A stretch of DNA of 64,000 bases from Hymenobacter convexus. Lineage in GTDB: Bacteria; Bacteroidota; Bacteroidia; Cytophagales; Hymenobacteraceae. The stretch lies in contig NZ_JAUQON010000001.1 in the NCBI RefSeq assembly GCF_030580955.1, positions 124,001-188,000 of the forward strand, given 5' to 3'. Numbering within the stretch: position 1 is the first letter of the stretch; each line of letters begins with the position of its first letter. The position numbers and the translations under genes are program-made. The notes below the pieces were generated by a model, which saw nothing but the letters and a program-made list of their open reading frames with translations, was not told the origin of the DNA and searched no databases. Below, one piece after another: positions 1-64,000 of the stretch.

Positions 1-192
1 TAACGTAGCGAAGCAATCCGTCCTGTTCTCAGCGACCAGCCTGCTAATGTGACAACGCCTCAAAAAGTGAAAGCCCCGGCACTGCGCAGTGCCGGGGCTT
101 TCTGATAAAAGGACGTGTCTGGTTTTGACAGGACGGATTAGCTACGCTGGCCTTCGGTTGCCACGGCCTGCGGCCTCGCAATGACAGGCACT
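1..192. repeat. Composite dispersed repeat, copy 1 (truncated by window edge)
   Basis: This stretch matches 42466-42692 over almost its whole length. Shared blocks include GCGAAGCAATCCGTCCTGTT, CTCAGCGACCAGCCT, AATGTGACAAC, the hairpin AAGCCCCGGCACTGCGCAGT with its complement, GGATTAGCTACGCTG and CTCGCAATGACAGG. The outer ends form an inverted pair (GCGAAGCAATCC against GGATTAGCTACGC). It lies directly behind the DUF1684 stop codon. The left end of the element is beyond the window. No ORF is carried, so it looks like a non-autonomous repeat rather than an insertion sequence. Confidence 0.85.
70..101. terminator. Hairpin terminator inside repeat copy 1
   Basis: A perfect GC-rich palindrome, AAGCCCCGGCACTG followed by its complement ending GGGGCTT, flanked by A and T runs. 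It can end transcription from either side. On the minus strand it lies about 95 nt behind the DUF1684 gene and probably serves as its terminator. Confidence 0.7.
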
Positions 193-196
193 CCCT

Positions 197-829
197 CTAA
201 TGGTCGCTCTGCACGCCCACCGGAATGGCCACGCTCAGCCGGTTCTCCGGCGGCGGCACGGGGCAGGAGTAGCCGTGGTTGTAGGCGCAGGATGGGTTGT
301 AGGCTTTATTGAAATCGATTTGCATCACCGTGGTGCCACGCGGTGGAATGCGCAGGTCGATGTAGCGGCCGCCGCCGTAGCTGCCGTGGCCGTTAGTAAG
401 GTCGGTGAAGGGCAGGAACAGGTAGTCTTCCAGGCCGGGCCGTTTCAGTAAATCGTAGTTCTGGTACACGCTGAGCCGCCGGGGCTTGCCATCGAGCATG
501 AAGCGCAGCTCGCCGTATTTGCGGTAGGTGGGCCGGCGGGCGGTGCTGGTTTCCATGGCGAAAGGCCGGGAGGTGGAATCGCGCACGAAGGTGGCCGCCA
601 CGTAGTAGCCGTAGCGGGTAGGATAGAAGGGCAGGCTGGTGAGGGCTTGCTGCTCGGCCGGCGTCAGGGGCGATTCGTTGGGGTTGCGAAATTCCTCATT
701 CAGGGCCTGCTGGAAGGCCAGCACACTGCGCTGGTGCGCCAGCGAATCGAGGCGAAGAGCGACGGTCTGGCCGTGGGCCCGGCTACTCAGCAGGGCCGCC
801 GAAAGCGCAAAAGCGAGAAGATGTTTCAT
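197..829 (-). CDS. DUF1684 family secreted protein
   Basis: A 210-residue protein with an N-terminal signal peptide (residues 1-20, ending SRAHGQ), so exported. The rest fits the DUF1684 family, a group of 200-300 residue proteins of unknown function common in Bacteroidota. Family hallmarks are visible in the C-terminal half: FTDLTNGHGSYGGGRYIDL, DFNKAYNPSCAY and CPVPPPENRL, with two cysteines placed as in other members. The gene stands alone; the composite repeat with its hairpin follows the stop codon. The ATG at 827-829 gives a complete signal peptide, which supports the start. No catalytic activity can be claimed. Confidence 0.9.
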   Translation of the reverse strand: MKHLLAFALSAALLSSRAHGQTVALRLDSLAHQRSVLAFQQALNEEFRNPNESPLTPAEQQALTSLPFYPTRYGYYVAATFVRDSTSRPFAMETSTARRPTYRKYGELRFMLDGKPRRLSVYQNYDLLKRPGLEDYLFLPFTDLTNGHGSYGGGRYIDLRIPPRGTTVMQIDFNKAYNPSCAYNHGYSCPVPPPENRLSVAIPVGVQSDH

Positions 830-961
830 TGCTCAAAGCTACCCAGCTCGCCGCAGCCGGCTATCGTTTCCAACCTTTTCGGCACAGGCTAAGTATCAGC
901 CTGTATTCGGCGGTAGCCAAAGCCGCAGACAATTTCTTTCACCCTTCTTTTTGTCAATGCC

Positions 962-1141
962 ATGAATGCTTCCCGCCTTACCCTAATGTTCTTTTTCTTC
1001 GCGCTGGCCACCACGCTCACCGGCTGCGACGCCATTGCCGGCATCTTCAAGGCCGGGGCCTATACGGGCATCATCGCCGTGTTTATCGTGGTGGCGCTGC
1101 TGTTTTTCATCGTGAACAGAATGCGCGGCCCGCGCCCCTAG
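962..1141 (+). CDS. Small lipoprotein with one membrane segment (59 aa)
   Basis: A 59-residue ORF starting ATG AAT GCT. The N-terminus is hydrophobic and ends in a lipobox, LTGC (Cys20 or so), followed by DAIAGIFKAGAYTG, a second hydrophobic helix of about 17 residues and a basic tail NRMRGPRP. Small proteins of this pattern (Cys, then GIFKAG, then a helix) recur in Bacteroidota, where they are often mislabelled as phosphatidate cytidylyltransferase; I see no basis for that name. A strong terminator follows 20 nt after the stop codon, which supports an independently transcribed gene. Function unknown. Confidence 0.7.
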   Translation: MNASRLTLMFFFFALATTLTGCDAIAGIFKAGAYTGIIAVFIVVALLFFIVNRMRGPRP

Positions 1142-1159
1142 TTCGGTCCGCCAATCAAC

Positions 1160-1196
1160 AAAAAAGCGCGGCTCCTGCGAAGGGGCCGCGCTTTTT
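1160..1196. terminator. Bidirectional terminator
   Basis: Stem AAAAAGCGCGGC paired with GCCGCGCTTTTT around a loop of about 12 nt. It separates the convergent small lipoprotein gene and the fatty acid hydroxylase gene and can serve both. Confidence 0.8.
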
Positions 1197-1218
1197 GCTT
1201 TCAACGCAAGCGGTAGTG

Positions 1219-1893
1219 TTACTCGCTACGCTTGCTGGGCATGGTGCCAATAATGTGGTCCCAAAGCGTACTGCTCACGCCGAAGGCTACCTCATCCTGC
1301 CGGTAGTGGTGCTGGCTGTGGTGCGTCCACCACACTTTCAGGAAGTTCTTCGGCGGGGCGTAGGCATGAATGGCGTAGTGCACAAACAGGTACATGGCGT
1401 AGCCAAACGTAAAGCCCGACAAGAGCCCAAATGCATAGGAACCAAAGCTGAAGCGGAAAATGAAGAACAGCAACGAGGCCACAAACACCGTGATGATGGG
1501 CGGCATGGCCAAGCGCGTCTTGTCCTTGGGGTATTCGTGATGCACGCCGTGCATGGTGTACTGGAACTTGGCCCGGCCCGGCGTAGTGGCCGGAATATGG
1601 TACACGTAGCGGTGCACCAGGTATTCCACCAGCGTGAAGGCCAGCAGCCCTACCAGAAACAAACCCAGCGCGCCCAGGCCCGTCATGAAGCCGCGGGTGA
1701 GGCCATAATACATGCTCAGGATGCCGGTGATGGCGAAAATGCTCACCGGCAGCGCAATGTGCGTGTGCGAAAGCCGCTCCAGCAAGGGGTTCTGAAACAG
1801 CTGCGCCGAGCCTTTGTGCTTGGGCCGCACCGGGGCCGCGGCGGGCGCCGGAGTAGGCATAACGTCTGGTTCTTCGGTGGATACGGATTGCAT
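1219..1893 (-). CDS. Sterol desaturase / fatty acid hydroxylase family protein
   Basis: A 224-residue integral membrane protein of the fatty acid hydroxylase superfamily, di-iron enzymes that hydroxylate or desaturate lipids. The iron-binding histidine boxes are visible: HRYVYH (94-99), HGVHH (115-119), HYAIH (172-176) and HHSQHH (191-196). About four hydrophobic segments lie between residues 47 and 172. The spacing resembles fatty acid 2-hydroxylase (FA2H/Scs7) without the cytochrome b5 domain; 2-hydroxylation of sphingolipid or ornithine-lipid acyl chains is therefore plausible in this phylum but is inference. An alternative start is Met12. The next gene on the same strand is aroK, 36 nt upstream. 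Confidence 0.88.
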   Translation of the reverse strand: MQSVSTEEPDVMPTPAPAAAPVRPKHKGSAQLFQNPLLERLSHTHIALPVSIFAITGILSMYYGLTRGFMTGLGALGLFLVGLLAFTLVEYLVHRYVYHIPATTPGRAKFQYTMHGVHHEYPKDKTRLAMPPIITVFVASLLFFIFRFSFGSYAFGLLSGFTFGYAMYLFVHYAIHAYAPPKNFLKVWWTHHSQHHYRQDEVAFGVSSTLWDHIIGTMPSKRSE

Positions 1894-1929
1894 AAGACTA
1901 ACGAACGGCGGAATAAAGAAGAAACAAAA

Positions 1930-2514
1930 TTACGATGCCGGGGGCAAAGTGCCGGGCAGGGCAAAACCCGCGCCGGCCAGCTGCGCTACCACGGCCGGCA
2001 GCGTGCACGCCGCCGAGCAGCGCAGCCGCGCCTGGGCATAAAACTTCATTCGGGCCGTAAGGGTTTCGCGCAGCCACGCTTCGGCCCCGCCGGCGGCGGC
2101 CAGCAACGGGCGTTTGGCCACCTCCTCGGGCGGCAGGCGGGCCGCCAGCACGGCCACCGGCACATCGAGCCAAAGCGTGGGGCCGGCCTGGTTGAGCAGA
2201 GCCATATTATCGTGAAAGCAGGGGGTGCCGCCGCCCGTGGCCAGCACCAGCGGCGCCCCGGCGTAGGCCAGCGCCCGGCGCAACACCGCCGATTCTATTT
2301 CCCGGAACCCGGCCTCGCCCTCAGTGGCGAAAATTTCACGCACGCCGCGTCCGGTCTGGGCTTCAATGGCAATGTCCAGGTCGAGAAACGGGCGGTTGAA
2401 GTGCGCGGCTAGCTGCCGGCCCAGCGTGGTTTTGCCCGCGCCGGGCAGGCCCACGAGGCTCAGGTGGCCGGAGCCGCCGGGTATCAGAGCGTCTTTGGGG
2501 AGGGAAGAGGGCAC
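1930..2514 (-). CDS. aroK: Shikimate kinase
   Basis: Phosphorylates shikimate at O3 with ATP in the chorismate pathway; cytoplasmic. The 194-residue product has the P-loop GLPGAGKT (22-29), the shikimate-binding DLD (45-47) and FRE (70-72), and the GGGTPC motif (94-99) that carries the substrate-contacting glycines. Length fits the family (170-190) plus a short N-terminal extension. The reading frame opens with GTG; no ATG exists upstream before the palindromic repeat, so GTG is the likely start. It may be cotranscribed with the hydroxylase gene downstream (36 nt apart). Confidence 0.93.
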   Translation of the reverse strand: MPSSLPKDALIPGGSGHLSLVGLPGAGKTTLGRQLAAHFNRPFLDLDIAIEAQTGRGVREIFATEGEAGFREIESAVLRRALAYAGAPLVLATGGGTPCFHDNMALLNQAGPTLWLDVPVAVLAARLPPEEVAKRPLLAAAGGAEAWLRETLTARMKFYAQARLRCSAACTLPAVVAQLAGAGFALPGTLPPAS

Positions 2515-2536
2515 GGGGTTTAGAAGTCAGGTAGGC

Positions 2537-2652
2537 AAAAGAACGTCATGCAGAGCGCAGCGAAGCATCTTGCCCGCCACCAGTAATTCCTTACGATTGG
2601 GTTTAGTAGTGGCGGGCAAGATGCTTCGCTGCGCTCTGCATGACGTTCTTTT
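2537..2652. repeat. Palindromic repeat, family 1 (GTCATGCTGAGCG type)
   Basis: Two perfect inverted arms of about 44 nt (AAAAGAACGTCATGCAGAGC... and its complement) around a loop of roughly 27 nt. Both arms carry the same variants relative to other copies (CAGAGCGCAGCG and a TTGCCCGCCAC extension). It lies between the aroK start and the ABC permease gene end. Confidence 0.9.
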
Positions 2653-2665
2653 ATTGACGTTCGAC

Positions 2666-3724
2666 CTACCCCAGCTTCACGCGCGGGTCGAGCACGGCGT
2701 AAAGCACGTCCACGGCAATATTTATCACCACAAACAGCGCGGCTACGAACAGCGTGGCACCCATCACCACCGGGAAATCGAGGTTTTCGACGGCGCGGAG
2801 CGTTACCGTGCCCAGGCCTTTCCAGTTGAAGATGTATTCGATAAAAAACGCGCCCGCCATGAGCGAGGCCAGCCAGCCCGAAACGGCTGTTACGACCGGA
2901 TTGAGGGCGTTGCGCAGGGCATGGTGCAGCACCGTAGCCGCGCGGCTCAGGCCCTTGGCGCGGGCTGTGCGGATGTAGTCCTGGCTCAGCACATCGAGCA
3001 TGCTGGAACGGGTGAGCTGCGTGATAATGGCCAGCGGCCGGATGCCCAGCGCCACGGCCGGCAGCAGCAAATTGCGCAGCACCAGGTGCCGCTCACCCGT
3101 GAAGGGGTCGGTTTCATAGAGCTGCCCGGTGAGACTCAGGCCCGTCCAGTGGCTCCAGTAAAAGCCGAACGTGACGGCAATCAGAATGGCCGCCACGAAC
3201 GACGGCACTGAAATGCCCAGCACCGAGGTGCTCACCAGCACCCTGTCGAGCCACGACTGCGGGCGCAGCGCCGCCGCTACCCCAAACGCCACGCCGCCCA
3301 CGCTGGCAATGAGCATGGCCGCCAGCGCCAGCCAGGCCGTGCCGGGAAAATAATCGAGCAGGATGCGCAGCACATCCTTGTTGCTTTGGAAGGAGCGGCG
3401 CAGGTAGGGCGTTTTCAAAACCAATGCCTTGGAGCCCAGCGGCAGCACGGCCACGCCGCCATAGCGCGCCCGGCCAGCTGAGTCGGCGGGGTGCAGGCCC
3501 AGGGGCGATACGTCGTTCAGGTAGCCGAGCAGGCGGGTGGGCAGGGGCTGGTCGAGGCCGAGGTCGGCGGTGATGGCGGCTTTGGTAGCCAGGTCGGTGC
3601 GCTGGCCGGCCAGCAGGGCGGCGGGGTCGCCGGGCAGCACGTTGAAGAGCACAAACACCGTGCAGGCCACGCCCACCAGCACGAGCAGGCCCTGGCCTAA
3701 GCGACGGAGGATGAAGGCGAGCAT
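2666..3724 (-). CDS. ABC transporter permease, DppB/OppB type
   Basis: A 352-residue inner-membrane permease of the binding-protein-dependent peptide/nickel (DppB) class. It begins with the typical helix LAFILRRLGQGLLVLVGV and NVLPGDPA, has about six membrane segments, and shows the EAA-loop region YIRTARAKGL followed by RNALNPVVT. The C-terminus VDVLYAVLDPRVKLG is also typical of DppB. No DppC partner, ATPase or binding protein is adjacent, so either the partner genes are elsewhere or it works with a separately encoded set. The insertion between helices 1 and 2 (residues 75-115) is longer than in E. coli DppB. Substrate unknown. Confidence 0.88.
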   Translation of the reverse strand: MLAFILRRLGQGLLVLVGVACTVFVLFNVLPGDPAALLAGQRTDLATKAAITADLGLDQPLPTRLLGYLNDVSPLGLHPADSAGRARYGGVAVLPLGSKALVLKTPYLRRSFQSNKDVLRILLDYFPGTAWLALAAMLIASVGGVAFGVAAALRPQSWLDRVLVSTSVLGISVPSFVAAILIAVTFGFYWSHWTGLSLTGQLYETDPFTGERHLVLRNLLLPAVALGIRPLAIITQLTRSSMLDVLSQDYIRTARAKGLSRAATVLHHALRNALNPVVTAVSGWLASLMAGAFFIEYIFNWKGLGTVTLRAVENLDFPVVMGATLFVAALFVVINIAVDVLYAVLDPRVKLG

Positions 3725-3746
3725 AAGTAGGAATTAGGTTTTTCGT

Positions 3747-3837
3747 CTGTCATCCTGAGCGCAGCGAAGGACCTTATCAGGTTCGAACGTTACCTGTTCT
3801 TCGGTGATAAGGTCCTTCGCTACGTTCAGGATGACAG
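3747..3837. repeat. Palindromic repeat, family 2 (TCATCCTGAGCGCAGCGAAGG type)
   Basis: Inverted arms CTGTCATCCTGAGCG / CGAAGGACCTTATCA and their complement around a short loop. The right arm differs at two positions (TACGTTC for the expected GCGCTC). It lies between the permease gene and the DoxX-like gene. A decayed relative is at 7289-7376. Confidence 0.85.
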
Positions 3838-3863
3838 GCTCTTTTAGGCTTAGTTATTAACCA

Positions 3864-5033
3864 CTATTCCTTCAGCACCTTTTCCACTTCCCAGAGCGCG
3901 GGCAGGTCGTGGTAGTGGTACTTGGCTTTTACCACGCCGTTTTGCAGCACCATGAGGCCGGGGTTGGAGCGAATCATGGATTTAAGCACGGTGGCATCGG
4001 CGAAGTAATAGGGGCCGGCCAGGTTCACATCGTGGCGGAACGAGTCGAACTTGGCCGCGCTGGTGCTGGTGATGGTGAGGGCCGTGATGCCGCGGCGCGA
4101 CTTGGCGGCGCCTTCCATCAGGGCGTTGATGGCCTCAAACCGGTCGCGGTCCGTCTTGTTGGTGTTCTGCACGATGAGCACCAGCTTGCTGCCTTTCAGC
4201 AGCTCCTGGGTATAGGAGTTGCCCTCGGCGTCGGACACCTCGAAGTCGGTGATAACCGGCGTGGAGGTTTTCGGATTCAGCGACTCCATGGCCTTGTATT
4301 TCCAGGTGGTGTCGGTGGGGTAGGCGTCGAACTGCTTGGTTTCGCCGTTGCGGGTCATCGTGTAGCGGTAGCGGGCGGGCTCGGCGGGCTTCATGAGCTG
4401 GCCGATGTTGTTGCCCACTTTGTAGGGCAGGAAATCGAAATAGGGCAGGTGGCCCAGCGCCCGCACCCCAATGCCGATGGCAATGGCCGTGGCAAACGTC
4501 ATCACCATGATGCCGAAGGTGCCCTGCACAAACGAGTGGCGCAGAAACCGTTGGTGCGTGAACACCACGAACCACAGCACGAGCAGGAACATGTCCTTGG
4601 CAAACGACGTCCAGGGCGTGAGCTTGATGAAATCGCCGAAGCAGCCGCAGTCCGTCACCTTATTAAAGGCCGCCGAATAGAACGTGAGGAAGCCGAAAAA
4701 CGTGAGCAGCCCCAGCAGCACCCACAGGGTAACTTTCAGGTGCCAGCGGAGCAGCAGGGCCACGCCCAGAATCACCTCCAGCGAGCTGAGCACGATGGAC
4801 AGCGTGCGCGAAATGTTCTTGAACCACATGAAGAACCCTTCCAGCGCCGGCACCGAAACGGAAAATACTTCGAAGTATTCTTCGAGCTTGTAGGCCGTGC
4901 CCACCGGGTCGTTCAGCTTGATGAGGCCGGAAAAAATGAAGATGGCGCCCAGCACAAACCAGCACACGCGGGTGACGGTGCGCAACAAGTGAGGGGCCGG
5001 GGCAACAGCAGGGGCGGAGCTAATGGTGGACAT
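3864..5033 (-). CDS. DoxX-like membrane protein with thioredoxin-like C-terminal region (BT_3928 type)
   Basis: A 389-residue protein. The N-terminal 190 residues form a DoxX/MauE-like membrane domain of about five helices, with LIKLNDPVGTAYKLEEYF after helix 1 and the cysteine motif DCGCFGDFIKL typical of MauE-related proteins. The C-terminal 180 residues are soluble and resemble a degenerate thioredoxin fold (LVLIVQNTNK, PGLMVLQNGVVKAKYH) without a CxxC. Bacteroidota carry this protein beside DUF1599, folP and often tpiA, as here apart from tpiA. Role probably in periplasmic redox or quinol chemistry, inferred. I chose Met13 of the longer frame (ATG at 5031-5033): a -7-like box TTACTTTG ends 5 nt before it. 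Confidence 0.85.
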   Translation of the reverse strand: MSTISSAPAVAPAPHLLRTVTRVCWFVLGAIFIFSGLIKLNDPVGTAYKLEEYFEVFSVSVPALEGFFMWFKNISRTLSIVLSSLEVILGVALLLRWHLKVTLWVLLGLLTFFGFLTFYSAAFNKVTDCGCFGDFIKLTPWTSFAKDMFLLVLWFVVFTHQRFLRHSFVQGTFGIMVMTFATAIAIGIGVRALGHLPYFDFLPYKVGNNIGQLMKPAEPARYRYTMTRNGETKQFDAYPTDTTWKYKAMESLNPKTSTPVITDFEVSDAEGNSYTQELLKGSKLVLIVQNTNKTDRDRFEAINALMEGAAKSRRGITALTITSTSAAKFDSFRHDVNLAGPYYFADATVLKSMIRSNPGLMVLQNGVVKAKYHYHDLPALWEVEKVLKE

Positions 5034-5038
5034 AAGAA

Positions 5039-5046
5039 CAAAGTAA
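5039..5046 (-). promoter_or_regulatory. Candidate -7 box TTACTTTG for the DoxX-like gene
   Basis: Minus-strand TTACTTTG, one mismatch to the Bacteroidota consensus TAnnTTTG, 5 nt before the ATG. At that distance the transcript would be leaderless or nearly so, as for rlmN, pheS and the patatin gene. Confidence 0.45.
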
Positions 5047-5130
5047 GCCGGTGGCAAACGCGCGGGCAACGCCCAATGTTTGCATAAAGGTCGGGCCGGA
5101 AGTTGAAAGTCCTGCGGGCGCTGTTCTGCC

Positions 5131-5241
5131 GTGTCGCCTCACCCCCGGCCCCTCTCCCCAAGGAGAGGGGAACCGGATGCCAGCTTTTCCAGAGCTCACC
5201 TCCTCTCCCTGAAGAGAGGGGGCCGGGGAGTGAGGCGCCAC
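5131..5241. repeat. Imperfect inverted repeat, CTCACCCCCGGCCCCTCTCC type
   Basis: GTGTCGCCTCACCCCCGGCC and CCCTCTCCCCAAGGAGAGGG on the left face GAGAGGGGGCCGGGGAGTGA and GGCGCCAC on the right. The unit contains two smaller hairpins (CCTCTCCCCAAGGAGAGG and CTCTCCCTGAAGAGAG). It lies between the DoxX-like gene start and the zinc protease gene end. Only one copy in the window. Confidence 0.75.
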
Positions 5242-5258
5242 ACCAGAACGAGCCGCAG

Positions 5259-6533
5259 CTACCGCCCAGCTACCACCTCCGCATACCTACTCCGGGCCAG
5301 AAACGCCTTGGCATCGCGGATGCTCAGGATGTCGGCCAGGGCCTGCTTCTTGTCGGTGGCCTGCTTATAATAAGCCTGCACGATGCGGTAGCCCACGTAG
5401 TAGCCCAGGTCGCAGGGCTTCTCGGGGGTTTCCTGGTTGCCGTTGGCCATCCAGTTGTCGGGGTTGGTACCGAGCATTTCCTTTTGGAAATCGGCCCATA
5501 GCTGTTTTTCGTGGGCGTTGCCGTAGGGGTGCAGGCGAGCGTTGGTGATGTGGCCGGTCACCAGCTCGGCCACGAAATCGGCCATGCCCTCGTTCAGGGC
5601 GTAGCTCAGTAGGGTGCCATCCTGCGGGCCTTGGTTGCGGTGCACCAGTTCGTGCACCATCAGCGAAGGCATTTCGGCCACCGGGGCGCAGCGGTTGCGT
5701 TGCACCAGGCTCAGCTCCGAGGTGTTCACGCCCGGGCCGTTGGCCGTTTGGTCGGCCCCGATGAGCAGGCCGGCGTCCGACACGGTGCCGCCCGACACCC
5801 AGCCGCCCACCACGAAGTAGATGTTCTGGAAGCGCACCGCCGGGTACAGCTCCTGGAAATGCCGGAAGGCGGCCACAATCTTCGGTTTCTCGCTGGCAAT
5901 GGCCAGCGTGGTGGGCCGGATGGAGTTATAGTAGTTGGGTCGTTGCAAAATCCGCTTCGTGAAGAACTTGTCGTCCTTGATTTTGAGGTCATAATAATCG
6001 CGCAGGCCCGCCGAGGCTTTGTCGAAATACTCGCGCCGGAAAACGGCCCGGGCCTGCGCCGTATCGCGTCGGGCGGCGGCGTAGGCGGTCCAGAAGTGGT
6101 CGATGTCGGTGGTGGTCAGCCGCACATCCTCGGGCCGGCGGATGATTTGCTTTTCCTCCAGCTGGCGGGCGCGGGCCAGCAGCTTGGGCCACTGCCTGTC
6201 GGCGTGCAGCAACTCTAGGTCCGAGTCGGTGCTAATCTGCTTGCTGTTCACGTAGCCCGCGTCAATGGCCTTGCGCAGGTTGGTCAGGGCGTTGGGCGCG
6301 TCGTGCAGCAGGCTGTAGTAGCAGGCAATGTTATAGAGACTCACCGCCTTGTAGCGCGGCTTGGCCGTGGGCTCGTTTACCACCCGTTGGTAGGCGGCAA
6401 TGGCAGCCGGGTAGTCCTTCTTTTTGCTGGCTTGCTGGGCGATGGTGAGCAGCGAATCGGCGTGGGTAGTAGTCTGGGCCGCCGCAGTGAAGGCAATGCC
6501 AATAAGGAGTAGCAGAAGCAGGAAGGGTTTCAT
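5259..6533 (-). CDS. Secreted TPR protein with putative zinc protease domain (DUF2268-like)
   Basis: A 424-residue exported protein. Residues 1-20 are a signal peptide ending AAAQ. Residues 24-125 contain two or three TPR-like helical pairs (YPAAIAAYQRVV, AVSLYNIACYYS). The C-terminal domain carries a gluzincin-type site: HELVH (294-298) and, 17 residues on, E315 in NEGMADFVAEL, the pattern of DUF2268 predicted zinc proteases. Cell location is probably periplasmic or outer membrane facing. The gene is monocistronic, bracketed by two repeats. Substrate unknown; protease activity is inferred from the motif only. Confidence 0.85.
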   Translation of the reverse strand: MKPFLLLLLLIGIAFTAAAQTTTHADSLLTIAQQASKKKDYPAAIAAYQRVVNEPTAKPRYKAVSLYNIACYYSLLHDAPNALTNLRKAIDAGYVNSKQISTDSDLELLHADRQWPKLLARARQLEEKQIIRRPEDVRLTTTDIDHFWTAYAAARRDTAQARAVFRREYFDKASAGLRDYYDLKIKDDKFFTKRILQRPNYYNSIRPTTLAIASEKPKIVAAFRHFQELYPAVRFQNIYFVVGGWVSGGTVSDAGLLIGADQTANGPGVNTSELSLVQRNRCAPVAEMPSLMVHELVHRNQGPQDGTLLSYALNEGMADFVAELVTGHITNARLHPYGNAHEKQLWADFQKEMLGTNPDNWMANGNQETPEKPCDLGYYVGYRIVQAYYKQATDKKQALADILSIRDAKAFLARSRYAEVVAGR

Positions 6534-6589
6534 CGTAGTTGGCGTTGGCGTGTGCCGGTAAGATGCACAGATGATATCAGCGGTTGCCT

Positions 6590-6695
6590 AAAAGACGGTC
6601 ATGCTGAGCGTAGTCGAAGCATCTCTACCGCACAACTAATCAATTTTAGTGTTGCGGTAAAGATGCTTCGACTACGCTCAGCATGACCGTCTTTT
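6590..6695. repeat. Palindromic repeat, family 1
   Basis: Arms AAAAGACGGTCATGCTGAGC GTAGTCGAAGCATCT and complement. Both arms share the copy-specific bases GACGGTC and GTAGTCG. It lies between the zinc protease and DUF1599 genes. Confidence 0.92.
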
Positions 6696-6727
6696 TTAGC
6701 AGGATTACAGGATTCTCTGCGGGCGCC

Positions 6728-7264
6728 CTACTTCTCCCCCCGCAAAATCAACGCGAACACGGCGTAGTTCAGCATGTCGCGGTAGCTGCCTTCCACGCTT
6801 TCGCTCACCAGCGCGGCCCCGCCGATGTCTTCGAGCTGCTTCACGCGGTGCAGCTTCATGAGTATCAAATCGGTGATGCTGGCCACGCGCATCTGACGCC
6901 AGGCCTCGCCGTAGTCGTGGTTTTTGGCCAAGAGCAAGCGGCGGTTTTCGGCGGCTTCGTGGTCGTAGGCGGTGGCCACGGCGTCGGGCGTCATGTCCAG
7001 CGGCGTGTCCTTGGGCAGGTGCAATTGCATCAGGGCAATGAGGCAGTAGTTGATGATGGCCACGAACTCCTCGTTCACGTCATCGGCCACGAGCTGCACG
7101 CCGGTTTCCTGAATGGTGCGGATGCGGTTGGCCTTGATAAAAATCTGGTCCGTGACCGAGGGCAGGCGCAGAATGCGCCAAGCCGTGCCGTAGTCGTGGG
7201 TTTTGGCCAGAAACAGGGTGCGGCAGCGGGCCAGCAGCAGGTCGTAGTGGTCGGGAGTGGTCAA
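6728..7264 (-). CDS. DUF1599 domain protein (nucleotide-modification-associated domain 1)
   Basis: A 178-residue cytoplasmic protein made of two tandem DUF1599 units. The repeat is clear: KTHDYGTAWRILRLPSVTDQ (about 22-41) and KNHDYGEAWRQMRVASITDL (about 118-137), each followed by IK/MK-xx-R helices. DUF1599 domains are described as nucleotide-modification-associated, but the Bacteroidota chromosomal version is conserved beside folP and the DoxX-like gene, as here, so a housekeeping role linked to folate or nucleotide metabolism is possible. It is divergent from folP, 149 nt apart, with a decayed repeat between them. Confidence 0.88.
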   Translation of the reverse strand: MTTPDHYDLLLARCRTLFLAKTHDYGTAWRILRLPSVTDQIFIKANRIRTIQETGVQLVADDVNEEFVAIINYCLIALMQLHLPKDTPLDMTPDAVATAYDHEAAENRRLLLAKNHDYGEAWRQMRVASITDLILMKLHRVKQLEDIGGAALVSESVEGSYRDMLNYAVFALILRGEK

Positions 7265-7288
7265 GCGGTGGGCGACGACTTAATATTG

Positions 7289-7376
7289 TCATCCTGAGCG
7301 CAGCGAAGGACCTTATCACGTCCACGCTACATGGTTGGGCAATTCCCGAAGCACGCAGCCGTGATAAGTTGCTTCG
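7289..7376. repeat. Decayed palindromic repeat, family 2
   Basis: The left arm TCATCCTGAGCGCAGCGAAG GACCTTATCACG is intact; the right arm keeps only CGTGATAAGTTGCTTCG and then diverges. It fills the divergent promoter region between DUF1599 and folP. Confidence 0.7.
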
Positions 7377-7413
7377 TGCCGGACGCTAGATAACAGCACG
7401 ACAAAGTAAACTT

Positions 7414-8289
7414 ATGGCTCCTCAGCATTCACCCCGGCAACTATTCAATGCATCCCTGCATTCGCCCCACGGCCGCCTGCTCAGCCTGCACCGGCCGCAG
7501 GTAATGGGCATTCTCAACCTCACGCCCGACTCCTTCTTCGCCGATAGCCGCGTGGCCTCGGAGCGCGACCTGCTCACCCGCGCCGAAGCCATGCTGACGG
7601 CCGGCGCCGCCGTGCTCGACCTCGGCGCCTACAGCACCCGCCCCGGCGCCGACGACATTTCGGCCGAAGAAGAAACCCGCCGCCTGCTGCCCGCCGTGGC
7701 AGCCCTGCGCCGCGAGTTCCCCCAAGCCTTCCTCTCGGCCGATACCTTCCGGGCCGCCGTGGCCGAAGCCGCCGTGCACGCCGGCGCCGACCTGGTGAAC
7801 GACGTAGGTGGCGGCACCCTCGACCCGCAGATGTTTGCCACCGTGGGCCGCCTGCGCGTTCCCTATGTGCTGATGCACCTGCGCGGCACCCCCCGAACCA
7901 TGAGCAAACTCACGCATTACGAAGACGACCTGGTGCTCACGCTGCTGCGCTACTTCCGCGACGGCGTGGCCGCCCTGCGCCAAGCCGGCGTGGTCGACAT
8001 CGTGCTCGACCCCGGCTTCGGCTTCGCCAAAACCGCCGCCCAGAGCCACGAACTGCTGCGCCGCCTGTCCGAACTGCAGATGCTGGATTTGCCCGTGCTG
8101 GCCGCCTTGTCTCGGAAGAGAATGGTGTACGGCCCCCTCGGCCTCGGCCCCGAAACGGCCCTCAACGGCACCACAGCCCTGCACATGGTGGCCCTGCAGG
8201 GCGGCGCCCGCCTGCTGCGCGCCCACGACGTAGCTGAGGCCCAGCAAACCATAGAATTATTTGCGCATACCTTTCCAATGGCGGAATAA
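7414..8289 (+). CDS. folP: Dihydropteroate synthase
   Basis: Condenses 6-hydroxymethyl-dihydropterin pyrophosphate with p-aminobenzoate to dihydropteroate; the sulfonamide target. The 291-residue TIM-barrel protein has all hallmark segments: VMGILNLTPDSFFADSR (30-46), DLGAYSTRPGA, VNDVGGGT, DPGFGFAKTAAQSHELL, ALSRKRMV and NGTTALHMVALQGGARLLRAHDV. Length is normal (270-290). The ATG at 7414 is the first in frame. The cdaA gene follows 115 nt downstream, the usual Bacteroidota order. Confidence 0.96.
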   Translation: MAPQHSPRQLFNASLHSPHGRLLSLHRPQVMGILNLTPDSFFADSRVASERDLLTRAEAMLTAGAAVLDLGAYSTRPGADDISAEEETRRLLPAVAALRREFPQAFLSADTFRAAVAEAAVHAGADLVNDVGGGTLDPQMFATVGRLRVPYVLMHLRGTPRTMSKLTHYEDDLVLTLLRYFRDGVAALRQAGVVDIVLDPGFGFAKTAAQSHELLRRLSELQMLDLPVLAALSRKRMVYGPLGLGPETALNGTTALHMVALQGGARLLRAHDVAEAQQTIELFAHTFPMAE

Positions 8290-8404
8290 AGGCCGTAATT
8301 TGAGGGACGAAGCCTTGCCGTGCAACCGAGGGGCTCCGATGCACCCCTTTCCGGGAAAGAAACCGAGCTACTTCTTTTCCTGCTACCCTTTATTCGCCCC
8401 GCCC

Positions 8405-9238
8405 ATGTCCGGCCCGTTCCCCATCAATTTCCTGCATTTCGGCTGGATTGACGCGGCCGACGTGCTCCTGGTGACGGTGCTGTTGTACCAGTTGTATAAG
8501 TTGTTGCGCGGCTCGGTGGCGCTGAACGTGGCGTTGGGGCTCGTGTCGTTCTACGTGCTATATCTGTTGGTGAAAGCCACCGGCATGGAACTGCTGACCA
8601 AGATTCTGGGGCAGTTTATGAGCGTGGGCGTGCTGGCCAGCATTATCCTGTTTCAGCAGGAAATCCGGCGCTTTCTGCTCAACGTGGGCAAGGCCACGGC
8701 CCTGGAACGGGTGCGCGGCTGGAGCTGGGGCCGCCCCTCCGAGGCCGCCCCGCTGGCCGTGGGCCCCTTCGTGGAAGCCGCCAAAAGTCTCTCCAACAAA
8801 TACACCGGCGCCCTCATTTGCTTCGCGCAGGCCTCCGACCTCACGGCCTTTGCCGAGTCCGGCGACCGGCTCGACGCCGAAATCAGCAAGCGCCTGCTGC
8901 TTTCCATCTTCAACAAAACCTCGCCCCTGCACGATGGCGCCGTCATCATTGCCGGCGGCCGCATTCAGGCCGCGCGCTGCATCCTGCCGGTGAGCGAAAA
9001 CCCCGACGTGCCTGCTTCGCTGGGCCTGCGCCACCGCGCCGCCATCGGCCTGAGCGAAATCACCGACGCCGTGGTGCTGGTGGTGAGCGAGGAAACCGGC
9101 GCCATGAGCCTGGTGCACCACGGCGAAGTGTTCCGCAACCTGGCCACCGCCGAGCTGCGCACCCGCCTCAACGAGTGGCTGCTGAGCAGCGCCGCCACCC
9201 CCGCGGCCGCTTCCCTCAAGCCGGAAGCGGCGGCCTAG
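8405..9238 (+). CDS. cdaA: Diadenylate cyclase CdaA (c-di-AMP synthase)
   Basis: Makes cyclic di-AMP from two ATP at the inner membrane. The 277-residue protein has three N-terminal membrane helices (about 14-31, 37-57, 66-83) followed by a DisA_N domain with the catalytic DGA (177-179) and RHRAA (209-213) motifs. The ATG at 8405 (MSGPFPINFLHFGW) gives the standard CdaA N-terminus; the frame is open further upstream but that part overlaps folP and looks non-coding. The tail after residue 255 is Ala-rich. Probably cotranscribed with folP. Confidence 0.95.
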   Translation: MSGPFPINFLHFGWIDAADVLLVTVLLYQLYKLLRGSVALNVALGLVSFYVLYLLVKATGMELLTKILGQFMSVGVLASIILFQQEIRRFLLNVGKATALERVRGWSWGRPSEAAPLAVGPFVEAAKSLSNKYTGALICFAQASDLTAFAESGDRLDAEISKRLLLSIFNKTSPLHDGAVIIAGGRIQAARCILPVSENPDVPASLGLRHRAAIGLSEITDAVVLVVSEETGAMSLVHHGEVFRNLATAELRTRLNEWLLSSAATPAAASLKPEAAA

Positions 9239-9631
9239 GCCCGGGCCGCCTGGCCCGCTGTAACTTGCGTTTTCGGAAACCGTGCGCGAAAATCCAGCCA
9301 CCAGAATTGGGCATGAGATGGCGTAGCTGATATTTAGTAATTATGCTAATAATCAGCGGTTTGATAATTTGCTAAAAGGTTTTTGGACCGGCGCCTGGCA
9401 ATGGCAGAATTAGGTTTCTGGGCTTTTCGGATTTACTTTTCTCCAGATGTTCGGTCCGACCCGCCGTTGGCCGTGGCGTTTGGGGGCTTCTTTTCATTGC
9501 CCGCAGGTGCTGCCACCCGCCGTGCGCTTATCCCGGGCCGTTGCTTTCTACCACCCGTAGAGTTTTCGTTTTCCGCCACCCTTTTCCTCTTCACCCACCT
9601 CCGTATTCACTCACTTTTACCTTCAGTTTTC
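9239..9631. other. 393-nt non-coding leader region
   Basis: No credible gene. An AT-rich patch at 9328-9385 (TTATGCTAATAATCAGC, GATAATTTGCTAAAAGG) stands out from the GC-rich surroundings and is the likely promoter area of the giant surface-protein gene. The reading frame of that gene is open from 9383, but the segment before the ATG at 9632 has no signal-peptide or domain character. Confidence 0.5.
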
Positions 9632-12600
9632 ATGCACAAAAATTTACTTCGCGAGCCGCAATTCCTGCGGCTTGGCACCCTCGCGCCCGGCAAGCGGCTG
9701 GCACGGCTCCTGGGCGTGGGCGCCTTGCTGCTCGGCAGCTTCGGCGCGCAGGCCCAGCTCTCGGGCACCAAAGCCATTCCGGGCTCGGGCAGCACCGGCT
9801 ACGCCACGCTGACGGCGGCTATTGCCGACCTCAACGTGCAGGGCGTGGGCCCCGGCGGCGTCACCTTCAACCTGGCGGCGGGCTACACCGAAACCTTTGC
9901 CTCGCCCACGGCGGGGTCCATCACGGCCACCGGCACGGCGGCCAACCCCATCATTTTCCAGAAAGCGGGCACCGGCGCCAACCCCACCATCACGGCGGCG
10001 GTGGGCAATTCGCCCACGCTGGACGCCATCATCGGCCTGCAGGCGGCCGACTACGTGACCTTCGACGGCCTGACGCTGGTGGACCCGGCTTCCAACGGCA
10101 CGGTGAACACCCAGATGGAATGGGGCTTCGCGCTGCTGAAAACCACTTCGCCGGCCGTGGACGGCTGCCAGAACGTGACGATTCGTAACTGCACCATTAC
10201 GCTGCAGAAAGGCACCGTGACGTCGGGCATTTATTCCAACAGCCACACGGCCACCGCCCTCGCGCAGGTGGTGCCCACCACGGCGGCGGGCACCCACTCG
10301 AACAATAAGTTCTACGGCAATACCATCAGCGGGGTCAACAACGGCATTTATGTATCGGGCTACGCGGCGGCCAGCCCCTACACCTACTACGACCAGAACA
10401 ACGAGGTGGGCAGCGTGGTGAGCGGCACCGCGGCCACGGGCAACACCATCACCAACTACGGCACCACCACCACGGCCTACGGCATCTACGCCATTTACCA
10501 GAACGGCCTGAAGGTGCAGGGCAACACCGTGGATTCGGCCCCGACGGGCGCGGCGGTGGCCCCCACCAGCACGCTCTACGGCATTTTGGTGAGCACGGGC
10601 GGCAGTGCCGACTTGTTCGGCAACACCGTGCGCCTGACCACCAACACGACCACCTCGACCACCTACGGCATCCAGAACGGCAGCGGCGGCAACGCCACCG
10701 GCGGCACGGTCAACATCGCCAACAACAGCCTGACGATGACCTCGGGCACGGCCACGTCGGCCACGTTCTATGGCCTCTACAACACGGCTTCGGTGGCCAA
10801 CCTGAACATTTCGGGCAACACCCTCGACAACTGGAGCCGCACGGCGGCCACGTCGGGCTCGAACTACATGCTGTACGTGAGCACCGGGGCCAGCGCCACC
10901 CAGAACGTGTTCAACAACACGGTCAGCAACTTCAACACCACCGGCACGTCGTCGTCGGTGTACAGCATTTACGCCTTCAACAACTCGGCGGCGGCGGTGC
11001 AGTTCTATGGTAACACGGTGCAGAACATCAGCACCGACGGCAACACCGTGTACGGCATGTACCTGAGCAGCGGGGCTACGCTCGACGTGTACCGCAACCG
11101 CGTGTCGGGCCTGACGGCCAACGGCGCCAGCGGCTTCATCTACGGCATCTACACCTCGGGCGCTACCACCAACGTCACCAACAACATCATTGGTGATTTG
11201 AACACGCCCACGGCCTCCAGCACCTCGGCCCTTTCGGGCCTGTACCTGGGCGGCGGCACCACGGTGAATGCCCAGTACAACAGCATCTACCTCAACGCCA
11301 GCAGCTCGGGCACCAACTTCGGCACCTCGGGCATCTACTACACCTCGACATCGACCACGCTGGTCACGCTGCGCAACAACGTGGTGGTGAACAACTCCAC
11401 GCCGGCCGGCACGGGCACTACCGTGGCGCTGCGCCGCTCGGGCGGCACGGCGGGCGCCGCGCCCGTGAACCTGACCAGCGCCACCAACAACAACCTCTAC
11501 TACGCCGGCACGCCCGGCACGGCCAACCTGATTTACGGCGAAGGCACCAGCCCCGTCACGAACGGGCAGCAGACCCTGGCCGACTACAAAACCTTCGTGG
11601 CCGGCCGCGACGCCAGCTCGGTGACCGAAAACCCGCCCTTCCTGAGCACCAGCGGCACCAACGCCAACTTCCTGAAGGTGAGCACCACCACGCCCACCCA
11701 GATTGAGAGCGGCGGCGCGCCCATCAGCGGCATCACCACCGACTACGCCAACCTCACGCGCAGCACCACCGCCCCCGACCTGGGCGCCTTCGAAGGCACC
11801 TACCAGCCGCTCGACCTGACCGGCCCGCTCATCGCGGGCGTTACGCTGAACAACACCACCAGCACCGCCAACCGCACGCTGGTTGTCACTATTTCGGACC
11901 CCAGCGGCGTGGCCACCGGCACCAACGCCCCGCGCCTGTACTACCGCAAGGGCACCACGGGCGCCTTTGTGTTTGTGAACGCCACCAGCGTGAGCGGCAG
12001 CAGCTACACCTTCACCCTGAACTACGCGCTGCTGCCCGGCGGCGGCGTGGCCCAGGGCGACCTGATTCAGTACTACGTGGCGGCCCAGGACCTGGCTACG
12101 GCCGGCAACGTGAGCACCAGCCCCGGCGGCGGCAGCGGCGCCACGCCCCCCGGCAGCACGGCCCCGGCCAACCCCGGCTCGTTCCAGATTGTGGGCAACA
12201 TGAGCGGCACCTACTACGTGGGCACCTCCACGCCGCCCGCCGGCACGCCGGCCAGCCGCGTGTTTGCCACCCTCACGGCGGCCGCCAATGCTTATAACAT
12301 CAACACCCTGGTGGGCGCCACCACGTTCTTGCTGCTCGATGCCACGTATTCGACGGCCGAAACCTTCCCCATTACCTTCACCAACAACCCTGCGGCCTCG
12401 GCCACCAACACCCTGCTGGTGAGCCCCGCTCCGGGCGTGAGCCCGGTGGTGACGGGCACCAGCGGCGCCCCGGCCGTGGTGCTACTCACCGCCGCCCGCT
12501 ACATCACCCTGGACGGCGCCAACACCACCGGCGGCACCACCCGCAACCTCACCCTGACCAGCACCAACACCGGCGCCAACGCCGTGGTGTGGGTGGGCAG

Positions 12601-15600
12601 CCAGGGCGCCAGCGCCGGCTCCACCAACATCACCGTGCGCAACCTCAACGTGGTGGGCGGCAGCATGAGCAACAGCGCTTCGTTCGGTATTTATGCCTCG
12701 GCGGCGCCCTCGGCCGCTGTCACTGTGCCCAGCGCTTCGACCTACGGCGACGACAACGACAACCTCGTGGTGCAGAACAACGCCGTGACCACGGCCTACG
12801 AAGCCATTTTTGCCCGCGCCAACGGCGTGGCCACGTCCTACGACGGCCTGCAGATTGTGGGCAACCGCATTGGCGCGGCCCCCACGACCACGGGCACGGT
12901 TTCGGCCGATAACGTGATGTTCCGCGGCATCGACCTGCAGGGTGCTACCGCGCCGCTCGTGTCGCGCAACACCATTCTGGGCATGGACGGCACGGCCGCT
13001 TCCATCAACATTGCCGGCATCGAGCTGAACACCAACGTGACCGACGCCGTGGTTTCGCGCAACGCCATTTCGGGCCTGCGCCAGCTGAACACCGGCGGCT
13101 GGGGTGCTTACGGCATCAACGTGAACAGCACCACCAACGTGACCAACGCGGAAATTTCGAACAACGTGATTTCCGACATTCTAACGGCGGCGTACACCAG
13201 CGGCACCACCTACAACCCCTTCGGCATTCGCCTGGCGGGCGGTACGGGCATCAAAATCTACTACAACACGGTGGGCCTGGCCGGCTCGATTACGCCCACT
13301 ACCAACTACTCCAGCCCCAGCAACATCAGCGCGGCCCTGCTGGTGACCACCAGCCTGGCTACGGGCCTGGACGTGCGCGACAACATCTTCGCCAACGCCA
13401 TCACCACCTCGGCCGCCACCAGCACGGTGAAATCGTACAGCGTGTACTACTCGGTCGCCAGCTCGCTGAGTGTCAGCGACTATAACGACTATTACGTGAG
13501 CGCCCCCCGGGGCGTGCTGGCCTACGTGGGGGCCGATGTGGCCACCCTGGCCGCCCTGCAAACCGCTACCGGCAAGGACGTGAACTCGCTGAGCACGGAC
13601 CCGATTTTCACGTCGGCCACCAACCTGCTGCCGGTTTCGCCGGCCGTAGCCAGCGCCGGCACCCCGCTCAGCGTGACGGTGGACTTCACCGGCGCTACCC
13701 GTTCGGCCACGGCTCCCAGCCTCGGCGCTTACCAGTTTGCACCCCAGGCCGTGGACGTGGCCCCCAGCGCCCTGGTTTCGCCGGTTAATTCGGCTACTTC
13801 CACCTGCTACGGCGCCAACACGCCGGTGACGGTGCGGGTGCGCAACCTCGGCACGAGCGTGCTCAACTTCGCCACCAACCCGCTCACCGTGACGGTGGTC
13901 ATCAGCGGCCCGAACAGCTCGACCCAGACCCTGACCCAAACCATCAGCACGGGTACCCTGGCCTCGACGGCCACGCAGGACATCACCCTCACCAGCTTGG
14001 CCGACTTCACGCCGCTGGGCAGCTACTCCTTCGCCATCCGGGCCACCGTGACCGGCGACGCCGTGACCAGCAACGACCTGCTCGCGCCCGCGCCCACGCT
14101 CAACGTGGCCGCGCCGGTGGGCGGCACCTTGTCGCCGGCTACGTACTCGCTGTGCGTGAGCGGCACGGCTTCACTGGCCCTGGCCGGCGCGGCCAACGGC
14201 AGCATCCAGCTGCAAAGCAGCAGCAGCGCCACGGGCACCTTCACGGACGTGGCCGGGGCTACTGCAGCCACCTACACCACGCCGGTGCTCACCAGCACCA
14301 CCTACTACCGCGCCAAAGTGAGCTGCGGCACCAACGTGGCGTACAGCAACGTGGCCGTAGTGACGGTGAACAACCCGGTGATTTCGGCCGCACCCTCGCC
14401 CCTGACGGTGTGTGCCGGCGGCACGGCTTCGCTCACGGCCACGGTGCCCACGGGCATCAACGTGCGCTACTTCACGGCCGCTACCGGCGGCACGGCTGTG
14501 GGCACGGGCAACCCCTACGTGACGCCCGCCCTGACGGCCAGCACCACCTATTATGCTGAGGCCTTTGCGGGCAGCCAGGAATATGTGGGCGCTGCCGCCT
14601 ACAACAGCTCCGGACAAACCCCTCAGACGGGCGGCGCGCTGTACTTCACCGCTACCGCTCCAACCACGATTACCAACGTGACGGTGTACCTCAATGCCGG
14701 TCAGGCTGCTGGTACCGTTACCATCGACCTGCTGGCCGGTAATACCACGAGTGGCGCCGTCGTCAACGGCCAAAGCACGGCCTTTGCCGTGCCCGCTGGC
14801 CCGGCTACCGGCGTAGCGCCCTACGTGATTACGCTCAATTATGCCATTCCGGCCGCCGGCCAGTACGCGCTTTACCTGCGCTCGGCCACTCAGGGCGGCC
14901 TGGTGCGCGACAGCGGCGGCTCGAACTCCACGGGCTACCCCTACACCTCGCCGAGTGGCTTGATATCCATCACCGCCCCGAGTGTGACGACCTACTATTA
15001 CTACTTCTATAATTGGCAGATTGGGACGGAGTGCGTGAGCGCCGCCGCCCGCACGCCCATTCAGGTGAACGTGACCCCGGGCTTGGTGGCCACGCTGGCT
15101 TCCAACGCCGCCAGCATCTGCGGCCGTTCGCCCTACACCCTGGCGGGCAGCATTGCCGGCACGGCCACGGGCGGCACCTACACGAGCAGCGGCACGGGCG
15201 TGTTCACGCCCAGCGCCACGGCGCTCAACGCCACCTACACGCCTTCGGCTGCCGACGTAACGGCCGGCACCGTAACCATTACCCTGACCCCCACCGGTCC
15301 GGCCGCGGCCTGCACCCAAACGGCGCGGGCGGTGCTCAGCATCACCACGCCGCCGAACTCCTCGTTCAGCTACCCGGCGGGTACGTATTGCACCAACTCG
15401 CCGGTGACGGTAGCGCCCATTCTGGCGCCCGGCGCGGTAGCTGGCACGTTCTCAGCTTCAGGCGTGGGCCTGCGTATTGACCCGGTAACGGGTGTGATTA
15501 CCCTCACCAACACCAATATCGACGGCACGTTCACCATCACCAACACGGTGACCGGCACGGGCGCTTGCAGCACGGGCGCTACGTCTACGGCCACGTTCGA

Positions 15601-16132
15601 TGTCATCTTTGGCCTGGGTCGCCCCGTGCTCACGGCCACTGCGCAGACAGGTGGCGCGGTGCTGCTGAGCACGCCAGCCCTGTCGGGCGTGACGTACCAG
15701 TTCTACCTGAATGTGGGCAGCACGGCCACGCCGGTGGGCGCGCCTACCCCCACGGGCTCGCTGCAGTTGCCGGTGGGCTCGCCGTCGGGCTCCTACACGG
15801 TGGTGGCCTCGACGACGCAGTGCACGTCCCTGCCTTCGGCAGCGGTAACGGTGACGGTAGCCACGGCCACGGGCACGGCCACGCTGGCCGGCGTAAGTCT
15901 GCGCGTGTTCCCCAACCCCACGGCCGACGGCCAGCTGAGCATCGAGCTGAGCGGCATCAATGCCAAAGCTTCGCAGCTCACGGTGCTGAACGCGCTGGGC
16001 CAGGTGGTGCACACCGGCACGGTGGCCGCCGGCACGGCCCAGCTCAAGCTTAGCCACCTAGCGGCGGGCGTCTACACCTTCCGGGTGCTGACGGAGCAGG
16101 GCGTGCTCACGCAGCGCGTGGTACGGCAATAG
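9632..16132 (+). CDS. Giant secreted surface protein: beta-helix repeats, Ig-like modules, T9SS type A sorting domain
   Basis: A 2166-residue exported protein. The ATG at 9632 gives MHKNLLREPQF followed by a signal peptide ending SFGAQAQ. The first 700 residues after it are parallel beta-helix turns rich in Asn, Thr and Gly (NKFYGNTISGVNNGIYV, LKVQGNTVDS, NLNISGNTLDN), with a second beta-helix block later (NLVVQNNAVTTAYEAIFARA, NAEISNNVISDIL). Then come a CARDB-like module (CYGANTPVTVRVRNLGTSVL) and Ig-like modules (TYTTPVLTSTTYYRAKVSC). The C-terminus is a type IX sorting domain: VFPNPTADGQLSIEL, VLNALGQVVHTG, LAAGVYTFRVLTEQG, ending RVVRQ. Expected on the cell surface or released; a polysaccharide-binding or adhesin role is inference. 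A terminator follows. Confidence 0.92.
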   Translation: MHKNLLREPQFLRLGTLAPGKRLARLLGVGALLLGSFGAQAQLSGTKAIPGSGSTGYATLTAAIADLNVQGVGPGGVTFNLAAGYTETFASPTAGSITATGTAANPIIFQKAGTGANPTITAAVGNSPTLDAIIGLQAADYVTFDGLTLVDPASNGTVNTQMEWGFALLKTTSPAVDGCQNVTIRNCTITLQKGTVTSGIYSNSHTATALAQVVPTTAAGTHSNNKFYGNTISGVNNGIYVSGYAAASPYTYYDQNNEVGSVVSGTAATGNTITNYGTTTTAYGIYAIYQNGLKVQGNTVDSAPTGAAVAPTSTLYGILVSTGGSADLFGNTVRLTTNTTTSTTYGIQNGSGGNATGGTVNIANNSLTMTSGTATSATFYGLYNTASVANLNISGNTLDNWSRTAATSGSNYMLYVSTGASATQNVFNNTVSNFNTTGTSSSVYSIYAFNNSAAAVQFYGNTVQNISTDGNTVYGMYLSSGATLDVYRNRVSGLTANGASGFIYGIYTSGATTNVTNNIIGDLNTPTASSTSALSGLYLGGGTTVNAQYNSIYLNASSSGTNFGTSGIYYTSTSTTLVTLRNNVVVNNSTPAGTGTTVALRRSGGTAGAAPVNLTSATNNNLYYAGTPGTANLIYGEGTSPVTNGQQTLADYKTFVAGRDASSVTENPPFLSTSGTNANFLKVSTTTPTQIESGGAPISGITTDYANLTRSTTAPDLGAFEGTYQPLDLTGPLIAGVTLNNTTSTANRTLVVTISDPSGVATGTNAPRLYYRKGTTGAFVFVNATSVSGSSYTFTLNYALLPGGGVAQGDLIQYYVAAQDLATAGNVSTSPGGGSGATPPGSTAPANPGSFQIVGNMSGTYYVGTSTPPAGTPASRVFATLTAAANAYNINTLVGATTFLLLDATYSTAETFPITFTNNPAASATNTLLVSPAPGVSPVVTGTSGAPAVVLLTAARYITLDGANTTGGTTRNLTLTSTNTGANAVVWVGSQGASAGSTNITVRNLNVVGGSMSNSASFGIYASAAPSAAVTVPSASTYGDDNDNLVVQNNAVTTAYEAIFARANGVATSYDGLQIVGNRIGAAPTTTGTVSADNVMFRGIDLQGATAPLVSRNTILGMDGTAASINIAGIELNTNVTDAVVSRNAISGLRQLNTGGWGAYGINVNSTTNVTNAEISNNVISDILTAAYTSGTTYNPFGIRLAGGTGIKIYYNTVGLAGSITPTTNYSSPSNISAALLVTTSLATGLDVRDNIFANAITTSAATSTVKSYSVYYSVASSLSVSDYNDYYVSAPRGVLAYVGADVATLAALQTATGKDVNSLSTDPIFTSATNLLPVSPAVASAGTPLSVTVDFTGATRSATAPSLGAYQFAPQAVDVAPSALVSPVNSATSTCYGANTPVTVRVRNLGTSVLNFATNPLTVTVVISGPNSSTQTLTQTISTGTLASTATQDITLTSLADFTPLGSYSFAIRATVTGDAVTSNDLLAPAPTLNVAAPVGGTLSPATYSLCVSGTASLALAGAANGSIQLQSSSSATGTFTDVAGATAATYTTPVLTSTTYYRAKVSCGTNVAYSNVAVVTVNNPVISAAPSPLTVCAGGTASLTATVPTGINVRYFTAATGGTAVGTGNPYVTPALTASTTYYAEAFAGSQEYVGAAAYNSSGQTPQTGGALYFTATAPTTITNVTVYLNAGQAAGTVTIDLLAGNTTSGAVVNGQSTAFAVPAGPATGVAPYVITLNYAIPAAGQYALYLRSATQGGLVRDSGGSNSTGYPYTSPSGLISITAPSVTTYYYYFYNWQIGTECVSAAARTPIQVNVTPGLVATLASNAASICGRSPYTLAGSIAGTATGGTYTSSGTGVFTPSATALNATYTPSAADVTAGTVTITLTPTGPAAACTQTARAVLSITTPPNSSFSYPAGTYCTNSPVTVAPILAPGAVAGTFSASGVGLRIDPVTGVITLTNTNIDGTFTITNTVTGTGACSTGATSTATFDVIFGLGRPVLTATAQTGGAVLLSTPALSGVTYQFYLNVGSTATPVGAPTPTGSLQLPVGSPSGSYTVVASTTQCTSLPSAAVTVTVATATGTATLAGVSLRVFPNPTADGQLSIELSGINAKASQLTVLNALGQVVHTGTVAAGTAQLKLSHLAAGVYTFRVLTEQGVLTQRVVRQ

Positions 16133-16152
16133 CCCTCGCGCTTCGGCGCATC

Positions 16153-16189
16153 AAAAAGCCCCGCTGGCATTGCCAGCGGGGCTTTTTTT
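16153..16189. terminator. Strong bidirectional terminator
   Basis: AAAAAGCCCCGCTGGCA pairs with TGCCAGCGGGGCTTTTT and continues in T7. It separates the convergent giant surface-protein gene and kbl. Confidence 0.92.
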
Positions 16190-16245
16190 GTTCGTTAGCG
16201 AAAGCTGAAACGGCAGCTTTTATCGGGCTGCGCCCGGGGCTGGCT

Positions 16246-17499
16246 TCACGGCGTGTTCGTCACCACCTGGCCGCTCTGGGGCGCGGCATCAGCAGCGGCG
16301 CGGTCCTTCAGGGTACCTAGGTCGCGGCCTACTTTGGTGAAGGCGGCAATGGCCTTGTCCAAGTGCTCCCGATTGTGGCCGGCGCTGAGCTGCACCCGGA
16401 TGCGGGCCTTGCCCTGCGGCACCACGGGGTAGTAGAAGCCCACCACATAAATGCCCTCCTTGAGCATACGGGCCGCAAATTCCTGGGCCAGCTTGGCGTC
16501 GTAGAGCATCACGGGCACGATGGGATGCTCGCCGGGCGTGATGTCGAAGCCGGCAGCGGTCATCTTCTCGCGGAAGTACTTGGTGTTTTCTTCGAGCTTA
16601 TCGCGCAGCTCGGTGCTCTCGGTCAGCAGCTCCAGCACACGCAGGCTGGCGCCCACAATGGCCGGCGCCAGCGTGTTGGAGAACAAATACGGACGGCTGC
16701 GCTGGCGCAGCATGTCGATGATTTCCTTGCGGCCCGAGGTGAAGCCGCCCATGGCGCCGCCCAGCGCTTTGCCCAGCGTGCCGGTGATGATGTCGACGCG
16801 GCCCATCACGTGGCGGTATTCGTGGGTACCACGGCCGGTTTTGCCCAGGAAGCCGCTGCTGTGGCACTCGTCCACCATCACCAGGGCCTGGTATTTATCG
16901 GCGAGGTCGCAGATTTTGTCGAGCTGCGCGATGGTGCCATCCATCGAAAACGAGCCGTCCGTCACGATGATGCGGTGGCGCGTGCCCTTGGCCTGAGCGT
17001 CCTGCAGCTGCTTTTCGAGGTCGGCCATGTCGTTGTGGGCGTAGCGGTAGCGCTGGGCCTTGCACAGCCGCACGCCGTCGATGATGCTGGCGTGGTTGAG
17101 CGCATCCGAAATAATGGCGTCCTGCTCGTTAAACAGCGGCTCGAATACCCCGCCATTCGCATCAAAAGCGGCGGCGTAGAGAATGGTGTCCTCGGTGCCC
17201 AGAAAATCGGCCAGCTTGGCTTCCAGCTCCTTATGAATGTCCTGCGTGCCGCAGATGAAGCGCACCGACGACATGCCGTAGCCGTGCGTGTCAATGGCTT
17301 CCTTGGCCGCTTTGATGACTTCGGGGTGCGAGCTGAGGCCCAGGTAGTTGTTGGCGCAGAAGTTCAGCACTTCGCCGGCTTCGTCGGTTTCAATCTCGGC
17401 GCCCTGGGGCGAGGTGATGATGCGCTCCTTCTTGAAAAGGCCGGCGTCCTTGATTTCCTGAAGCTGCTGGGTGAGGTCGGGCTGGAGCGTGGCGTACAT
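16246..17499 (-). CDS. kbl: Glycine C-acetyltransferase (2-amino-3-ketobutyrate CoA ligase)
   Basis: PLP enzyme of the alpha-oxoamine synthase family; splits 2-amino-3-ketobutyrate with CoA to glycine and acetyl-CoA, the second step of threonine breakdown. The 417-residue product shows [64 protein letters not shown] and the PLP-lysine motif [15 protein letters not shown]. coli Kbl has 398 residues; the excess is a C-terminal tail ([18 protein letters not shown]). The ATG at 17497-17499 matches the family start ([17 protein letters not shown]). The first-step enzyme gene lies at 19834, and both have the same promoter box at the same distance. Confidence 0.96.
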
Positions 17500-17539
17500 A
17501 GGCGGGTTGGGGAAGTGGTGGGATAGTGGATTGAGACTC

Positions 17540-17547
17540 CAAAGATA
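17540..17547 (-). promoter_or_regulatory. -7 box TATCTTTG of kbl
   Basis: Minus-strand TATCTTTG, a perfect TAnnTTTG, with exactly 40 nt between its last G and the kbl ATG. The tdh gene has the same octamer at the same spacing. No clear -33 TTTG at a normal distance was found. Confidence 0.65.
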
Positions 17548-17692
17548 CCGGGCCGGGCCGGCTGCCGTGGTTGCTCGACAAATACGTGTTTGGGTGAACA
17601 AGACAAGCGCCGTTGCCGAAAGTTGTAACCTTAGTCCGGTACCGACGTTAAGCTAATTAAATTAGTCTTCCTCTCCCAATAAATTTAGTTAT

Positions 17693-18055
17693 ATGAAAAT
17701 CTCAGTTGACAAAGGCCAGGACAAAGGCTTCCTGCCCGACGGCCGCCACACGGTCGAAATCACGGCCATCGAAGAAGGCGTGAGCGAGCACCAGAACGTG
17801 CCGTTCTTCGCCGCCCGCATGGAAAACGAGGACGGGTTTGTGTCGCAGCGCTTCTACAACTCCGAAGCCGGCCACCCCATCATCCTTCAGCTTTACTCGG
17901 CGGTCGGCATCAAGCCCGAAGCTGGCAAAGACCTCGACACCAAGCAGCTGGTGGGCAAGCGCCTCTCGGTGGAAGTAGGCGACCATTCCTACGCCGATGC
18001 CGCCACCGGCAACGAGCGCAGCGTGCGCCAGGCCACGGGTTTCCGGGCAGCGTAG
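17693..18055 (+). CDS. Conserved hypothetical protein (120 aa)
   Basis: A 120-residue soluble, acidic protein without signal peptide. It begins MKISVDKGQDKGFLPDGRHT and contains alternating polar and hydrophobic segments that suggest a beta-rich fold; LVGKRLSVEVGDHSYAD near the end resembles the last strands of an OB- or DUF669-like domain, as in phage single-strand-binding accessory proteins. That resemblance is faint and I do not assign a function. The gene stands alone, divergent from kbl, followed by a hairpin terminator. An AT-rich segment (CTAATTAAATTAG) lies at 17652-17665 ahead of it. Confidence 0.7.
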   Translation: MKISVDKGQDKGFLPDGRHTVEITAIEEGVSEHQNVPFFAARMENEDGFVSQRFYNSEAGHPIILQLYSAVGIKPEAGKDLDTKQLVGKRLSVEVGDHSYADAATGNERSVRQATGFRAA

Positions 18056-18079
18056 GGAAGCGCGTCATTCCTAATCGGT

Positions 18080-18113
18080 AAGCCGCTGTTCATTTAATTG
18101 GACAGCGGCTTTT
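18080..18113. terminator. Bidirectional terminator
   Basis: AAGCCGCTGT pairs with ACAGCGGCTTTT across an AT-rich loop; it lies between the convergent 120-residue protein gene and the patatin gene, whose stop codon is 14 nt away. Confidence 0.8.
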
Positions 18114-18127
18114 GCTTTGAGCCGCTA

Positions 18128-19219
18128 TTATTTCCGCGCCGGCTCCCGCGCCAGAAACGCCTGCACGCCCTTGCGTCCGCTGTCCATCAGCTGCTTTTTC
18201 TGGGCGTCCGAAATGCGCTTGATTTTGGGGCTGAAGTTCAGGAAGTCGATGTTGATGGTGCGCTGGCGGTCGGCGGGCTGCACGGGGTTGAGGTTTTCGA
18301 GGGCCACGGTGTAGAGGGCGGCCAGGTAGGAGTTGAAGTCCTGGATGTCGTAAGGGGCGAGCTGTTGGCGGCCGGTGGGAGAGGTGTCGAGCGGAATCTG
18401 CTCGGCGCGGTCGAGGCGCAGGCCCAGGGTTTCGGGGTTGTAGACGTGGCCGCGGGCGTCGGTGGGGCCGGTGAAGCCGGCGGGCAGGTAGCGCGGGTAA
18501 TCGAACAAATCGACGGGGTAGTTGGCCAGCAGGCCGCCGTCCACGAGCACCTGCATGGGCTGGCCGGGGGCCGGCTCGCCGGTCACTATATTGCCCTGCG
18601 CATCGAGCAGCACGGCCCGGAAATAAAGCGGAATGCTCATGCTGATGCGCACGGCATCGGCCACGCGCATGGTGGGGTTGGTTTCGTAGCTGAACACCTG
18701 CACGCGCTGCAGCGTGAGGTTGGTGCCGGTGGTGTAGAGGTCGCGGAAGCGGCCGGGGTCTTTTTGCGCCAACTCGTGCAGTTCGGCCAGCGTGAGGTTG
18801 GGCTGCTGGGTTTTGCGGGCCACCAGCTCGCTGAGGTAAGTGGCAAACTCGTCGCCGCGGTACCAGCCGTACTGCGTGATGAGCCGGTGCGTGCCCCCGA
18901 AAAAGATGAACCGGCCGTCATTCAGCCGCTGCACGGGCGTAGCATTCACCACGTCGATGATTTCCTGGGCCGAGTAGCCCACCGCCAGCAGCGCCGCCTG
19001 AATGGCCCCCGCCGAAGTGCCACCCACCCGCCGCAACTCGCGCAGCAGCCCGCGCTGCTCCAGCTCCTGCAGGGCGCCGCCGTAGGCAATGCCGCGGATG
19101 CCGCCGCCCTCCATCACGAGGTTGCGGTAGGGCGGGACGGGGGCGGTTTGGGCGTGCAGCGTGGCACTGCTCAGCAGCGCACCAAACAGGAAAAGCAGGG
19201 AAGTCAACCGGGTCGTCAT
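18128..19219 (-). CDS. Secreted patatin-like phospholipase
   Basis: A 363-residue lipid acyl hydrolase of the patatin/RssA family, exported by the signal peptide MTTRLTSLLFLFGALLSSAT...HAQ. The oxyanion-hole motif EGGGIRGIAYGGAL (about 37-50), the nucleophile motif GTSAGA (Ser of GxSxG) and the Asp of the dyad in VDGGLLANYPVDLF are all present, so an active Ser-Asp dyad is expected. It likely acts in the periplasm or outer membrane on phospholipids. A perfect TATCTTTG box ends 5 nt ahead of the ATG. Monocistronic; the BLUF gene follows upstream on the same strand, 51 nt away. Confidence 0.92.
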   Translation of the reverse strand: MTTRLTSLLFLFGALLSSATLHAQTAPVPPYRNLVMEGGGIRGIAYGGALQELEQRGLLRELRRVGGTSAGAIQAALLAVGYSAQEIIDVVNATPVQRLNDGRFIFFGGTHRLITQYGWYRGDEFATYLSELVARKTQQPNLTLAELHELAQKDPGRFRDLYTTGTNLTLQRVQVFSYETNPTMRVADAVRISMSIPLYFRAVLLDAQGNIVTGEPAPGQPMQVLVDGGLLANYPVDLFDYPRYLPAGFTGPTDARGHVYNPETLGLRLDRAEQIPLDTSPTGRQQLAPYDIQDFNSYLAALYTVALENLNPVQPADRQRTINIDFLNFSPKIKRISDAQKKQLMDSGRKGVQAFLAREPARK

Positions 19220-19224
19220 CTGTC

Positions 19225-19232
19225 CAAAGATA
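19225..19232 (-). promoter_or_regulatory. -7 box TATCTTTG directly before the patatin start
   Basis: Minus-strand TATCTTTG with only 5 nt (GACAG) to the ATG. Transcription in Bacteroidota starts about 5-7 nt after this box, so the mRNA should begin at or beside the start codon. Confidence 0.65.
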
Positions 19233-19270
19233 CCGTGGGCCCTGACTAGCCGCTGTCTGCGCTAAACAGC

Positions 19271-19699
19271 CTAGTCCTGCTCCCTGGCAAAGTCGCGCAG
19301 GAGCTGGGCCACTTCGGGGCAGGGCGGCGCGGTGAGGCCCACGGCGGCGGGCCGGGGCAGGCATTGGGCCACCCTTTCCAGAAAAGCCGCGTCGACGGCG
19401 GCGTAGGCCAGGGGCCAGCGGCCAAAGGCGCGCAGCTCGATGGGGCCGTAGGAGAGCGTAGTCACGTCGTAGTGCCGCTTGTCGTCGTTGATGCGGGCGT
19501 AGAGGTCGCTCAGGACCGGCTCGGGGCCTTCCAACAGCTGCAGAAACTGCCCTTTGCCATACAGTAGCATGCCGGTGATGCGCGCCTGCTGGTTGTAGAG
19601 GCGGGCTTTGCGCACGAGCGTGGTGAGGGTCACTTCGTGCACGGCACGGGAAGCCTCGCTGCGGTAAAGCAGCGAGTAGAGGGTGGAGGGTTCGGGCAT
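19271..19699 (-). CDS. Short BLUF-domain blue-light photoreceptor
   Basis: A 142-residue FAD-binding BLUF protein with no effector domain. The photoactive residues are present: Tyr12 (in SLLYRS), Asn36 (in LYNQQ) and Gln54 (in GQFLQLLEG), along with ITGMLLY and the H76 region DDKRHYD. Trp95 is kept but the Met two residues on, usual in W-x-M, is replaced by Leu97 (WPLAY). Short BLUF proteins act through partner proteins; none is evident next door (patatin downstream, tdh divergent). The ATG at 19697-19699 (MPEPSTLYSLLYRS) gives the classic N-terminus; the frame upstream is open by chance and overlaps the tdh promoter. Confidence 0.9.
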   Translation of the reverse strand: MPEPSTLYSLLYRSEASRAVHEVTLTTLVRKARLYNQQARITGMLLYGKGQFLQLLEGPEPVLSDLYARINDDKRHYDVTTLSYGPIELRAFGRWPLAYAAVDAAFLERVAQCLPRPAAVGLTAPPCPEVAQLLRDFAREQD

Positions 19700-19785
19700 A
19701 GGACAGGGCGCCCTGGTAGGAGCGCGCAAGCAACGTGGAAGTTGACAATACGTAGCAAGCCACGCTTGGGCTGCAATACGCCCGG

Positions 19786-19793
19786 TATCTTTG
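19786..19793 (+). promoter_or_regulatory. -7 box TATCTTTG of tdh
   Basis: Perfect TAnnTTTG with exactly 40 nt to the ATG at 19834, as in kbl. A TTGG at 19766-19769 is a possible -33 element, 16 nt upstream. Confidence 0.65.
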
Positions 19794-19833
19794 CGCCCAA
19801 ACTCCCATCCCGCCCCCTCACTTACCGCGCTCC

Positions 19834-20826
19834 ATGACTGCAACTCCCGGCGATACTGATACTTCTGTTTTACCCGGCTCCGTGCTGGTTATTGGCGCCT
19901 GCGGCCAGCTGGGCCTGGAGCTGGTGGCCGCCCTGCGCCAGCGCTACGCGCCCCATCTGGTAGTAGCGGCCGATGTGCGCCCGCCCAAAAACCCGGATTT
20001 GCTGGCCGGCGGCCCCTTCGAATTGCTCGACGTGCTCGACCGCACCCGCCTCGACAAGCTCATCCGCCAGTACCGCCCCAAGCAGATTTACCACCTCGCC
20101 GCGCTGCTCTCGGCCACGGCCGAGAAGAACCCGCTCTTCGGCTGGCAGCTGAACATGGACGGCCTGCTCATCGTGCTCGAAGCGGCCGTAGCGCACGGCG
20201 TGGCCCAGGTGTACTGGCCCAGCTCCATTGCCGTGTTCGGGCCCGACACGCCGCGCGATAACACGCCGCAGGTCACCATCATGAACCCCAACACGGTGTA
20301 CGGCATCAGCAAGCTGGCCGGCGAGCAGTGGTGCGAGTGGTACCACCGCAAGCACGGCCTCGACGTGCGCAGCCTGCGCTACCCCGGCCTCATCGGCTAC
20401 AAGAGCCTGCCCGGCGGCGGCACCACCGACTACGCCGTCGACATCTACCACCGCGCCGTGGCCGGCGAAAACTACGAGTGCTTCCTTGAGGAAGACACGT
20501 ATTTGCCCATGATGTACATGCCCGATGCGCTGAAAGCTACGCTGGACCTCATGCACGCCCCGGCCGAGCAAATCAAAGTGCGCACCAGCTACAACCTAGG
20601 TGCCATGAGCTTCTCGCCGGCCGAAATCACGGCCAGCATCCAAAAGCACGTCCCCGATTTCGAAGTAACCTACAAGCCCGACGGCCGCCAGCAAATCGCC
20701 AACTCCTGGCCCGCCAGCATCGACGACTCCAAGGCCCGGCAGGACTGGGGCTGGCAGCCCGATTTCGACCTCGACAAGATGACGGCCGACATGCTGCTGC
20801 ATTTGAAGCAGATGCAGTCGGCGTAA
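19834..20826 (+). CDS. tdh: L-threonine 3-dehydrogenase, short-chain dehydrogenase type
   Basis: Oxidises L-threonine with NAD+ to 2-amino-3-ketobutyrate. The 330-residue extended SDR has the Rossmann motif GACGQLG (21-27), the catalytic YxxxK at Tyr156-Lys160 (VYGISK) and Ser130-Ser131. The segment PGGGTTDYAVDIYHRA, CFLEEDTYLPMMYM, RQQIANSWPASIDDSKA and QDWGWQPDFDL is characteristic of the GalE-like threonine dehydrogenases known from Flavobacterium and Cupriavidus, rather than the zinc MDR enzyme of E. coli. The product is the substrate of Kbl, encoded 2.3 kb away with a matching promoter. A terminator follows. Confidence 0.93.
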   Translation: MTATPGDTDTSVLPGSVLVIGACGQLGLELVAALRQRYAPHLVVAADVRPPKNPDLLAGGPFELLDVLDRTRLDKLIRQYRPKQIYHLAALLSATAEKNPLFGWQLNMDGLLIVLEAAVAHGVAQVYWPSSIAVFGPDTPRDNTPQVTIMNPNTVYGISKLAGEQWCEWYHRKHGLDVRSLRYPGLIGYKSLPGGGTTDYAVDIYHRAVAGENYECFLEEDTYLPMMYMPDALKATLDLMHAPAEQIKVRTSYNLGAMSFSPAEITASIQKHVPDFEVTYKPDGRQQIANSWPASIDDSKARQDWGWQPDFDLDKMTADMLLHLKQMQSA

Positions 20827-20840
20827 TGTGTTAAAAGTTG

Positions 20841-20883
20841 AAAATAAAAAGCCCGTCTGGTTTGCCAGACGGGCTTTTATTTT
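20841..20883. terminator. Strong bidirectional terminator
   Basis: AAAATAAAAAGCCCGTCTGG pairs with CCAGACGGGCTTTTATTTT. It separates tdh from the convergent propeller-protein gene. Confidence 0.92.
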
Positions 20884-20906
20884 CTTAAGATTATTCAGAA
20901 AAACTC

Positions 20907-22577
20907 TTACTCTACTTGCAAACGGCTGGTGGCCGCGCCGCAGCGCACCACGTACAGGCCGGGCGCGAGGCCGGTTATGTCGAGGTAGGCAGAGCTGGTC
21001 CGGGCGGCGAGGGGCTGCCGGGCTACCTCCCGGCCCATGGCATCGAATAGCAGCAGGCGGGCCGAGGCATCCAGGGGCGCTGTCCAATCTGCCCGCACCA
21101 AGCCCCGCGCCGGATTGGGACTAAGCGTAAATGTCGCAATGCCCGCGGCGGGGCGAGCGGCCGTGGCCAAGCCGCTCAGGCGGGCCACGAAGCTGCTGCG
21201 GTTGCCGATGGTATTGCTCAGGACGGTGATGCTGCCAAAGGTGGCCGACTGTTGGAAGGTGCCCACCAAGGTAGCGCTGCCCGCTTTCAAGGCCACGGCC
21301 GCTACCTGGTCGTCACCGGGGCCCCCGCCGCGCACGGCTTGCGTCCAGGTACCCGCAGGGCTCAGGGTGGCGGCAAATACATCACCTAGTTGGGTGCTGG
21401 TAAGCACGGAGGGCCCAAAGCCAACGTTGCCTGCGAAAAAGCCCACCACCGTAGCATTGTTGGTGGCATCAACGGCCAGGGCACTGACGCCGTCGTCGCC
21501 GGCAGCACCGGCGCGGGTGGCCTGCGCCCAGGTACCGGCGGGCGTCAGGCGGGCCACAAAAACGTCGACCCCGCCCGCGCTGGTCAGGGTGGTGGCGCCA
21601 AAGGCGGTGGTACCAAAAAAGACCCCGCCCACCACGGCGTTGCCGGCCCCGTCCAGGGCCAGCGCGTCGGCGCTGTCGCTGCCACTGCCGCCGGCCCCCA
21701 CGGCCTGCGTCCAGGTGCCGGCTGCGCTGAGCCGCGCCACAAACAGGTCCACGTTGGAGCTGGTGCCGGCGGTGATGGTGATGGGGCCAAAAGTGGCGCT
21801 GCCCTGAAAATAGCCCGCCACTGTGACGTTGCCTGCCGCATCAATCGCCAGCGCCCGAACGGTGTCGTAGTTGGGGCCGCCGGCGCGTACGGCCGTCGTC
21901 CAGGTGCCCGCCGGATTTAGGGTGGCCACGAAAGCATCGGCGCTGGCACCACCGAACGAGGTGTTGGCGTTCGGCAAAGTGGTGGTGCCAAACGTGGCGG
22001 TGCCGGCGTAGTAGCCGGCCACCACCGCATTGCCGAGGGGGTCGAGAGCCAGCGCCGTGGCCACGCCACTCACCTGCGGGGCCGTGGCCATTGTCCAGAT
22101 GCCGCTGCTGTTTAGCCGGGCCACAAATACTTTGTCGGGCGAAGACGTGCTGCTGGTAACGTTGGTGAGGGTGAAGGAACCAAAGTTTACATTGCCGGTG
22201 TACGAGCCGGCCACCAGCACTGCGCCCTCGCCGTCGATGGCCAGGGCGTGGGGAATGACACTGCCATTGCCGCCCACCCGCACAGCCGAAACCCAGTTGC
22301 CGGCCGGGCTTAGTTTGGCGATGAACAGGTCGGTGCCGCCGTTGCTGACGAGGCTGATGGCCCCGAAGTTGGCCGTGCCGTGGAAATAGCCGGTCACCAC
22401 CGTATTGCCACCCTCATCCACCGCCGCAGCGGTGGCCATCGAAGCGTCGTTCGAGCTACCCATGACGACGCTGCTGGCCCATTGCCAGGTTTGGGCGCGC
22501 AAGGGGCCAGCACCGGCCAGCCAACTGAAACTAAAAACGACAAAAAAGACTGTTTTCCAACGGGTAGCCTTGGACAT
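20907..22577 (-). CDS. Secreted seven-repeat beta-propeller protein with T9SS sorting domain
   Basis: A 556-residue exported protein starting MSKATRWKTVFF with a signal peptide ending LRAQ. Seven tandem repeats of about 60 residues follow, each with the pattern W-x-x-A-V-x-x-GG ... ALA-D-xx-GN-x-x-V-x-G-x-F-x-G-x-x-x-FG ... FVARL-xPAG-T; these are SBBP-type repeats and seven of them suggest one complete seven-bladed propeller. The C-terminus is a type IX sorting domain (FTLSPNPARGLVRADW, LLFDAMGREVARQ, LAPGLYVVRC), ending SRLQVE. Expected on the cell surface. Ligand unknown. A longer frame adds eight residues before Met, without support. Confidence 0.9.
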   Translation of the reverse strand: MSKATRWKTVFFVVFSFSWLAGAGPLRAQTWQWASSVVMGSSNDASMATAAAVDEGGNTVVTGYFHGTANFGAISLVSNGGTDLFIAKLSPAGNWVSAVRVGGNGSVIPHALAIDGEGAVLVAGSYTGNVNFGSFTLTNVTSSTSSPDKVFVARLNSSGIWTMATAPQVSGVATALALDPLGNAVVAGYYAGTATFGTTTLPNANTSFGGASADAFVATLNPAGTWTTAVRAGGPNYDTVRALAIDAAGNVTVAGYFQGSATFGPITITAGTSSNVDLFVARLSAAGTWTQAVGAGGSGSDSADALALDGAGNAVVGGVFFGTTAFGATTLTSAGGVDVFVARLTPAGTWAQATRAGAAGDDGVSALAVDATNNATVVGFFAGNVGFGPSVLTSTQLGDVFAATLSPAGTWTQAVRGGGPGDDQVAAVALKAGSATLVGTFQQSATFGSITVLSNTIGNRSSFVARLSGLATAARPAAGIATFTLSPNPARGLVRADWTAPLDASARLLLFDAMGREVARQPLAARTSSAYLDITGLAPGLYVVRCGAATSRLQVE

Positions 22578-22660
22578 GAAACAATGGTAAGGAGTGGCCA
22601 AATATACTGCGCGTCAGGCACCTTTGGGACGGCAACAGGCTGTTCGCTGTTTTGACGAAG

Positions 22661-23905
22661 CTAGGCCTGTTGGCTAGCGGCGGTGGCTGCTACTTGCCCC
22701 ACTTTCGCAGCCCGCCGGCCCTGCCGCCAAAACGCCAGCCCCACCGCCAGTCCCAGCGCGCCCTGCATCACCACCGTGTGCGGCGCCCCGATGTGCCGAG
22801 CCAGCCAGCCCACCAGCAGCGCCCCCAGCGGCTGAATGCCCTGGAAGGCCATCACGTAGTAGCTCAGCACCCGGCCGCGCATGTGGTCGTCCACGTTGGT
22901 CTGGATGGCCGTGTTGGTGCCCGCAATGAAAAGCATCATGCCCGCCCCGCCCAGCGTGATGAACACCAGCGCCAACGCCAGTTGCGGACTGAGCGCAAAG
23001 GCCAACACGCTGGCACTGAACACCAGCGCCGCGTAGGTGATGAGTTGCGTGCGGCGCCCGCCCGCCGGCTGCGCGGCCAGGTAGAAGGCGCCCACCAGCG
23101 AACCCAGCCCCGACAGGCTGTTCAGCCACCCAAAAGTGCCGGCTTCGCCGTGAAACACGTCCTTGGCAAACACCGGCAGCAGCGTGCCAAAAGGCATCAC
23201 GCAGAAGCTGATGCCGGCCATCAGCAGAATCTGGCGGCGCAGGATGGGCGCCTGGCGCAGATAAGCCCAGCCCTCGCGCAAGCCTTTCCAGGCGCTGGGG
23301 CGGTGCGCCCGCGCCGGACGCGGCGCAATGCGCATGAGCAGCAGCGAGGCCACCACGGCCACAAAGCTCGCCGCATTTACCACGAAGCACGGCCCCTCGC
23401 CGAAGCGCGCTAGCAGCAGCCCCGCCACGGCCGGCCCCACCAGCCGGGCCAGGTTCACCATGGTCGAATTCAGGGCAATGGCGTTGGGCAGATGGGCGCG
23501 GTCGTCGACCAGCTCCACGATGAGCGACTGCCGGGCCGGAATGTCGAAGGCGTTGATGGTGCCCAGCAGCAAACTCAGGCCCGCCACGGCCCAGGTGGCG
23601 TAGTGCCCGCTCAGTACCAGCCAAGCCAGCACGCTGGCCTGCACCAGCGAGGCAATCTGGGTGATGAGCAGCACGCGGTAGCGGCTGTAGTGGTCGGCCA
23701 CGGTGCCGCCGTAGGGCGAGAGCAGCAGCGTCGGAATCTGCCCGCAAAACGACACCAGCCCCAGCAGAAAGGCCGAATGCGTGGCATTATAAACCAGCCA
23801 GGCCACGGCCAGCCGCTGCATCCAGGTGCCAATGAGGGAGACGGACTGGCCGGCGTAGTAGAGCCGGAAATTGCGGTGCTGCAGCGAGCGAAAAACCTCG
23901 GCCAC
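22661..23905 (-). CDS. MFS transporter (MFS_3 / EntS-like)
   Basis: A 414-residue inner-membrane protein with about twelve membrane helices, of the MFS_3 group that contains the enterobactin exporter EntS. Typical features: AEVFRSLQHRNFRLYYAGQS at the N-terminus, GTWMQRLAVAWLVY in helix 1, and the loop 2-3 motif GGTVADHYSRYRVLL. Substrate cannot be predicted. It begins 3 nt after the terC stop codon, so the two genes are almost certainly cotranscribed. Confidence 0.88.
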   Translation of the reverse strand: MAEVFRSLQHRNFRLYYAGQSVSLIGTWMQRLAVAWLVYNATHSAFLLGLVSFCGQIPTLLLSPYGGTVADHYSRYRVLLITQIASLVQASVLAWLVLSGHYATWAVAGLSLLLGTINAFDIPARQSLIVELVDDRAHLPNAIALNSTMVNLARLVGPAVAGLLLARFGEGPCFVVNAASFVAVVASLLLMRIAPRPARAHRPSAWKGLREGWAYLRQAPILRRQILLMAGISFCVMPFGTLLPVFAKDVFHGEAGTFGWLNSLSGLGSLVGAFYLAAQPAGGRRTQLITYAALVFSASVLAFALSPQLALALVFITLGGAGMMLFIAGTNTAIQTNVDDHMRGRVLSYYVMAFQGIQPLGALLVGWLARHIGAPHTVVMQGALGLAVGLAFWRQGRRAAKVGQVAATAASQQA

Positions 23906-23908
23906 GGG

Positions 23909-24727
23909 CTATGCTTTCTGGGCGGCCGAGTCGGCCTGCTCGGCGGCTTTGGCCTCGGCCATGCGGTTGCCGCCGGGGCGCTGGGGCACGTTGAAGAGCA
24001 GCGAAGTAGCCCACGGCACCAGGAAGCAGGCCACCGTGAGCACCGTCAGGGCCACGTCGGCGGCTTCGCCTTCCAGCGCTTCACTTACGGGGTGGCCGGG
24101 CAGGAAGTGGCTCACCAGCGAGAGCATGAGCTTGAGGCCCAACAGGGCGATGACCACGAAGGCGGCCGTTTCCAGAAACGGGTACCTGCCCATGAGCAGC
24201 ACGAACGCCTGCGCCACCAGCCGCATGGCCAGAATGCCGATGAACACGCCCACACAAATTAGAATCAGGTTGTCGGTGAAGGCCACCACAGCAAACACGT
24301 TGTCGATGCTGAAGGCCAAGTCCATCAGTTCAATCAGCGCTACGGTGGCCCAGAATTTCCCCACCAAACCGAGCGTGTTGCGGTAGAACCAGCTCTTTTC
24401 CTTGTCGATGGTTTCGTCGTCGTGCGCGGGCCGGGCCTTGAAGTGGCCGTACGCCAAGTAAAGCAGATAGAGCCCGCCCAGCGGCTTCAAAAACCAGAAC
24501 TTGATAAGAAACGACGCAAACACGATGCACACGCCCCGGAATACATAAGCCCCGATGATGCCGTAGCGCAGGGCCTTGTGCCGCTGTTCTTTGGGCAGGT
24601 CGCCCACCATGGTGGCCAGCACAGCGGCATTATCCACCGAAAGCAGGCTTTCGATGATGACCAGGTTGCCTACGATGGCCAGCGAGGCCAGCGGATTGTT
24701 GATAATTTGCTCGATGTACTGGTTCAC
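23909..24727 (-). CDS. TerC family integral membrane protein
   Basis: A 272-residue TerC-type protein with seven to eight membrane helices and the two conserved acidic pairs of the family, LLSVDNAAV and FSIDNVFAVV, which bind metal; relatives are Mn2+ exporters (MeeF/YkoY type) or tellurite resistance factors. I chose the GTG at 24725-24727 (VNQYIEQIINNP), the usual TerC N-terminus. A longer frame begins inside the neighbouring palindromic repeat and its first residues (MLRCARHDV) are repeat sequence. The coupled MFS gene follows. Confidence 0.87.
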   Translation of the reverse strand: MNQYIEQIINNPLASLAIVGNLVIIESLLSVDNAAVLATMVGDLPKEQRHKALRYGIIGAYVFRGVCIVFASFLIKFWFLKPLGGLYLLYLAYGHFKARPAHDDETIDKEKSWFYRNTLGLVGKFWATVALIELMDLAFSIDNVFAVVAFTDNLILICVGVFIGILAMRLVAQAFVLLMGRYPFLETAAFVVIALLGLKLMLSLVSHFLPGHPVSEALEGEAADVALTVLTVACFLVPWATSLLFNVPQRPGGNRMAEAKAAEQADSAAQKA

Positions 24728-24794
24728 GGCGGGGAAGCTAGGGTAGCTGGGTAACGAGGCGGCAGGCGGAAAGATGCCAGCAGGCACTAAGTAC

Positions 24795-24908
24795 AAAAGA
24801 ACGTCATGCCGAGCGCAGCGAAGCATCTCGCGTAGCGGTAACTCAATCGTTGAAACGGTTTTGGTTACTGCTGCACGCGAGGTGCTTCGGCTGCGCTCAG
24901 CATGACGT
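24795..24908. repeat. Palindromic repeat, family 1 (imperfect)
   Basis: Left arm GAACGTCATGCCGAGCGCAG CGAAGCATCTCGCG; right arm complement reads ACGTCATGCTGAGCGCAGCC GAAGCACCTCGCG. The arms differ at several positions, more than in most copies. Between terC and the CitMHS gene. Confidence 0.88.
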
Positions 24909-24916
24909 GCTAATAT

Positions 24917-26266
24917 TCAGAGACTAATGATGCCCAGCAGCAGCGAGGTTATCAGCATCACCAGCACCGTGCCGCCGGCCCACTTCAGCGTAAAGCGCTG
25001 GTGCGCCCCAATATCGACGCCCGCCAAACCCACCAGCAGGTAGGTAGAGGGCACCAGTGGGCTCAGCAGGTGCACCGGCTGCCCCAGCAGCGAAGCCTTG
25101 CCCATGGTGGCCGCCGAAATGCCAAACGCCGACGCCGCCTTGGTAAAAAACGGTAGGATGCCGAAGTAAAACGCATCATTCGACATGAAGAAGGTGAGCG
25201 GCGCGCTCACCAGCCCCGTCAGCACCGGGAAGTGCGGGCCCAGCGACTGCGGCACCAGCGCCACAAACGACTGCGCCATGGCGTCCACCATGTGCGTACC
25301 GCCGAGAATGCCCGTGAAAATGCCCGCTGCAAACACCATCGCCGCCACCGACAGCGCATTGCCCGCGTGCGCCGCAAACCGCTGCCGCTGCTGCGACAGA
25401 TTCGGATAATTTAGCACCGCCGCCAGCGCAAAGGCCAGCATAAACAGCACCGGCAGTGGCAGCAGCTCGCGCACCAGCGCCACCATCAGGGCAATGGTGA
25501 GCAGGGCATTCAGCCATAGCAACTTGGGCCGACGCAGGGCCTTTTCTTCGGGTGAGATTTCCAGGTCCGGCACTTCGGGCAGCGGTTGGGATAACCCGGC
25601 GGCCAGGCCGTAAACGACGGTTTTGGCAGCTTTCGCTTCATTGAGATGCTCCAGCCCCAGGCGTTTCCGTTCACGCTTGCCGAAGCGCCAGGCCACGAAA
25701 AACACCCACACCAACCCCGCGCCCATAGCCGGAATTAGCGGGTTGAAAAGCTGGGTGCTATCTAAATGCAGCACGCTCATGGCGCGGGCCGTGGGGCCGC
25801 CCCAGGGCAGGATGTTCATCACGCCCCCCACCAGCATGTTCATGCAGGTCAGTATCAAGGGGCTGATGCCTAGGCGCCGGTAGAGCGGCAGCATGGCCGT
25901 GACTACGATGATATAGGTGGTGGCCCCGTCGCCGTCGAGCGACACCAGCAGAGCCAGTAGGGCGGTGCCGACGATGATTTTCAGCGGGTCGCCGTGGGCC
26001 ACGCGCTGGATGCGGTTGATGACCGGGTCGAACAGGCCGGCGTCCGTCATCAGCCCGAAATACATGATGGCAAACACCAGCATGATGCCCGTGGGCGCAA
26101 TATTCTTGATGCCGTCGAGCATCATCGGCCCCATTTGCCCACCGAAACCGGTGAGCACCGCAAACGCCACCGGCACCAGCAGCAGCGCCGTAATGGCCGA
26201 AAGACGGTTCGTCATAATCAGCACCATGAAGGTGAGAATCATGGCAAAGCCAGCGAGTGCGAGCAT
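24917..26266 (-). CDS. CitMHS family citrate-metal/proton symporter
   Basis: A 449-residue protein with about twelve membrane helices, homologous to the Bacillus CitM/CitH citrate-Mg2+ or -Ca2+ symporters. It shows the family segments IAPTGIMLVFAIMYFGLMTD, LDGDGATTYIIV, LPWGGPTARA and FFMSNDAFYFGILP. Length is as expected (430-450). Monocistronic between two family 1 repeats. Transport of metal-complexed citrate or a related carboxylate is inferred from the family. Confidence 0.92.
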   Translation of the reverse strand: MLALAGFAMILTFMVLIMTNRLSAITALLLVPVAFAVLTGFGGQMGPMMLDGIKNIAPTGIMLVFAIMYFGLMTDAGLFDPVINRIQRVAHGDPLKIIVGTALLALLVSLDGDGATTYIIVVTAMLPLYRRLGISPLILTCMNMLVGGVMNILPWGGPTARAMSVLHLDSTQLFNPLIPAMGAGLVWVFFVAWRFGKRERKRLGLEHLNEAKAAKTVVYGLAAGLSQPLPEVPDLEISPEEKALRRPKLLWLNALLTIALMVALVRELLPLPVLFMLAFALAAVLNYPNLSQQRQRFAAHAGNALSVAAMVFAAGIFTGILGGTHMVDAMAQSFVALVPQSLGPHFPVLTGLVSAPLTFFMSNDAFYFGILPFFTKAASAFGISAATMGKASLLGQPVHLLSPLVPSTYLLVGLAGVDIGAHQRFTLKWAGGTVLVMLITSLLLGIISL

Positions 26267-26301
26267 GGTGGTGGGTTGGTGGATGAGTGGATTGGTGGAT
26301 T

Positions 26302-26465
26302 AAAAAAGAACGGTCATGCTAAGCGTAATCGAAGCATCTCTACCGCTTCGTTGCGCGGCTCACCAACCCTAGGGCAACGAATTCGTCCCACCTCATTCGT
26401 TGCAGCAAACGAGTTAGTTACCCGGTAGAGATGCTTCGGCTTCGCTCAGCATGACGTTCTTTTTT
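26302..26465. repeat. Palindromic repeat, family 1 (long loop)
   Basis: Left arm AAAAAAGAACGGTCATGCTA AGCGTAATCGAAGCATCTC; right arm complement AAGAACGTCATGCTGAGCGA AGCCGAAGCATCTC. The arms disagree at five or so positions and the spacer is about 85 nt, the longest in the window. This is an older or rearranged copy. Confidence 0.88.
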
Positions 26466-26488
26466 GTTCGGTTTAATCAGATAATTGC

Positions 26489-29218
26489 CTAGAAGCTAAA
26501 CCGCAGCGACGTGAAATAATACGCGCCCATGAAGCCGAACTGCGAGGTGAAGCGCGTATAAGGCGTCTGGCCCGAGGCGGTGAGCGAGGGGAAGGCGATT
26601 TCGTCGGGGTAGACGTTGAAGAGGTTGTTGGCGCCCACGGTCAGGCCCAGGCGGGGCGTGAAGCCGTAGGTGAGCGAGGCGTCGGTGATGATTTTGGCCG
26701 AGAAGGTCTGGTCCAGCTCGGCGGTGCTCTGGATGGCGGTTACTTCGCCGAAGCGGGTGGCGCGCACCAAGCCTTCGATTTTCTTGAAGCGGTAGTTGGC
26801 CGAGCCGATGAACTTGGAGCGCGGCTGGGCTACTTCAATCAGGCCAATCATCACGCGGTCGACGAGCGGGGTGCCCAGGTTGGCCAGCGAGGCGGGCGTG
26901 CGCACTTCGCCTACTACTTTGGTCGAGTTCAGGGCCATGGCCAGGTTGAGGCCCATTTCCTGGTCGCGGTCCATCTTTTTGCGGTAGCTGGCCACCACGT
27001 CGAGGCCGCGGGTGCGGGTGTCGAGGGCGTTGGAGAAGAACTGCACCTGGGCGTAGCCCGAGCCGGCGAAGGTGGGCGCCAGGGCCGGCTTGGTGGCATC
27101 GAGTTGGCCCGAAATCACCACCCGGTCGGTGATGTCAATCTGGTAGGCATCGGCCGTGAACACGAGGTCGGGCGTGACCTGGGCCGTGAAGCCGAGGTTG
27201 TAGTCGAGCGTGGTTTCGGCCTTGAGCTGGCCCACGCCCAGTTTCTGCACGTAGGGGTTGTCGTTGCGCAGGTGGGCAATGGGGTAGGAGTCGAACACGC
27301 CGTTGAGCGTCAGCCACTGGGCATCGGCGTAGTTGGAGTAGTAGAGCTGGTGCATGGAGGGCGCCCGGAAGCCCCGATTGAGCGAGCCGCGCACCGAAAA
27401 CAGGTCGGTGAACTTGTAGCGGGTCGAGATTTTGCCGCTCACGTTGGAGCCGAAATCGGAGTAGCGCTCGAAGCGGCCGGCCGCGCCCACCAGGAATTTG
27501 TCGGTGATGTCGCTGAGCACGTCCACGTACACGCCCACGTTGTTGCGGGTGCGGTCCACGGCGTTCACGGCCGCGATGCCTTCACGCCCGCTGCTGCCCA
27601 CGTCGGGGTTGTTGGTGGTGACGGGGCCTTTTTTCCAGGAGGCTTCGTCGCCGGCCAGCAGCTGGTAGTTTTCCACCCGGAACTCGCCGCCGTAGCTCAG
27701 GCTGAACGACTTGAGGCCGCCGATGGCGAAGCCCTTCGACACGTTCACATTCGCCAGCACCTGCCCGAACTTGTTGGTGCCGGTATAAAAATCAGTGGGC
27801 GAAGCGCTGCCGTACGACGGGTTCACCGTGTGGTTGGCGTAGGTCTTGATGATGTTCTGGCCGCCGCCGAGGCTGAAATCAAGGTTCCAGCCGCTGGCCG
27901 TTTTGCGGCGCAAACCTACCGTGGAGGCCACGTCCTGCACCGTGGCCGGAAATACAGGGTTGTAGCCGTTCGGAAACAACGAGAGCACCGCCCGCGCCTT
28001 GTTGCTCGGGTTGCGGAAAAAGCCGTAGGCCGTCATGTCCTTATAGGAGTAGCCGCCGAAGGAATACAGCCGCCACTTCTCGCCCAGCGCCACTTCGCCG
28101 TTGTAGAAGAACTGGCCCATGGTATTGCGGGCCGTGCCGTACTTGGTCACGTGACGGTTGAAGTTGTTCTGAGCTACCAGGGCGTCGTCGGTAGCCTGGT
28201 TGGAGTTGTACACGCGGCCGTTGTAGTCGCCCGAGCGGTCGGTGGGGTCGTTGTGGTGGCCCTGCACGGTCAGGTTCAGGAAGCCGTCGCGCTTGCCCAC
28301 GGGCAGGCCGAAATTCAGGCCCGTGTCATAAGTCGCGCCGTCGCCCTTGGCCGTGATTCCGTAGTTGCCGGTCACCACGCCGCCGCGCGGGTTGGATTTG
28401 AGCACAATGTTCACGATGCCGGCAATGGCGTCGGAGCCGTACTGGGCCGCCGCGCCGTCGCGCAGAATCTCCACGCGCTCGATGGCGGCCGTCGGGATGG
28501 CGTTCAAGTCGGTGCCCACCGAGCCGCGGCCCACCACGTTGTTCACGTTCAGGGCGGAGGACTGATGGCGGCGCTTGCCATTCACGAGCACCAGGGTCTG
28601 GTCGGGGCCCAGGCCGCGCAGGGTGGCCGGGTCCACATAGCTCGTCACGTTGCTGATGGCGTGCTTGGTGGAGTTGAAGGAGGGCGCCGTGAAGTGAATC
28701 ATCTGGCCCAGCTCGGTCTGGCCGGTTTTGGTAATTTCCTTGGCCGTGAGCACGTCCACGGGCACGGGCAGGTCCACGTTGGTGCGGGCCTCGGAGGCGC
28801 GGTTGCCTACAATGATGACGTCGGCGGTGGTGTGGCTGGTGGTTTTCATGGGCACGTCCAGCGTAGTGGCGCCGGCGGGCACGGGCATCTCGCGCAGCTC
28901 GTAGCCCACGTAGGAAATCACCAGTACGTCGCCGTCGTCCACGTCGAGCTTGAAGCTGCCGTTGGCATCGGTGGTGGTGCCGCGGTTGGTGCCCTTCACC
29001 GCCACCGAGGCGAAGGCCAGCGGGCTTTGGTCGTTGCCATCGAGAATGCGGCCGGTGAGCGGCCGGCGAGCAGCGGGGCTGGAATCGTTTGGGGCCGAGG
29101 CTACAGCTGAAACTGCCGAAGCGGCAGCGGCCGGACCGGCCACCGCGCAGGCGGCCAGCAGCAGCGCCGCGCCCGCCGTCCGGGCCGAGAGGGGAGAGGA
29201 AGGTAGGATTCGCTTCAT
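26489..29218 (-). CDS. TonB-dependent outer-membrane receptor
   Basis: A 909-residue receptor. A signal peptide (1-33) precedes a carboxypeptidase-regulatory-like domain (about 53-130: GRILDGNDQSPLAFASVAVK), a plug domain (about 150-275: LRGLGPDQTLVLVNGKRRHQ, IERVEILRDGAAAQYGSDAI) and a 22-strand barrel ending YYFTSLRFSF with the terminal aromatic residue. The architecture is the common Bacteroidota one. No SusD gene is beside it, so it is more likely for siderophores, metal chelates or other small ligands than for glycans, but this is open. Followed by a family 1 repeat downstream and the CitMHS gene. Confidence 0.92.
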   Translation of the reverse strand: MKRILPSSPLSARTAGAALLLAACAVAGPAAAASAVSAVASAPNDSSPAARRPLTGRILDGNDQSPLAFASVAVKGTNRGTTTDANGSFKLDVDDGDVLVISYVGYELREMPVPAGATTLDVPMKTTSHTTADVIIVGNRASEARTNVDLPVPVDVLTAKEITKTGQTELGQMIHFTAPSFNSTKHAISNVTSYVDPATLRGLGPDQTLVLVNGKRRHQSSALNVNNVVGRGSVGTDLNAIPTAAIERVEILRDGAAAQYGSDAIAGIVNIVLKSNPRGGVVTGNYGITAKGDGATYDTGLNFGLPVGKRDGFLNLTVQGHHNDPTDRSGDYNGRVYNSNQATDDALVAQNNFNRHVTKYGTARNTMGQFFYNGEVALGEKWRLYSFGGYSYKDMTAYGFFRNPSNKARAVLSLFPNGYNPVFPATVQDVASTVGLRRKTASGWNLDFSLGGGQNIIKTYANHTVNPSYGSASPTDFYTGTNKFGQVLANVNVSKGFAIGGLKSFSLSYGGEFRVENYQLLAGDEASWKKGPVTTNNPDVGSSGREGIAAVNAVDRTRNNVGVYVDVLSDITDKFLVGAAGRFERYSDFGSNVSGKISTRYKFTDLFSVRGSLNRGFRAPSMHQLYYSNYADAQWLTLNGVFDSYPIAHLRNDNPYVQKLGVGQLKAETTLDYNLGFTAQVTPDLVFTADAYQIDITDRVVISGQLDATKPALAPTFAGSGYAQVQFFSNALDTRTRGLDVVASYRKKMDRDQEMGLNLAMALNSTKVVGEVRTPASLANLGTPLVDRVMIGLIEVAQPRSKFIGSANYRFKKIEGLVRATRFGEVTAIQSTAELDQTFSAKIITDASLTYGFTPRLGLTVGANNLFNVYPDEIAFPSLTASGQTPYTRFTSQFGFMGAYYFTSLRFSF

Positions 29219-29284
29219 GGGAATTTTGGGAAAGTGGGCGTGAGCTCGTGGTTTAGGGAAGCGAAGTAGCGCGGCGATTTAGAA

Positions 29285-29292
29285 TACATTTG
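29285..29292 (+). promoter_or_regulatory. Possible -7 box TACATTTG ahead of the response regulator
   Basis: A perfect TAnnTTTG match, but 235 nt from the response regulator ATG and separated from it by the palindromic repeat. If used, the repeat would be transcribed in the 5' leader. Confidence 0.3.
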
Positions 29293-29369
29293 GAAGAAAT
29301 CGGGATTTTGAAAAATAAGTGAGGGAGTGCTTACTTATTCATCGTCTGTCTAATCAGCGGTAATAGAAG

Positions 29370-29476
29370 GAACGTCAGGCTGAGCGCAGCCGAAGCATCT
29401 CTACCGCACAACTAATCCAATCAAAAGGGTTTACTCCTGCGGTAGAGATGCTTCGGCTGCGCTCAGCATGACGTTC
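29370..29476. repeat. Palindromic repeat, family 1
   Basis: Arms GAACGTCAGGCTGAGCGCAG CCGAAGCATCTCTACCGCA and complement; only one arm mismatch (CAGG against CATG). Lies upstream of the response regulator gene. Confidence 0.92.
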
Positions 29477-29527
29477 TTTGATTTGACAATCTGTCCCGTT
29501 TGCCTTTCCACCTGCCCTGCCCCCCGA

Positions 29528-30205
29528 ATGAAACTGCTCCTCGTCGAAGATGAACCGGCCCTGCTGGCCAGCGTGGTGAGCTACCTGCAGGCCCAGCACT
29601 ACATCTGCGAAGTAGCCACCACCTACGCCCAGGCGCAGGAAAAAATGCTGCTGCACGACTACGAATGCATCGTGCTCGACCTCACCCTGCCCGGCGGCGA
29701 CGGCCTCGACCTACTGCGCGAGCTGCAAAAACACCAGAAGGCGGCCGGCGTCATCATCACCAGCGCCCGCGCCGCCGTCGACGACCGCATCAACGGCCTC
29801 GAACTGGGCGCTGACGACTACCTGCCCAAGCCCTTCTATCTGCCCGAGCTTAGCGCCCGCATTGCCGCACTGGTGCGCCGCCGCCACTACCAGGGCACCA
29901 ACCTGCTGCAAGCCGGCGAACTGGCCGTGGACGTGCCTGCCCGCCGCGCCGCCGTGGCCGGCAAGCCGCTGACTTTAACGCGCACCGAGTTCGACCTGCT
30001 GCTCTTGCTGCTGGCGAACCAAGGTCGCGTCATCACCAAAGGCGCCATTGCTGAGCACCTGTCCGGCGACGCGGCCGAGCAGTTTGATACGTTTGAGAAT
30101 GTGTACGCCCACGTCAAAAACCTCAAGCGCAAGCTCACGGAGGCCGGCGCGCCGAACTACATTCGGATGGTGTACGGGCTGGGGTACCGGTTTGAGCCGA
30201 ACTGA
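29528..30205 (+). CDS. OmpR-family response regulator
   Basis: A 225-residue two-component regulator. Receiver domain 1-115: acidic pocket E7-D8, phosphorylated Asp51 (VLDLTLP), Ser79 and Lys101 (PKPF). A winged-helix DNA-binding domain fills residues 125-222 (LTRTEFDLLLLLLANQGRVI, VYAHVKNLKRKL, YIRMVYGLGYRF). The ATG at 29528 (MKLLLVEDEP) is the standard start; an in-frame upstream start gives a 20-residue extension derived from the repeat flank. Its partner kinase follows after 161 nt containing another palindrome. Targets unknown. Confidence 0.94.
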   Translation: MKLLLVEDEPALLASVVSYLQAQHYICEVATTYAQAQEKMLLHDYECIVLDLTLPGGDGLDLLRELQKHQKAAGVIITSARAAVDDRINGLELGADDYLPKPFYLPELSARIAALVRRRHYQGTNLLQAGELAVDVPARRAAVAGKPLTLTRTEFDLLLLLLANQGRVITKGAIAEHLSGDAAEQFDTFENVYAHVKNLKRKLTEAGAPNYIRMVYGLGYRFEPN

Positions 30206-30233
30206 GGCTGCTGATGGTTCCAGAAATGGAAAC

Positions 30234-30328
30234 AACGTCATGCTGAGCGCAGTCGAAGCATCTCTACTGCAGTAGTAATTAATTGCGTTGCGCGGGAGAG
30301 ATGCTTCGACTGCGCTCAGCATGACGTT
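30234..30328. repeat. Palindromic repeat, family 1
   Basis: Arms AACGTCATGCTGAGCGCAGT CGAAGCATCTCT identical in both halves. It splits the response regulator and histidine kinase genes of one two-component system. Confidence 0.92.
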
Positions 30329-30366
30329 CGAAACGACATTCGAATGGCACCCCTATCCATCAAAGA

Positions 30367-31638
30367 ATGAAGCTCCTGGCCCGCACCACCGTTTACTTTC
30401 TCATCTACGCCAGCGTGGTGGCCGGGGCGGGCACATTCGTGTACTACGGCTTCATCCGCAAAATCTATTATGCCTACGTCGACCGCACCCTGAGCCGGCG
30501 CAAGCTGCGCGTGGATAAGGCCCTGCGCCTGCACCTGCGCACGCCCGCCGACCTGGATTTCTGGCACCGCCTCGACCACAACGTGGAATTCAAAGCGCTG
30601 AAGCAGCCCGGCTTACGGCCGGTTTTCAGCGTGCGGATGATGTATAATGAGCTGACCGGTACTGTGGTGCCCTACCGGCAGCTAGCGGCGCCGGTGATGT
30701 TTCAGGGCCGTCCCTACCGGCTGGAACTGCGCACCACCATGCTCGACAGTCAGGAACTGCTCGGGCGCATCGTGCAGGCGGGGGCGCTGCTGTTTGGGGC
30801 GCTGCTGGTGGGGCTGCTGGTGCTGCAGCACCTGCTGGCGCGGCGGCTCTGGGCGCCTTTTTACCGCACGCTGGGCGAACTGCAGCGCTACAAGCTCGAC
30901 CAGCCCGAGCCGGTGCATCTGGCCCCCACGCGCATCCCCGAGTTCAAAGAACTGAACACGGCCTTGGGCCGCCTGCTCAACCGCAACCAGCGCATCTACC
31001 GGCGGCAGCGGGAGTTCACCGAAAACGCGGCCCACGAGCTGCAAACGCCGCTGGCCATCCTGCGCACCAAGCTCGATATACTGGTGCAGGCCCCCGGCCT
31101 GACGGAGGAACAGGCCAGCCACATCGAGCCGCTGCTGGATGTGACGCAGCGCCTCACGCACCTCAGCCGCAGCCTGCTGCTGCTGGCGCACTTGGACCAG
31201 CAGCTGTTCTTCCCCACCGAAACCGTGGACCTGGCCGCTGCCATTCGCACCCAATTGGGCCACCTGCGCGAGCAGTTGGCCGCCGCCGGCCTGCGCCTCG
31301 AAACCGACTTGCCGCCGGCGCTGCCCCTGGCCGCCAACCGCTCGCTGGTTGACATTCTGGTGAGCAACCTGCTCAGCAACGCCATCCGCCACAACGTGCC
31401 CGGCGGCGAGGTGCGTGTGCACCTCAATCCAGAGCTTTTGGTGGTGGAAAACACTGGCCGCCCCCGCGCCCTGCCGCCCGACCAGCTTTTCGTGCGCTTC
31501 CGGCCCGGGCCGGAGCGGCCGCCCGGTAGTGTGGGCCTGGGCCTGGCCATCGCGCGGCAGATTTGCGAAACGTACGGGTTTTTATTGAGCTACCACTACG
31601 AGGAGCCCGGCCGCCACCAGTTGTGGGTGCGGATGTAG
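30367..31638 (+). CDS. Two-component sensor histidine kinase
   Basis: A 423-residue inner-membrane kinase. Helix 1 (about 7-28) and helix 2 (about 133-157) bracket a periplasmic domain of roughly 100 residues. The HisKA domain holds the phospho-acceptor in ENAAHELQTPLAILRTKLDI (about 225), followed by an ATPase domain with N-box LLSNAIRHNV and G-box GLGLAIARQI. The usual G1 box DxGxG is degenerate (VENTGRPRAL). It pairs with the regulator just upstream. The sensed signal cannot be read from the sequence. The stop codon lies at the edge of a 27-bp-armed palindrome. Confidence 0.93.
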   Translation: MKLLARTTVYFLIYASVVAGAGTFVYYGFIRKIYYAYVDRTLSRRKLRVDKALRLHLRTPADLDFWHRLDHNVEFKALKQPGLRPVFSVRMMYNELTGTVVPYRQLAAPVMFQGRPYRLELRTTMLDSQELLGRIVQAGALLFGALLVGLLVLQHLLARRLWAPFYRTLGELQRYKLDQPEPVHLAPTRIPEFKELNTALGRLLNRNQRIYRRQREFTENAAHELQTPLAILRTKLDILVQAPGLTEEQASHIEPLLDVTQRLTHLSRSLLLLAHLDQQLFFPTETVDLAAAIRTQLGHLREQLAAAGLRLETDLPPALPLAANRSLVDILVSNLLSNAIRHNVPGGEVRVHLNPELLVVENTGRPRALPPDQLFVRFRPGPERPPGSVGLGLAIARQICETYGFLLSYHYEEPGRHQLWVRM

Positions 31639-31723
31639 CGCGGACTTGGTAGTCCGCGTCCTTGCGCCGTTCGGGCATCGTTCGAGTGTCCGCCGGGGAC
31701 GCGGACTACCAAGTCCGCGCTAC
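31635..31723. repeat. Perfect palindrome, GTAGCGCGGACTTGGTAGTC type
   Basis: Arms of 27 nt, GTAGCGCGGACTTGGTAGTC CGCGTCC and exact complement, around a 35-nt loop. The left arm begins at the histidine kinase stop codon (TAG within GTAGCG) and the right arm ends 3 nt after the stop codon of the convergent hydrolase gene, so the element also can act as a shared terminator hairpin. A different family from the others. Confidence 0.9.
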
Positions 31724-32607
31724 AGCAACCCCGCCAATTCCTCCAAAATAGCTGTCCAATTCTCCAGATACAGCATGTGGCCCTGGCCGGGCAGCAGGTG
31801 CACCGGCGCGCTACCCAGCCGCTTCGCTAAATACGGGATGTTGCCGGGCGCCCACACGCCATCGGCCGCGCCGTGCCAGAGACGCACGGGGGCGCGCACG
31901 TCCTCGATGCGGAAGCCGGGCGGGCGGCACCAGGCCTGCGCATCGTCATACACGCCGCGGCCGTGGTTGGCAAAGCCGTGCGTGGCCGCATCGCGCAGCA
32001 GCGCGCGGAAGCGGGTGGTCACGCGCGCTTCTTCCGAAAACATGCCGCGGATAAACCAATCAATCGTACGGTCGGGGTGGCGCCGCCACTGCCGGCTGAG
32101 CCAGAGGAAGGTGGTGCGGTTCAGCCACGGAAAGCCGATTTGGCCCCAGCGCAGGAACTTCCACAGGGGCGAGAGGTGGCGGTAGGCAGCCCGCTCGCCC
32201 AGCGGCAGGCAGGTGCTGAGCAGTTGGGCCGCCGCCACCCGCGTGGGGTGCCGCGCCGCCAGCGCCAGCGCGTGCACCCCGCCGACGGACCAGCCCATCA
32301 CCCCCACCGGGTAATCAATGCCCAGCGCATCGAGCATGGCCACCACATCATCGGCAAACGACGGAAACGTGAGCCGCCGGTACACGCCGGACTGGCCCAC
32401 GCCGGGCCGGTCGGGCGCCAAAATCTGGAGCTGCAGGCGGGCCAGCAGCGCCGCGTCATCGGGCAGCTCCAGGCCCGAGGAACCGAAGCCGTGGTGAAAC
32501 ACCACCGCCCGGTGCGCGGGGTCGCCGTAGCGCGTCAGGCCCAGCCGGCGGCCGTCGGGCAGGCCGATGGTAAGGGGCGTGGGGTGGCCGGCGGTGGGGG
32601 AGGACAT
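31720..32607 (-). CDS. Alpha/beta hydrolase
   Basis: A 295-residue cytoplasmic hydrolase of the AB_hydrolase_1 fold. It has the oxyanion motif HHGFGSSGLEL, the nucleophile elbow GWSVGG (Ser catalytic), the acid in HGAADGVWAP and the histidine in PGQGHMLYLE. Substrate unknown; annotations of relatives vary from esterase to proline iminopeptidase-like. The ATG at 32605-32607 (MSSPTAGHPTPLTIGLP) is preferred over upstream starts that overlap the divergent DUF3891 gene; a weak -7-like TACATTCG lies 5 nt before it. Confidence 0.88.
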   Translation of the reverse strand: MSSPTAGHPTPLTIGLPDGRRLGLTRYGDPAHRAVVFHHGFGSSGLELPDDAALLARLQLQILAPDRPGVGQSGVYRRLTFPSFADDVVAMLDALGIDYPVGVMGWSVGGVHALALAARHPTRVAAAQLLSTCLPLGERAAYRHLSPLWKFLRWGQIGFPWLNRTTFLWLSRQWRRHPDRTIDWFIRGMFSEEARVTTRFRALLRDAATHGFANHGRGVYDDAQAWCRPPGFRIEDVRAPVRLWHGAADGVWAPGNIPYLAKRLGSAPVHLLPGQGHMLYLENWTAILEELAGLL

Positions 32608-32710
32608 GGGCCCGAATGTACGGTGCGGGCTCACAGGAGTTAGCCGCAGGGGCGTGGCGCAACCTACCGGCAACGTGGCCGGTTCAAGGGGCACACGCTT
32701 TACATCGTTC

Positions 32711-33451
32711 ATGATAGTCAACTCTACGCCCGCCGGCTGGCAAGTCATCTACCAGCAGGCCCACGCCCTGCTGGCCATGCAGCTGGCCTGGCATTGGCCG
32801 CCCACCCTGCCGCCCGACCAGTGGGTGGGCCTGCTGGCTGCCATTGCCCAGCACGACGACGAGCAGGCCGCCTGGCGCGGCCGCGGCGGCCACCACGGCC
32901 TCACCGACGCCGGGGCGCCGGCCAACTTCACCCAAAAAGCCTTTTCCATGGAGCAGGCCGCCGGGGTGCTGGCCGCCGCCCGCTTCCAGGGACGCTGGCG
33001 CAGCCTGCTCACCAGCCTGCACCTGAGCTGCCTGTATGAGGGCCTGCGGGGCCAGTCGAAGGAAATCGACGGCTTTCTCGATGAGCTCAAGGCCCAGCAG
33101 CGGCAGTGGGAGCGGGCCCTCAAAATCACCAAAAAGGAAGCCGGCCAGGCCTACACCCTGCTGCACTGGTGCGACCGCCTCTCGCTCATCCTCTGCCGGC
33201 ACGAAATCCCGGAAATGGGCCGCGCCGTGGAAATCCACCATGGCCCCGACGGCCGCCGCCACACCCTGCGCCAGCCCGCCCCCGGCAGCCCGGTACTGGT
33301 GGAGCCCTGGCCGTTTCAGGCGCCCAAAATCGAGGTGAGCGTGGAAGCCAGCGTGCTCACGCAGCTGCAATATAAAGACGATGCCGAGCTGGCCGCGGCC
33401 CTGCGCGCCGCGCCCGTCGAAACCCTGCGCTGGACCTTGGCAAAGGCGTAA
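32711..33451 (+). CDS. DUF3891 family protein
   Basis: A 246-residue cytoplasmic protein of unknown function. The family pattern is visible: MIVNSTPAGWQVIYQQAHALLAMQLA at the N-terminus (first 20 of which hold the conserved Q-xx-HA), AIAQHDDEQAAW (conserved HD) and CDRLSLILCRHEIP. The HA, HD and D residues suggest a metal-binding HD-like helical bundle, which is inference. The ATG at 32711 is the first that gives this N-terminus. Divergent from the hydrolase gene with 103 nt between the two starts. Confidence 0.85.
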   Translation: MIVNSTPAGWQVIYQQAHALLAMQLAWHWPPTLPPDQWVGLLAAIAQHDDEQAAWRGRGGHHGLTDAGAPANFTQKAFSMEQAAGVLAAARFQGRWRSLLTSLHLSCLYEGLRGQSKEIDGFLDELKAQQRQWERALKITKKEAGQAYTLLHWCDRLSLILCRHEIPEMGRAVEIHHGPDGRRHTLRQPAPGSPVLVEPWPFQAPKIEVSVEASVLTQLQYKDDAELAAALRAAPVETLRWTLAKA

Positions 33452-33522
33452 AACAGGGCGTTTGATAACTGTGCGGGTTTCGGGCCGTACTAGAACGGCG
33501 TTTCCACTCCTTTCCCTTCTGC

Positions 33523-34494
33523 ATGCCTACGCACTACAAATTCTCCGACATCCTCGCCGTCATCAAGTCCTCGGCGGGCGAGTTCAGCAACAACAATTCC
33601 TTCCGCCACGCGGCGGCGCTGTCGTACTACACCATCTTTTCGCTGCCGCCGCTGCTGCTCATCGTCATCACGGTGGCCAGCGCGGCCTACGGGGGCGAGG
33701 CCCTGACGGGCCAGATTTACGGACAGCTAAAGGGGCTGGTCGGGGCCGATTCGGCCAAATTTCTGCAGGACAGCATTGCCAAGTTTACGGTGCAGCAGCG
33801 CGGGCCGGTGGCCACCACCATCGGCGTGGCCACGCTCATTTTTGCGGCCACCACTTTCTTCGTCACCCTGCAGGAAAGCATCAACGACATCTGGAATTTG
33901 AAGGTGAAAACCAACGGCATCGGCATCGGGGCCTACCTCAAGCAGCGGTTTCTGTCCTTTGGCCTTATCCTGAGCGTGGCCCTGCTGCTGCTCATTTCCT
34001 TCGTGATTAGTGCCGTGCTCAGCGTCTTCACCGACTGGCTGCAGCGGCAGATTCCGGAGGTGGGCGTCATCGTCATTCACGTGGTCGATGTGGTGCTGTC
34101 GCTGGGCATCACCACGCTGCTTTTCGCCCTGATTTACCGCTTCCTGCCCGATGCCATCATTCGCTGGCGCGACGTGGGCGTTGGGGCCTTCATCACGGCC
34201 ACGTTGTTTGTGATTGGCAAGTACCTCATTGCTTTCTACATTGCCAAGTCGAACCCCGGCTCGGCGTTTGGGGCGGCGGGTTCGGCCATTGTGCTGCTGC
34301 TGTGGGTCAACTATTCGTCGCTCATCATCTTCTTCGGGGCCGAGTTTACCCAGGAGTTTGCCGACGCCTTCGGCCAGAAGGTGCAGCCCAAGGCCCACGC
34401 CGTGCGCGTGCGCCTGGAGGAAATCGCGCCCGGCGAGTCGGACGAGGAAATTGCCACCGGCCGCCCCCGCTCCACGGGCCGCTGGCGGGCCTAA
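33523..34494 (+). CDS. YihY/BrkB family membrane protein
   Basis: A 323-residue integral inner-membrane protein of the YihY/virulence factor BrkB family (once misassigned as RNase BN). It shows FSNNNSFRHAAALSYYTIFSL..PPLLL near the N-terminus, about six membrane helices, and the helix 5-6 motif FGAAGSAIVLLLWVNYSSLIIFFGAEFTQ. The Arg/Glu-rich cytoplasmic tail after residue 290 is typical. Role unknown; lipid transport has been suggested for relatives. Possibly cotranscribed with DUF3891, 71 nt upstream. Confidence 0.92.
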   Translation: MPTHYKFSDILAVIKSSAGEFSNNNSFRHAAALSYYTIFSLPPLLLIVITVASAAYGGEALTGQIYGQLKGLVGADSAKFLQDSIAKFTVQQRGPVATTIGVATLIFAATTFFVTLQESINDIWNLKVKTNGIGIGAYLKQRFLSFGLILSVALLLLISFVISAVLSVFTDWLQRQIPEVGVIVIHVVDVVLSLGITTLLFALIYRFLPDAIIRWRDVGVGAFITATLFVIGKYLIAFYIAKSNPGSAFGAAGSAIVLLLWVNYSSLIIFFGAEFTQEFADAFGQKVQPKAHAVRVRLEEIAPGESDEEIATGRPRSTGRWRA

Positions 34495-34690
34495 GCACCG
34501 GCCGGCAATCGGTTGAAAAGTCCTTTCGTAGTTGATTGGATGGCGCCAATAAGCCGTCTGGCGGGATTTATAGCGCCCATTGCCGACGCAAGTTGATAAA
34601 AAGCATGGCTTGCTTGAAGTCCTTTACTGCCATATATTGAATTGCAACCAATGGCGTGAGTGGGGACATCTTTGGGGAAAATTCTCCCCC

Positions 34691-35842
34691 ATGCACCAAA
34701 TCCTACGCGCCTTTTTCTGCAGCCTTCCGCTGGCCCTAATCCGTTTTTCGGCCCTCGCCCAAACGCCCGCCGAGCGGGTCATCGTCGTGAGCCCCGTGGT
34801 GGGCGAAGTCATCGACGGCGCCGAAAAGGCCCGTTTTGGCCTGTTTCCGTATTATTCGGCCGATAGTTTTCAGGATGCCCGCTTCCTGCGGGCTCTGGTG
34901 CCGGACAGCGCCATCACGCTGCGCACCCGCCTGCGCGACGGCCGCCAGGTAGCCCGAGCCTTTACCTTGGCCGAATTCCAGGCCACCCGCGACCTCATCG
35001 AGCGTCGCCAGCGCGAGCTCGACGCCAACCCCCAGCCCGCGGCCGGCACCAATGCCAGTAGTCCCGGCACGCCCGAGCTGCCCGGCCGCAGCTACAGCAT
35101 CGAGCTGCGTTCGGGCACCACGTTCACGGGCGTGCTGCAAACCACCGCGCCCGACGCGCTGGAGTTCATGACCAAAGACCTGGGCCTGGTGACGGTGCAG
35201 CGCAGCAACCTCAAGCGCCTTTCGCTGCTCACCGCCGAGCAGGCCGCCAAGGGCTACACCGATGCCGGAAACGGCACCCGCCTCTTTTTCGCGCCCACGG
35301 CCCGCAACCTGCGCCAGGGCGAAGGCTATCTGCAGGACATTCTCGTGTACCTGGTTGGGGTCAACTACGGCGTCTCCGACAATATTTCGGTGGGGGCGCT
35401 GGTGCCCCTCGTGCCGGGGCTGGGCGCCAACGTTTTCGCCATCACGCCCAAGGTCAGCGTGCCGGTATCGGAAAAATTTCATGTTGGCGCCGGGGCGCTC
35501 TACGCGCGGGCCTTTGGCTACGGCGGCGGCATTGCCTACGGCGTGGGCACCTACGGCACCGCCGACGACAACGCCACCCTGGGCCTGGGCTACGGTTTTG
35601 CCGATGGCTTTGGCGTGAGCAGCAGCCCGGTGGTGCTGGTGGGCGGCGCCAAGCGGATATCGCGCAGCTTCTCGCTGCTCAACGAAACCTACATTGTTTC
35701 GAGCGGCTTTCTGGGCCTGGTGGGCGGGCGCCTGCAGGGCGAGCGGTACGGTGGCAGCCTGGGCTTCGTCTACGGCAGCTACCTCGACGGCATCTACCCC
35801 GCCTACCTGGAGCTGACTTACCGCTTCGGCAAGCACAAGTAG
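34691..35842 (+). CDS. Secreted beta-barrel-type protein with an added LSm-like N-terminal domain (paralog A)
   Basis: A 383-residue exported protein (signal peptide ending SALAQ). Residues 30-120 are a charged region; about 137-185 (SYSIELRSGTTFTGVLQTTA, LVTVQRSNLKRLSLL) read as five short strands like an LSm/SH3 barrel. The C-terminal 190 residues are beta-rich and Gly-rich, end in LELTYRFGKHK, and match the next gene: FFAPTARNLRQGEGYLQD, ITPKVSVPVSEKFHVGAG, YGTADDNATLGLGYG, NETYIV. This part is probably an outer-membrane barrel. The ATG at 34691 gives the signal peptide. A CATCTTTG box lies 15 nt upstream with TTGC 22 nt further. Function unknown. Confidence 0.78.
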   Translation: MHQILRAFFCSLPLALIRFSALAQTPAERVIVVSPVVGEVIDGAEKARFGLFPYYSADSFQDARFLRALVPDSAITLRTRLRDGRQVARAFTLAEFQATRDLIERRQRELDANPQPAAGTNASSPGTPELPGRSYSIELRSGTTFTGVLQTTAPDALEFMTKDLGLVTVQRSNLKRLSLLTAEQAAKGYTDAGNGTRLFFAPTARNLRQGEGYLQDILVYLVGVNYGVSDNISVGALVPLVPGLGANVFAITPKVSVPVSEKFHVGAGALYARAFGYGGGIAYGVGTYGTADDNATLGLGYGFADGFGVSSSPVVLVGGAKRISRSFSLLNETYIVSSGFLGLVGGRLQGERYGGSLGFVYGSYLDGIYPAYLELTYRFGKHK

Positions 35843-35958
35843 CACCCGGGCCGCCCGGTGGGGCGGTTTTGCAACATGCCGCCAGGGTTTGGGGTATGAG
35901 CCGGTGGGCGTGAGCCGTGCATATTTGCGGCCGTTTCGTCCTCGTTCAATCCCCGGCT

Positions 35959-36750
35959 ATGTCCAAACTTTTCGTCTGTGCGGCAATCTTCGGCCTGCTG
36001 GGCGCGCGGCCGTTGGCGCTGCGCGCCCAGCAGGCCACCCCCAGCCCGGCTCCCGGCGACACCACTGCCCGCCGGCCCGTGGGCCTGCGCCCCGGCTACG
36101 ACGACGTGGGCAGCGGCGACCACCTGTTTTTTATGCCCACCGCCCGCAACCTGCGCCGCGGCGAAGGCTACGCGCAGGACCTGGAGCTGGCCGTGCTGCG
36201 CGCCGATTACGGCATCACCGACCATTTCTCGCTTGGCATCCTGGCCTCGGTCATCCCCGGCCAGGGGCTCGATAACATCGTGGCCCTCACGCCCAAAGTG
36301 AGCGTGCCGGTGGCGGGCCGGCTGCGGGTGGGGGCAGGCAGCTTCCTGGTGGGCACGCGCTCGGGCGTGGGCGCCCTCACCTACGCCAACACCACCTACG
36401 GCACCGCCGACCACAACCTGACGCTGGGCCTGGGCTACGGCGCCACGGGGCAGCGCGGCATTTTCAGTACGCCGCTGGTGATGGTGGGCGGGGCCACCCG
36501 GCTGGCCCGCCGCGTGGCCCTCGTGAACGAAACCTACTTTCTCTACGACCGCGCCTTTCTGGATTTGGGCAAGTTCCTGCTGGTGGCCGGCGTAGCGGGC
36601 GTGCGCGTGGCGGGGCCGCGCTTCGGCGGCGGGCTGGGTGTGTTCTACGCCTACGGCCAGCTGGAAGACTTCGACTATTTCAACGGCTCGGGCAGCTACG
36701 TTTACCCGTTCGGGGAGTTCACGGTGCGGTTCGGGAAACTAAGAAACTAG
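35959..36750 (+). CDS. Secreted beta-barrel-type protein (paralog B)
   Basis: A 263-residue exported protein (signal peptide ending LALRAQ) that is a tandem paralog of the preceding gene but lacks its charged and LSm-like regions. Shared blocks in the same order: FFMPTARNLRRGEGYAQD, SLGILASVIPG, LTPKVSVPVAGRLRVGAG, YGTADHNLTLGLGYG, VALVNETYFL, and a final strand FTVRFGKLRN. Strand alternation suggests an eight- to twelve-strand outer-membrane barrel. The gene starts 116 nt after paralog A. Function unknown. Confidence 0.78.
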   Translation: MSKLFVCAAIFGLLGARPLALRAQQATPSPAPGDTTARRPVGLRPGYDDVGSGDHLFFMPTARNLRRGEGYAQDLELAVLRADYGITDHFSLGILASVIPGQGLDNIVALTPKVSVPVAGRLRVGAGSFLVGTRSGVGALTYANTTYGTADHNLTLGLGYGATGQRGIFSTPLVMVGGATRLARRVALVNETYFLYDRAFLDLGKFLLVAGVAGVRVAGPRFGGGLGVFYAYGQLEDFDYFNGSGSYVYPFGEFTVRFGKLRN

Positions 36751-36800
36751 AGTAGCGCTTAGTAAGGGACGTGGACGATGATGGAAAAGCAGGCGGGTGG

Positions 36801-36808
36801 TAAGTTTG
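36801..36808 (+). promoter_or_regulatory. -7 box TAAGTTTG
   Basis: A perfect TAnnTTTG with 42 nt to the ATG at 36851. No convincing -33 element was found upstream. Confidence 0.5.
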
Positions 36809-36850
36809 AGGCGTTTTACGTTTTCCTTTATTCCCAGTCTCCTATCCAGT

Positions 36851-37501
36851 ATGATGCGTCGTTTACCCGTTCTCATTGCCCTGGCCGCCCTGGCTGCTCC
36901 CCGCGTGGGCCAAGCGCAAGCCTCCGCCGCGGCCAAAAAGGCCCTTACCGATAAACTGGCAGGCGTCATCTGCGATTGTCTGCAGGCAAAAACGCCGGCA
37001 GAAGGCCAGAAGCCGCTTACCAAGGAGTCGGCGCAAAGCATCATTGTTCAGTGTTTCGCGGTGAGTGCCGGCAAGGACATGAAAAGCATTCAGCAGGTGT
37101 ACGGCCCAAATGCCATCAACGACAAACAGGTGATGAACAACGTGGGGCGCGAAGTCGGTAACCAGATGCTGCAAAGCTGCCCCACGTTCATTACCTATTC
37201 GATGGTAATGGCCGGCAACAGCGATGCTGCCAGCACCGCCGCCACCACGGGCCAAACCACCGGCGAGTGGAACGGCCTGAGTGGCACCAGCGTGGCCAGC
37301 CTCGACCTGCTGGTGGGGAAAACCGATAAAGCGTCGTTCGTGTGGTCGCGCCACTTTCCGAAGGACGATGAGCTGCTCAGCCAGCTAGACAAGCTGAAAG
37401 GCCGCCAGGTGCGCGTGTCGTGGGAGGAGGTGGATGTTTTTCAGGCCGAAACCAAGCAGTACCACAAGCAACGCCAGATTACTGGCATAGAACTGCTGTA
37501 G
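36851..37501 (+). CDS. Secreted hypothetical protein with conserved cysteines
   Basis: A 216-residue protein with a signal peptide (MMRRLPVLIALAALAAPRVG...AQA). Mature region: helical N-terminal half with a CDCLQAK pair, QCFAV and QSCPTF, probably two disulfides or a small helical bundle, then a Ser/Thr/Ala-rich linker (about 125-140) and a beta-type C-terminal part with KGRQVRVSWEEVDVFQAETK that looks like an OB-like strand pair. I do not recognise the family. It is transcribed from its own candidate promoter and ends at a strong terminator. Confidence 0.72.
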   Translation: MMRRLPVLIALAALAAPRVGQAQASAAAKKALTDKLAGVICDCLQAKTPAEGQKPLTKESAQSIIVQCFAVSAGKDMKSIQQVYGPNAINDKQVMNNVGREVGNQMLQSCPTFITYSMVMAGNSDAASTAATTGQTTGEWNGLSGTSVASLDLLVGKTDKASFVWSRHFPKDDELLSQLDKLKGRQVRVSWEEVDVFQAETKQYHKQRQITGIELL

Positions 37502-37524
37502 CCGCCGTTCTTGTGCTCGCCAAT

Positions 37525-37565
37525 AAAAAAAGCCCTTGCTTCTGTATAGAAGCAAGGGCTTTTTT
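37525..37565. terminator. Strong bidirectional terminator
   Basis: AAAAAAAGCCCTTGCTTCT pairs with AGAAGCAAGGGCTTTTTT over a 4-nt loop; between the convergent hypothetical gene and rlmN. Confidence 0.93.
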
Positions 37566-37583
37566 GGTAATCACTGCGTCAGC

Positions 37584-38669
37584 TTACGCCACGGCCGTGC
37601 CTTTTTCTTCCTTCACCGCCAGCTGCCCGCAGGCGGCGTCGATATCCTTGCCACGCGAGCGGCGGATGTTGGTTTGCACGCCGCGGTCGGCCAGGAACTT
37701 GTGGAAGGCAGTGATTTTGTCGGCCTCCGCGTTCTGGTAGCTGGCGTTGTCGATGGGGTTGTACTCGATGAGGTTGATTTTGCAGGGCAGCCACTTGCTG
37801 ATTTTCAGCAGCTCGGCGGCGTCGTCCAGCCCGTCGTTGAAGCCGTCGAACACGATGTATTCGTAGGTGACTTTGCGGCCGGTTTTCTGGTGATAGTACT
37901 GCAGGGCTTCCTTGAGCGCGGCCAGGGAGTTGGCCTCGTTGATTGGCATGATTTCGTTGCGCTTCGCATCCGTCGGGGCGTGCAGCGAAAGGGCCAGATT
38001 GGCTTTCACGTCATCATCAGCCAGTTTTTTAATCATCTTGGCAATGCCGGCCGTGCTGATGGTGATGCGGCGCGGGGCCATGTTCAGCCCATCGGGCGCG
38101 GTGATGCGGCGCACGCTTTCCACCACGTTGGCGTAGTTGAGCAGGGGCTCGCCCATGCCCATGTACACGATATTGGTGAGCGGCGTGCCGTACTGGGCCT
38201 CGCACTGCTCGCGGATGCGGACGACCTGGTCGTAAATCTCGGCCGCGTCGAGGTTGCGCTTGCGGTCCATGTAGCCGGTGGCGCAAAACTTACACGTGAG
38301 CGAGCAGCCCACCTGCGAGCTGATGCAGGCCGTCATGCGCGTGTCGTGCGGGATGAGCACGCCCTCCACCACGTTGCCGTCGTAGAGCTTGAAGGCCGAT
38401 TTGATGGTGCCGTCGTTGCTTAGCTGCTTGTTCTGCACCGTCACGCCGTTGATGACGAAGTGCTGGTCGAGCAGCTCGCGGGTGGCCACCGAGATGTTGT
38501 TCATCTCCTCAAACGTGGCGGCGGTGTTCTTCCACAGCCACTCCGTCACCTGCTTGGCACGGAAGGGCTTCTCGCCGTGCTCCACCATAAAGGCCTTGAG
38601 CTCGTCGGGCGAGGTTTTGCGGATATCACGCTTCTTGACAATGGGGGCGAGGGGCAATTCTAGCAGCAT
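37584..38669 (-). CDS. rlmN: Dual-specificity RNA methyltransferase RlmN
   Basis: Radical SAM enzyme that methylates C2 of A2503 in 23S rRNA and of A37 in some tRNAs. The 361-residue product has the iron-sulfur motif CSLTCKFC (Cys122, Cys126, Cys129), the N-terminal RNA-binding region, GMGEPLLNY, and the catalytic cysteine near the C-terminus in DIDAACGQL. Length matches the family. The ATG at 38667-38669 (MLLELPLAPI) is chosen because a perfect TATCTTTGC box ends 4 nt before it; an alternative start 15 nt further upstream would lie inside that box. Confidence 0.96.
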   Translation of the reverse strand: MLLELPLAPIVKKRDIRKTSPDELKAFMVEHGEKPFRAKQVTEWLWKNTAATFEEMNNISVATRELLDQHFVINGVTVQNKQLSNDGTIKSAFKLYDGNVVEGVLIPHDTRMTACISSQVGCSLTCKFCATGYMDRKRNLDAAEIYDQVVRIREQCEAQYGTPLTNIVYMGMGEPLLNYANVVESVRRITAPDGLNMAPRRITISTAGIAKMIKKLADDDVKANLALSLHAPTDAKRNEIMPINEANSLAALKEALQYYHQKTGRKVTYEYIVFDGFNDGLDDAAELLKISKWLPCKINLIEYNPIDNASYQNAEADKITAFHKFLADRGVQTNIRRSRGKDIDAACGQLAVKEEKGTAVA

Positions 38670-38673
38670 AGTG

Positions 38674-38681
38674 CAAAGATA
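38674..38681 (-). promoter_or_regulatory. -7 box TATCTTTG directly before rlmN
   Basis: Minus-strand TATCTTTGC with 4 nt (CACT, counted from the box's final G) to the ATG. The transcript should be leaderless. Confidence 0.68.
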
Positions 38682-38779
38682 CAAGCTAGTAGGGCGTTGG
38701 GTTCCCGTGGAAACGCCTTGTTGCCAGAGAAGCCCGGGCCAGACCTTAAAACTTCTATCTTCTTATTTTTCCGGGACAG

Positions 38780-39217
38780 CTAGCGCGGCGGTTTGGGTGC
38801 GGGCTGCAAGGTGATAGGCAGGGTGATGTAAACGTCCACAGCTTTTCCCTCCTGCCGGCCTGGGGCTAAGCGCGTTATTTTCCGAACTGCCTGCAGCACC
38901 GCCGCGTCCCAGTCAGGCCGCAAGCCCTTCACAATAGCAAGGTTCTTGATTGTTCCTTCTTCGGTTACAAGCATGCTCACGAATACCCGGCCCTTTGCGG
39001 CCTCTGACGGACATACCACCTGCCGCTCAATAGCGGTAATCAACGCTCGGGTGCCACCGCCGGAAGGGAGTTGCGGCATCTGCTCCACGCTGGTATTCCA
39101 CCGCTGAAATGGCTGCCGTATGGGGGCTTTTTGTTGGGCGTTTGCAGCCAAAGCACCACCCAATGCCAGCGCTACAATTAGCAGCAACCGGGCTGAAAAC
39201 TGCATTTGCTGTGCCAT
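38780..39217 (-). CDS. Exported stand-alone TonB C-terminal domain protein
   Basis: A 145-residue protein with a cleavable-looking signal peptide (ALALGGALAANAQQ) and then only a TonB C-terminal domain: VEQMPQLPSGGGTRALITAI, GRVFVSMLVTEEGTIKNLAI, RLAPGRQEGKAVDVYITLPI. It aligns with the last 100 residues of the canonical TonB at 42693 (QMPELPGGGG..., FIPGKQNGREVNVSFTVPV) but has neither a membrane anchor nor the Pro-rich spacer. It would be free in the periplasm, so it cannot transmit energy in the usual way. Monocistronic. Role unknown. Confidence 0.82.
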   Translation of the reverse strand: MAQQMQFSARLLLIVALALGGALAANAQQKAPIRQPFQRWNTSVEQMPQLPSGGGTRALITAIERQVVCPSEAAKGRVFVSMLVTEEGTIKNLAIVKGLRPDWDAAVLQAVRKITRLAPGRQEGKAVDVYITLPITLQPAPKPPR

Positions 39218-39260
39218 GAGGGACTGCGATGGTTAAGAAGTGAAGGTAAAAAAGATAAAC

Positions 39261-39686
39261 TTACCGCACCTGCGCCGCCAGCGCCTCGGGCAGCAGGCGC
39301 AGCTTGCGCACGTTGTAGTCGAAGCAGAGCATGCCGGTTTTGGCGCGGGCTATTTCCTTGCCGGCTTGGTTGTGCACGTGGTACACCACGTCGAAACCGT
39401 ACTTGCTGGCGTCGGCGGCGGCCATTTGGATATGCAGCACGTCGCCGCGGAAGGCCTCGCCCTTGTACTCCACGGCCGCATCGACCATGATGAGGCCGAG
39501 CTTGCTGACGGGGTCGTAGTCATTCTCCAGGCCCAATGAGCGCAGGAACTGCACCCGCGCCTCGTGCAGCAGGCCCAGCAGCGCGTCGTTGCCAAGGTGG
39601 CCGCCGTAGTTGAGGTCGGTGATGCGGACCGGGATTTGCGTGGTGAAGGAGAACGTATCGGGCAGGGCTACTTTTACGCGGGCCAT
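39261..39686 (-). CDS. Acyl-CoA thioesterase, 4HBT hotdog family
   Basis: A 141-residue single-hotdog thioesterase. It shows the active-site helix region ITDLNYGGHLGNDALLGLLHE, in which the D-x-x-x-x-GH-x-x-N pattern corresponds to the YbgC/4HBT class, then EYKGEAFRGDVLHIQ and CFDYNVRKL. Hydrolyses an acyl-CoA of unknown chain. It is divergent from mnmD with only 21 nt between the two start codons, so their promoters must overlap each other's coding sequence. Confidence 0.9.
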   Translation of the reverse strand: MARVKVALPDTFSFTTQIPVRITDLNYGGHLGNDALLGLLHEARVQFLRSLGLENDYDPVSKLGLIMVDAAVEYKGEAFRGDVLHIQMAAADASKYGFDVVYHVHNQAGKEIARAKTGMLCFDYNVRKLRLLPEALAAQVR

Positions 39687-39707
39687 TTTTTCAAGGAAGA
39701 ATCAGGA

Positions 39708-40433
39708 ATGAAGAACGAGGAATTCGCCGACGAGCCAAAGGTAGAAGTGCGGCGCACCGCCGACGGCTCAGCCACGCTCTACGTGCCGGCGCTGGACGAG
39801 CATTACCACTCGCGCCACGGCGCCCGGCAGGAATCGGAGCATGTGTTCATCGAAGCGGGCCTGCTGCCGCTGCTCGAAGCCGGATTGGGCGGCCCCTGCG
39901 CCCGGCCGCTGCACCTGCTCGAAGTAGGCCTCGGCACGGGCCTCAATGCCCTGCTCACCCTGGCCCGTGCCCACGCGACCGGCGCCGCTGTGGCCTACGA
40001 CGGCCTCGAAACCGTGCCGCTGCCGCCCGACGTGGTGGCCGAGCTGGCCCGCAAATGGGCCGCCGACTCGCCCGAAACCGTGCCGCTGCTGCAGCGGCTG
40101 CACGCCGCGCCCTGGGCCGAAACCGTGCCGCTGGCGCCGCATTTCTTCCTCACCAAGCTGCCCGAGGCGCTGGAAGATGCCACCTTGCCCGCCAATTATT
40201 ACGACCTGATTTACTTCGACGCCTTTGCTCCCGAAAAGCAGCCCGAACTGTGGACGGAAGCCATTTTTGCCCGGCTCTACGCTGCCGCCGCGCCCGGCGC
40301 GGTGCTGGTGAGCTACTGCGCCCAGGGCCAGTTCCGGCGCAACCTGCGGGCCGCCGGCTGGCACACCGAAAAGCTGCCCGGCCCCCCCGGCAAGCGCGAG
40401 ATGACCAGAGCGCGGAAGGAGGCTGCTGGTTAA
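39708..40433 (+). CDS. mnmD: tRNA (5-methylaminomethyl-2-thiouridine)(34) methyltransferase MnmD
   Basis: SAM-dependent last step of mnm5s2U34 synthesis in tRNA; stand-alone counterpart of the N-terminal half of MnmC. The 241-residue product has the SAM motif LLEVGLGTGLNALLTL (about 66-81), YDLIYFDAFAPEKQPELW (signature D-A-F-A-P) and LVSYCAQGQFRRNLRAAGW followed by PGPPGKREMTRA. All are typical of DUF752/MnmD. The ATG at 39708 is preceded by AGGA. No FAD domain is fused. A family 1 repeat lies just behind the gene. Confidence 0.94.
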   Translation: MKNEEFADEPKVEVRRTADGSATLYVPALDEHYHSRHGARQESEHVFIEAGLLPLLEAGLGGPCARPLHLLEVGLGTGLNALLTLARAHATGAAVAYDGLETVPLPPDVVAELARKWAADSPETVPLLQRLHAAPWAETVPLAPHFFLTKLPEALEDATLPANYYDLIYFDAFAPEKQPELWTEAIFARLYAAAAPGAVLVSYCAQGQFRRNLRAAGWHTEKLPGPPGKREMTRARKEAAG

Positions 40434-40561
40434 AAAAGGACGTCATGCTGAGCGCAGCCGAAGCATCTCTGCCGCGCAAGTAATTTTAATCGCAAGGTTT
40501 ACTATTGCGGTAGAGATGCTTCGACTGCGGCTGCGCCTCCGCTCAGCATGACGGTTCTTTT
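40432..40561. repeat. Palindromic repeat, family 1 (right arm with insertion)
   Basis: Left arm GACGTCATGCTGAGCGCAGC CGAAGCATCTCTGCCGC; the right arm has about 12 extra bases (ACTGCGGCTGCGCCTCCGCT) that appear to duplicate the arm core. Between mnmD and DUF2157. Confidence 0.88.
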
Positions 40562-40605
40562 ATCCTTTTATTCCGCCAACCCACCACTCCACCAACCCAC
40601 CACCC

Positions 40606-41889
40606 TTGTCCCGCAAATTTCTAGAAACCGAAAGCCCCGGCTGGGTGGCCGACGGCCTCATCAGCGAGGCGCAGCAGCAACAGCTGCTGGCCCGCTACCC
40701 GCCCGAAGCGCAGGCCCTCGGGCTGCTGCCGCTACTGGGCAGCGTGCTGGTGGGCCTGAGCGCGCTGAGCGTGGTGGCCGCCAACTGGCAGGCGCTGCCC
40801 GCGGCCCTGCGGCTGGCGCTGCTACTCGGTAGCCTGCTGGGCTCGTACGGGGCCGGCGCATATTTCCTGCGGCGCGGCAATGCCGACTTGGGCCACGGCC
40901 TGATGGGACTGGGGCTAATCGTATTCGGCGCCAGCATCATCCTCGTCAGCCAGCTCTACCAGCTGGTGGGTTATGATGTGAGCGGGCTCCTGGCCTGGGT
41001 GGTGGCCGGCACGGCGCTCAGCTACGTGTATGGCTCGCGGCTGCTGGTGCTGCTCACGGTGCTGATTGGAGCGGCCGTGCAAACGTATTGCGTGGAAGTG
41101 CTGGGCAGCTTTAGCTACGCCACGGCGGTGCTGGTAGCGGGCGGGTTGGGCTACTTCTGGTGGCGCCAGCCGGCGGTGGTGAGCAGCACGGTGCTGGCCA
41201 TTGGCCTGCTGTGGCAGGCGGGACTGTTGGTGATTGTGCTGCACGCCAAAATCACTTGGTTTTTTGTGCCGGCGATGGCCATCTACGCGGCCGGCGACTG
41301 GCAGGCCAACCGCGCCGGGGCCCGCGCTCTGCAGGCGCCGCCGCTGGTGGCGGCTTATCTATTCATGTTCGGGCTGGCCACGTTTGGCGAAACCGACACC
41401 TACGCCAACGTGCTGCGCCCGCCGCTGCTGCCCTACCTGGGCGCGCTGGCGGCGGTGTTTGCGCTGTCGGTGGCCGGCAAGCGGGTGCGCGGGCGGATGA
41501 ACACGCTGCTCGACTGGCTGCTGCTACTTCCCGGATTTTATCTGCCGGGCGGGCTGCCGCTGGCGGTGGCCACGCTGGTGGTGCTGTATGCCCACGCCGG
41601 CTCGGTGCTGGCCCGCGCCCACCGCAACCAGGATTCCGACCAGCTCACGCTGGGCGCGGTGCTGTTTGTGGTGGCTACGGCCGTAGCCTATTTCAAGCTC
41701 ACCTGGGCGTTTCTGGATAAGTCGCTGTTTTTCCTGCTCGGCGGCGTGCTCTTGCTCAGCCTGAGCTGGTACCTGCGCCAGCGTAATGCCCAAACGCTGG
41801 CCGCGGCATCTCCGACGCTAGGCGCAAATGCATCCGAAGCGACGCCGGATTCGACCGTTTCACCCGAAGCCGCGCCCCCCAATGATTGA
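40606..41889 (+). CDS. DUF2157 multi-pass membrane protein
   Basis: A 427-residue protein with a soluble N-terminus of about 40 residues (ETESPGWVADGLISEAQQQQ) and twelve or so hydrophobic helices, fitting DUF2157, a predicted membrane family of unknown function. It appears to start at TTG (40606); the reading frame has no ATG near, and the DUF2157 N-terminal region begins here. It overlaps the next gene by 8 nt and is normally paired with GDYxxLxY proteins in this phylum, as here; the third usual partner (DUF4401) is not present as a separate gene. Confidence 0.85.
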   Translation: MSRKFLETESPGWVADGLISEAQQQQLLARYPPEAQALGLLPLLGSVLVGLSALSVVAANWQALPAALRLALLLGSLLGSYGAGAYFLRRGNADLGHGLMGLGLIVFGASIILVSQLYQLVGYDVSGLLAWVVAGTALSYVYGSRLLVLLTVLIGAAVQTYCVEVLGSFSYATAVLVAGGLGYFWWRQPAVVSSTVLAIGLLWQAGLLVIVLHAKITWFFVPAMAIYAAGDWQANRAGARALQAPPLVAAYLFMFGLATFGETDTYANVLRPPLLPYLGALAAVFALSVAGKRVRGRMNTLLDWLLLLPGFYLPGGLPLAVATLVVLYAHAGSVLARAHRNQDSDQLTLGAVLFVVATAVAYFKLTWAFLDKSLFFLLGGVLLLSLSWYLRQRNAQTLAAASPTLGANASEATPDSTVSPEAAPPND

Positions 41890-42439
41890 CCTGCTCACCT
41901 GGGCTTCGGACCCGGCGCGCCGCCGGCCGCTGCTGCGCCTGCTGGTGGCTGCGCAGGTGGTGTATGTGCTGGGCGTGGCCGGCGCAGGCTACGCCACCAC
42001 GGCGCTGGGCCAGCACATTGTGCTGGCCACCACGCCCGTCGACCCGCGCGACCTGCTCTACGGCGACTTCGTGCGCCTGCGCTACGCCGTGAGCGAAGCG
42101 CCCCTGAGCCAGTGGCACGAAGCCGCGCCGCCCCGCCGCCGCCAGGGCGTGTTCGTGCTGCTGGCCGCCGGGCCCGACAGCCTCAGCACCACCGTGGGCG
42201 TGTACCCCAAAGCGCCCATGGCCGGCCCCAACCAAGCCGTGCTGCGCGCCTGGGTGACGGATGTGTACCGCCATTCCCTGTCGCTGCGCTTCAACCTGGA
42301 GCGCTACTACGTGCCCGAAGGCAGCGGCCTGCGCCTCGAAAAAGCCGGCCGCCTGCACCCGTTGCGGGTGCACGTCAGCATCGCGCCCTGGGGGCAGGCC
42401 CGCATCACGCGAGTGGAGGATGTGGTGGGGAAGAAGTAG
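41882..42439 (+). CDS. GDYxxLxY domain protein
   Basis: A 185-residue protein with one N-terminal membrane helix (about 20-40) and an extracytoplasmic beta-rich domain carrying the family signature in a variant form, YGDFVRLRY (Phe for Tyr). The rest (VGVYPKAPMAGPNQAVLRAW, RYYVPEGSGLRLEKAG) fits the family, whose function is unknown. The start codon overlaps the DUF2157 stop (ATGATTGA), so translation is probably coupled. The pair suggests a membrane complex. Confidence 0.87.
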   Translation: MIDLLTWASDPARRRPLLRLLVAAQVVYVLGVAGAGYATTALGQHIVLATTPVDPRDLLYGDFVRLRYAVSEAPLSQWHEAAPPRRRQGVFVLLAAGPDSLSTTVGVYPKAPMAGPNQAVLRAWVTDVYRHSLSLRFNLERYYVPEGSGLRLEKAGRLHPLRVHVSIAPWGQARITRVEDVVGKK

Positions 42440-42465
42440 AGGATTCGTAGACTGGTGGGGTGAAT

Positions 42466-42692
42466 TGTCATTGCGAGCGCAGCGAAGCAATCCGTCCTGT
42501 TCTCAGCGACCAGCCTAGTAATGTGACAACCGAAGGTCAGCGAAGCTAAAGCCTTTGCTTGAAACGCGAAAAGCCCCGGCACTGCGCAGTGCCGGGGCTT
42601 TGTGGTGAAAGTGTCTGGGTTTGACAGGAAGGATTAGCTACGCTGTCTTTCGGTTGCCACGGGCTGCGCCCTCGCAATGACAGGCGAAGCGG
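42466..42692. repeat. Composite dispersed repeat, copy 2
   Basis: Full copy of the element at the left end of the window. It runs from TCATTGCGAGCGCAGCGAAG to CCCTCGCAATGACAGGCG, so the two ends are inverted (CATTGCGAG and CTCGCAATG). The interior has a 32-nt perfect hairpin and about 35 nt (CGAAGGTCAGCGAAGCTAAA and following) absent from copy 1. As in copy 1, the right end abuts the stop codon of a minus-strand gene, here tonB. Confidence 0.88.
42570..42601. terminator. Hairpin terminator inside repeat copy 2
   Basis: AAAGCCCCGGCACTG and its complement ending GGGGCTTT, identical to 70-101. Likely ends the exbD-tonB transcript and the DUF2157 operon. Confidence 0.75.
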
Positions 42693-43535
42693 CTACTGAA
42701 TCTTGAACGTGACGGGCACGGTGAACGACACGTTCACTTCGCGGCCGTTCTGCTTGCCGGGGATGAAGCGGGGCAGCGTTTTGATGGCGCGCATGGCTTC
42801 CTCATCCAGCCCGAAGCCGACACTTTTCACGATTTTTACGTCTGTGATGTCGCCTTTCGAGTTCACCGTGAAGCTGGCGTACACCTTGCCCTCGATGCCC
42901 TGGTTCTGGGCGGCGCCGGGGTAGCGGCAGGCTTTCTGAATGGCCGCCACGATGGCACCCATGCCGCCGCCGCCGGGCAGCTCGGGCATCTGCTCCACGT
43001 AGGTGTAAGTGGTGGGCGCCACCGCGTCGCCGATGACGTCATTGCCTTTGCCAGTCTTCAGGTCGTCGAGGTTGGTTTCGGCGCTGGCACCCTCATCACC
43101 TTTGATGTTGTGCAGGCCGGAGGCTTTGTCCTTGAGTTCGTCCTGTTCAGGTACCTCGCTTTCCTCGGGCGCTTTCTTGTCTTCCACCACCACGGGCACC
43201 ACGTTTTTCACCGTGGGCGGCTGCGGGGGTGGTGGGGTCGAGGGCCGGCTTTCGGCGGGCGGCGGCGGCGTCACCGTTTCGGGCGGCAGCGGCGGAAGGA
43301 TGGGATTGACGAGCACACCCGTCTTCGGAGGCGCAACGGGCAGCTTGTCCTTCAGCCACTGCGCGGCGAGCGGAAACACCAGAATCAGCGCGAAAATGGC
43401 GGTGGCGATAACCAGCGCCCGCGTCACGTGGCGTTGGTAGAGGGCGCGGAGCTGGTAGGCCCCGTACTGGCGGTTACGACCATCGAACACGATGTCGTTG
43501 AGGCTGGCCGTGGCCAGTTGGGTATTGGTCATCAT
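42693..43535 (-). CDS. tonB: Energy transducer TonB
   Basis: Links proton-motive force at the inner membrane to outer-membrane receptors. The 280-residue protein has a cytoplasmic N-terminus typical of Bacteroidota TonB (LNDIVFDGRNRQYGAYQLRA), one membrane helix (about 38-62), a Pro-rich periplasmic spacer (PILPPLPPETVTPPPPAESR...), and a TonB C-terminal domain (QMPELPGGGGMGAIVAAIQK to VPVTFKIQ). It overlaps exbD by 4 nt (ATGA). The composite repeat follows its stop codon. Confidence 0.95.
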   Translation of the reverse strand: MMTNTQLATASLNDIVFDGRNRQYGAYQLRALYQRHVTRALVIATAIFALILVFPLAAQWLKDKLPVAPPKTGVLVNPILPPLPPETVTPPPPAESRPSTPPPPQPPTVKNVVPVVVEDKKAPEESEVPEQDELKDKASGLHNIKGDEGASAETNLDDLKTGKGNDVIGDAVAPTTYTYVEQMPELPGGGGMGAIVAAIQKACRYPGAAQNQGIEGKVYASFTVNSKGDITDVKIVKSVGFGLDEEAMRAIKTLPRFIPGKQNGREVNVSFTVPVTFKIQ

Positions 43536-44062
43536 AACGTTGCGGTTTTAAGGAGGGTGAGGTCGGCGGGCGTAATTTTCACCAGCGCGTATTTTTTCTG
43601 GTTGGTGATGTTCATCTCGTCGAGAATGTCCACCATATCCTTGTATTTGGACTCCTCGCCGGGCTTGATGAGCACCACCAGGCCGGCCTGCTGCCGCTGC
43701 CGCGCCAGCACCACCTGCCGAATGCCATCGGCCGAAAAAGTGGTGGTTTTTAATTCCGGCACGGCCACGGTTTTATCGTCGGGCGCATTCAGGCCAAAGA
43801 AATAATGGACTTGGTGGCCCTTGCCCAGAATAATGGTCATGGCCTTTTTCATGGCCACCGGGGTGATTTCGTCATTGGTCTTCGCCGGCATCTGCAAGTC
43901 CATGGCATAGGGCTTGGCAAACGTGGTGGTGAGCATGAAGAAGGTGAGCAGCAGAAACGCCAAATCGACCATCGGCGTCATGTCGATGCGGGTCGACATT
44001 TTCCTGGAGCGGCGCTTGCCGGCCTTGTTCGGCCCGGCGGCCTGGGGTTGGATTTCGGCCAT
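43532..44062 (-). CDS. exbD: ExbD/TolR family biopolymer transport protein
   Basis: A 176-residue protein with a cytoplasmic Lys/Arg-rich N-terminus, one membrane helix starting RIDMTPMVDLAFLLLTFFML that keeps the essential Asp (MVD), and a periplasmic domain. It belongs to the TonB energiser complex. The usual ExbB gene is not adjacent; the next gene upstream is fau, 155 nt away across an AT-rich stretch (44128-44160), which may hold the promoter. Confidence 0.93.
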   Translation of the reverse strand: MAEIQPQAAGPNKAGKRRSRKMSTRIDMTPMVDLAFLLLTFFMLTTTFAKPYAMDLQMPAKTNDEITPVAMKKAMTIILGKGHQVHYFFGLNAPDDKTVAVPELKTTTFSADGIRQVVLARQRQQAGLVVLIKPGEESKYKDMVDILDEMNITNQKKYALVKITPADLTLLKTATL

Positions 44063-44217
44063 GGGTTCAGTCCTTTTTAGGTGATTGATACCCGGCCAAC
44101 GCGCTGCGCTATTGCCTTATTGTAAGGGGATTATATGTAAAATATAAATTTTTTCGCCCACACTAGACCCGCATTTCCAGCGTTTTATCTAGTTGCCTTG
44201 GCCGCAGCCAACATGGC

Positions 44218-44808
44218 TCAGAACCGCCACACCCGGCCCGGCGTGATGCAGGCCGTGAGCGGCACGTCAGTGGGCAGCACGTCGGCAATGCGCCGCACGG
44301 GCGCCTCATTCAGCAAATTCAGCCCAATGAATTGCGTGCCCGGCCGGCACTGTGCCAGAAACCGGTCATAAAAGCCGCCGCCGTAGCCCACGCGCTGGCC
44401 GGTGCGGTCCACGGCCAGCAGCGGCACCAGCACGGCGTCGAGCACGGCCGGCGATATTTCCGGCGCGGTTACCGGTTCGGGCACTGGTTCGGTGATGTCC
44501 CAGCGGTTTTGAGTCAGTTGGGTATCGGGCAGCAGCTCGTAGTGTTTCAGCGAAATGCCGTCGGGCTGCACCACGGGCACCGCCAGGCGCAACGGCAATT
44601 CCTCGCCCCACACCCAATTGATAAAAGCCCAGGTATCGGGCTCGTTGCGCTTTTCCAGCGGCAGAAACAAATGCAGCCACTGCCACTCCTCCACCGGAAA
44701 CTGGCGGAACAGGTGCTCGCGCAGCTTGTCGCTGCGGCGCGCTACCTCGCCGGCGTCTAGGGCCAGGCGGCGGGCCAGGGCGGTGCGGCGCAGGTCGGTT
44801 TTACGCAT
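44218..44808 (-). CDS. fau: 5-formyltetrahydrofolate cyclo-ligase
   Basis: ATP-dependent conversion of 5-formyl- to 5,10-methenyl-tetrahydrofolate. The 196-residue product starts MRKTDLRRTALARRLAL and carries the family signature VGYGGGFYDRFLA with the conserved Lys/Arg N-terminal basic motif and LFLPLEKRNEPDT. The ATG overlaps the stop codon of the SUKH gene (TGATG), which implies coupled translation; a GTG one codon upstream is the alternative. Last gene of the bshC-SUKH-fau operon. Confidence 0.92.
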   Translation of the reverse strand: MRKTDLRRTALARRLALDAGEVARRSDKLREHLFRQFPVEEWQWLHLFLPLEKRNEPDTWAFINWVWGEELPLRLAVPVVQPDGISLKHYELLPDTQLTQNRWDITEPVPEPVTAPEISPAVLDAVLVPLLAVDRTGQRVGYGGGFYDRFLAQCRPGTQFIGLNLLNEAPVRRIADVLPTDVPLTACITPGRVWRF

Positions 44809-45347
44809 CACATGTCGCGCGTTGGGATTTCGGCCAGCAACTGCGGCAGTAGAGTAGCAAAGTTGCGGCTGAACGGTTGGGCACGGCTGTCTTCGTGGTC
44901 GTAAAACACCACCGGGTAATCAGCTGTGGATTGGTTTGGCTCGGCGTAGAAGCACAAGACATCGCCGGCTCCGCCATAATTGGCAAAGGGAATGTAACCC
45001 GCCCGTAATGCATCGGGCCAGTTTGTCAGCATTTCTTGGCGAAGCACCTGCTGCCACTCGTCTATTGGGTGCGGAAAGAACTCAGCGCCTCCTAGTAACA
45101 AAGCATAAAAATGCTTGTGTTGTAGAAAACGACGGTAATCTGCAGGCAATGGATAATTGATTGTAGCCTCCAAGTCATCTAATTGCTGATTTGTGACGAT
45201 GCTGGCAATAGGTAGCCAATTTTCGTAGCCCTCATTAGCACAAGGGCACGGCTGTGAATCCGCCATTGCAGGGTGGACCGGCATTGGTACGCTGTTCAGG
45301 TGATGTTTCATCATCCATTGCAGGCAGCGGTCCACTATCTCTAGCAT
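44808..45347 (-). CDS. SMI1/KNR4 (SUKH) family protein
   Basis: A 179-residue protein with a SUKH-type core: QQLDDLEATINYPLPADYRR followed by FLQHKHFYALLLGGAEFFP, then NYGGAGDVLCFYAEP and a buried YPVVFYDHED. A cysteine pair CPCAN lies near residue 50. SUKH proteins are often immunity proteins to secreted nuclease toxins, but others are housekeeping, and no toxin gene is nearby. Base composition is visibly lower in GC than its neighbours, which suggests recent acquisition. The ATG at 45345-45347 is 16 nt after bshC; the stop overlaps fau. Confidence 0.78.
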   Translation of the reverse strand: MLEIVDRCLQWMMKHHLNSVPMPVHPAMADSQPCPCANEGYENWLPIASIVTNQQLDDLEATINYPLPADYRRFLQHKHFYALLLGGAEFFPHPIDEWQQVLRQEMLTNWPDALRAGYIPFANYGGAGDVLCFYAEPNQSTADYPVVFYDHEDSRAQPFSRNFATLLPQLLAEIPTRDM

Positions 45348-45363
45348 AAGATGTTCCTTGGCT

Positions 45364-46965
45364 TTACTCTTCCTCCAGCACCGTGAACTCCAACGCCAGC
45401 GGCTCAAAAGCCTCAATCAGCTGCTCGATGAAGCCGGGGTTGTTAATCAGAATGCTGAGCACGTTCTCGCTCCGCTCCTGCAAGCCGCCGCCGGGAAACA
45501 GTTTTTCCTTGAGCGCCGCCAACTGCGTATAAGCTGTTTCGTGCTTGGCTTCGGCGGCTTTGCTCAGGCGCTTTTCGAGGCCGGCGAGGCCACCGGCAGC
45601 TTTCTGGGCTTCGGCGGCCACGGTTTTTACTAGGGTGGGGTCGAGGCGCTGGGCCAGGTCCTGCACCTGCTGGAAGGCGGCGGCCAGCGCCTGCTGCTGC
45701 TCCTGCAGGCTGATTTCTTCCTGGCCCAGGGCGGCGCCCACGTGTTTCTTTAGCTCCGGCAGCGGGCGGAAAATTTCCAGCGAAGTCAGCCCCAGCTTCT
45801 TCAGCTTGCCCGCGTTGGCGCGGCTGATGTACTCAGCCGAGTTGCGGGGCAGCACAATGGGGTAGGGCACACCAAAGGCCGCAAACACGTCCTTCAGCTG
45901 GAACCAGTACGCCACCTCGGCCCCGCCGCCGATGTAGGCTAGGTTCGGCAGCAGCATTTCCTGGTACACCGGGCGCAGCACCACGTTGGGACTGAACTGC
46001 TCGGGGTGCGCCTGGGCCAGCGCCAGCAATTCGGCCTGGCTGTGGCACTTGGCCGTGTTGCGAATGGTCACTTCCACGCAGTCGGCGCCGCTGGCGTCGG
46101 GTTCGAGCCGCTCGCGCTTGCCTTCGTCGGTGATGAAAAACAGGTTGATGGGCCGCGAGTACACCTGCGGCTTGTAGCCGGCTTCAATCAGGCGCTCGTT
46201 GGTGGCCTGCACGGCGGCGTTGGAAACCTGCTCCTTGATTTCCTTGGTCAGCAGCGGCACCAGAGCTTGTTTCAGGGCCGGGCGGTCGGCGTCCAGCGTC
46301 ACCAGCCCGAACTCGCCAAACAGTGCATCGGCCAGCTTGCGCGTGGCCTCGGCCAGGTTTTTGGAGGTTGAATACGCCTTGTGAAAAGACGCGGGCACCT
46401 CGGGCGGCAACTGGCTCAACAGCTGCTCGCTGAGGCCGTCGAGTGGCAGGCGGCCCACGGGTCCACCGGTGCCGGCCGCGTCCCACGAATACGTTTTGCC
46501 AAACAGCGAGAAGTGGTTGATTTCGGCGAAATCATGGTCCTCGGTGGCCATCCAGTACATCGGCACGAAATCGTACTGCGGGTACTTCGCCTTCAACTCG
46601 CGGCTCAGCTTGATGGCCGACACGATTTTGTAGATGAAATACAGCGGCCCGGTGAGCAGGTTGAGCTGATGGCCGGTGGTCACGGTGAAAGTGGTGGGCT
46701 CGGCCAGCAGCAGCAGGTTGGTTTCGATGGCCGGCTCGGGCTCGGGGGCCAGGCCGTACTGGTCGCGCAGGGCGGCCACCAGCCGCTTGCGGGCCTCGGG
46801 GGTGTAGCTGGCCTGCTTTTCGTCGATTTGGGCCGCAAAGTTTTCCAGCGAAGGAAAGCGGTGGTAGAAGGGCGCCAAGGCGGGTTTCTGGGCCAAATAA
46901 TCAGTCAGCAGGCCGGAGAAAGCGCCGGTTTCGGCGTAGGGCAGGGTGGTACAGCGAGTGGGCAT
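45364..46965 (-). CDS. bshC: Bacillithiol synthase, cysteine-adding enzyme BshC
   Basis: Adds cysteine to glucosaminyl-malate, the final step of bacillithiol synthesis. The 533-residue product shows the family segments TVTTGHQLNLLTGPLYFIYK (nucleotide-binding region), PMYWMATEDHDFAEINH (with the TEDHD motif), YIGGGAEVAYWFQLKDVF and a C-terminal coiled coil (about 400-500) that mediates dimer formation. Length is normal. The ATG at 46963-46965 (MPTRCTTLPYAETG) is the best start. First gene of the operon with SUKH and fau. The thiol partner YtxJ is encoded at 62716. Confidence 0.95.
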   Translation of the reverse strand: MPTRCTTLPYAETGAFSGLLTDYLAQKPALAPFYHRFPSLENFAAQIDEKQASYTPEARKRLVAALRDQYGLAPEPEPAIETNLLLLAEPTTFTVTTGHQLNLLTGPLYFIYKIVSAIKLSRELKAKYPQYDFVPMYWMATEDHDFAEINHFSLFGKTYSWDAAGTGGPVGRLPLDGLSEQLLSQLPPEVPASFHKAYSTSKNLAEATRKLADALFGEFGLVTLDADRPALKQALVPLLTKEIKEQVSNAAVQATNERLIEAGYKPQVYSRPINLFFITDEGKRERLEPDASGADCVEVTIRNTAKCHSQAELLALAQAHPEQFSPNVVLRPVYQEMLLPNLAYIGGGAEVAYWFQLKDVFAAFGVPYPIVLPRNSAEYISRANAGKLKKLGLTSLEIFRPLPELKKHVGAALGQEEISLQEQQQALAAAFQQVQDLAQRLDPTLVKTVAAEAQKAAGGLAGLEKRLSKAAEAKHETAYTQLAALKEKLFPGGGLQERSENVLSILINNPGFIEQLIEAFEPLALEFTVLEEE

Positions 46966-47063
46966 GGGGGTAATACGAGCAGGGCCGGGTTCAGTGCGAA
47001 CCTCAGCCAATGGCAAAAGTCCGCACAAAACCCGGCCCCGGCCGAAATGTTCCTTTTGAGTGG

Positions 47064-47077
47064 GTCGCGTCTCTACA
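47064..47077. repeat. Half copy of the TAGAGACGCGAC palindrome
   Basis: GTCGCGTCTCTAC equals one arm end of the palindrome at 49740-49824. It overlaps the last bases of rimO: the minus-strand stop codon TAG is the start of TAGAGACGCGAC. Confidence 0.65.
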
Positions 47078-48386
47078 CCAAATGCCCGTACAGGTCGAAA
47101 TCCGACGCCGAATCGATTTTCACATTGGCAAAATCGCCTAAGCGCACAAACGTGTCCTTCTCCACGGCCACCAGTACTTCGTTGTCCACCTCGGGCGAGT
47201 CGAACTCGGTGCGGCCCACGAAATGGCCGCTTTCCTTGCGGTCGAACAGCACCTTGTAGGTCTGGCCCACGCGGGCTTCGTTCAGCTCCATCGAAATGCC
47301 CTGCTGCAGCTCCATGATGGCGTCGGCGCGCTCCTGTTTCACTTCGGCCGGCACGTCATCCACGAGGGTGTGCGAGTGCGTGTTTTCCTCGTGCGAGTAG
47401 GTGAAGATGCCCAGGCGCTCGAAGCGCGTCTGCTCCACGAAATTATACATTTCCTGGAAGTCTTTTTCCGTCTCGCCGGGGTGGCCGGCGATGAGCGTAG
47501 TGCGCAACGCAATGCCCGGCACTCGCTGCCGAATGGTATCGACCAACTCAATGGTGCGGCGCTTGGTGATGCCCCGGCGCATGGTTTTCAGCATGGCATC
47601 AGAGCCGTGCTGCAAGGGCATGTCGAGGTATTTGCAGATGTTTTCGCGCTCGGCCATCACGTCCAGCGCATCCAGCGGAAACTGCGAGGGATAGGCGTAC
47701 TGCAGGCGAATCCAGTCGATGCCATTCACGTCCGACAGGTTGCGGAGCAGGTCGGCCAGCTTGCGTTCGCCGTAGGCTTCGAGGCCGTAGTAGGTCAGGT
47801 CCTGGGCAATGAGAATCAGCTCCTTGGTGCCCATGCTGGCGAGGCGCTTGGCCTCCTTTACCAGGTCCTCAATCTTGCGGTCGACGTGCTTGCCGCGCAT
47901 CAACGGGATGGCGCAGAACGAGCAGGGGCGGTTGCAGCCCTCCGCAATTTTGAAGTAGGCGTAGTGCTTGGGCGTGGTAATGAGGCGCTCGCCGATGAGC
48001 TCGTGCTTGTAGTCGGCGTTGAGCACCTTCAGCATCTGGGGCAGCTCCAGGGTGCCGAAATAGGCGTCCACCTGCGGAATTTCCACTTCCAGCTCGTCCT
48101 TGTAGCGCTGCGAGAGGCAGCCCGTCACGTAGAGCTTGTCCAGCCGGCCGGCCTCCTTCTCGTCCGCGTAGCGCAGAATGGTGTCGATGCTTTCCTGCTT
48201 GGCATTATCAATAAAGCCGCAGGTATTAATGATGACGATGTTGGCGTCGGACTTCTCGGCCTCGTGGGTCACATCGAAGTCGTTGGCTTGCAGCTGGCCC
48301 ATCAGGACTTCCGAGTCCACGATGTTCTTCGAGCAGCCGAGGGTGATGACGTTAACTTTATTCTGGGTCTGATTTCTAACTTTCAC
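47073..48386 (-). CDS. rimO: Ribosomal protein S12 methylthiotransferase RimO
   Basis: Radical SAM methylthiotransferase that modifies the Asp of ribosomal protein S12. The 437-residue product has the N-terminal cluster cysteines (TLGCSKN, NTCGFID, GCLSQRY), the radical SAM motif CNRPCSFCAIP, and a C-terminal TRAM domain (about 370-437). S12-type signature SEVLMGQL is present rather than MiaB-type sequence. It starts with GTG (48384-48386) followed by MKVRNQTQNKV-like residues. The stop codon lies within a partial repeat. Confidence 0.95.
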   Translation of the reverse strand: MKVRNQTQNKVNVITLGCSKNIVDSEVLMGQLQANDFDVTHEAEKSDANIVIINTCGFIDNAKQESIDTILRYADEKEAGRLDKLYVTGCLSQRYKDELEVEIPQVDAYFGTLELPQMLKVLNADYKHELIGERLITTPKHYAYFKIAEGCNRPCSFCAIPLMRGKHVDRKIEDLVKEAKRLASMGTKELILIAQDLTYYGLEAYGERKLADLLRNLSDVNGIDWIRLQYAYPSQFPLDALDVMAERENICKYLDMPLQHGSDAMLKTMRRGITKRRTIELVDTIRQRVPGIALRTTLIAGHPGETEKDFQEMYNFVEQTRFERLGIFTYSHEENTHSHTLVDDVPAEVKQERADAIMELQQGISMELNEARVGQTYKVLFDRKESGHFVGRTEFDSPEVDNEVLVAVEKDTFVRLGDFANVKIDSASDFDLYGHLV

Positions 48387-48387
48387 A

Positions 48388-48425
48388 AGCGCTGATTTAA
48401 ACTGATTAACCGTGATTTCGCTGAT
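48388..48425. repeat. Short TGATT-rich repeat upstream of rimO
   Basis: GCGCTGATTTAAACTGATTA ACCGTGATTTCGCTGATG contains four TGATT/TGATG words spaced 9-11 nt. Similar interspersed sequences occur before or between genes in Bacteroidota. Only one copy here; it sits immediately before the rimO start codon. Confidence 0.5.
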
Positions 48426-48515
48426 GCGGTAATGGGCGCAAGGGCATCAGCTGCGTCGGCGGAACAAGGCGGCAAGCGCGAATAGGATAGATTGCTTGCC
48501 GGCCGAACCCCAAAA

Positions 48516-49676
48516 TTACGACGTAGCCAGTCCCCGACCACCAGTCAGCACGGCATAAATGCCCGGCGCCACCTTCCGGAGCAGCGCACCAAGGGCCACA
48601 CTCACAGCCACTACCAACAAAGGCAAGAGCAGGTAAGTGAGCAAATGAATGTGCGGCACGGCCCGCCCATAGCGCAACGCCAGTTCGGTGGCATAGTTCA
48701 CGAAGGGCACATGCAGCACGTAAATCATGAACGAAAACCCCGTCAGCCAGCGAAACCACGTCAGGGCCATGCACCAGCGCACCAGCCCGTTCAGTCCAAA
48801 CCAGGCCACTAGCATACCGCTGATTTCGCCCATTTTGTGCAGCGCCAGCATTGTCAGCGCTAAAGGCAGCGAAAACGGTGGGCCCATGTGGAAGGCCAGC
48901 CAGGTTTTGAGCCCGGCCGTGCCCAGCCACACGCATACAAACAGCGCCAGCCGGAACCAGCCGGGTGGCGTCAGCACGTCCTTGCCTCGCAGGGCCAGCC
49001 ACATGCCCAGCCCAAAAAACAAGAGCGCCTCATCCTGCACCAGCGGCACGGGCACCATAAAAAACCACAGCAGCCCTGCCACAATAAAATAGATGGCCGG
49101 CTTGCGCAAAATGGCCGCCCGCAGCCACGGGTAGGCTAGGTTGCAAACCAGCAGGCTGCGCAAAAACCACAGTTGAAACGGCGCCGGCACCACCAACCAG
49201 CGCTGCACCAGTTCGCCGATGCTGAGTTGGCTAAGCAGCTGCCGGGGCCAGAACGGGCTTATTTCGGCATCAATAACCGCTTGTTTTGTGATGGGAAACT
49301 GCTCCAAGGCCCACAGCGCCGCCAGCCAGAGCCCGCTCCAGAGCAGGTAGGGGAGGCCCAGCGTGCGCAGGCGCCGCCGCACGCGCTGCCCGTGTGGCTC
49401 CGCGCCCTCGCGCCGCGTAAACAGGTAGCCCGAAATGGCAAACAAAATGGGAATGCGAAACCGCAGCAGCCCGTTGGCCAAGAAGTATTGGAGCCAGGTG
49501 CCCGGCCCCAGCGGCTCCTCCACCGGCGTGAAGGGCTGCAGGTAGCGCGGGTGCAGGTTGTAGGCGTGCACGTAAATCAGCAGCACCATGGCCACCAGCG
49601 ACCAAAACCGTAGCTTTTGACTAAGAAAAGGGCCAAGAGGGGCGGGTGGCGCCGGCATGGATTGGGCAGGTAGCAT
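48516..49676 (-). CDS. Acyltransferase family 3 membrane protein
   Basis: A 386-residue protein with about ten membrane helices, of the Acyltransferase_3 (OafA/YrhL) family that O-acetylates surface glycans. Family features: FWSLVAMVLLIYVHAYN at the first helix (H of the catalytic region), RFRIPILFAISGYLFTRREG (the R-x-x-P-x-F-x-x-SG-Y-F motif), LPYLLWSGLW, PFQLWFLRSLLVCNL, and a final FSFMIYVLHVPFV. The ATG at 49674-49676 (MLPAQSMPAPPAPLGP) avoids the palindrome that the longer frame runs through. Acceptor unknown. Confidence 0.9.
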   Translation of the reverse strand: MLPAQSMPAPPAPLGPFLSQKLRFWSLVAMVLLIYVHAYNLHPRYLQPFTPVEEPLGPGTWLQYFLANGLLRFRIPILFAISGYLFTRREGAEPHGQRVRRRLRTLGLPYLLWSGLWLAALWALEQFPITKQAVIDAEISPFWPRQLLSQLSIGELVQRWLVVPAPFQLWFLRSLLVCNLAYPWLRAAILRKPAIYFIVAGLLWFFMVPVPLVQDEALLFFGLGMWLALRGKDVLTPPGWFRLALFVCVWLGTAGLKTWLAFHMGPPFSLPLALTMLALHKMGEISGMLVAWFGLNGLVRWCMALTWFRWLTGFSFMIYVLHVPFVNYATELALRYGRAVPHIHLLTYLLLPLLVVAVSVALGALLRKVAPGIYAVLTGGRGLATS

Positions 49677-49739
49677 ACTGGTCGAGATGCAAAAAAGCGG
49701 GAAACAGTTGTCGCCAACCATTCCCCGCCCCTGAACAGT

Positions 49740-49824
49740 GTAGAGACGCGACACTTCGCGTCTCCTTGTTGAACATTTCACCCAAATGGTGCGACCGCCG
49801 AGACGCGAAGTGTCGCGTCTCTAC
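49740..49824. repeat. Palindrome, TAGAGACGCGACACTTCGCG type
   Basis: Perfect 25-nt arms GTAGAGACGCGACACTTCGC GTCTC and complement around a 35-nt spacer. The right arm ends 9 nt before the pheS stop codon. A partial copy is at 47064. Confidence 0.92.
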
Positions 49825-49833
49825 CTCATCCGA

Positions 49834-50925
49834 TTACAGCGCCTCGAACTGCCGCAGGAAGCGCATGTCATTCTCCGTGAACAGGCGCAAGTCCTTAATC
49901 TGGTACTTCAGCATAGCAATGCGCTCGATGCCCATGCCCCAGGCGTAGCCGGAGTATTTCTCGGAGTCGATGCCCGCATTTTCGAGCACGGCAGGGTCCA
50001 CCATGCCGCAGCCGCCGATTTCGACCCAGCCCGAGTATTTGCAGATGTTGCAGCCCGCGCCCTTGCAAATGAGGCAGGTGATGTCGATTTCAGCGCTGGG
50101 CTCGGTGAAGGGGAAGAAGCTGGGGCGGAAGCGGATGTTGATGTCAGCCCCGAACAGCTCCTGCACGAAGTAATACACCGTCTGCTTCAGGTCGGCGAAG
50201 CTCACGCCCTCGTCGATGAAAATACCTTCCACCTGATGGAACATCATGTGCGCGCGGGCCGAAATGGCCTCGTTGCGGAATACGCGGCCCGGCATGACGC
50301 GGCGGATGGGCAGCGGCTCGGTTTCCATCACGCGCACCTGCACTGTGCTGGTGTGGGTGCGCAGCAGGTGGGGCAAATTGGGCACACCGGTGGCGGCATC
50401 GCCGGTGGCGTCGGCGTCGGCCGCCCCAGCCGCGTGCGACACCGGAGCCACGAAGAAGGTGTCCTGCATGTCGCGCGCCGGGTGGTTTTCGGGGAAGTTG
50501 AGGGCGGTGAAGTTGTGCCAGTCGTCCTCGATTTCGGGCCCCTCGGCCACGGCGAAGCCGATGCGGGCGAACACGCGCAGCATCTCTTCGCGCACCAGGC
50601 TCAGGGGGTGGCGGGTGCCCAGGGCGTTGGGCACGGGGGGCAGGGTGTAGTCGAAGTCAGGATTGGCGGGGGCGTTGTCGGCGGCGGCTTCGGCGGCCTG
50701 CTGGGCCTCGTCGAAACGGGCCTGGGCCTGCTGCTTCAGGGCGTTGAGCTGCTGGCCCACGGCGCGCTTCTCCTCGTTGGGCACGGTCTTGAGCTGGTCG
50801 AACAAATCGGCCAGCTTACCCTTGCGGCCGAGGTAGCTGATGCGAAAAGCATCGAGTTCGGCGGGATTATTCAGTTCGGCTTTCGTAATTTCGGCCGTAA
50901 GAGCGGCAATGGATTCCTGCATCAT
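49834..50925 (-). CDS. pheS: Phenylalanine-tRNA ligase alpha subunit
   Basis: Charges tRNA-Phe together with PheT. The 363-residue product has the N-terminal coiled coil, motif 1-3 regions of class II synthetases (HPLSLVREEML, RTHTSTVQVRVM, GRVFRNEAISARAHMMFHQ, GMGIERIAMLKYQIKDLRLF), and ends FLRQFEAL. About 20 residues rich in Ala, Asp and Gly (SHAAGAADADATGDAATGVPN) are inserted before RTHTS compared with the usual sequence. A perfect TAACTTTGC box ends 6 nt before the ATG at 50923-50925. The frame remains open upstream but that is antisense to the next gene. pheT is not in the window. Confidence 0.96.
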   Translation of the reverse strand: MMQESIAALTAEITKAELNNPAELDAFRISYLGRKGKLADLFDQLKTVPNEEKRAVGQQLNALKQQAQARFDEAQQAAEAAADNAPANPDFDYTLPPVPNALGTRHPLSLVREEMLRVFARIGFAVAEGPEIEDDWHNFTALNFPENHPARDMQDTFFVAPVSHAAGAADADATGDAATGVPNLPHLLRTHTSTVQVRVMETEPLPIRRVMPGRVFRNEAISARAHMMFHQVEGIFIDEGVSFADLKQTVYYFVQELFGADINIRFRPSFFPFTEPSAEIDITCLICKGAGCNICKYSGWVEIGGCGMVDPAVLENAGIDSEKYSGYAWGMGIERIAMLKYQIKDLRLFTENDMRFLRQFEAL

Positions 50926-50931
50926 AGGCCG

Positions 50932-50939
50932 CAAAGTTA
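50932..50939 (-). promoter_or_regulatory. -7 box TAACTTTG directly before pheS
   Basis: Minus-strand TAACTTTGC, perfect to consensus, with 6 nt (CGGCCT counting from the box end) to the ATG. Implies a leaderless or nearly leaderless transcript. Confidence 0.65.
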
Positions 50940-51034
50940 CGGCAAGGGCCCGGCCCTGGCCGAACGATTCACCAACACATTCAGTTACCGCAATTCTCGA
51001 TTCATCTTCCTTCATCATCCTTAAAGCCTTTGCC

Positions 51035-51676
51035 ATGAAACGTGCGCTATTTTTCTTGCTAATTCTCGGAGGAGTAGCTTCTTCCGCCTCGGCCCAAGCC
51101 GGCTGGGATACCGGTGGCTGGGATACCCCCAAAAAAGCCCCCGCCAAGAAAACCACCACCAAAACCAACGCCGCGGCCACCAGCACCAAAGGCACGGCCA
51201 GTGGCGGTGCCACGCCGGCCGCTGCTGCCCCCGCGCCCGAAGCCGCTCCCTCGCTGGAAGCCGCCGCCGCCGCTGCTCCCGCCGCCGATAAAGGCTTCGG
51301 TGGTGCCGGCGCCGCCACGCCGAGCAGCGCCAGCATTGGCCAGGGCATCTCGGTAGCGCCCGGCGCGCCGGTAATGATGCGCGGTGGTCGCCACGTGATG
51401 GAAGACGACGCCATTGCCGCCCGCGAGCGTCGCCTCAACCGCAAGCCCCGCCGCGAGAAGCCCTGGCCGCCCCGCCCCACTGAGGCTGCTGTAGTTGCCG
51501 CCCCCACCCCGGCTGCCGCCGCAGCCGCTGAGCCCGTCCCGGCTCCGGCTGAGGCCACAGTCGGCACGGGTGCCACCGCTGCCAAAGGCGGCAGCGCCAC
51601 CGCCGACAAAGGCCCGGCGAAGGCCCCTGTGAAAGCGGCTCCCAAGAAAAAAGCTCCCGAACCCCTCGGTTGGTAA
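51035..51676 (+). CDS. Secreted Ala/Pro/Lys-rich low-complexity protein with APGAPV core (family member 1)
   Basis: A 213-residue exported protein (signal peptide MKRALFFLLILGGVASSASA). The mature chain begins WDTGGWDTPKKAPAKKTTTK, is dominated by Ala, Pro, Lys and Thr, and is predicted disordered. In its middle is a short ordered-looking core SIGQGISVAPGAPVMMRGG followed by a basic helix ERRLNRKPRREK. The same core recurs in the next three genes. It ends APEPLGW. Divergent from pheS. Lys/Ala-rich repeats resemble histone H1 tails, but the signal peptide points outside the cytoplasm. Function unknown. Confidence 0.75.
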   Translation: MKRALFFLLILGGVASSASAQAGWDTGGWDTPKKAPAKKTTTKTNAAATSTKGTASGGATPAAAAPAPEAAPSLEAAAAAAPAADKGFGGAGAATPSSASIGQGISVAPGAPVMMRGGRHVMEDDAIAARERRLNRKPRREKPWPPRPTEAAVVAAPTPAAAAAAEPVPAPAEATVGTGATAAKGGSATADKGPAKAPVKAAPKKKAPEPLGW

Positions 51677-51975
51677 GCTGATAAGCCTGCATTTGTTTTT
51701 GAATAGCACGGCCCGGTTGTTCCACGCTTCTGCGTGGGGCAGCCGGGCCGTTTGGCGTTGGCTGGGAAGTCAGAAAAGTTTCTGAACGGGCCGCGACCCT
51801 ATTCTTACATCGCTCGAACGACCTCCGAACGGTATCAGGAAAAGGTAAATGTTTAGCGCAATGGCGTACCGAGCGGCAGGGTTTAGCGTATGCCCAGCAC
51901 GACGGTACCGCCCGGGAGCGCGCTGCTCCGGGAGCATCGGAAGCCGTTTTTCTTTCACCCCTCACCACCCTTTTC
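51677..51975. other. 299-nt intergenic region
   Basis: Contains the hairpin at 51709-51750, a GGGAGCGCGCTGCTCC palindrome near 51915, and no credible ORF or TAnnTTTG box for the next gene. Confidence 0.5.
51709..51750. terminator. Nested hairpin, probable terminator
   Basis: CGGCCCGG pairs with CCGGGCCG and encloses an inner hairpin CCACGCTTCTGCGTGG; a short T run follows. It lies 32 nt after the member 1 stop codon. Confidence 0.6.
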
Positions 51976-52344
51976 ATGCTGCGTTCCTTGCTTTCCGCCC
52001 TGCTCGCGCTGGCCATCGTCGCTGAAGCGGCGGCCCAGTCGGCGCCCGCCACCAAAACGACCAAAGCCAAAACCACCAAAACCGCTACCCGCACCGCTAC
52101 CACGCGCAACACCACCATGAAGCCGGCGTCGGCCCGAACCGCGCCTAATTCGGGCGGCCGCAACGACATCGGGCCCGGCGGCAATGGCGCTGTAGGCTCC
52201 ACCGAAAGCGCCGATGGCAAGGGCCAAAGCGTGTACGCCGCCCCCGGCATGCCCGTCAATGTCGACAACCCCAAGAAGGTGCAGGGCTACAACGGGCCCG
52301 CCCCCGCCCGCACCAAAAGCCGCACCACGCTCACGCCGCGATAA
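51976..52344 (+). CDS. Secreted Thr/Lys-rich protein with APGMPV core (family member 2)
   Basis: A 122-residue exported protein. Signal peptide MLRSLLSALLALAIVAEAAA; then a Thr/Lys/Arg tract (TKTTKAKTTKTATRTATTRN), a Gly/Asn-rich part (GGRNDIGPGGNGAVGSTESA) and the core GQSVYAAPGMPVNVDNPKKV near residue 85, ending in a basic tail ARTKSRTTLTPR. The signal peptide is nearly the same as that of member 3 (MLRSFLTLALSMFLLAEASA), which shows duplication. Followed by a terminator-like hairpin. Function unknown. Confidence 0.75.
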   Translation: MLRSLLSALLALAIVAEAAAQSAPATKTTKAKTTKTATRTATTRNTTMKPASARTAPNSGGRNDIGPGGNGAVGSTESADGKGQSVYAAPGMPVNVDNPKKVQGYNGPAPARTKSRTTLTPR

Positions 52345-52368
52345 AACCTTGGTGTTGGTCGAGACAAT

Positions 52369-52410
52369 GACCCGCTTGGTATGCATTTGCATGCCGGGCG
52401 GGTCTTTTTT
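52369..52410 (+). terminator. Hairpin terminator
   Basis: GACCCGC with GCGGGTC as outer stem and GGTATGCAT with ATGC as inner pairing, followed by T6. It lies about 25 nt after the member 2 stop codon. Confidence 0.7.
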
Positions 52411-52512
52411 GGAGCGGAAAATGCGCGGATGAAAAAGTTGGCACGCCTTTGGAATATGTCCATACAGCTACGGTAATCAATTTTTCTTCACTTCCGCCAT
52501 TTCATTTCAGCC

Positions 52513-52923
52513 ATGCTTCGTTCGTTCCTCACCCTCGCCCTGTCGATGTTCCTGCTGGCTGAAGCTAGCGCCCAAACCACCCCGGTTGCTTCGACCAAAA
52601 AGACCACCAAAGCCGCAAAAGTAGCGGCCCGCAAAGCCAAGAAAGCCCGCCGCGTTGCTGTGAAGTCGGCCCCGGTGGCGCCCCTCAACGACGGCTGGCC
52701 CCCCATCGAAAACAACACCCAAACCGCCGTGGCCTCGAACGACGGCTGGAACTCGGCCGAATCGGTTCTTCCGGCCAGTTCCTCGCGCGGCGAAATCGAC
52801 AACCAGAACATCTCGGCCGCGCCCGGCATGCCCGTGCACGTTCGCACCAGCAACGGCCTGACTCCCTACAGCGTGCGCCCGGCCCGCAAGCCCGCCGCCA
52901 CCCAGACCACGCTCGGCAACTAA
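52513..52923 (+). CDS. Secreted Lys/Ala-rich protein with APGMPV core (family member 3)
   Basis: A 136-residue exported protein. Signal peptide MLRSFLTLALSMFLLAEASA; then a basic Lys/Ala tract (TKKTTKAAKVAARKAKKARR), two NDGW words (LNDGWPPIE, SNDGWNSAE), the core QNISAAPGMPVHVRTSN near residue 102, and LTPYSVRPARKP, which reappears in member 4 as LTPYSTRGPRKV. The signal peptide and core align with member 2, the tail with member 4. Probably periplasmic or surface located; function unknown. Confidence 0.76.
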   Translation: MLRSFLTLALSMFLLAEASAQTTPVASTKKTTKAAKVAARKAKKARRVAVKSAPVAPLNDGWPPIENNTQTAVASNDGWNSAESVLPASSSRGEIDNQNISAAPGMPVHVRTSNGLTPYSVRPARKPAATQTTLGN

Positions 52924-52971
52924 CAGTACCTGACCCTGGGTTTTGCCCATAAGTCCAGCCGGCGGCCCGCT

Positions 52972-52979
52972 TACTTTTG
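52972..52979 (+). promoter_or_regulatory. Possible -7 box TACTTTTG ahead of member 4
   Basis: Perfect TAnnTTTG match with TTTG at 52942-52945 upstream (spacing 26, longer than usual). It would give a leader of about 120 nt for the gene at 53108. Confidence 0.4.
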
Positions 52980-53107
52980 CATCGGCTCCTCTTTCATGCC
53001 ACTATCCGCCCCGGGCAGTTGTGCGTATGAAGGGGAGCCGATTCGCTTTCGGCCCGGCTTCGGCTGCGCCCGTTGCGGTTGAATTACCCCATTTTTTTCT
53101 CCCCAAT

Positions 53108-53485
53108 ATGATTCGCTACATTTTCGCATCGTTGCTGCTGCTGGCAGTAGCCGCCACGGACGCCGCGGCCCAGTCGCGCGGCAAAAAACTGACTCCTTAC
53201 TCCACGCGCGGCCCGCGCAAGGTGAAGACGACCGTCAAAATCAATCCACACACTGGTAAGCCTTACGGCGCCGGCGTGCCCGAAGACATCAAAAACGGCT
53301 CGATGTACCTAGCCCCGGCCACGCCCATGCGCCGGCAGGTAGGCTACACCAACAACGGTGGCTACAACGACAACCGAACCCCGCGCCCCCGCTACACCAA
53401 GCCCGCCAACAGCTCCCTGAGCCGCGACAGCAACCTGCCCACCGCGCCGGCCTCGAAGACGAAGGTGAAGACCAAGCGGAAGTAG
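53108..53485 (+). CDS. Secreted basic protein with APATPM core (family member 4)
   Basis: A 125-residue exported protein. Signal peptide MIRYIFASLLLLAVAATDAAA; then SRGKKLTPYSTRGPRKVKTT, a degenerate core NGSMYLAPATPMRRQVGYTN, a Tyr/Asn/Arg-rich segment and a basic tail KTKVKTKRK. The mature protein is strongly basic. The ATG at 53108 is chosen for the signal peptide; the frame is open about 165 nt further upstream without support. Last of four related genes in the same orientation. A family 1 repeat follows. Confidence 0.74.
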   Translation: MIRYIFASLLLLAVAATDAAAQSRGKKLTPYSTRGPRKVKTTVKINPHTGKPYGAGVPEDIKNGSMYLAPATPMRRQVGYTNNGGYNDNRTPRPRYTKPANSSLSRDSNLPTAPASKTKVKTKRK

Positions 53486-53499
53486 ACGCTAGGCAATAA

Positions 53500-53599
53500 A
53501 AGAACGTCATGCTGAGCGTAGCCGAAGCATCTCTACCGCAGTAGTAATTATTTACTCTTGCGGTAGAGATGCTTCGGCTACGCTCAGCATGACGTTCTT
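53500..53599. repeat. Palindromic repeat, family 1 (perfect)
   Basis: Arms AGAACGTCATGCTGAGCGTA GCCGAAGCATCTCTACCGCA with an exact complement around a loop of about 20 nt. Between family member 4 and the M16 peptidase gene, both of which point toward it. Confidence 0.95.
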
Positions 53600-53625
53600 G
53601 GTTTTAGGCTGAACAAACAAGTCCG

Positions 53626-54888
53626 CTATTCTGCCTCAACCAAGTCCTCTTGCGGCACGGCTTCGTAGTACAGTGTGCTGCAATTCTCCGGGCGCAGTAC
53701 TTCCTGGGCGGCGGCGCGCACGCTGGCCACGGTCACGGCCTGGATGCGGCGGCTTTCGTCGTTCACCAGGTTGGCATCGCCTTGTAGCTTGCTGTAGGCC
53801 AGGTTCAGGGCGCGGTTCAGGAGGTCGATTTCGCCGAAAACCAGGCTGCTTTCGGCCTGGTTTTTTACTTTTTCGAGCTCCTGGGCGTCCACGTCGGCGG
53901 TTAGGAATTCGGCCACCACGGCCTCCACGGCCGCATCGGCGGCTTTGAGGTCGACGCCCGCGTTCAGCTTGCCACTGATGACGAGCAGGCCGGGGTCAAG
54001 TGAGCCGGTGAGCGAGGCCGAAATATTATTGAATAAGGCCTGCTCCTTCACCAGACGCTGGTGCAGGCGGGCCGACTTGCCGTGGCCGAGCATGTCGCTG
54101 AGCAAATCGACGGAGTGGTAGCGGGCGTCGCCGCGCGCGGGCATGTGGTAGGCCTTGTAGAGGGCCGACAGCGGCACCGGCGCCGAGGCCGTGCGGTGGC
54201 GGGCTTCGGTCTGAACGGGCTCCTGGGGGAGCTGGCGCTGGTAGGCCGGGCCGCCGGGAATGGGGCCGAACCACTTCTCGGCCAGGCGGCGCACCTCGGC
54301 CGCGCTGGCCGCGCCGGCCACCACCAGAATGGCGTTTTGGGGCGCGTAGTGCTTTTGGAAAAAGCCGCGCACGTCGTCCATCACGGCGTTTTCGATGTGC
54401 GAAATTTCCTTGCCGATGGTGTTCCACTGGTAGGGGTGGGTGTGGTAGGCCAGGGGCTTGAGCTGCAGCCACACGTCGCCGTAGGGCTGGTTGAGGTAGC
54501 TCTGCTTGAACTCCTCGACCACCACTTTGCGCTGCACTTCGAGGCCGTTTTCGGAGAAGGCCAGGTTCAACATCCGGTCGGATTCCAGCCAGAAGCCGGT
54601 TTCGAGGTTGGCCGCGGGCAGCGAGAGGTAATAGTTGGTGATGTCGCTGGAAGTGAAGGCGTTATTCTCGCCGCCCACGCGCTGCAGCGGCTCGTCGTAG
54701 CTCGGAATATTCACCGAGCCCGAAAACATCAGGTGCTCAAACAGGTGCGCGAAGCCGGTGTGGTCGGGGTCCTCGTCGCGCGAGCCCACGTCGTACATCA
54801 CGTTGAGCACGGCCATGGGCGTGGAAAAATCTTCGTGGACGATGCAGCGCAGGCCGTTATCGAGGGTGAATTCGGTGAAGTGAATCAC
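53626..54888 (-). CDS. M16 family zinc metallopeptidase
   Basis: A 420-residue pitrilysin-type peptidase. The inverted zinc motif HLFEH (His48, Glu51, His52) is followed by the distal glutamate in VVVEEFKQSYLNQPYGD (about 125-140), and residues 180-400 form the inactive-type second half (YAPQNAILVVAGAAS, DLLSDMLGHGKSARLHQRLV). The size fits a single two-domain subunit. No signal peptide is visible, so it is cytoplasmic or exported by another route. It starts at GTG. Bacteroidota often have two M16 genes side by side; here only one. Confidence 0.93.
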   Translation of the reverse strand: MIHFTEFTLDNGLRCIVHEDFSTPMAVLNVMYDVGSRDEDPDHTGFAHLFEHLMFSGSVNIPSYDEPLQRVGGENNAFTSSDITNYYLSLPAANLETGFWLESDRMLNLAFSENGLEVQRKVVVEEFKQSYLNQPYGDVWLQLKPLAYHTHPYQWNTIGKEISHIENAVMDDVRGFFQKHYAPQNAILVVAGAASAAEVRRLAEKWFGPIPGGPAYQRQLPQEPVQTEARHRTASAPVPLSALYKAYHMPARGDARYHSVDLLSDMLGHGKSARLHQRLVKEQALFNNISASLTGSLDPGLLVISGKLNAGVDLKAADAAVEAVVAEFLTADVDAQELEKVKNQAESSLVFGEIDLLNRALNLAYSKLQGDANLVNDESRRIQAVTVASVRAAAQEVLRPENCSTLYYEAVPQEDLVEAE

Positions 54889-55001
54889 AGGGAAGTAGCG
54901 GGAAAAGGTGAAGGCGAATCAGACGCCAAAGGAACAACAGCTAGTACGGCAAAACCGTTGTCGCAACGGGCGACGTGTGGGTGAAATGCGGCATCATTGG
55001 T

Positions 55002-57821
55002 TTAAAAGCTGGCCCGCACCCCCAGCAGCCAGGTACGGGGCACGGGGTAGAGATTGGTGTCGTAGCCGGCGGCCAGCAAGGTGGCGCCCCCGCTGCTCAC
55101 GTTGGGGTCGAAGCCGCGGTAGCTGGTGAGCACGAACAGGTTTTGGCCGCCCACCCACACGCTGACGGGGTGGGGGCCGGTAGCCGGGCGCAGGGCGTAG
55201 CTGAAAGTTGCCTGGCTCAGGCGCAGGTTGGCGGCCGACTGCAGCTGGGCGTCGTCGTAGCGCGGAGTGCCCCCGACGGCACTGGCCGGCGAAGCGCCGG
55301 CTTGCGGAATATCGGCATTGTAATAGGTCGGTGTCCAGCGGTCGAGCAGACGGGTGGTCCCGTTGTTATAGCCTATCGGCAAGTCCAGCGTGGCCAGTGT
55401 GGTGTTGAGCAGCTGATGCCCGGCCTGCGCATCGAGCTGGAAATCGAGTCCGAAACGGCCCAGACGCAGGGTTTGGCCGAAGGTGTAGAGCTGGGTGGGC
55501 AGCGCCGTGCCCTGGTAGCGGGCATCGACATCTGTGATGTACCCGTTGCTGTTGTCGAAGTCCTGGTAGCGGAGCGTGCCGGCGATGGATTGCCCACGGG
55601 CATCCGTAGCGCCCACGGGCGGCACCGGCAGCCGGTGGTAAAGGAAATAAGGGTGCGGCGCCTCTCCTGCCAGCAGGCCGGGCACGCTGCCGGCACCCGC
55701 CAGCTCGGCCACGGCCGCCACGCGCTGCTGCTGCCAGGTGGCGGCCAGCCGGCTGCTGCCACTGAAATTGCCCTTCTGCCAGCGGCCGCTGATGCCCAGC
55801 AGCAGGCCCTGGTTGCGCAGCGCGGCCTCGCGGGGCTGCACCAGGGTGCCGAAGCCCGTGCCCGTGGCCAGCACCAGCATCTGGGGCACGGTGATGTGGG
55901 CCGTATTGCGGCGAAAAGCGGTAACATCGATTCCCAATCGGTCTTGCCAGAAGCCCAGGCTCAAGCCGGCTTCCAGCTGGGTGGTGCGGGGCGCGGGCGG
56001 CACCGGCGCCGACGAGTACAGCGTGCTCACGGTTTGGCCCGGGCCCAGCCGGATGTAGTCCGACGACACGCCGCTGCCCAGGCCGGTGGCGGGCAAGCTG
56101 GTGGTACTGGTTTGGCCCAGGCTGGCCCACAGCGTGGCGGTGCTGAGCGGGGTAAAATCGGCCAGAAAATGCTCCTGGTTCAGGTGCCAGCGCACTTCGC
56201 CTCCCGGCAGCCAGGCGGGCGGCACTTCGGCCAGGAAGAAGGCCGTGGCGCCCTGGCCAGCATCGCGGCGCACCGACGCCAGCACCTCGTAGCGCCCGCG
56301 AAAGGCGTAGGTAGCCCCGAGGCCAATGTTGGCGAATGACGTGGTGGCATCGGTGCTGTAATCTGAAGCGGTAGCGTAATCGTGGTAGGTGCCGGCCGTG
56401 CCCCGCAGGTAGCGCTGGTAGCCCGCGCTAAGGGTGAGGCCCACGCGGTGGGCCTCGTTGAAAGTATGGTCGTAGCCCAAGCGCAGCTGGGCCACGGTAG
56501 CCGAAGTGGGTAGGCGCAAGGTGCTGCTGGCCGTGGCGGTGGGCGTGTAGGGCTGGCCGGTGGTCACCAGAAAGTGGGTGTCGTTGGCCACGCGGGCTTC
56601 TTCGCGGCTCAGGCTGCCGCTGAGCAGCAGGTCCGGCCGTAGCGTGTACTCGGCCCCGACCTGCACCAGCAAGCGGCGGGTGCTGATGGCCGTGCCGTCG
56701 GTGGTGGCCAGGTCCAGCGGGTTGCGGGTGTTACCAAAAAAGCCGTAGTTCTGGAAATTGCCGCGGGCGTCGTACACGCCCACCGTGGGCGGGGCCAGCA
56801 GGGCCTGGGCCACCGTGCCCGGTACCGGCAGCGCTTGGCTGATGGACGCGGCCGAGGCATTGAGAAACAGCCGCAGCTGGGCGCCCACCTGCTGGTCGAG
56901 GTTGAGGCGCAGGGCGTAGCGGTCGAGACGGGAATGCACCACCACGCCCTCCTGGTTCAGGTAGTCGGCGCTGATGGCGTAGCGGGTACGCCCGCCGCTG
57001 CCGTCGAGCGTGAGGTGATGGTTTTGGAGCAAGGCCGTGCGGAAAAGCTCGCGCTGCCAGTCCGTTTCCGGCGCGATGGGGCCGCTGAGCGGGTAGGCCA
57101 CGATGCCGCCCCCACCCACGCGCTGGGAAGCCTCATTGGCCAGGTCGGCATACTGACGGGCATTCAGCAGGTCGTATCGTTGGCGCACCTGCTGCACGCC
57201 GCCAAAACCGGCGTAGCTCACCCGAAGGGCCTGTTTTCGGCCTTTGAGGCCGCCACGCTTCGTCGTGATTTCCAGCACGCCGTTGCTGCCTTGCGCGCCG
57301 TATTGGGCCGCGGCCACGCCGCCCGAAATCACCCGGATGCTGCTGATGTCCTCCATGGGCAGGGCCAGCAGCGGGTTGGCCCCGGCGCGCGTGGCTTCAG
57401 GCCCGCTGCTGAATGGAAAAGCGGCCCGAATAGATACGCCGGGTTCAAAATCGGCATTCAAAGCCGGCACTCCGTCTACAACCAAGAGCGGCTGGTCGGG
57501 GCTGGCGAGGCTGCTCCCGCCCCGAATGCGCACCGTGCTCCAGTCACCGGGCGCGCCGGAATTGGGCGTTACCTGCACCCCGGCCACCTGCGGGAGCAGC
57601 GGCTGCAGGGTCAGAAAAGGCGCTGCCTGCCAGGGGGCGTAAACGGTAATGCTTACCGGGTTGCAGCTGCATCTGAACTGCGGCCCCAGCAGCGAGTCGA
57701 GCGGCGGCGGCGGTGCCAGCGCCAATGCGGCCCGACGAGGTGGCAGCGCATCGAGTGGCTCCTGCGCGTAGGCCGCAGTGCTGAAAGCCAGCAAAAAAGT
57801 AAGGGTTAAAATTCGGTTCAT
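55002..57821 (-). CDS. TonB-dependent receptor, SusC/RagA-like, without the regulatory-like N-terminal domain
   Basis: A 939-residue outer-membrane receptor. After the signal peptide (MNRILTLTFLLAFSTAAYAQ) a short segment with a CSC motif (FRCSCNPVSITVYAPWQAA) takes the place of the usual carboxypeptidase-regulatory-like domain. The plug domain follows (VRIRGGSSLASPDQPLLVVD, DISSIRVISGGVAAAQYGAQ, GSNGVLEITTKRG), and then the barrel, ending LGVRASF. Plug wording (GxSSL, GxxGSNGVxxITTK) is SusC/RagA-like, but no SusD gene is adjacent. The ATG at 57819-57821 is used; the frame runs much further upstream only as antisense of the glycosyltransferase gene. Confidence 0.9.
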   Translation of the reverse strand: MNRILTLTFLLAFSTAAYAQEPLDALPPRRAALALAPPPPLDSLLGPQFRCSCNPVSITVYAPWQAAPFLTLQPLLPQVAGVQVTPNSGAPGDWSTVRIRGGSSLASPDQPLLVVDGVPALNADFEPGVSIRAAFPFSSGPEATRAGANPLLALPMEDISSIRVISGGVAAAQYGAQGSNGVLEITTKRGGLKGRKQALRVSYAGFGGVQQVRQRYDLLNARQYADLANEASQRVGGGGIVAYPLSGPIAPETDWQRELFRTALLQNHHLTLDGSGGRTRYAISADYLNQEGVVVHSRLDRYALRLNLDQQVGAQLRLFLNASAASISQALPVPGTVAQALLAPPTVGVYDARGNFQNYGFFGNTRNPLDLATTDGTAISTRRLLVQVGAEYTLRPDLLLSGSLSREEARVANDTHFLVTTGQPYTPTATASSTLRLPTSATVAQLRLGYDHTFNEAHRVGLTLSAGYQRYLRGTAGTYHDYATASDYSTDATTSFANIGLGATYAFRGRYEVLASVRRDAGQGATAFFLAEVPPAWLPGGEVRWHLNQEHFLADFTPLSTATLWASLGQTSTTSLPATGLGSGVSSDYIRLGPGQTVSTLYSSAPVPPAPRTTQLEAGLSLGFWQDRLGIDVTAFRRNTAHITVPQMLVLATGTGFGTLVQPREAALRNQGLLLGISGRWQKGNFSGSSRLAATWQQQRVAAVAELAGAGSVPGLLAGEAPHPYFLYHRLPVPPVGATDARGQSIAGTLRYQDFDNSNGYITDVDARYQGTALPTQLYTFGQTLRLGRFGLDFQLDAQAGHQLLNTTLATLDLPIGYNNGTTRLLDRWTPTYYNADIPQAGASPASAVGGTPRYDDAQLQSAANLRLSQATFSYALRPATGPHPVSVWVGGQNLFVLTSYRGFDPNVSSGGATLLAAGYDTNLYPVPRTWLLGVRASF

Positions 57822-57880
57822 ATTGCAAACGAAGGCCACCACGAAGCCTGATGCCAGTCGAGGCTTTATTCCATATAGGG

Positions 57881-59377
57881 TCAGCGCCGGGCCTCCAATC
57901 GCAGCGTTACGCAGGAGTCGGTTTCGAGCACCACGCTGGTGCGGTAGTAGTTTTCCCAGGCCCGGCGCGTGGCCTTGCCGCACACCACCACCTCGCGCCC
58001 GGCCGTGGTTTTGAGCAATTCCCACGGCGGCACGGCCGTGATGCGGTGGCCAAATTGCAGCTCTGCCGCCGCCTGGTAGAACAGTAAGCTCTCGCTGTAT
58101 TCGCCGGGCGTGCCGAAGTAATAGTCCTGCACCTCGGGCCGGGCCCGGGCCTGCTGGCGGATGTGGTGGCCTACCTGCTGGGCTACTTGCTGGTAGCGGG
58201 CATCGTAGGTGCGCACCAGCGTGCGGCACAGTGCCCAGTAGGGCAGGGCCAGCACCAGCGCCAGGGCGCCCAGCCGGGCCACCGGCCCCGGCCGCCAGCC
58301 TTGCTGCGCGGCCACAGCACGGGCCGCCGGCAGCAGGCCCGCCGCGGCCAGCAGCGCCAGCACCGGGAACACCGGCGCATCGTACCAGGGCAGCCGCGTT
58401 TGAGTGAGGGCCAGAATGAGCAGGAAGGTGCCGGCCACGCACACGGCCAGCCGCACCAGCCAGCGGACGCGGTTTTCGGTGGGCAGCCACCAGCCCAGCA
58501 AGCCGCCCAGCACGGCCGGCACCACCCAAAAAATAAACTTGGTTTCGGTGAGGCCCGCCAAATAATAATAAAACCGGGATTTATGCCCTTCGAGCTGCGA
58601 GCCGGCCGGGCCGCCCAACTCGTAGTCCCACACGGCCTGCCAGTAGCCGGGCAGAATGTGTTCGCGCAGCACGTACCACGTGCCCAGGCCCAGCACCAGC
58701 GGCAACAGCGCCAGCCAGGGCGCGGGCCGCCGCAGCCGCTGCCCCTGGCCCAGCGCAAAAGTGGCCAGTACCAGGCCCGGCCCGAACATCAGCCCCGCCA
58801 CGCCCTTGGTGAAGGCCGCCAGCAAGAAAAATAGCCCCGTGAGCCAGGCGTGGCGGTCACGCCCTTCGGCCAGGTAGCGCAGCCAGGCCAGGGTGCCGCA
58901 GGTGGTCCAGAGCGTGAGCAGGGCGTCGAAATCGCCGGAGCGGGCGACGTGGTAGCCCACGTAGCCCGCTGAGGTGAGCAGCACCAACGCCGCCAGCACG
59001 CCGCCTTCCCAGCCGCCCAGCCAACGCCGCCCGGCCCGGTACACCACCAGCGCGGTGGCCAGCCCAGCCAGCGCGGCCGGCAGCCGCAGGCCCAGCTCGG
59101 TGGGGCCCAGTAGCTTGAAGCTGAGGGCCAGCAGCCAGGGCCACAGCGGCGGCTTGCAGTTCCAGAGGTCGGGCTGCTGGAAGGCGTCGCGCAGCACCAG
59201 CCAGTCGTGGTTGCGCAGGATGTTGATGGCGTTGATGCCCGTGCGGGCCTCGTCCCAGGGCTGCACGGGGTGGCTGGCCAGCAGCCAGAACAGAGGCAGG
59301 TAGGCCAGCACGGCTACCAATAGGGCACCGCGCCACCCGTGGAAGCGTGAGGAAAAAGAAGCTAAAAATTGCGCCAC
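57881..59377 (-). CDS. Glycosyltransferase family 39 (ArnT/PMT-like) membrane protein
   Basis: A protein of about 498 residues with eleven or twelve membrane helices and a C-terminal periplasmic domain. The first loop carries the catalytic-type acidic pair in HPVQPWDEARTGINAINIL, as in ArnT and related lipid-linked sugar transferases; GDFDALLTLW marks the second conserved loop. It probably moves a sugar from a polyprenyl carrier to lipid or glycan. I place the start at GTG 59375-59377 (VAQFLASFSS), because a GAACTTTG box lies 38 nt upstream; a TTG at 59449 would add 24 residues. Confidence 0.86.
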   Translation of the reverse strand: MAQFLASFSSRFHGWRGALLVAVLAYLPLFWLLASHPVQPWDEARTGINAINILRNHDWLVLRDAFQQPDLWNCKPPLWPWLLALSFKLLGPTELGLRLPAALAGLATALVVYRAGRRWLGGWEGGVLAALVLLTSAGYVGYHVARSGDFDALLTLWTTCGTLAWLRYLAEGRDRHAWLTGLFFLLAAFTKGVAGLMFGPGLVLATFALGQGQRLRRPAPWLALLPLVLGLGTWYVLREHILPGYWQAVWDYELGGPAGSQLEGHKSRFYYYLAGLTETKFIFWVVPAVLGGLLGWWLPTENRVRWLVRLAVCVAGTFLLILALTQTRLPWYDAPVFPVLALLAAAGLLPAARAVAAQQGWRPGPVARLGALALVLALPYWALCRTLVRTYDARYQQVAQQVGHHIRQQARARPEVQDYYFGTPGEYSESLLFYQAAAELQFGHRITAVPPWELLKTTAGREVVVCGKATRRAWENYYRTSVVLETDSCVTLRLEARR

Positions 59378-59574
59378 AAGTGTGCGTGCGAGGGTGGGGT
59401 ATGGGGTCTGAAATTCAAAGTTCCGGCTACTTTTCGGTTTCTCAAGCAAACCCGGCTACCGTTGCGCCAAGGCATGAGTGGACTGGCATTAGCGCCAATC
59501 AGGTTTGTTGAGGCCGTTGCGCATGCCCATCGAATAAGTTGGCCCAGTGCCGGGGGTAGCAAAAGCACGCCCGC

Positions 59575-59582
59575 TACCTTTG
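59575..59582 (+). promoter_or_regulatory. -7 box TACCTTTG with TTGG -33 element
   Basis: Perfect TAnnTTTG, 26 nt before the ATG of the E1 gene; TTGG at 59549-59552 lies 22 nt upstream of it, a plausible -33 element. Confidence 0.6.
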
Positions 59583-59608
59583 CGCCTCCCAACCCACCCG
59601 TTTTCTCT

Positions 59609-61609
59609 ATGACACCCGCCGCCGTCGCCCTGCAATTCGACCGTCAAGACCTCTCCAACGAAACCCTGCTGCACCTCTACCAGCACCTGCTGCGCCCGCG
59701 GCTGATTGAGGAGAAAATGCTGATTCTGCTGCGTCAGGGCAAGGTGAGCAAGTGGTTTTCGGGCATCGGGCAGGAAGCCATTTCGGTGGGCAGCACCCTG
59801 GCGCTGGAGGCCGACGAGTACATTCTGCCGCTGCACCGCAACCTGGGCGTGTTCACGGGCCGCGAGGTGCCGCTGGGGCGCCTGTTCGCGCAGTGGCAGG
59901 GCAAGCGCACGGGCTTCACCAAGGGCCGCGACCGCAGCTTCCACTTCGGCACCAACGAGCATCACATCGTGGGCATGATTTCGCACCTCGGCCCGCAACT
60001 GGCCGTAGCCGGCGGCATCGCCCTGGCCGATTTGCTCGACAAAAAGCCCAAGGTAACTCTTACTTACAGCGGCGACGGCGGCGCTTCTGAAGGCGATTTT
60101 CACGAGGCCCTGAACGTGGCCGCCGTGTGGCAGCTGCCCGTCATTTTCATGATTGAAAACAACGGCTACGGCCTCAGTACGCCCTCCAACGAGCAGTTCC
60201 GCTTCAAGTCCTTCGTAGACAAAGGCCCCGCCTACGGCATGGAGGCCGTGCAGGTCGACGGCAACAACGTACTCGAAGTGTACACCACTGTGAAGCGGCT
60301 AGCCGAGGACCTACGCGAAAACCCGCGCCCGGTGCTGGTAGAAGCCCTCACGTTCCGTATGCGCGGCCACGAGGAAGCCAGCGGCACCAAGTACGTGCCC
60401 CAGAGCCTGATGGAAGAGTGGGCCGCCAAAGACCCGGTGGAAAACTATGAAAAGTGGCTGCTGGCCGAAGGCATCCTCACCGAAACCGCCCGCCACAGCA
60501 TCCGCGAAACTATCAAGGCCGCCATTGAGGCCGGCTTGCAGGAGGCCGACGCCGTGCCTATGCCCGTGGCCGACATCGCGGAAGAAATTGCGGATATGTA
60601 CCAGCCCTTCGAAGCGCCCGTAACGGACGCGCCGAAAGAAGGCGCCGCGCCCGAAAAGCGCTTCATCGATGCCATTCAGGAGGGCTTGAAGCAGAGCATG
60701 GAGCGCTACCCCGACCTCGTGCTCATGGGCCAGGACATTGCCGATTACGGCGGCGTGTTTAAAATCACGGAAGGCTTCGTGGCCGAATTTGGCAAGGCAC
60801 GGGTGCGCAATACGCCGCTCTGTGAGTCGGCCATCGTGGGCATTGGCCTGGGTTTGAGCATCAAAAAGAAGAAAAGCATGGTCGAGATGCAGTTCGCCGA
60901 TTTCGTGACCTGCGGCTTCAACCAGATTGTGAACAACCTGGCCAAGAGCCACTACCGCTGGGGCCAGAACGCCGACGTGGTGATTCGCATGCCCACCGGC
61001 GCGGGCTCGGCGGCTGGCCCGTTCCACTCGCAGAGCAACGAGGCGTGGTTCACGCACGTGCCCGGCCTGAAAGTAGTGTACCCCAGCAACCCGCACGATG
61101 CCAAGGGCCTGCTCTGCGCCGCGTTCGAAGACCCCAACCCGGTGCTGTACTTCGAGCACAAGATGCTCTACCGCAGCATGAGTGGCCCGGTGCCGGCGGC
61201 CTACTACACCACGCCCATCGGCCAGGCTGCCTTGGCTGCTGAGGGCAACGAGCTGAGTATCATTACTTACGGCATGGGCGTGCGCTGGGCCCTGGATGTG
61301 TGCCAGGACCTGGGCGTGTCGGCCGACGTGCTCGACCTGCGCACCCTGCTGCCCTGGGACCAGGAAGCCGTGCGCCGCACCGTGCTCAAAAACGGCCGCG
61401 TGCTCATCCTGCACGAAGACACGCTGACGGGCGGCATCGGCGGCGAAATCGCGGCCTGGATAGGGGAGAACTGCTTCGAGCACCTCGACGCCCCCGTGCG
61501 CCGCGTGGCCTCGCTCGATACGGCCATCCCGTTTGCGCCGCCGCTGGAAGCGGCTTTCCTGCCCCAGCAGCGGCTGCGCGAGCAGGTGCAGGCCCTGCGC
61601 AACTATTAG
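59609..61609 (+). CDS. 2-oxoacid dehydrogenase E1 component, alpha and beta chains fused
   Basis: Thiamine-diphosphate enzyme that decarboxylates a 2-oxoacid (branched-chain type most likely) for transfer to an E2 lipoyl carrier. The 666-residue chain contains a complete E1 alpha (about 10-345; TPP motif GDGGASEGDFHEALNVAAVW with ENNGYG) and E1 beta (about 355-666; RVRNTPLCESAIVGIGLGLS, MQFADFVTCGFNQIVNNLAK, GAGSAAGPFHSQSNEAWFTH). The fused form is common in Bacteroidota. The ATG at 59609 follows a clear promoter box. E2 and E3 genes are not in the window, so substrate choice is inference. Confidence 0.94.
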   Translation: MTPAAVALQFDRQDLSNETLLHLYQHLLRPRLIEEKMLILLRQGKVSKWFSGIGQEAISVGSTLALEADEYILPLHRNLGVFTGREVPLGRLFAQWQGKRTGFTKGRDRSFHFGTNEHHIVGMISHLGPQLAVAGGIALADLLDKKPKVTLTYSGDGGASEGDFHEALNVAAVWQLPVIFMIENNGYGLSTPSNEQFRFKSFVDKGPAYGMEAVQVDGNNVLEVYTTVKRLAEDLRENPRPVLVEALTFRMRGHEEASGTKYVPQSLMEEWAAKDPVENYEKWLLAEGILTETARHSIRETIKAAIEAGLQEADAVPMPVADIAEEIADMYQPFEAPVTDAPKEGAAPEKRFIDAIQEGLKQSMERYPDLVLMGQDIADYGGVFKITEGFVAEFGKARVRNTPLCESAIVGIGLGLSIKKKKSMVEMQFADFVTCGFNQIVNNLAKSHYRWGQNADVVIRMPTGAGSAAGPFHSQSNEAWFTHVPGLKVVYPSNPHDAKGLLCAAFEDPNPVLYFEHKMLYRSMSGPVPAAYYTTPIGQAALAAEGNELSIITYGMGVRWALDVCQDLGVSADVLDLRTLLPWDQEAVRRTVLKNGRVLILHEDTLTGGIGGEIAAWIGENCFEHLDAPVRRVASLDTAIPFAPPLEAAFLPQQRLREQVQALRNY

Positions 61610-61689
61610 GCGGCGCGGTATTGGCGCGGTTTTCGCGCGGCCAGGCCGTACCTTTCTCTCGCTTCCTTCTTGATTTTGTCCGTCTTACG

Positions 61690-62232
61690 GTGATTGCTCG
61701 TATACCTTCCGTTGTTCTTCGGTCCTTGCTGGGCGTGTGGCTGCTGAGCAGCTGTACGCTCTATCACAAGGTATTTCATCCGTACCGCCTGCCCACGCCC
61801 AAGCCCTCGCCCGAGTACCTAGCCCAGCAGAAGGCCAAGAAGGAAAAAGAAAAGAAGATGCTGGAGTTTCAGCACGATACGGAGAAGAGCGCCAAGAAGG
61901 GCGGCGCCGACGCGGAGGAAGCGGCTACTGACGTCTCGACGCCGAGCGGCGGTACCATCACGGCCCCAACGGAAGCAGCGCCGGCCCGCACCCTGCCCGA
62001 AAAGTCGACCGTGCGCTACGACAAAAAGGGGCTCATGAAAAAGCCCAAGCTCAAGCGCCGCAAGGTGAACAAGCAACACAAGCCTTTCCGTCCCTGGCAA
62101 TCTATCCGTGACTTCTTTAAGTATGGCCTCCACAAGAAACCCAATTACGACATCGACCACCGCGCGGCTCCCAAAGCCCCGGCCGAAGTCCCTGAGCCCG
62201 ATGCCGCACCTGATGGCGGCGGCAAGCCCTAG
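61690..62232 (+). CDS. Lys/Glu-rich lipoprotein
   Basis: A 180-residue protein, apparently starting at GTG (61690), with a signal peptide and lipobox LLSSC at about residue 22. The mature part begins TLYHKVFHPYRLPTPKPSPE, then a charged helix (YLAQQKAKKEKEKKMLEFQ), an acidic/Thr-rich linker, and a basic segment (LMKKPKLKRRKVNKQHKPFR) before RDFFKYGLHKKPNYDIDHR. No family recognised. Its end overlaps the next gene by 32 nt, so the two probably form an operon. The start codon is uncertain because no ATG is available near. Confidence 0.68.
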   Translation: MIARIPSVVLRSLLGVWLLSSCTLYHKVFHPYRLPTPKPSPEYLAQQKAKKEKEKKMLEFQHDTEKSAKKGGADAEEAATDVSTPSGGTITAPTEAAPARTLPEKSTVRYDKKGLMKKPKLKRRKVNKQHKPFRPWQSIRDFFKYGLHKKPNYDIDHRAAPKAPAEVPEPDAAPDGGGKP

Positions 62233-62596
62233 CGCCGCCTGGCTGGTGCTGCTGGCGGCCCTGTGCCTGGGCAGCGGCGCCGCGCACGCCCAGATTGTGG
62301 ACGCGAAACCGGCCCAGGTGAAGGCCGCCAACCGCCGCGCCCTGCGCGAGGCCAAGCGCACCGAGTCGCCCTTCAAGGAAAGCCACCTCGACGTGACGGC
62401 CGAACAACTCAAGCGCGGCAAAAGCACGCAGCCCCAAACCGAGACGAGCCGCGACGTGAATTACAAGAAAGGCACCGCGCCCAACGTGAAGCCCGCCGGC
62501 CTGCTGGGACTGCGCCGCGACAAAACCACCACCCTCGTGCGCAAGGAAAAGCGTCAGCGCAACCGCATGGCCGGCCGCAACGACGAAAAAAAATGA
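62201..62596 (+). CDS. Secreted basic hypothetical protein
   Basis: A 131-residue protein with a signal peptide (MAAASPSAAWLVLLAALCLG..GAAHAQ, from Met1 or Met5). The mature chain is short, basic and mostly helical or disordered: NRRALREAKRTESPFKESHL, DVNYKKGTAPNVKPAG, ending RKEKRQRNRMAGRNDEKK. It overlaps the lipoprotein gene by 32 nt in another frame, and the shared segment encodes its N-terminus. No family recognised; both genes of the pair are exported and positively charged. Confidence 0.68.
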   Translation: MPHLMAAASPSAAWLVLLAALCLGSGAAHAQIVDAKPAQVKAANRRALREAKRTESPFKESHLDVTAEQLKRGKSTQPQTETSRDVNYKKGTAPNVKPAGLLGLRRDKTTTLVRKEKRQRNRMAGRNDEKK

Positions 62597-62715
62597 CCGG
62601 CCCCGCGGGAATCAACTAGCTCCAAAACTGTTGTAGTAATTCGGAGCGTCTTCTGGCTGCCCTGGGCCAGGCCGGCGCGGCCTCTCGCATCATTCGCTAT
62701 TTATTCAGATTTCCT

Positions 62716-63057
62716 ATGTCCACCCCCTGGCTTCCGCTCACCCAACCCGAACAGCTCACCGACCTAGCTCAGGCCTCGCACGAGCAGCCGGTACTCATTT
62801 TCAAGCACAGCACCACCTGTTCCATCAGCGCGGCGGCCAAGAGCAAGATTGAGCGCCAGTGGGCCGACAGCGGCCTCGACCTGCCCATTTACTACCTCGA
62901 TTTGCTGCGCTTCCGCCCCCTCTCGGCCCAGATTGCCGAGCAGTTTGGCGTGCGCCACGAGTCGCCGCAGTTGCTGCTCATCAAAGACGGCGAGTGCACC
63001 TACGATGCCTCGCACATGGGCATCCGCCTGAGCGACGTGCAATCGGTGGTGAAATAG
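62716..63057 (+). CDS. ytxJ: Bacillithiol-linked monothiol redoxin, YtxJ/BrxC family
   Basis: A 113-residue thioredoxin-fold protein. The active-site segment LIFKHSTTCSISAAAKSKIE has the single cysteine of the monothiol bacilliredoxin family (usual form HSTxCPIS), followed by YYLDLLRFRPLSAQIAEQFG, VRHESPQLLLIKDGE and a C-terminal helix after SHMGI. It is expected to remove bacillithiol from mixed disulfides or act with the bacillithiol system, consistent with bshC elsewhere in the window. No operon partner. Confidence 0.93.
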   Translation: MSTPWLPLTQPEQLTDLAQASHEQPVLIFKHSTTCSISAAAKSKIERQWADSGLDLPIYYLDLLRFRPLSAQIAEQFGVRHESPQLLLIKDGECTYDASHMGIRLSDVQSVVK

Positions 63058-63083
63058 TGCGCCAAGCTGAAAGGACAAAACAG

Positions 63084-63177
63084 AACGTCATGCTGAGCGA
63101 AGTCGAAGCATCTCTACCGCGCAAGCAATCTGAATTACTCTCGCGGTAGAGATGCTTCGACTTCGCTCAGCATGACG
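63084..63177. repeat. Palindromic repeat, family 1
   Basis: Arms CGTCATGCTGAGCGAAGTCG AAGCATCTCTACCGC with exact complement; the copy-specific GAAGTCG is present in both arms. Between the convergent ytxJ and OsmC genes. Confidence 0.94.
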
Positions 63178-63201
63178 ATACCATCAAAAACTCAATCTTT
63201 T

Positions 63202-63609
63202 CTACCGGTACCCAAACACCACGTTCTGCCGGATGTCCGGGTGCAGGCTCAGGGCCACGGGGCAGGTGAGGGCGGCGCGCTCCAGCACGGTGCGGTCGGC
63301 GGGGGCGAGGGCGGCGGGCAGCTCAAACGTCACATCGACTTGGGCGATGCGGCGCGGGGGCTCCGGGCTCATGTGCTTCGTCACGGCCCAGGTGGCGTCT
63401 ACTAGGTCCCAGCCGTGGCGCTCGGCCACGATGCCCATGATGGTCATCATGCACGAGCCCAGGGCGGCGCTCACCAGGTCGGTGGGCGAAAACGCTTCGC
63501 CCCGGCCGTGGTTGTCTACGGGCGCATCGGTTTGAATAAGGGTGCCGGAAGCGACGTGCGTGGCTTCGGTGCGGAGGTGGCCGGCGTAGCGGGCGGTGGC
63601 GGTGTTCAT
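63202..63609 (-). CDS. OsmC/Ohr family peroxiredoxin-like protein
   Basis: A 135-residue OsmC-fold protein. The two catalytic cysteines are present: GSCMMTIMGIVAERHGWDL (first) and LTCPVALSLHPDI (second), along with the conserved Asn/Arg and FSPTDLVSAALGSC segments. The family reduces organic hydroperoxides. The ATG at 63607-63609 is used; a TTG codon just upstream extends the frame by one residue. Monocistronic, divergent from the last gene. Confidence 0.93.
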   Translation of the reverse strand: MNTATARYAGHLRTEATHVASGTLIQTDAPVDNHGRGEAFSPTDLVSAALGSCMMTIMGIVAERHGWDLVDATWAVTKHMSPEPPRRIAQVDVTFELPAALAPADRTVLERAALTCPVALSLHPDIRQNVVFGYR

Positions 63610-63716
63610 CAAGTCAGCGAGTTATCTTTACCAAGTAGTTTCTTCTTTCGCTAAATTACGTATTATGCCGTGCGCTGCTCCGGTGGCGGTGGCAGCGGCT
63701 CTTTTTCGGTTGATTT

Positions 63717-64000
63717 ATGCTTCCTTCTTTTTCCCGTTATCTCGGCTTGCTGGCGGCAGTCGGTTTGGCCACGGCTGCTCAGGCGCAGGACCGACCCGTC
63801 CGCTCCGCCGCTCCTGCATCGCGCCCGGCGCCGGCCGCGTCCGAAGCACCGGCCCAGGCGCCCCCGCGCGTGGCGCCGGTCCCCGATGCGCCGTCCGATG
63901 AGCAGTCGTACAGCAAGGAATTTGTTTACGGCATCAACTTCAACACCCAGGGCGGTTTGCTCGGGGGCGCTTCCATCCGTTCCAGCCGGGTGCTCGATGA
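63717..64000 (+). CDS. Secreted protein, probably outer membrane (5' part only, cut by window end)
   Basis: The reading frame starts ATG CTT CCT at 63717 and is open to the last base. It encodes a signal peptide (MLPSFSRYLGLLAAVGLATA AQAQ), a Pro/Ala-rich linker of about 40 residues (RSAAPASRPAPAASEAPAQA), and then SYSKEFVYGINFNTQGGLLG GASIRSSR, which looks like the first strands of an outer-membrane barrel. The rest lies outside the window. Family not recognised. Confidence 0.72.
   Translation, partial: MLPSFSRYLGLLAAVGLATAAQAQDRPVRSAAPASRPAPAASEAPAQAPPRVAPVPDAPSDEQSYSKEFVYGINFNTQGGLLGGASIRSSRVLD

Follow-up and report, generated by a model that had tools for sequence, protein, structure and literature searches.

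In the Bacteroidetes, the Q-rule describes Sec/SPI substrates with glutamine at position +1, which is converted to pyroglutamate, according to two reports (PMC10653852, PMC5837995). The four proteins described here, M1-M4, have the corresponding AxA|Q cleavage site; the Q-rule, however, concerns a general export feature rather than a family, and is silent on any role after export. A second point of comparison is the anionic disordered domain of LbpB which is reported to form condensates with oppositely charged molecules and, like M1-M4, is a secreted bacterial, low-complexity and highly charged chain lacking a rigid tertiary fold (PMC11022072). The negatively charged LbpB domain belongs to a larger protein, whereas M1-M4 are free-standing, positively charged chains with a sequence module; homology is not claimed. 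Mussel-foot and other coacervating adhesive proteins combine Lys-rich spacers with scattered aromatic residues, and resemble M1-M4 in composition only. Literature searches on the Hymenobacter secretome, small secreted proteins and biofilm matrix proteins, judged by title and opening of the abstract, gave nothing about the M1-M4 family, and the papers listed on disordered Lys-rich Bacteroidetes proteins included nothing fitting.

The window analyzed is a 64,000-nucleotide stretch of Hymenobacter convexus DNA, in which four neighbouring plus-strand genes encode M1-M4, small exported basic proteins of a family without a name. The original prediction had described four exported open reading frames (ORFs) here; all are as described, with the lengths given in Table 1, and the four core strings that it quoted are present verbatim. 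M1 consists of a signal peptide, a GW-rich N-terminal end, Ala/Pro/Lys linkers, the core and a C-terminal GW, its GW ends resembling those of the c type in other species. In M2, the signal peptide is followed by a Thr/Lys linker, the core and the C-terminal motif, with no Trp. M3 comprises a signal peptide, a basic segment (residues 30-51, predicted helical), two [ND]GW motifs, a full-length module and its C-terminal motif, while M4, also without Trp, has a signal peptide, the core SMYLAPATPM...GGYNDN and the NSSLS motif ahead of a Lys-rich tail.

Table 1. Positions in the window of M1-M4, their sequence features and the neighbouring genes.
Feature	Coordinates	Strand	Observation
pheS, left flank, divergent	49834..50925	-	Pfam tRNA-synt_2d; same flank at fetched loci
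M1, 213 aa	51035..51676	+	dN/dS 0.12-0.25
M1 core GISVAPGAPV	51344..51373	+	S106, A108, P109, G110, P112 invariant in 20 sequences
M1 C-terminal Gly-Trp	51668..51673	+	invariant in 20/20 aligned sequences
M2, 122 aa	51976..52344	+	dN/dS 0.10-0.33
M2 module SVYAAPGMPV ... GYNG	52228..52296	+	hhalign to G1 95.7%
M2 C-terminal TTLTPR	52324..52341	+	T118, L119 invariant in 17/17
16-pair stem then T6, likely terminator after M2	52369..52404	+	strongest of five terminator-like sites
M3, 136 aa	52513..52923	+	dN/dS 0.06-0.26
M3 module NISAAPGMPVHVRTSNGLTPYSVRPARK	52807..52890	+	hhalign to G1 96.6%; to genus module 86% over 32 columns
M3 C-terminal QTTLGN	52903..52920	+	T133, L134 invariant in 22/22
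M4, 125 aa	53108..53485	+	dN/dS 0.07-0.26
M4 possible module SMYLAPATPMRRQVGYTNNGGYNDNRTP	53300..53383	+	hhalign to G1 71.8%; to genus module only 13-30%
M4 NSSLS motif	53408..53422	+	included in C-terminal class count
M16 peptidase, right flank, convergent	53626..54888	-	Pfam Peptidase_M16 + M16_C

The view that these proteins belong to no described family was borne out. Searches of M1-M4 returned nothing above the curated cut-offs of Pfam and NCBIfam, or in PHROGs at E up to 0.01, and the 28 rows of our module alignment (A1) likewise gave nothing above cut-off in Pfam. The nearest Pfam entry, New_glue (PF21827), matched M2 at 18.2 bits (E 0.0021), below its cut-off of 31, and did not match M1, M3 or M4 at E up to 1. 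With 22 relatives of M4, NCBIfam yielded two chance-level matches only (best E 0.0053, one member each), and PDB sequences gave no significant match, with one at chance level (E 0.84).

Homologs were found in related genomes. A homolog search matched 26 genomes, of which at least one (G057) looks like a chance match, lying away from pheS with an E of 0.006; the carriers are Hymenobacter and one further genus of the same family. The proposed synteny beside pheS and an M16 peptidase was observed in all 56 complete intervals examined, each of which holds one to four family genes, and family genes also lie between pheS and M16 in 4/4 fetched genomes of the second genus. These counts derive from 59 of 60 pheS places (G036, matched only in part where its contig ends, was omitted), among which the M16 peptidase was found in 56 and the three stretches without it (L040, L053, L072) were set aside. 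Interval genes were called by regular expressions, and a few of the 155 candidates are out-of-frame ORFs (e.g., L047 1548, L072 1431). An operon with pheS or M16 was rejected, as both lie on the opposite strand. The palindromic repeat in the gap between M4 and M16 was likewise rejected as a source of the genes, since it occurs at many other places. Among the open frames read at off-locus family copies, no fused domain was found.

By reading, each of M1-M4 has a signal peptide ending in AxA|Q, and AxAQ occurs in 135 of the 155 interval candidates. The mature proteins have a pI of 10.1-11.1 and no Cys. Across the 130 typed members, 92% exceed a pI of 9, with the a type only mildly basic (median pI 9.0). 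AlphaFold, run with 22 close relatives per job, returned no fold for M4 or M3 (mean pLDDT 60.7 and 53.7, respectively; pTM 0.17 each); low confidence of this kind is not proof of disorder, and the mature chains are probably disordered. Of the three original functional proposals (polyanion binding, an envelope scaffold, a ligand for a partner), charge and predicted disorder fit the first and the third.

The core had been described as 10 residues long, but it proved to be longer. In M3, it extends over APGMPVHVRTSNGLTPYSVRPARK, which aligns with APGMPINQVGHGVSTDYNGRPLYR from a congener (L055), and the 10 residues look like an eroded remnant of the first half of a module of approximately 25 residues, APG[MFL]-x(8-11)-TDYxGRP. 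The APG...TDYxGRP form is that of most of the genus, and the clade of the window appears to have an eroded form. A8, P9, D22 and Y23 are invariant in A1, in which two of the 28 typed rows have no letter-for-letter counterpart among the fetched loci (row 22 deviates at its first residue, and row 8 is an apparent mix of two neighbouring species). Only the profile comparisons were repeated without these two faulty rows, which the other A1 results, including the Pfam search and a PDB search, retain.

The proposal of a family duplicated in place, with its core retained, was supported. The M2 and M3 ortholog profiles match at 98% from core to end (TTL tail included). Compared with the genus-wide module profile, the M1-M4 core profiles each beat 60/60 column-shuffled versions; after the faulty rows were dropped, 0/60 again reached the M1-M4 scores. 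The M2 and M3 cores are tied to the module via G1 intermediates (links to G1 in Table 1), G1 itself matching at 97.5% a module profile from which its own rows had been removed. Without the faulty rows, the match to the module changed from 89% to the tabulated value for M3, from 78% to 70% for M2, from 55% to 60% for M1 and from 29% to 13% for M4. When the five G1 rows were dropped as well, M3, M2 and M1 stood at 18%, 9% and 39%, each reached by 1/60 shuffles, and M4 at 30%, reached by 0/60; a direct link without intermediates is marginal. M1 and M4, with short alignments and probabilities of 13-60%, appear to be tied more weakly, and the case for their family membership is carried less by the module than by position, export and tail. 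The G2 core alone did not clear the shuffles (2/60 in a first run; 2 and 17/60 in a repeat). The string LTPYS, reported as common to M3 and M4, is doubtful and was rejected as a link between them: it follows the core in M3 but precedes it in M4, and the majority of orthologs have VPYS (M3) or IAPYS (M4), so that the likeness is probably coincidental.

Two further features, which the original prediction did not contain, concern the C-termini and Trp content. A terminal Trp is present in 37/37 M1 and c-type members, and a TTL[STGANP] motif in 74/75 of the M2-like, M3, M4, G1, G2 and b types; the a type is mixed (Trp end in 12/18, TTL motif in 8/18). Class counts were made on the 135 candidates left once 20 without AxAQ had been dropped, 130 of them typed, with five "other" members omitted (one ending in Trp, four with the TTL motif). 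Trp-bearing and Trp-free members occur together in 45/56 intervals. In the other 11/56 there is no such pair, some of these being gene-calling misses and some looking real; certain genes in these counts were mis-started (L042 M2, L093 b), which altered their Trp class.

We tentatively propose, with a confidence just short of even, that M1-M4 are Sec-exported disordered polycations of the envelope or matrix that dock to a partner via the module. Signal peptidase I would cut after AxA to leave Gln at +1, which would become pyroglutamate by the Q-rule. The envelope or matrix is the presumed location of the proteins after Sec export; there, the Lys/Ala/Thr/Pro linkers would most likely bind polyanions, while the module and C-terminus would dock on a cell-surface partner. 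Trp-bearing and Trp-free members would act jointly as a multivalent component of the envelope or matrix. In a more elaborate version, which we regard as quite improbable, two different receptors would sort or capture the disordered polycations, one receptor for those ending in Trp and the other for those with the TTL end, the docking modules of both being related. Together with polyanions of the cell itself, the proteins would form a condensed layer of envelope or matrix found only in Hymenobacter and the related genus, and its stickiness would be tuned by the number of paralogs and by erosion of the module. Should the C-terminal classes be sorting or docking signals, we know of no precedent in Bacteroidota.

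Sec export and C-terminal classes that are strict in all types except a would also suit periplasmic accessory or assembly factors, for instance for outer-membrane proteins or polysaccharide export, whose Trp or TTL end would let them dock on a receptor of the PDZ or Bam kind. Aromatic residues at a C-terminus can be recognized by Bam or PDZ proteins. The pheS-M16 interval is, however, without such machinery, and we consider this unlikely.

A signal peptide, a short kept module present in one copy inside variable linkers, basic residues after it (TDYxGRPLKK) and the two modules in 18/18 a-type members could instead indicate prepropeptides, from which cleavage at the basic flanks frees the module as a peptide for signalling or antagonism. 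Yet the C-terminal ends are kept too, a feature superfluous in a simple carrier, and the neighbourhood of the genes shows no evident processing enzyme or exporter: the M16 peptidase is convergent and, judged by eye, devoid of a signal peptide. This explanation appears quite unlikely.

M1-M4 are real genes under purifying selection, with sense-frame dN/dS values of 0.06-0.33 in comparisons with four of nine aligned congeners. With homologs present as well, neither of the two observations named in advance as contrary to the prediction was made. Constraint is not always strongest in the core, whose dN/dS was 0.26 against 0.13 for the rest in M4 versus G038, 0.58 against 0.26 in M3 versus G011, and 0.47 against 0.18 in M4 versus G011. 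The description of the family as rapidly diverging holds for the linkers, which drift in sequence and length while their composition stays, but not for the whole protein. Such drift, and a core no more constrained than the rest in some comparisons, might be expected if the proteins were low-complexity, lineage-specific export products that lack a specific partner and are retained solely for their composition; the near-invariant module and C-terminal residues across types, together with the kept position, ask for a specific constraint and make this very unlikely. That M1-M4 are spurious ORFs in GC-rich DNA, a notion suggested by the long antisense ORFs overlapping them, is scarcely credible and was rejected on the dN/dS values, with signal peptides kept across species also opposing it.

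The analysis defines an unannotated exported family by a precise motif grammar, in which the module is combined with one of two C-terminal classes. The family keeps the same locus throughout a genus that is known from dry, cold and irradiated habitats. Domain libraries easily miss small disordered exported proteins, and here a fixed place and selection provide a direct handle on the family.

A sigma-70 promoter scan of positions 50900-53650 returned none. The Bacteroidetes consensus TAnnTTTG lies within 320 bases upstream of M4 only, with no TTG 18-22 bases ahead of it. Terminator-like sites overall were not above chance (five found, 4.9 expected); the stem and T6 after M2 suggest that M3 is transcribed separately.

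The four tandem genes M1-M4 belong to a lineage-specific exported family without a name. They are real genes, flanked by pheS (divergent) and an M16 peptidase gene (convergent), and the original prediction of four consecutive genes for exported basic proteins held. Each protein carries an N-terminal signal peptide whose end reads AxA|Q, a site that fits the Bacteroidetes Q-rule (PMC10653852; PMC5837995). The mature chains have a pI of 10.1-11.1, contain no Cys and consist to 65-75% of A, K, T, P, G, S and N. No match above cut-off was found in Pfam or NCBIfam for M1-M4, in Pfam for the module rows described below or in NCBIfam for the M4 relatives. PHROGs gave none at E 0.01, and among PDB sequences there was a single chance-level match (E 0.84). 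Literature searches on the Hymenobacter secretome, small secreted proteins and biofilm matrix proteins returned no description of the family, in agreement with the earlier view that no such family was known.

Coordinates of the M1-M4 genes and neighboring features in the window
Feature	Position	Strand	Length (residues)
M1	51035-51676	+	213
M2	51976-52344	+	122
M3	52513-52923	+	136
M4	53108-53485	+	125
Inverted repeat	53500-53599		
TonB-dependent receptor (Plug domain)	55002-57800		

Codon statistics, which had been proposed as a check, revealed purifying selection. Using our own Nei-Gojobori script on four congeners (G024, G049, G038 and G011) of the nine aligned, we obtained dN/dS values between 0.06 and 0.33, i.e., 0.12, 0.13, 0.21 and 0.25 for M1; 0.10, 0.15, 0.30 and 0.33 for M2; 0.06, 0.11, 0.11 and 0.26 for M3; and 0.07, 0.08, 0.17 and 0.26 for M4. 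The core of M1 and M2 did not exceed the remaining mature chain in any of the four comparisons. Higher values in the core than in the rest were found for M4 against G038 (0.26 vs 0.13) and G011 (0.47 vs 0.18), and for M3 against G011 (0.58 vs 0.26).

A shared short core had been noted, and this stands; its extent of 10 residues does not, as most species examined carry a longer module, APG[MFL]...TDYxGRP[LIV][KR], with A, P, D and Y invariant across the 28 rows of our alignment (A1). Among the member types of other species, the module occurs twice in all 18 a-type members, once in the G1 and b types, and once in 20 of 24 c-type members by the strict pattern. Judged from sequence, it is eroded in the window's clade, since strict TDYxGRP is absent from M1, M2-like, M3 and M4 members and the A1 profile search missed the window's own genome. 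In profile comparisons against A1 without its faulty rows, M3 reached 86% over all 32 columns, M2 70%, M1 60% and M4 13%, each scoring above 60/60 column shuffles. When the G1 rows (VSVAPGMPINQVGHGVSTDYNGRPLYR) were also removed, the values were 18% for M3, 9% for M2 and 39% for M1, and one shuffle in 60 reached the score of each; the comparison thus rests on the G1 type. Because G1 matched the remaining module rows at 97.5%, and M3 and M2 matched G1 at 96.6% and 95.7% (M1, 82%; M4, 72%; the stretches of M2, M3 and M4, but not M1, include C-terminal tails), M2 and M3 are connected to the module stepwise through G1, and M1 and M4 less surely. M3 relatives of H. caeli and H. nivis, which have APGMSVHIRTGHEMDNYDGTPRK, provide a further intermediate.

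Among 135 members with AxAQ, a C-terminal Trp was present in 13/13 M1 and 24/24 c members, none of which had a TTL-like motif. The latter ([STN][TS][LIM][STGANP] within the last 32 residues) was found in 11/11 M2-like, 13/13 M3, 11/11 M4, 11/11 G1, 13/14 G2 and 15/15 b members, vs 4-11% of shuffled tails; the a type was mixed (C-terminal Trp in 12/18, TTL in 8/18). The link previously drawn between M3 and M4 from LTPYS needs correction. Every M1, M3, G1, a and c member contains Trp at some position, as does one of 51 M2-like, M4, G2 and b members. Trp-bearing and Trp-free members were found together in 45 of 56 pheS-to-M16 intervals. Among the other 11, L093 has a mis-cut signal peptide, and L075, L079 and L086 contain an extra module match by profile that gene calling missed. 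Genomes G008, G016 and G030, whose intervals (L081, L073 and L070) have no Trp-free gene, carry a Trp-free copy elsewhere, as does G004, whose stretch is cut short. Off-locus Trp-free members in the same-genus genomes L142, L144 and L146 read EGIYVAPGMTGAPKQQV[TM]TDYDN[QN]PLK and EYVAPGMSGAP...TDYNNQPLKK; near them is a further small gene for an exported product with [IV]SP[VM]PGVVLPTG, at a distance of about 3 kb (L142, L144) or 2 kb (L146).

Homologs and synteny, both proposed as checks, were found. M3 by itself matched 26 of 61 genomes of the genus, a count that covers the window's own, and an M3-alignment scan of named genomes returned 25 loci, every one titled Hymenobacter. The A1 profile, here with 28 rows of which two are faulty, matched 43/61 same-genus genomes, 89/204 family genomes in 2/6 genera (E up to 0.01) and 36/390 order genomes in 2/129 genera (at E up to 0.001 and with 20 candidates from each genome scored). 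As it misses the window's own genome, it may also miss eroded relatives in further genera. pheS was present in 60/61 same-genus genomes; at 59 of these places M16 was seen in 56, the remaining three stretches ending early. Each of the 56 complete intervals, which span 0.9-2.9 kb, holds family members: one in 4, two in 22, three in 23 and four in 7. Off-locus copies also occur, with no fused domains in the open frames read. In the second genus, 4/4 genomes examined have pheS and M16 together with one gene each of the b and c types. For 8/8 genomes of three other genera, tblastn with M16 and M1-M4 found nothing in about 6 kb upstream of pheS. The locus therefore probably arose in a common ancestor of the two genera; transfer is a possible alternative. 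Beside pheS in six of eight genomes examined from other genera within the family (L195-L198, L200 and L201), a TetR-like regulator, a TolC-like protein and efflux-like genes were seen by eye.

AlphaFold models from 22 sequences each had a mean pLDDT of 53.7 for M3 and 60.7 for M4 (pTM 0.17 for both). Apart from the signal helix, they show a basic helix in M3 (30-51), a four-residue helix turn in M4 and no further structure, which is compatible with disorder. Beyond the genes, selection, export signal, motifs and synteny that we observed, the proteins would carry pyroglutamate ends and reach the periplasm, the surface or the matrix, their basic linkers would hold polyanions, the module and C-terminal ends would bind partners, and the Trp-bearing and Trp-free classes would act together. 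From export, charge and predicted disorder, we place this broad reading as a whole a little short of an even chance. The main rivals are a periplasmic accessory factor and a peptide precursor, both unlikely, the latter slightly more so. The revised figures for the module link of M1 and M4 left these odds as they were. LbpB offers a secreted disordered chain known to form condensates, with a charge opposite to that of M1-M4 (PMC11022072).

M3 is probably transcribed separately, because a 16-pair stem and six T follow M2; terminator-like sites in the region overall were not above chance (5 observed vs 4.9 expected). Between M4 and the M16 gene lies a near-perfect, REP- or MITE-like inverted repeat, which has arms of 41 bp and a DNA fold of -58.2 kcal/mol (z -20.4) and may act as a shared terminator. 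Its arm occurs at seven places in the window, its own counted, and genome-wide in at least 82 strand-hits, or at least about 40 places, a lower bound from 40 of 705 candidates scored. The TonB-dependent receptor gene adjoins the M16 gene, and in a locus of the second genus (L203, 2688-5438) the gene after M16 resembles it by eye.
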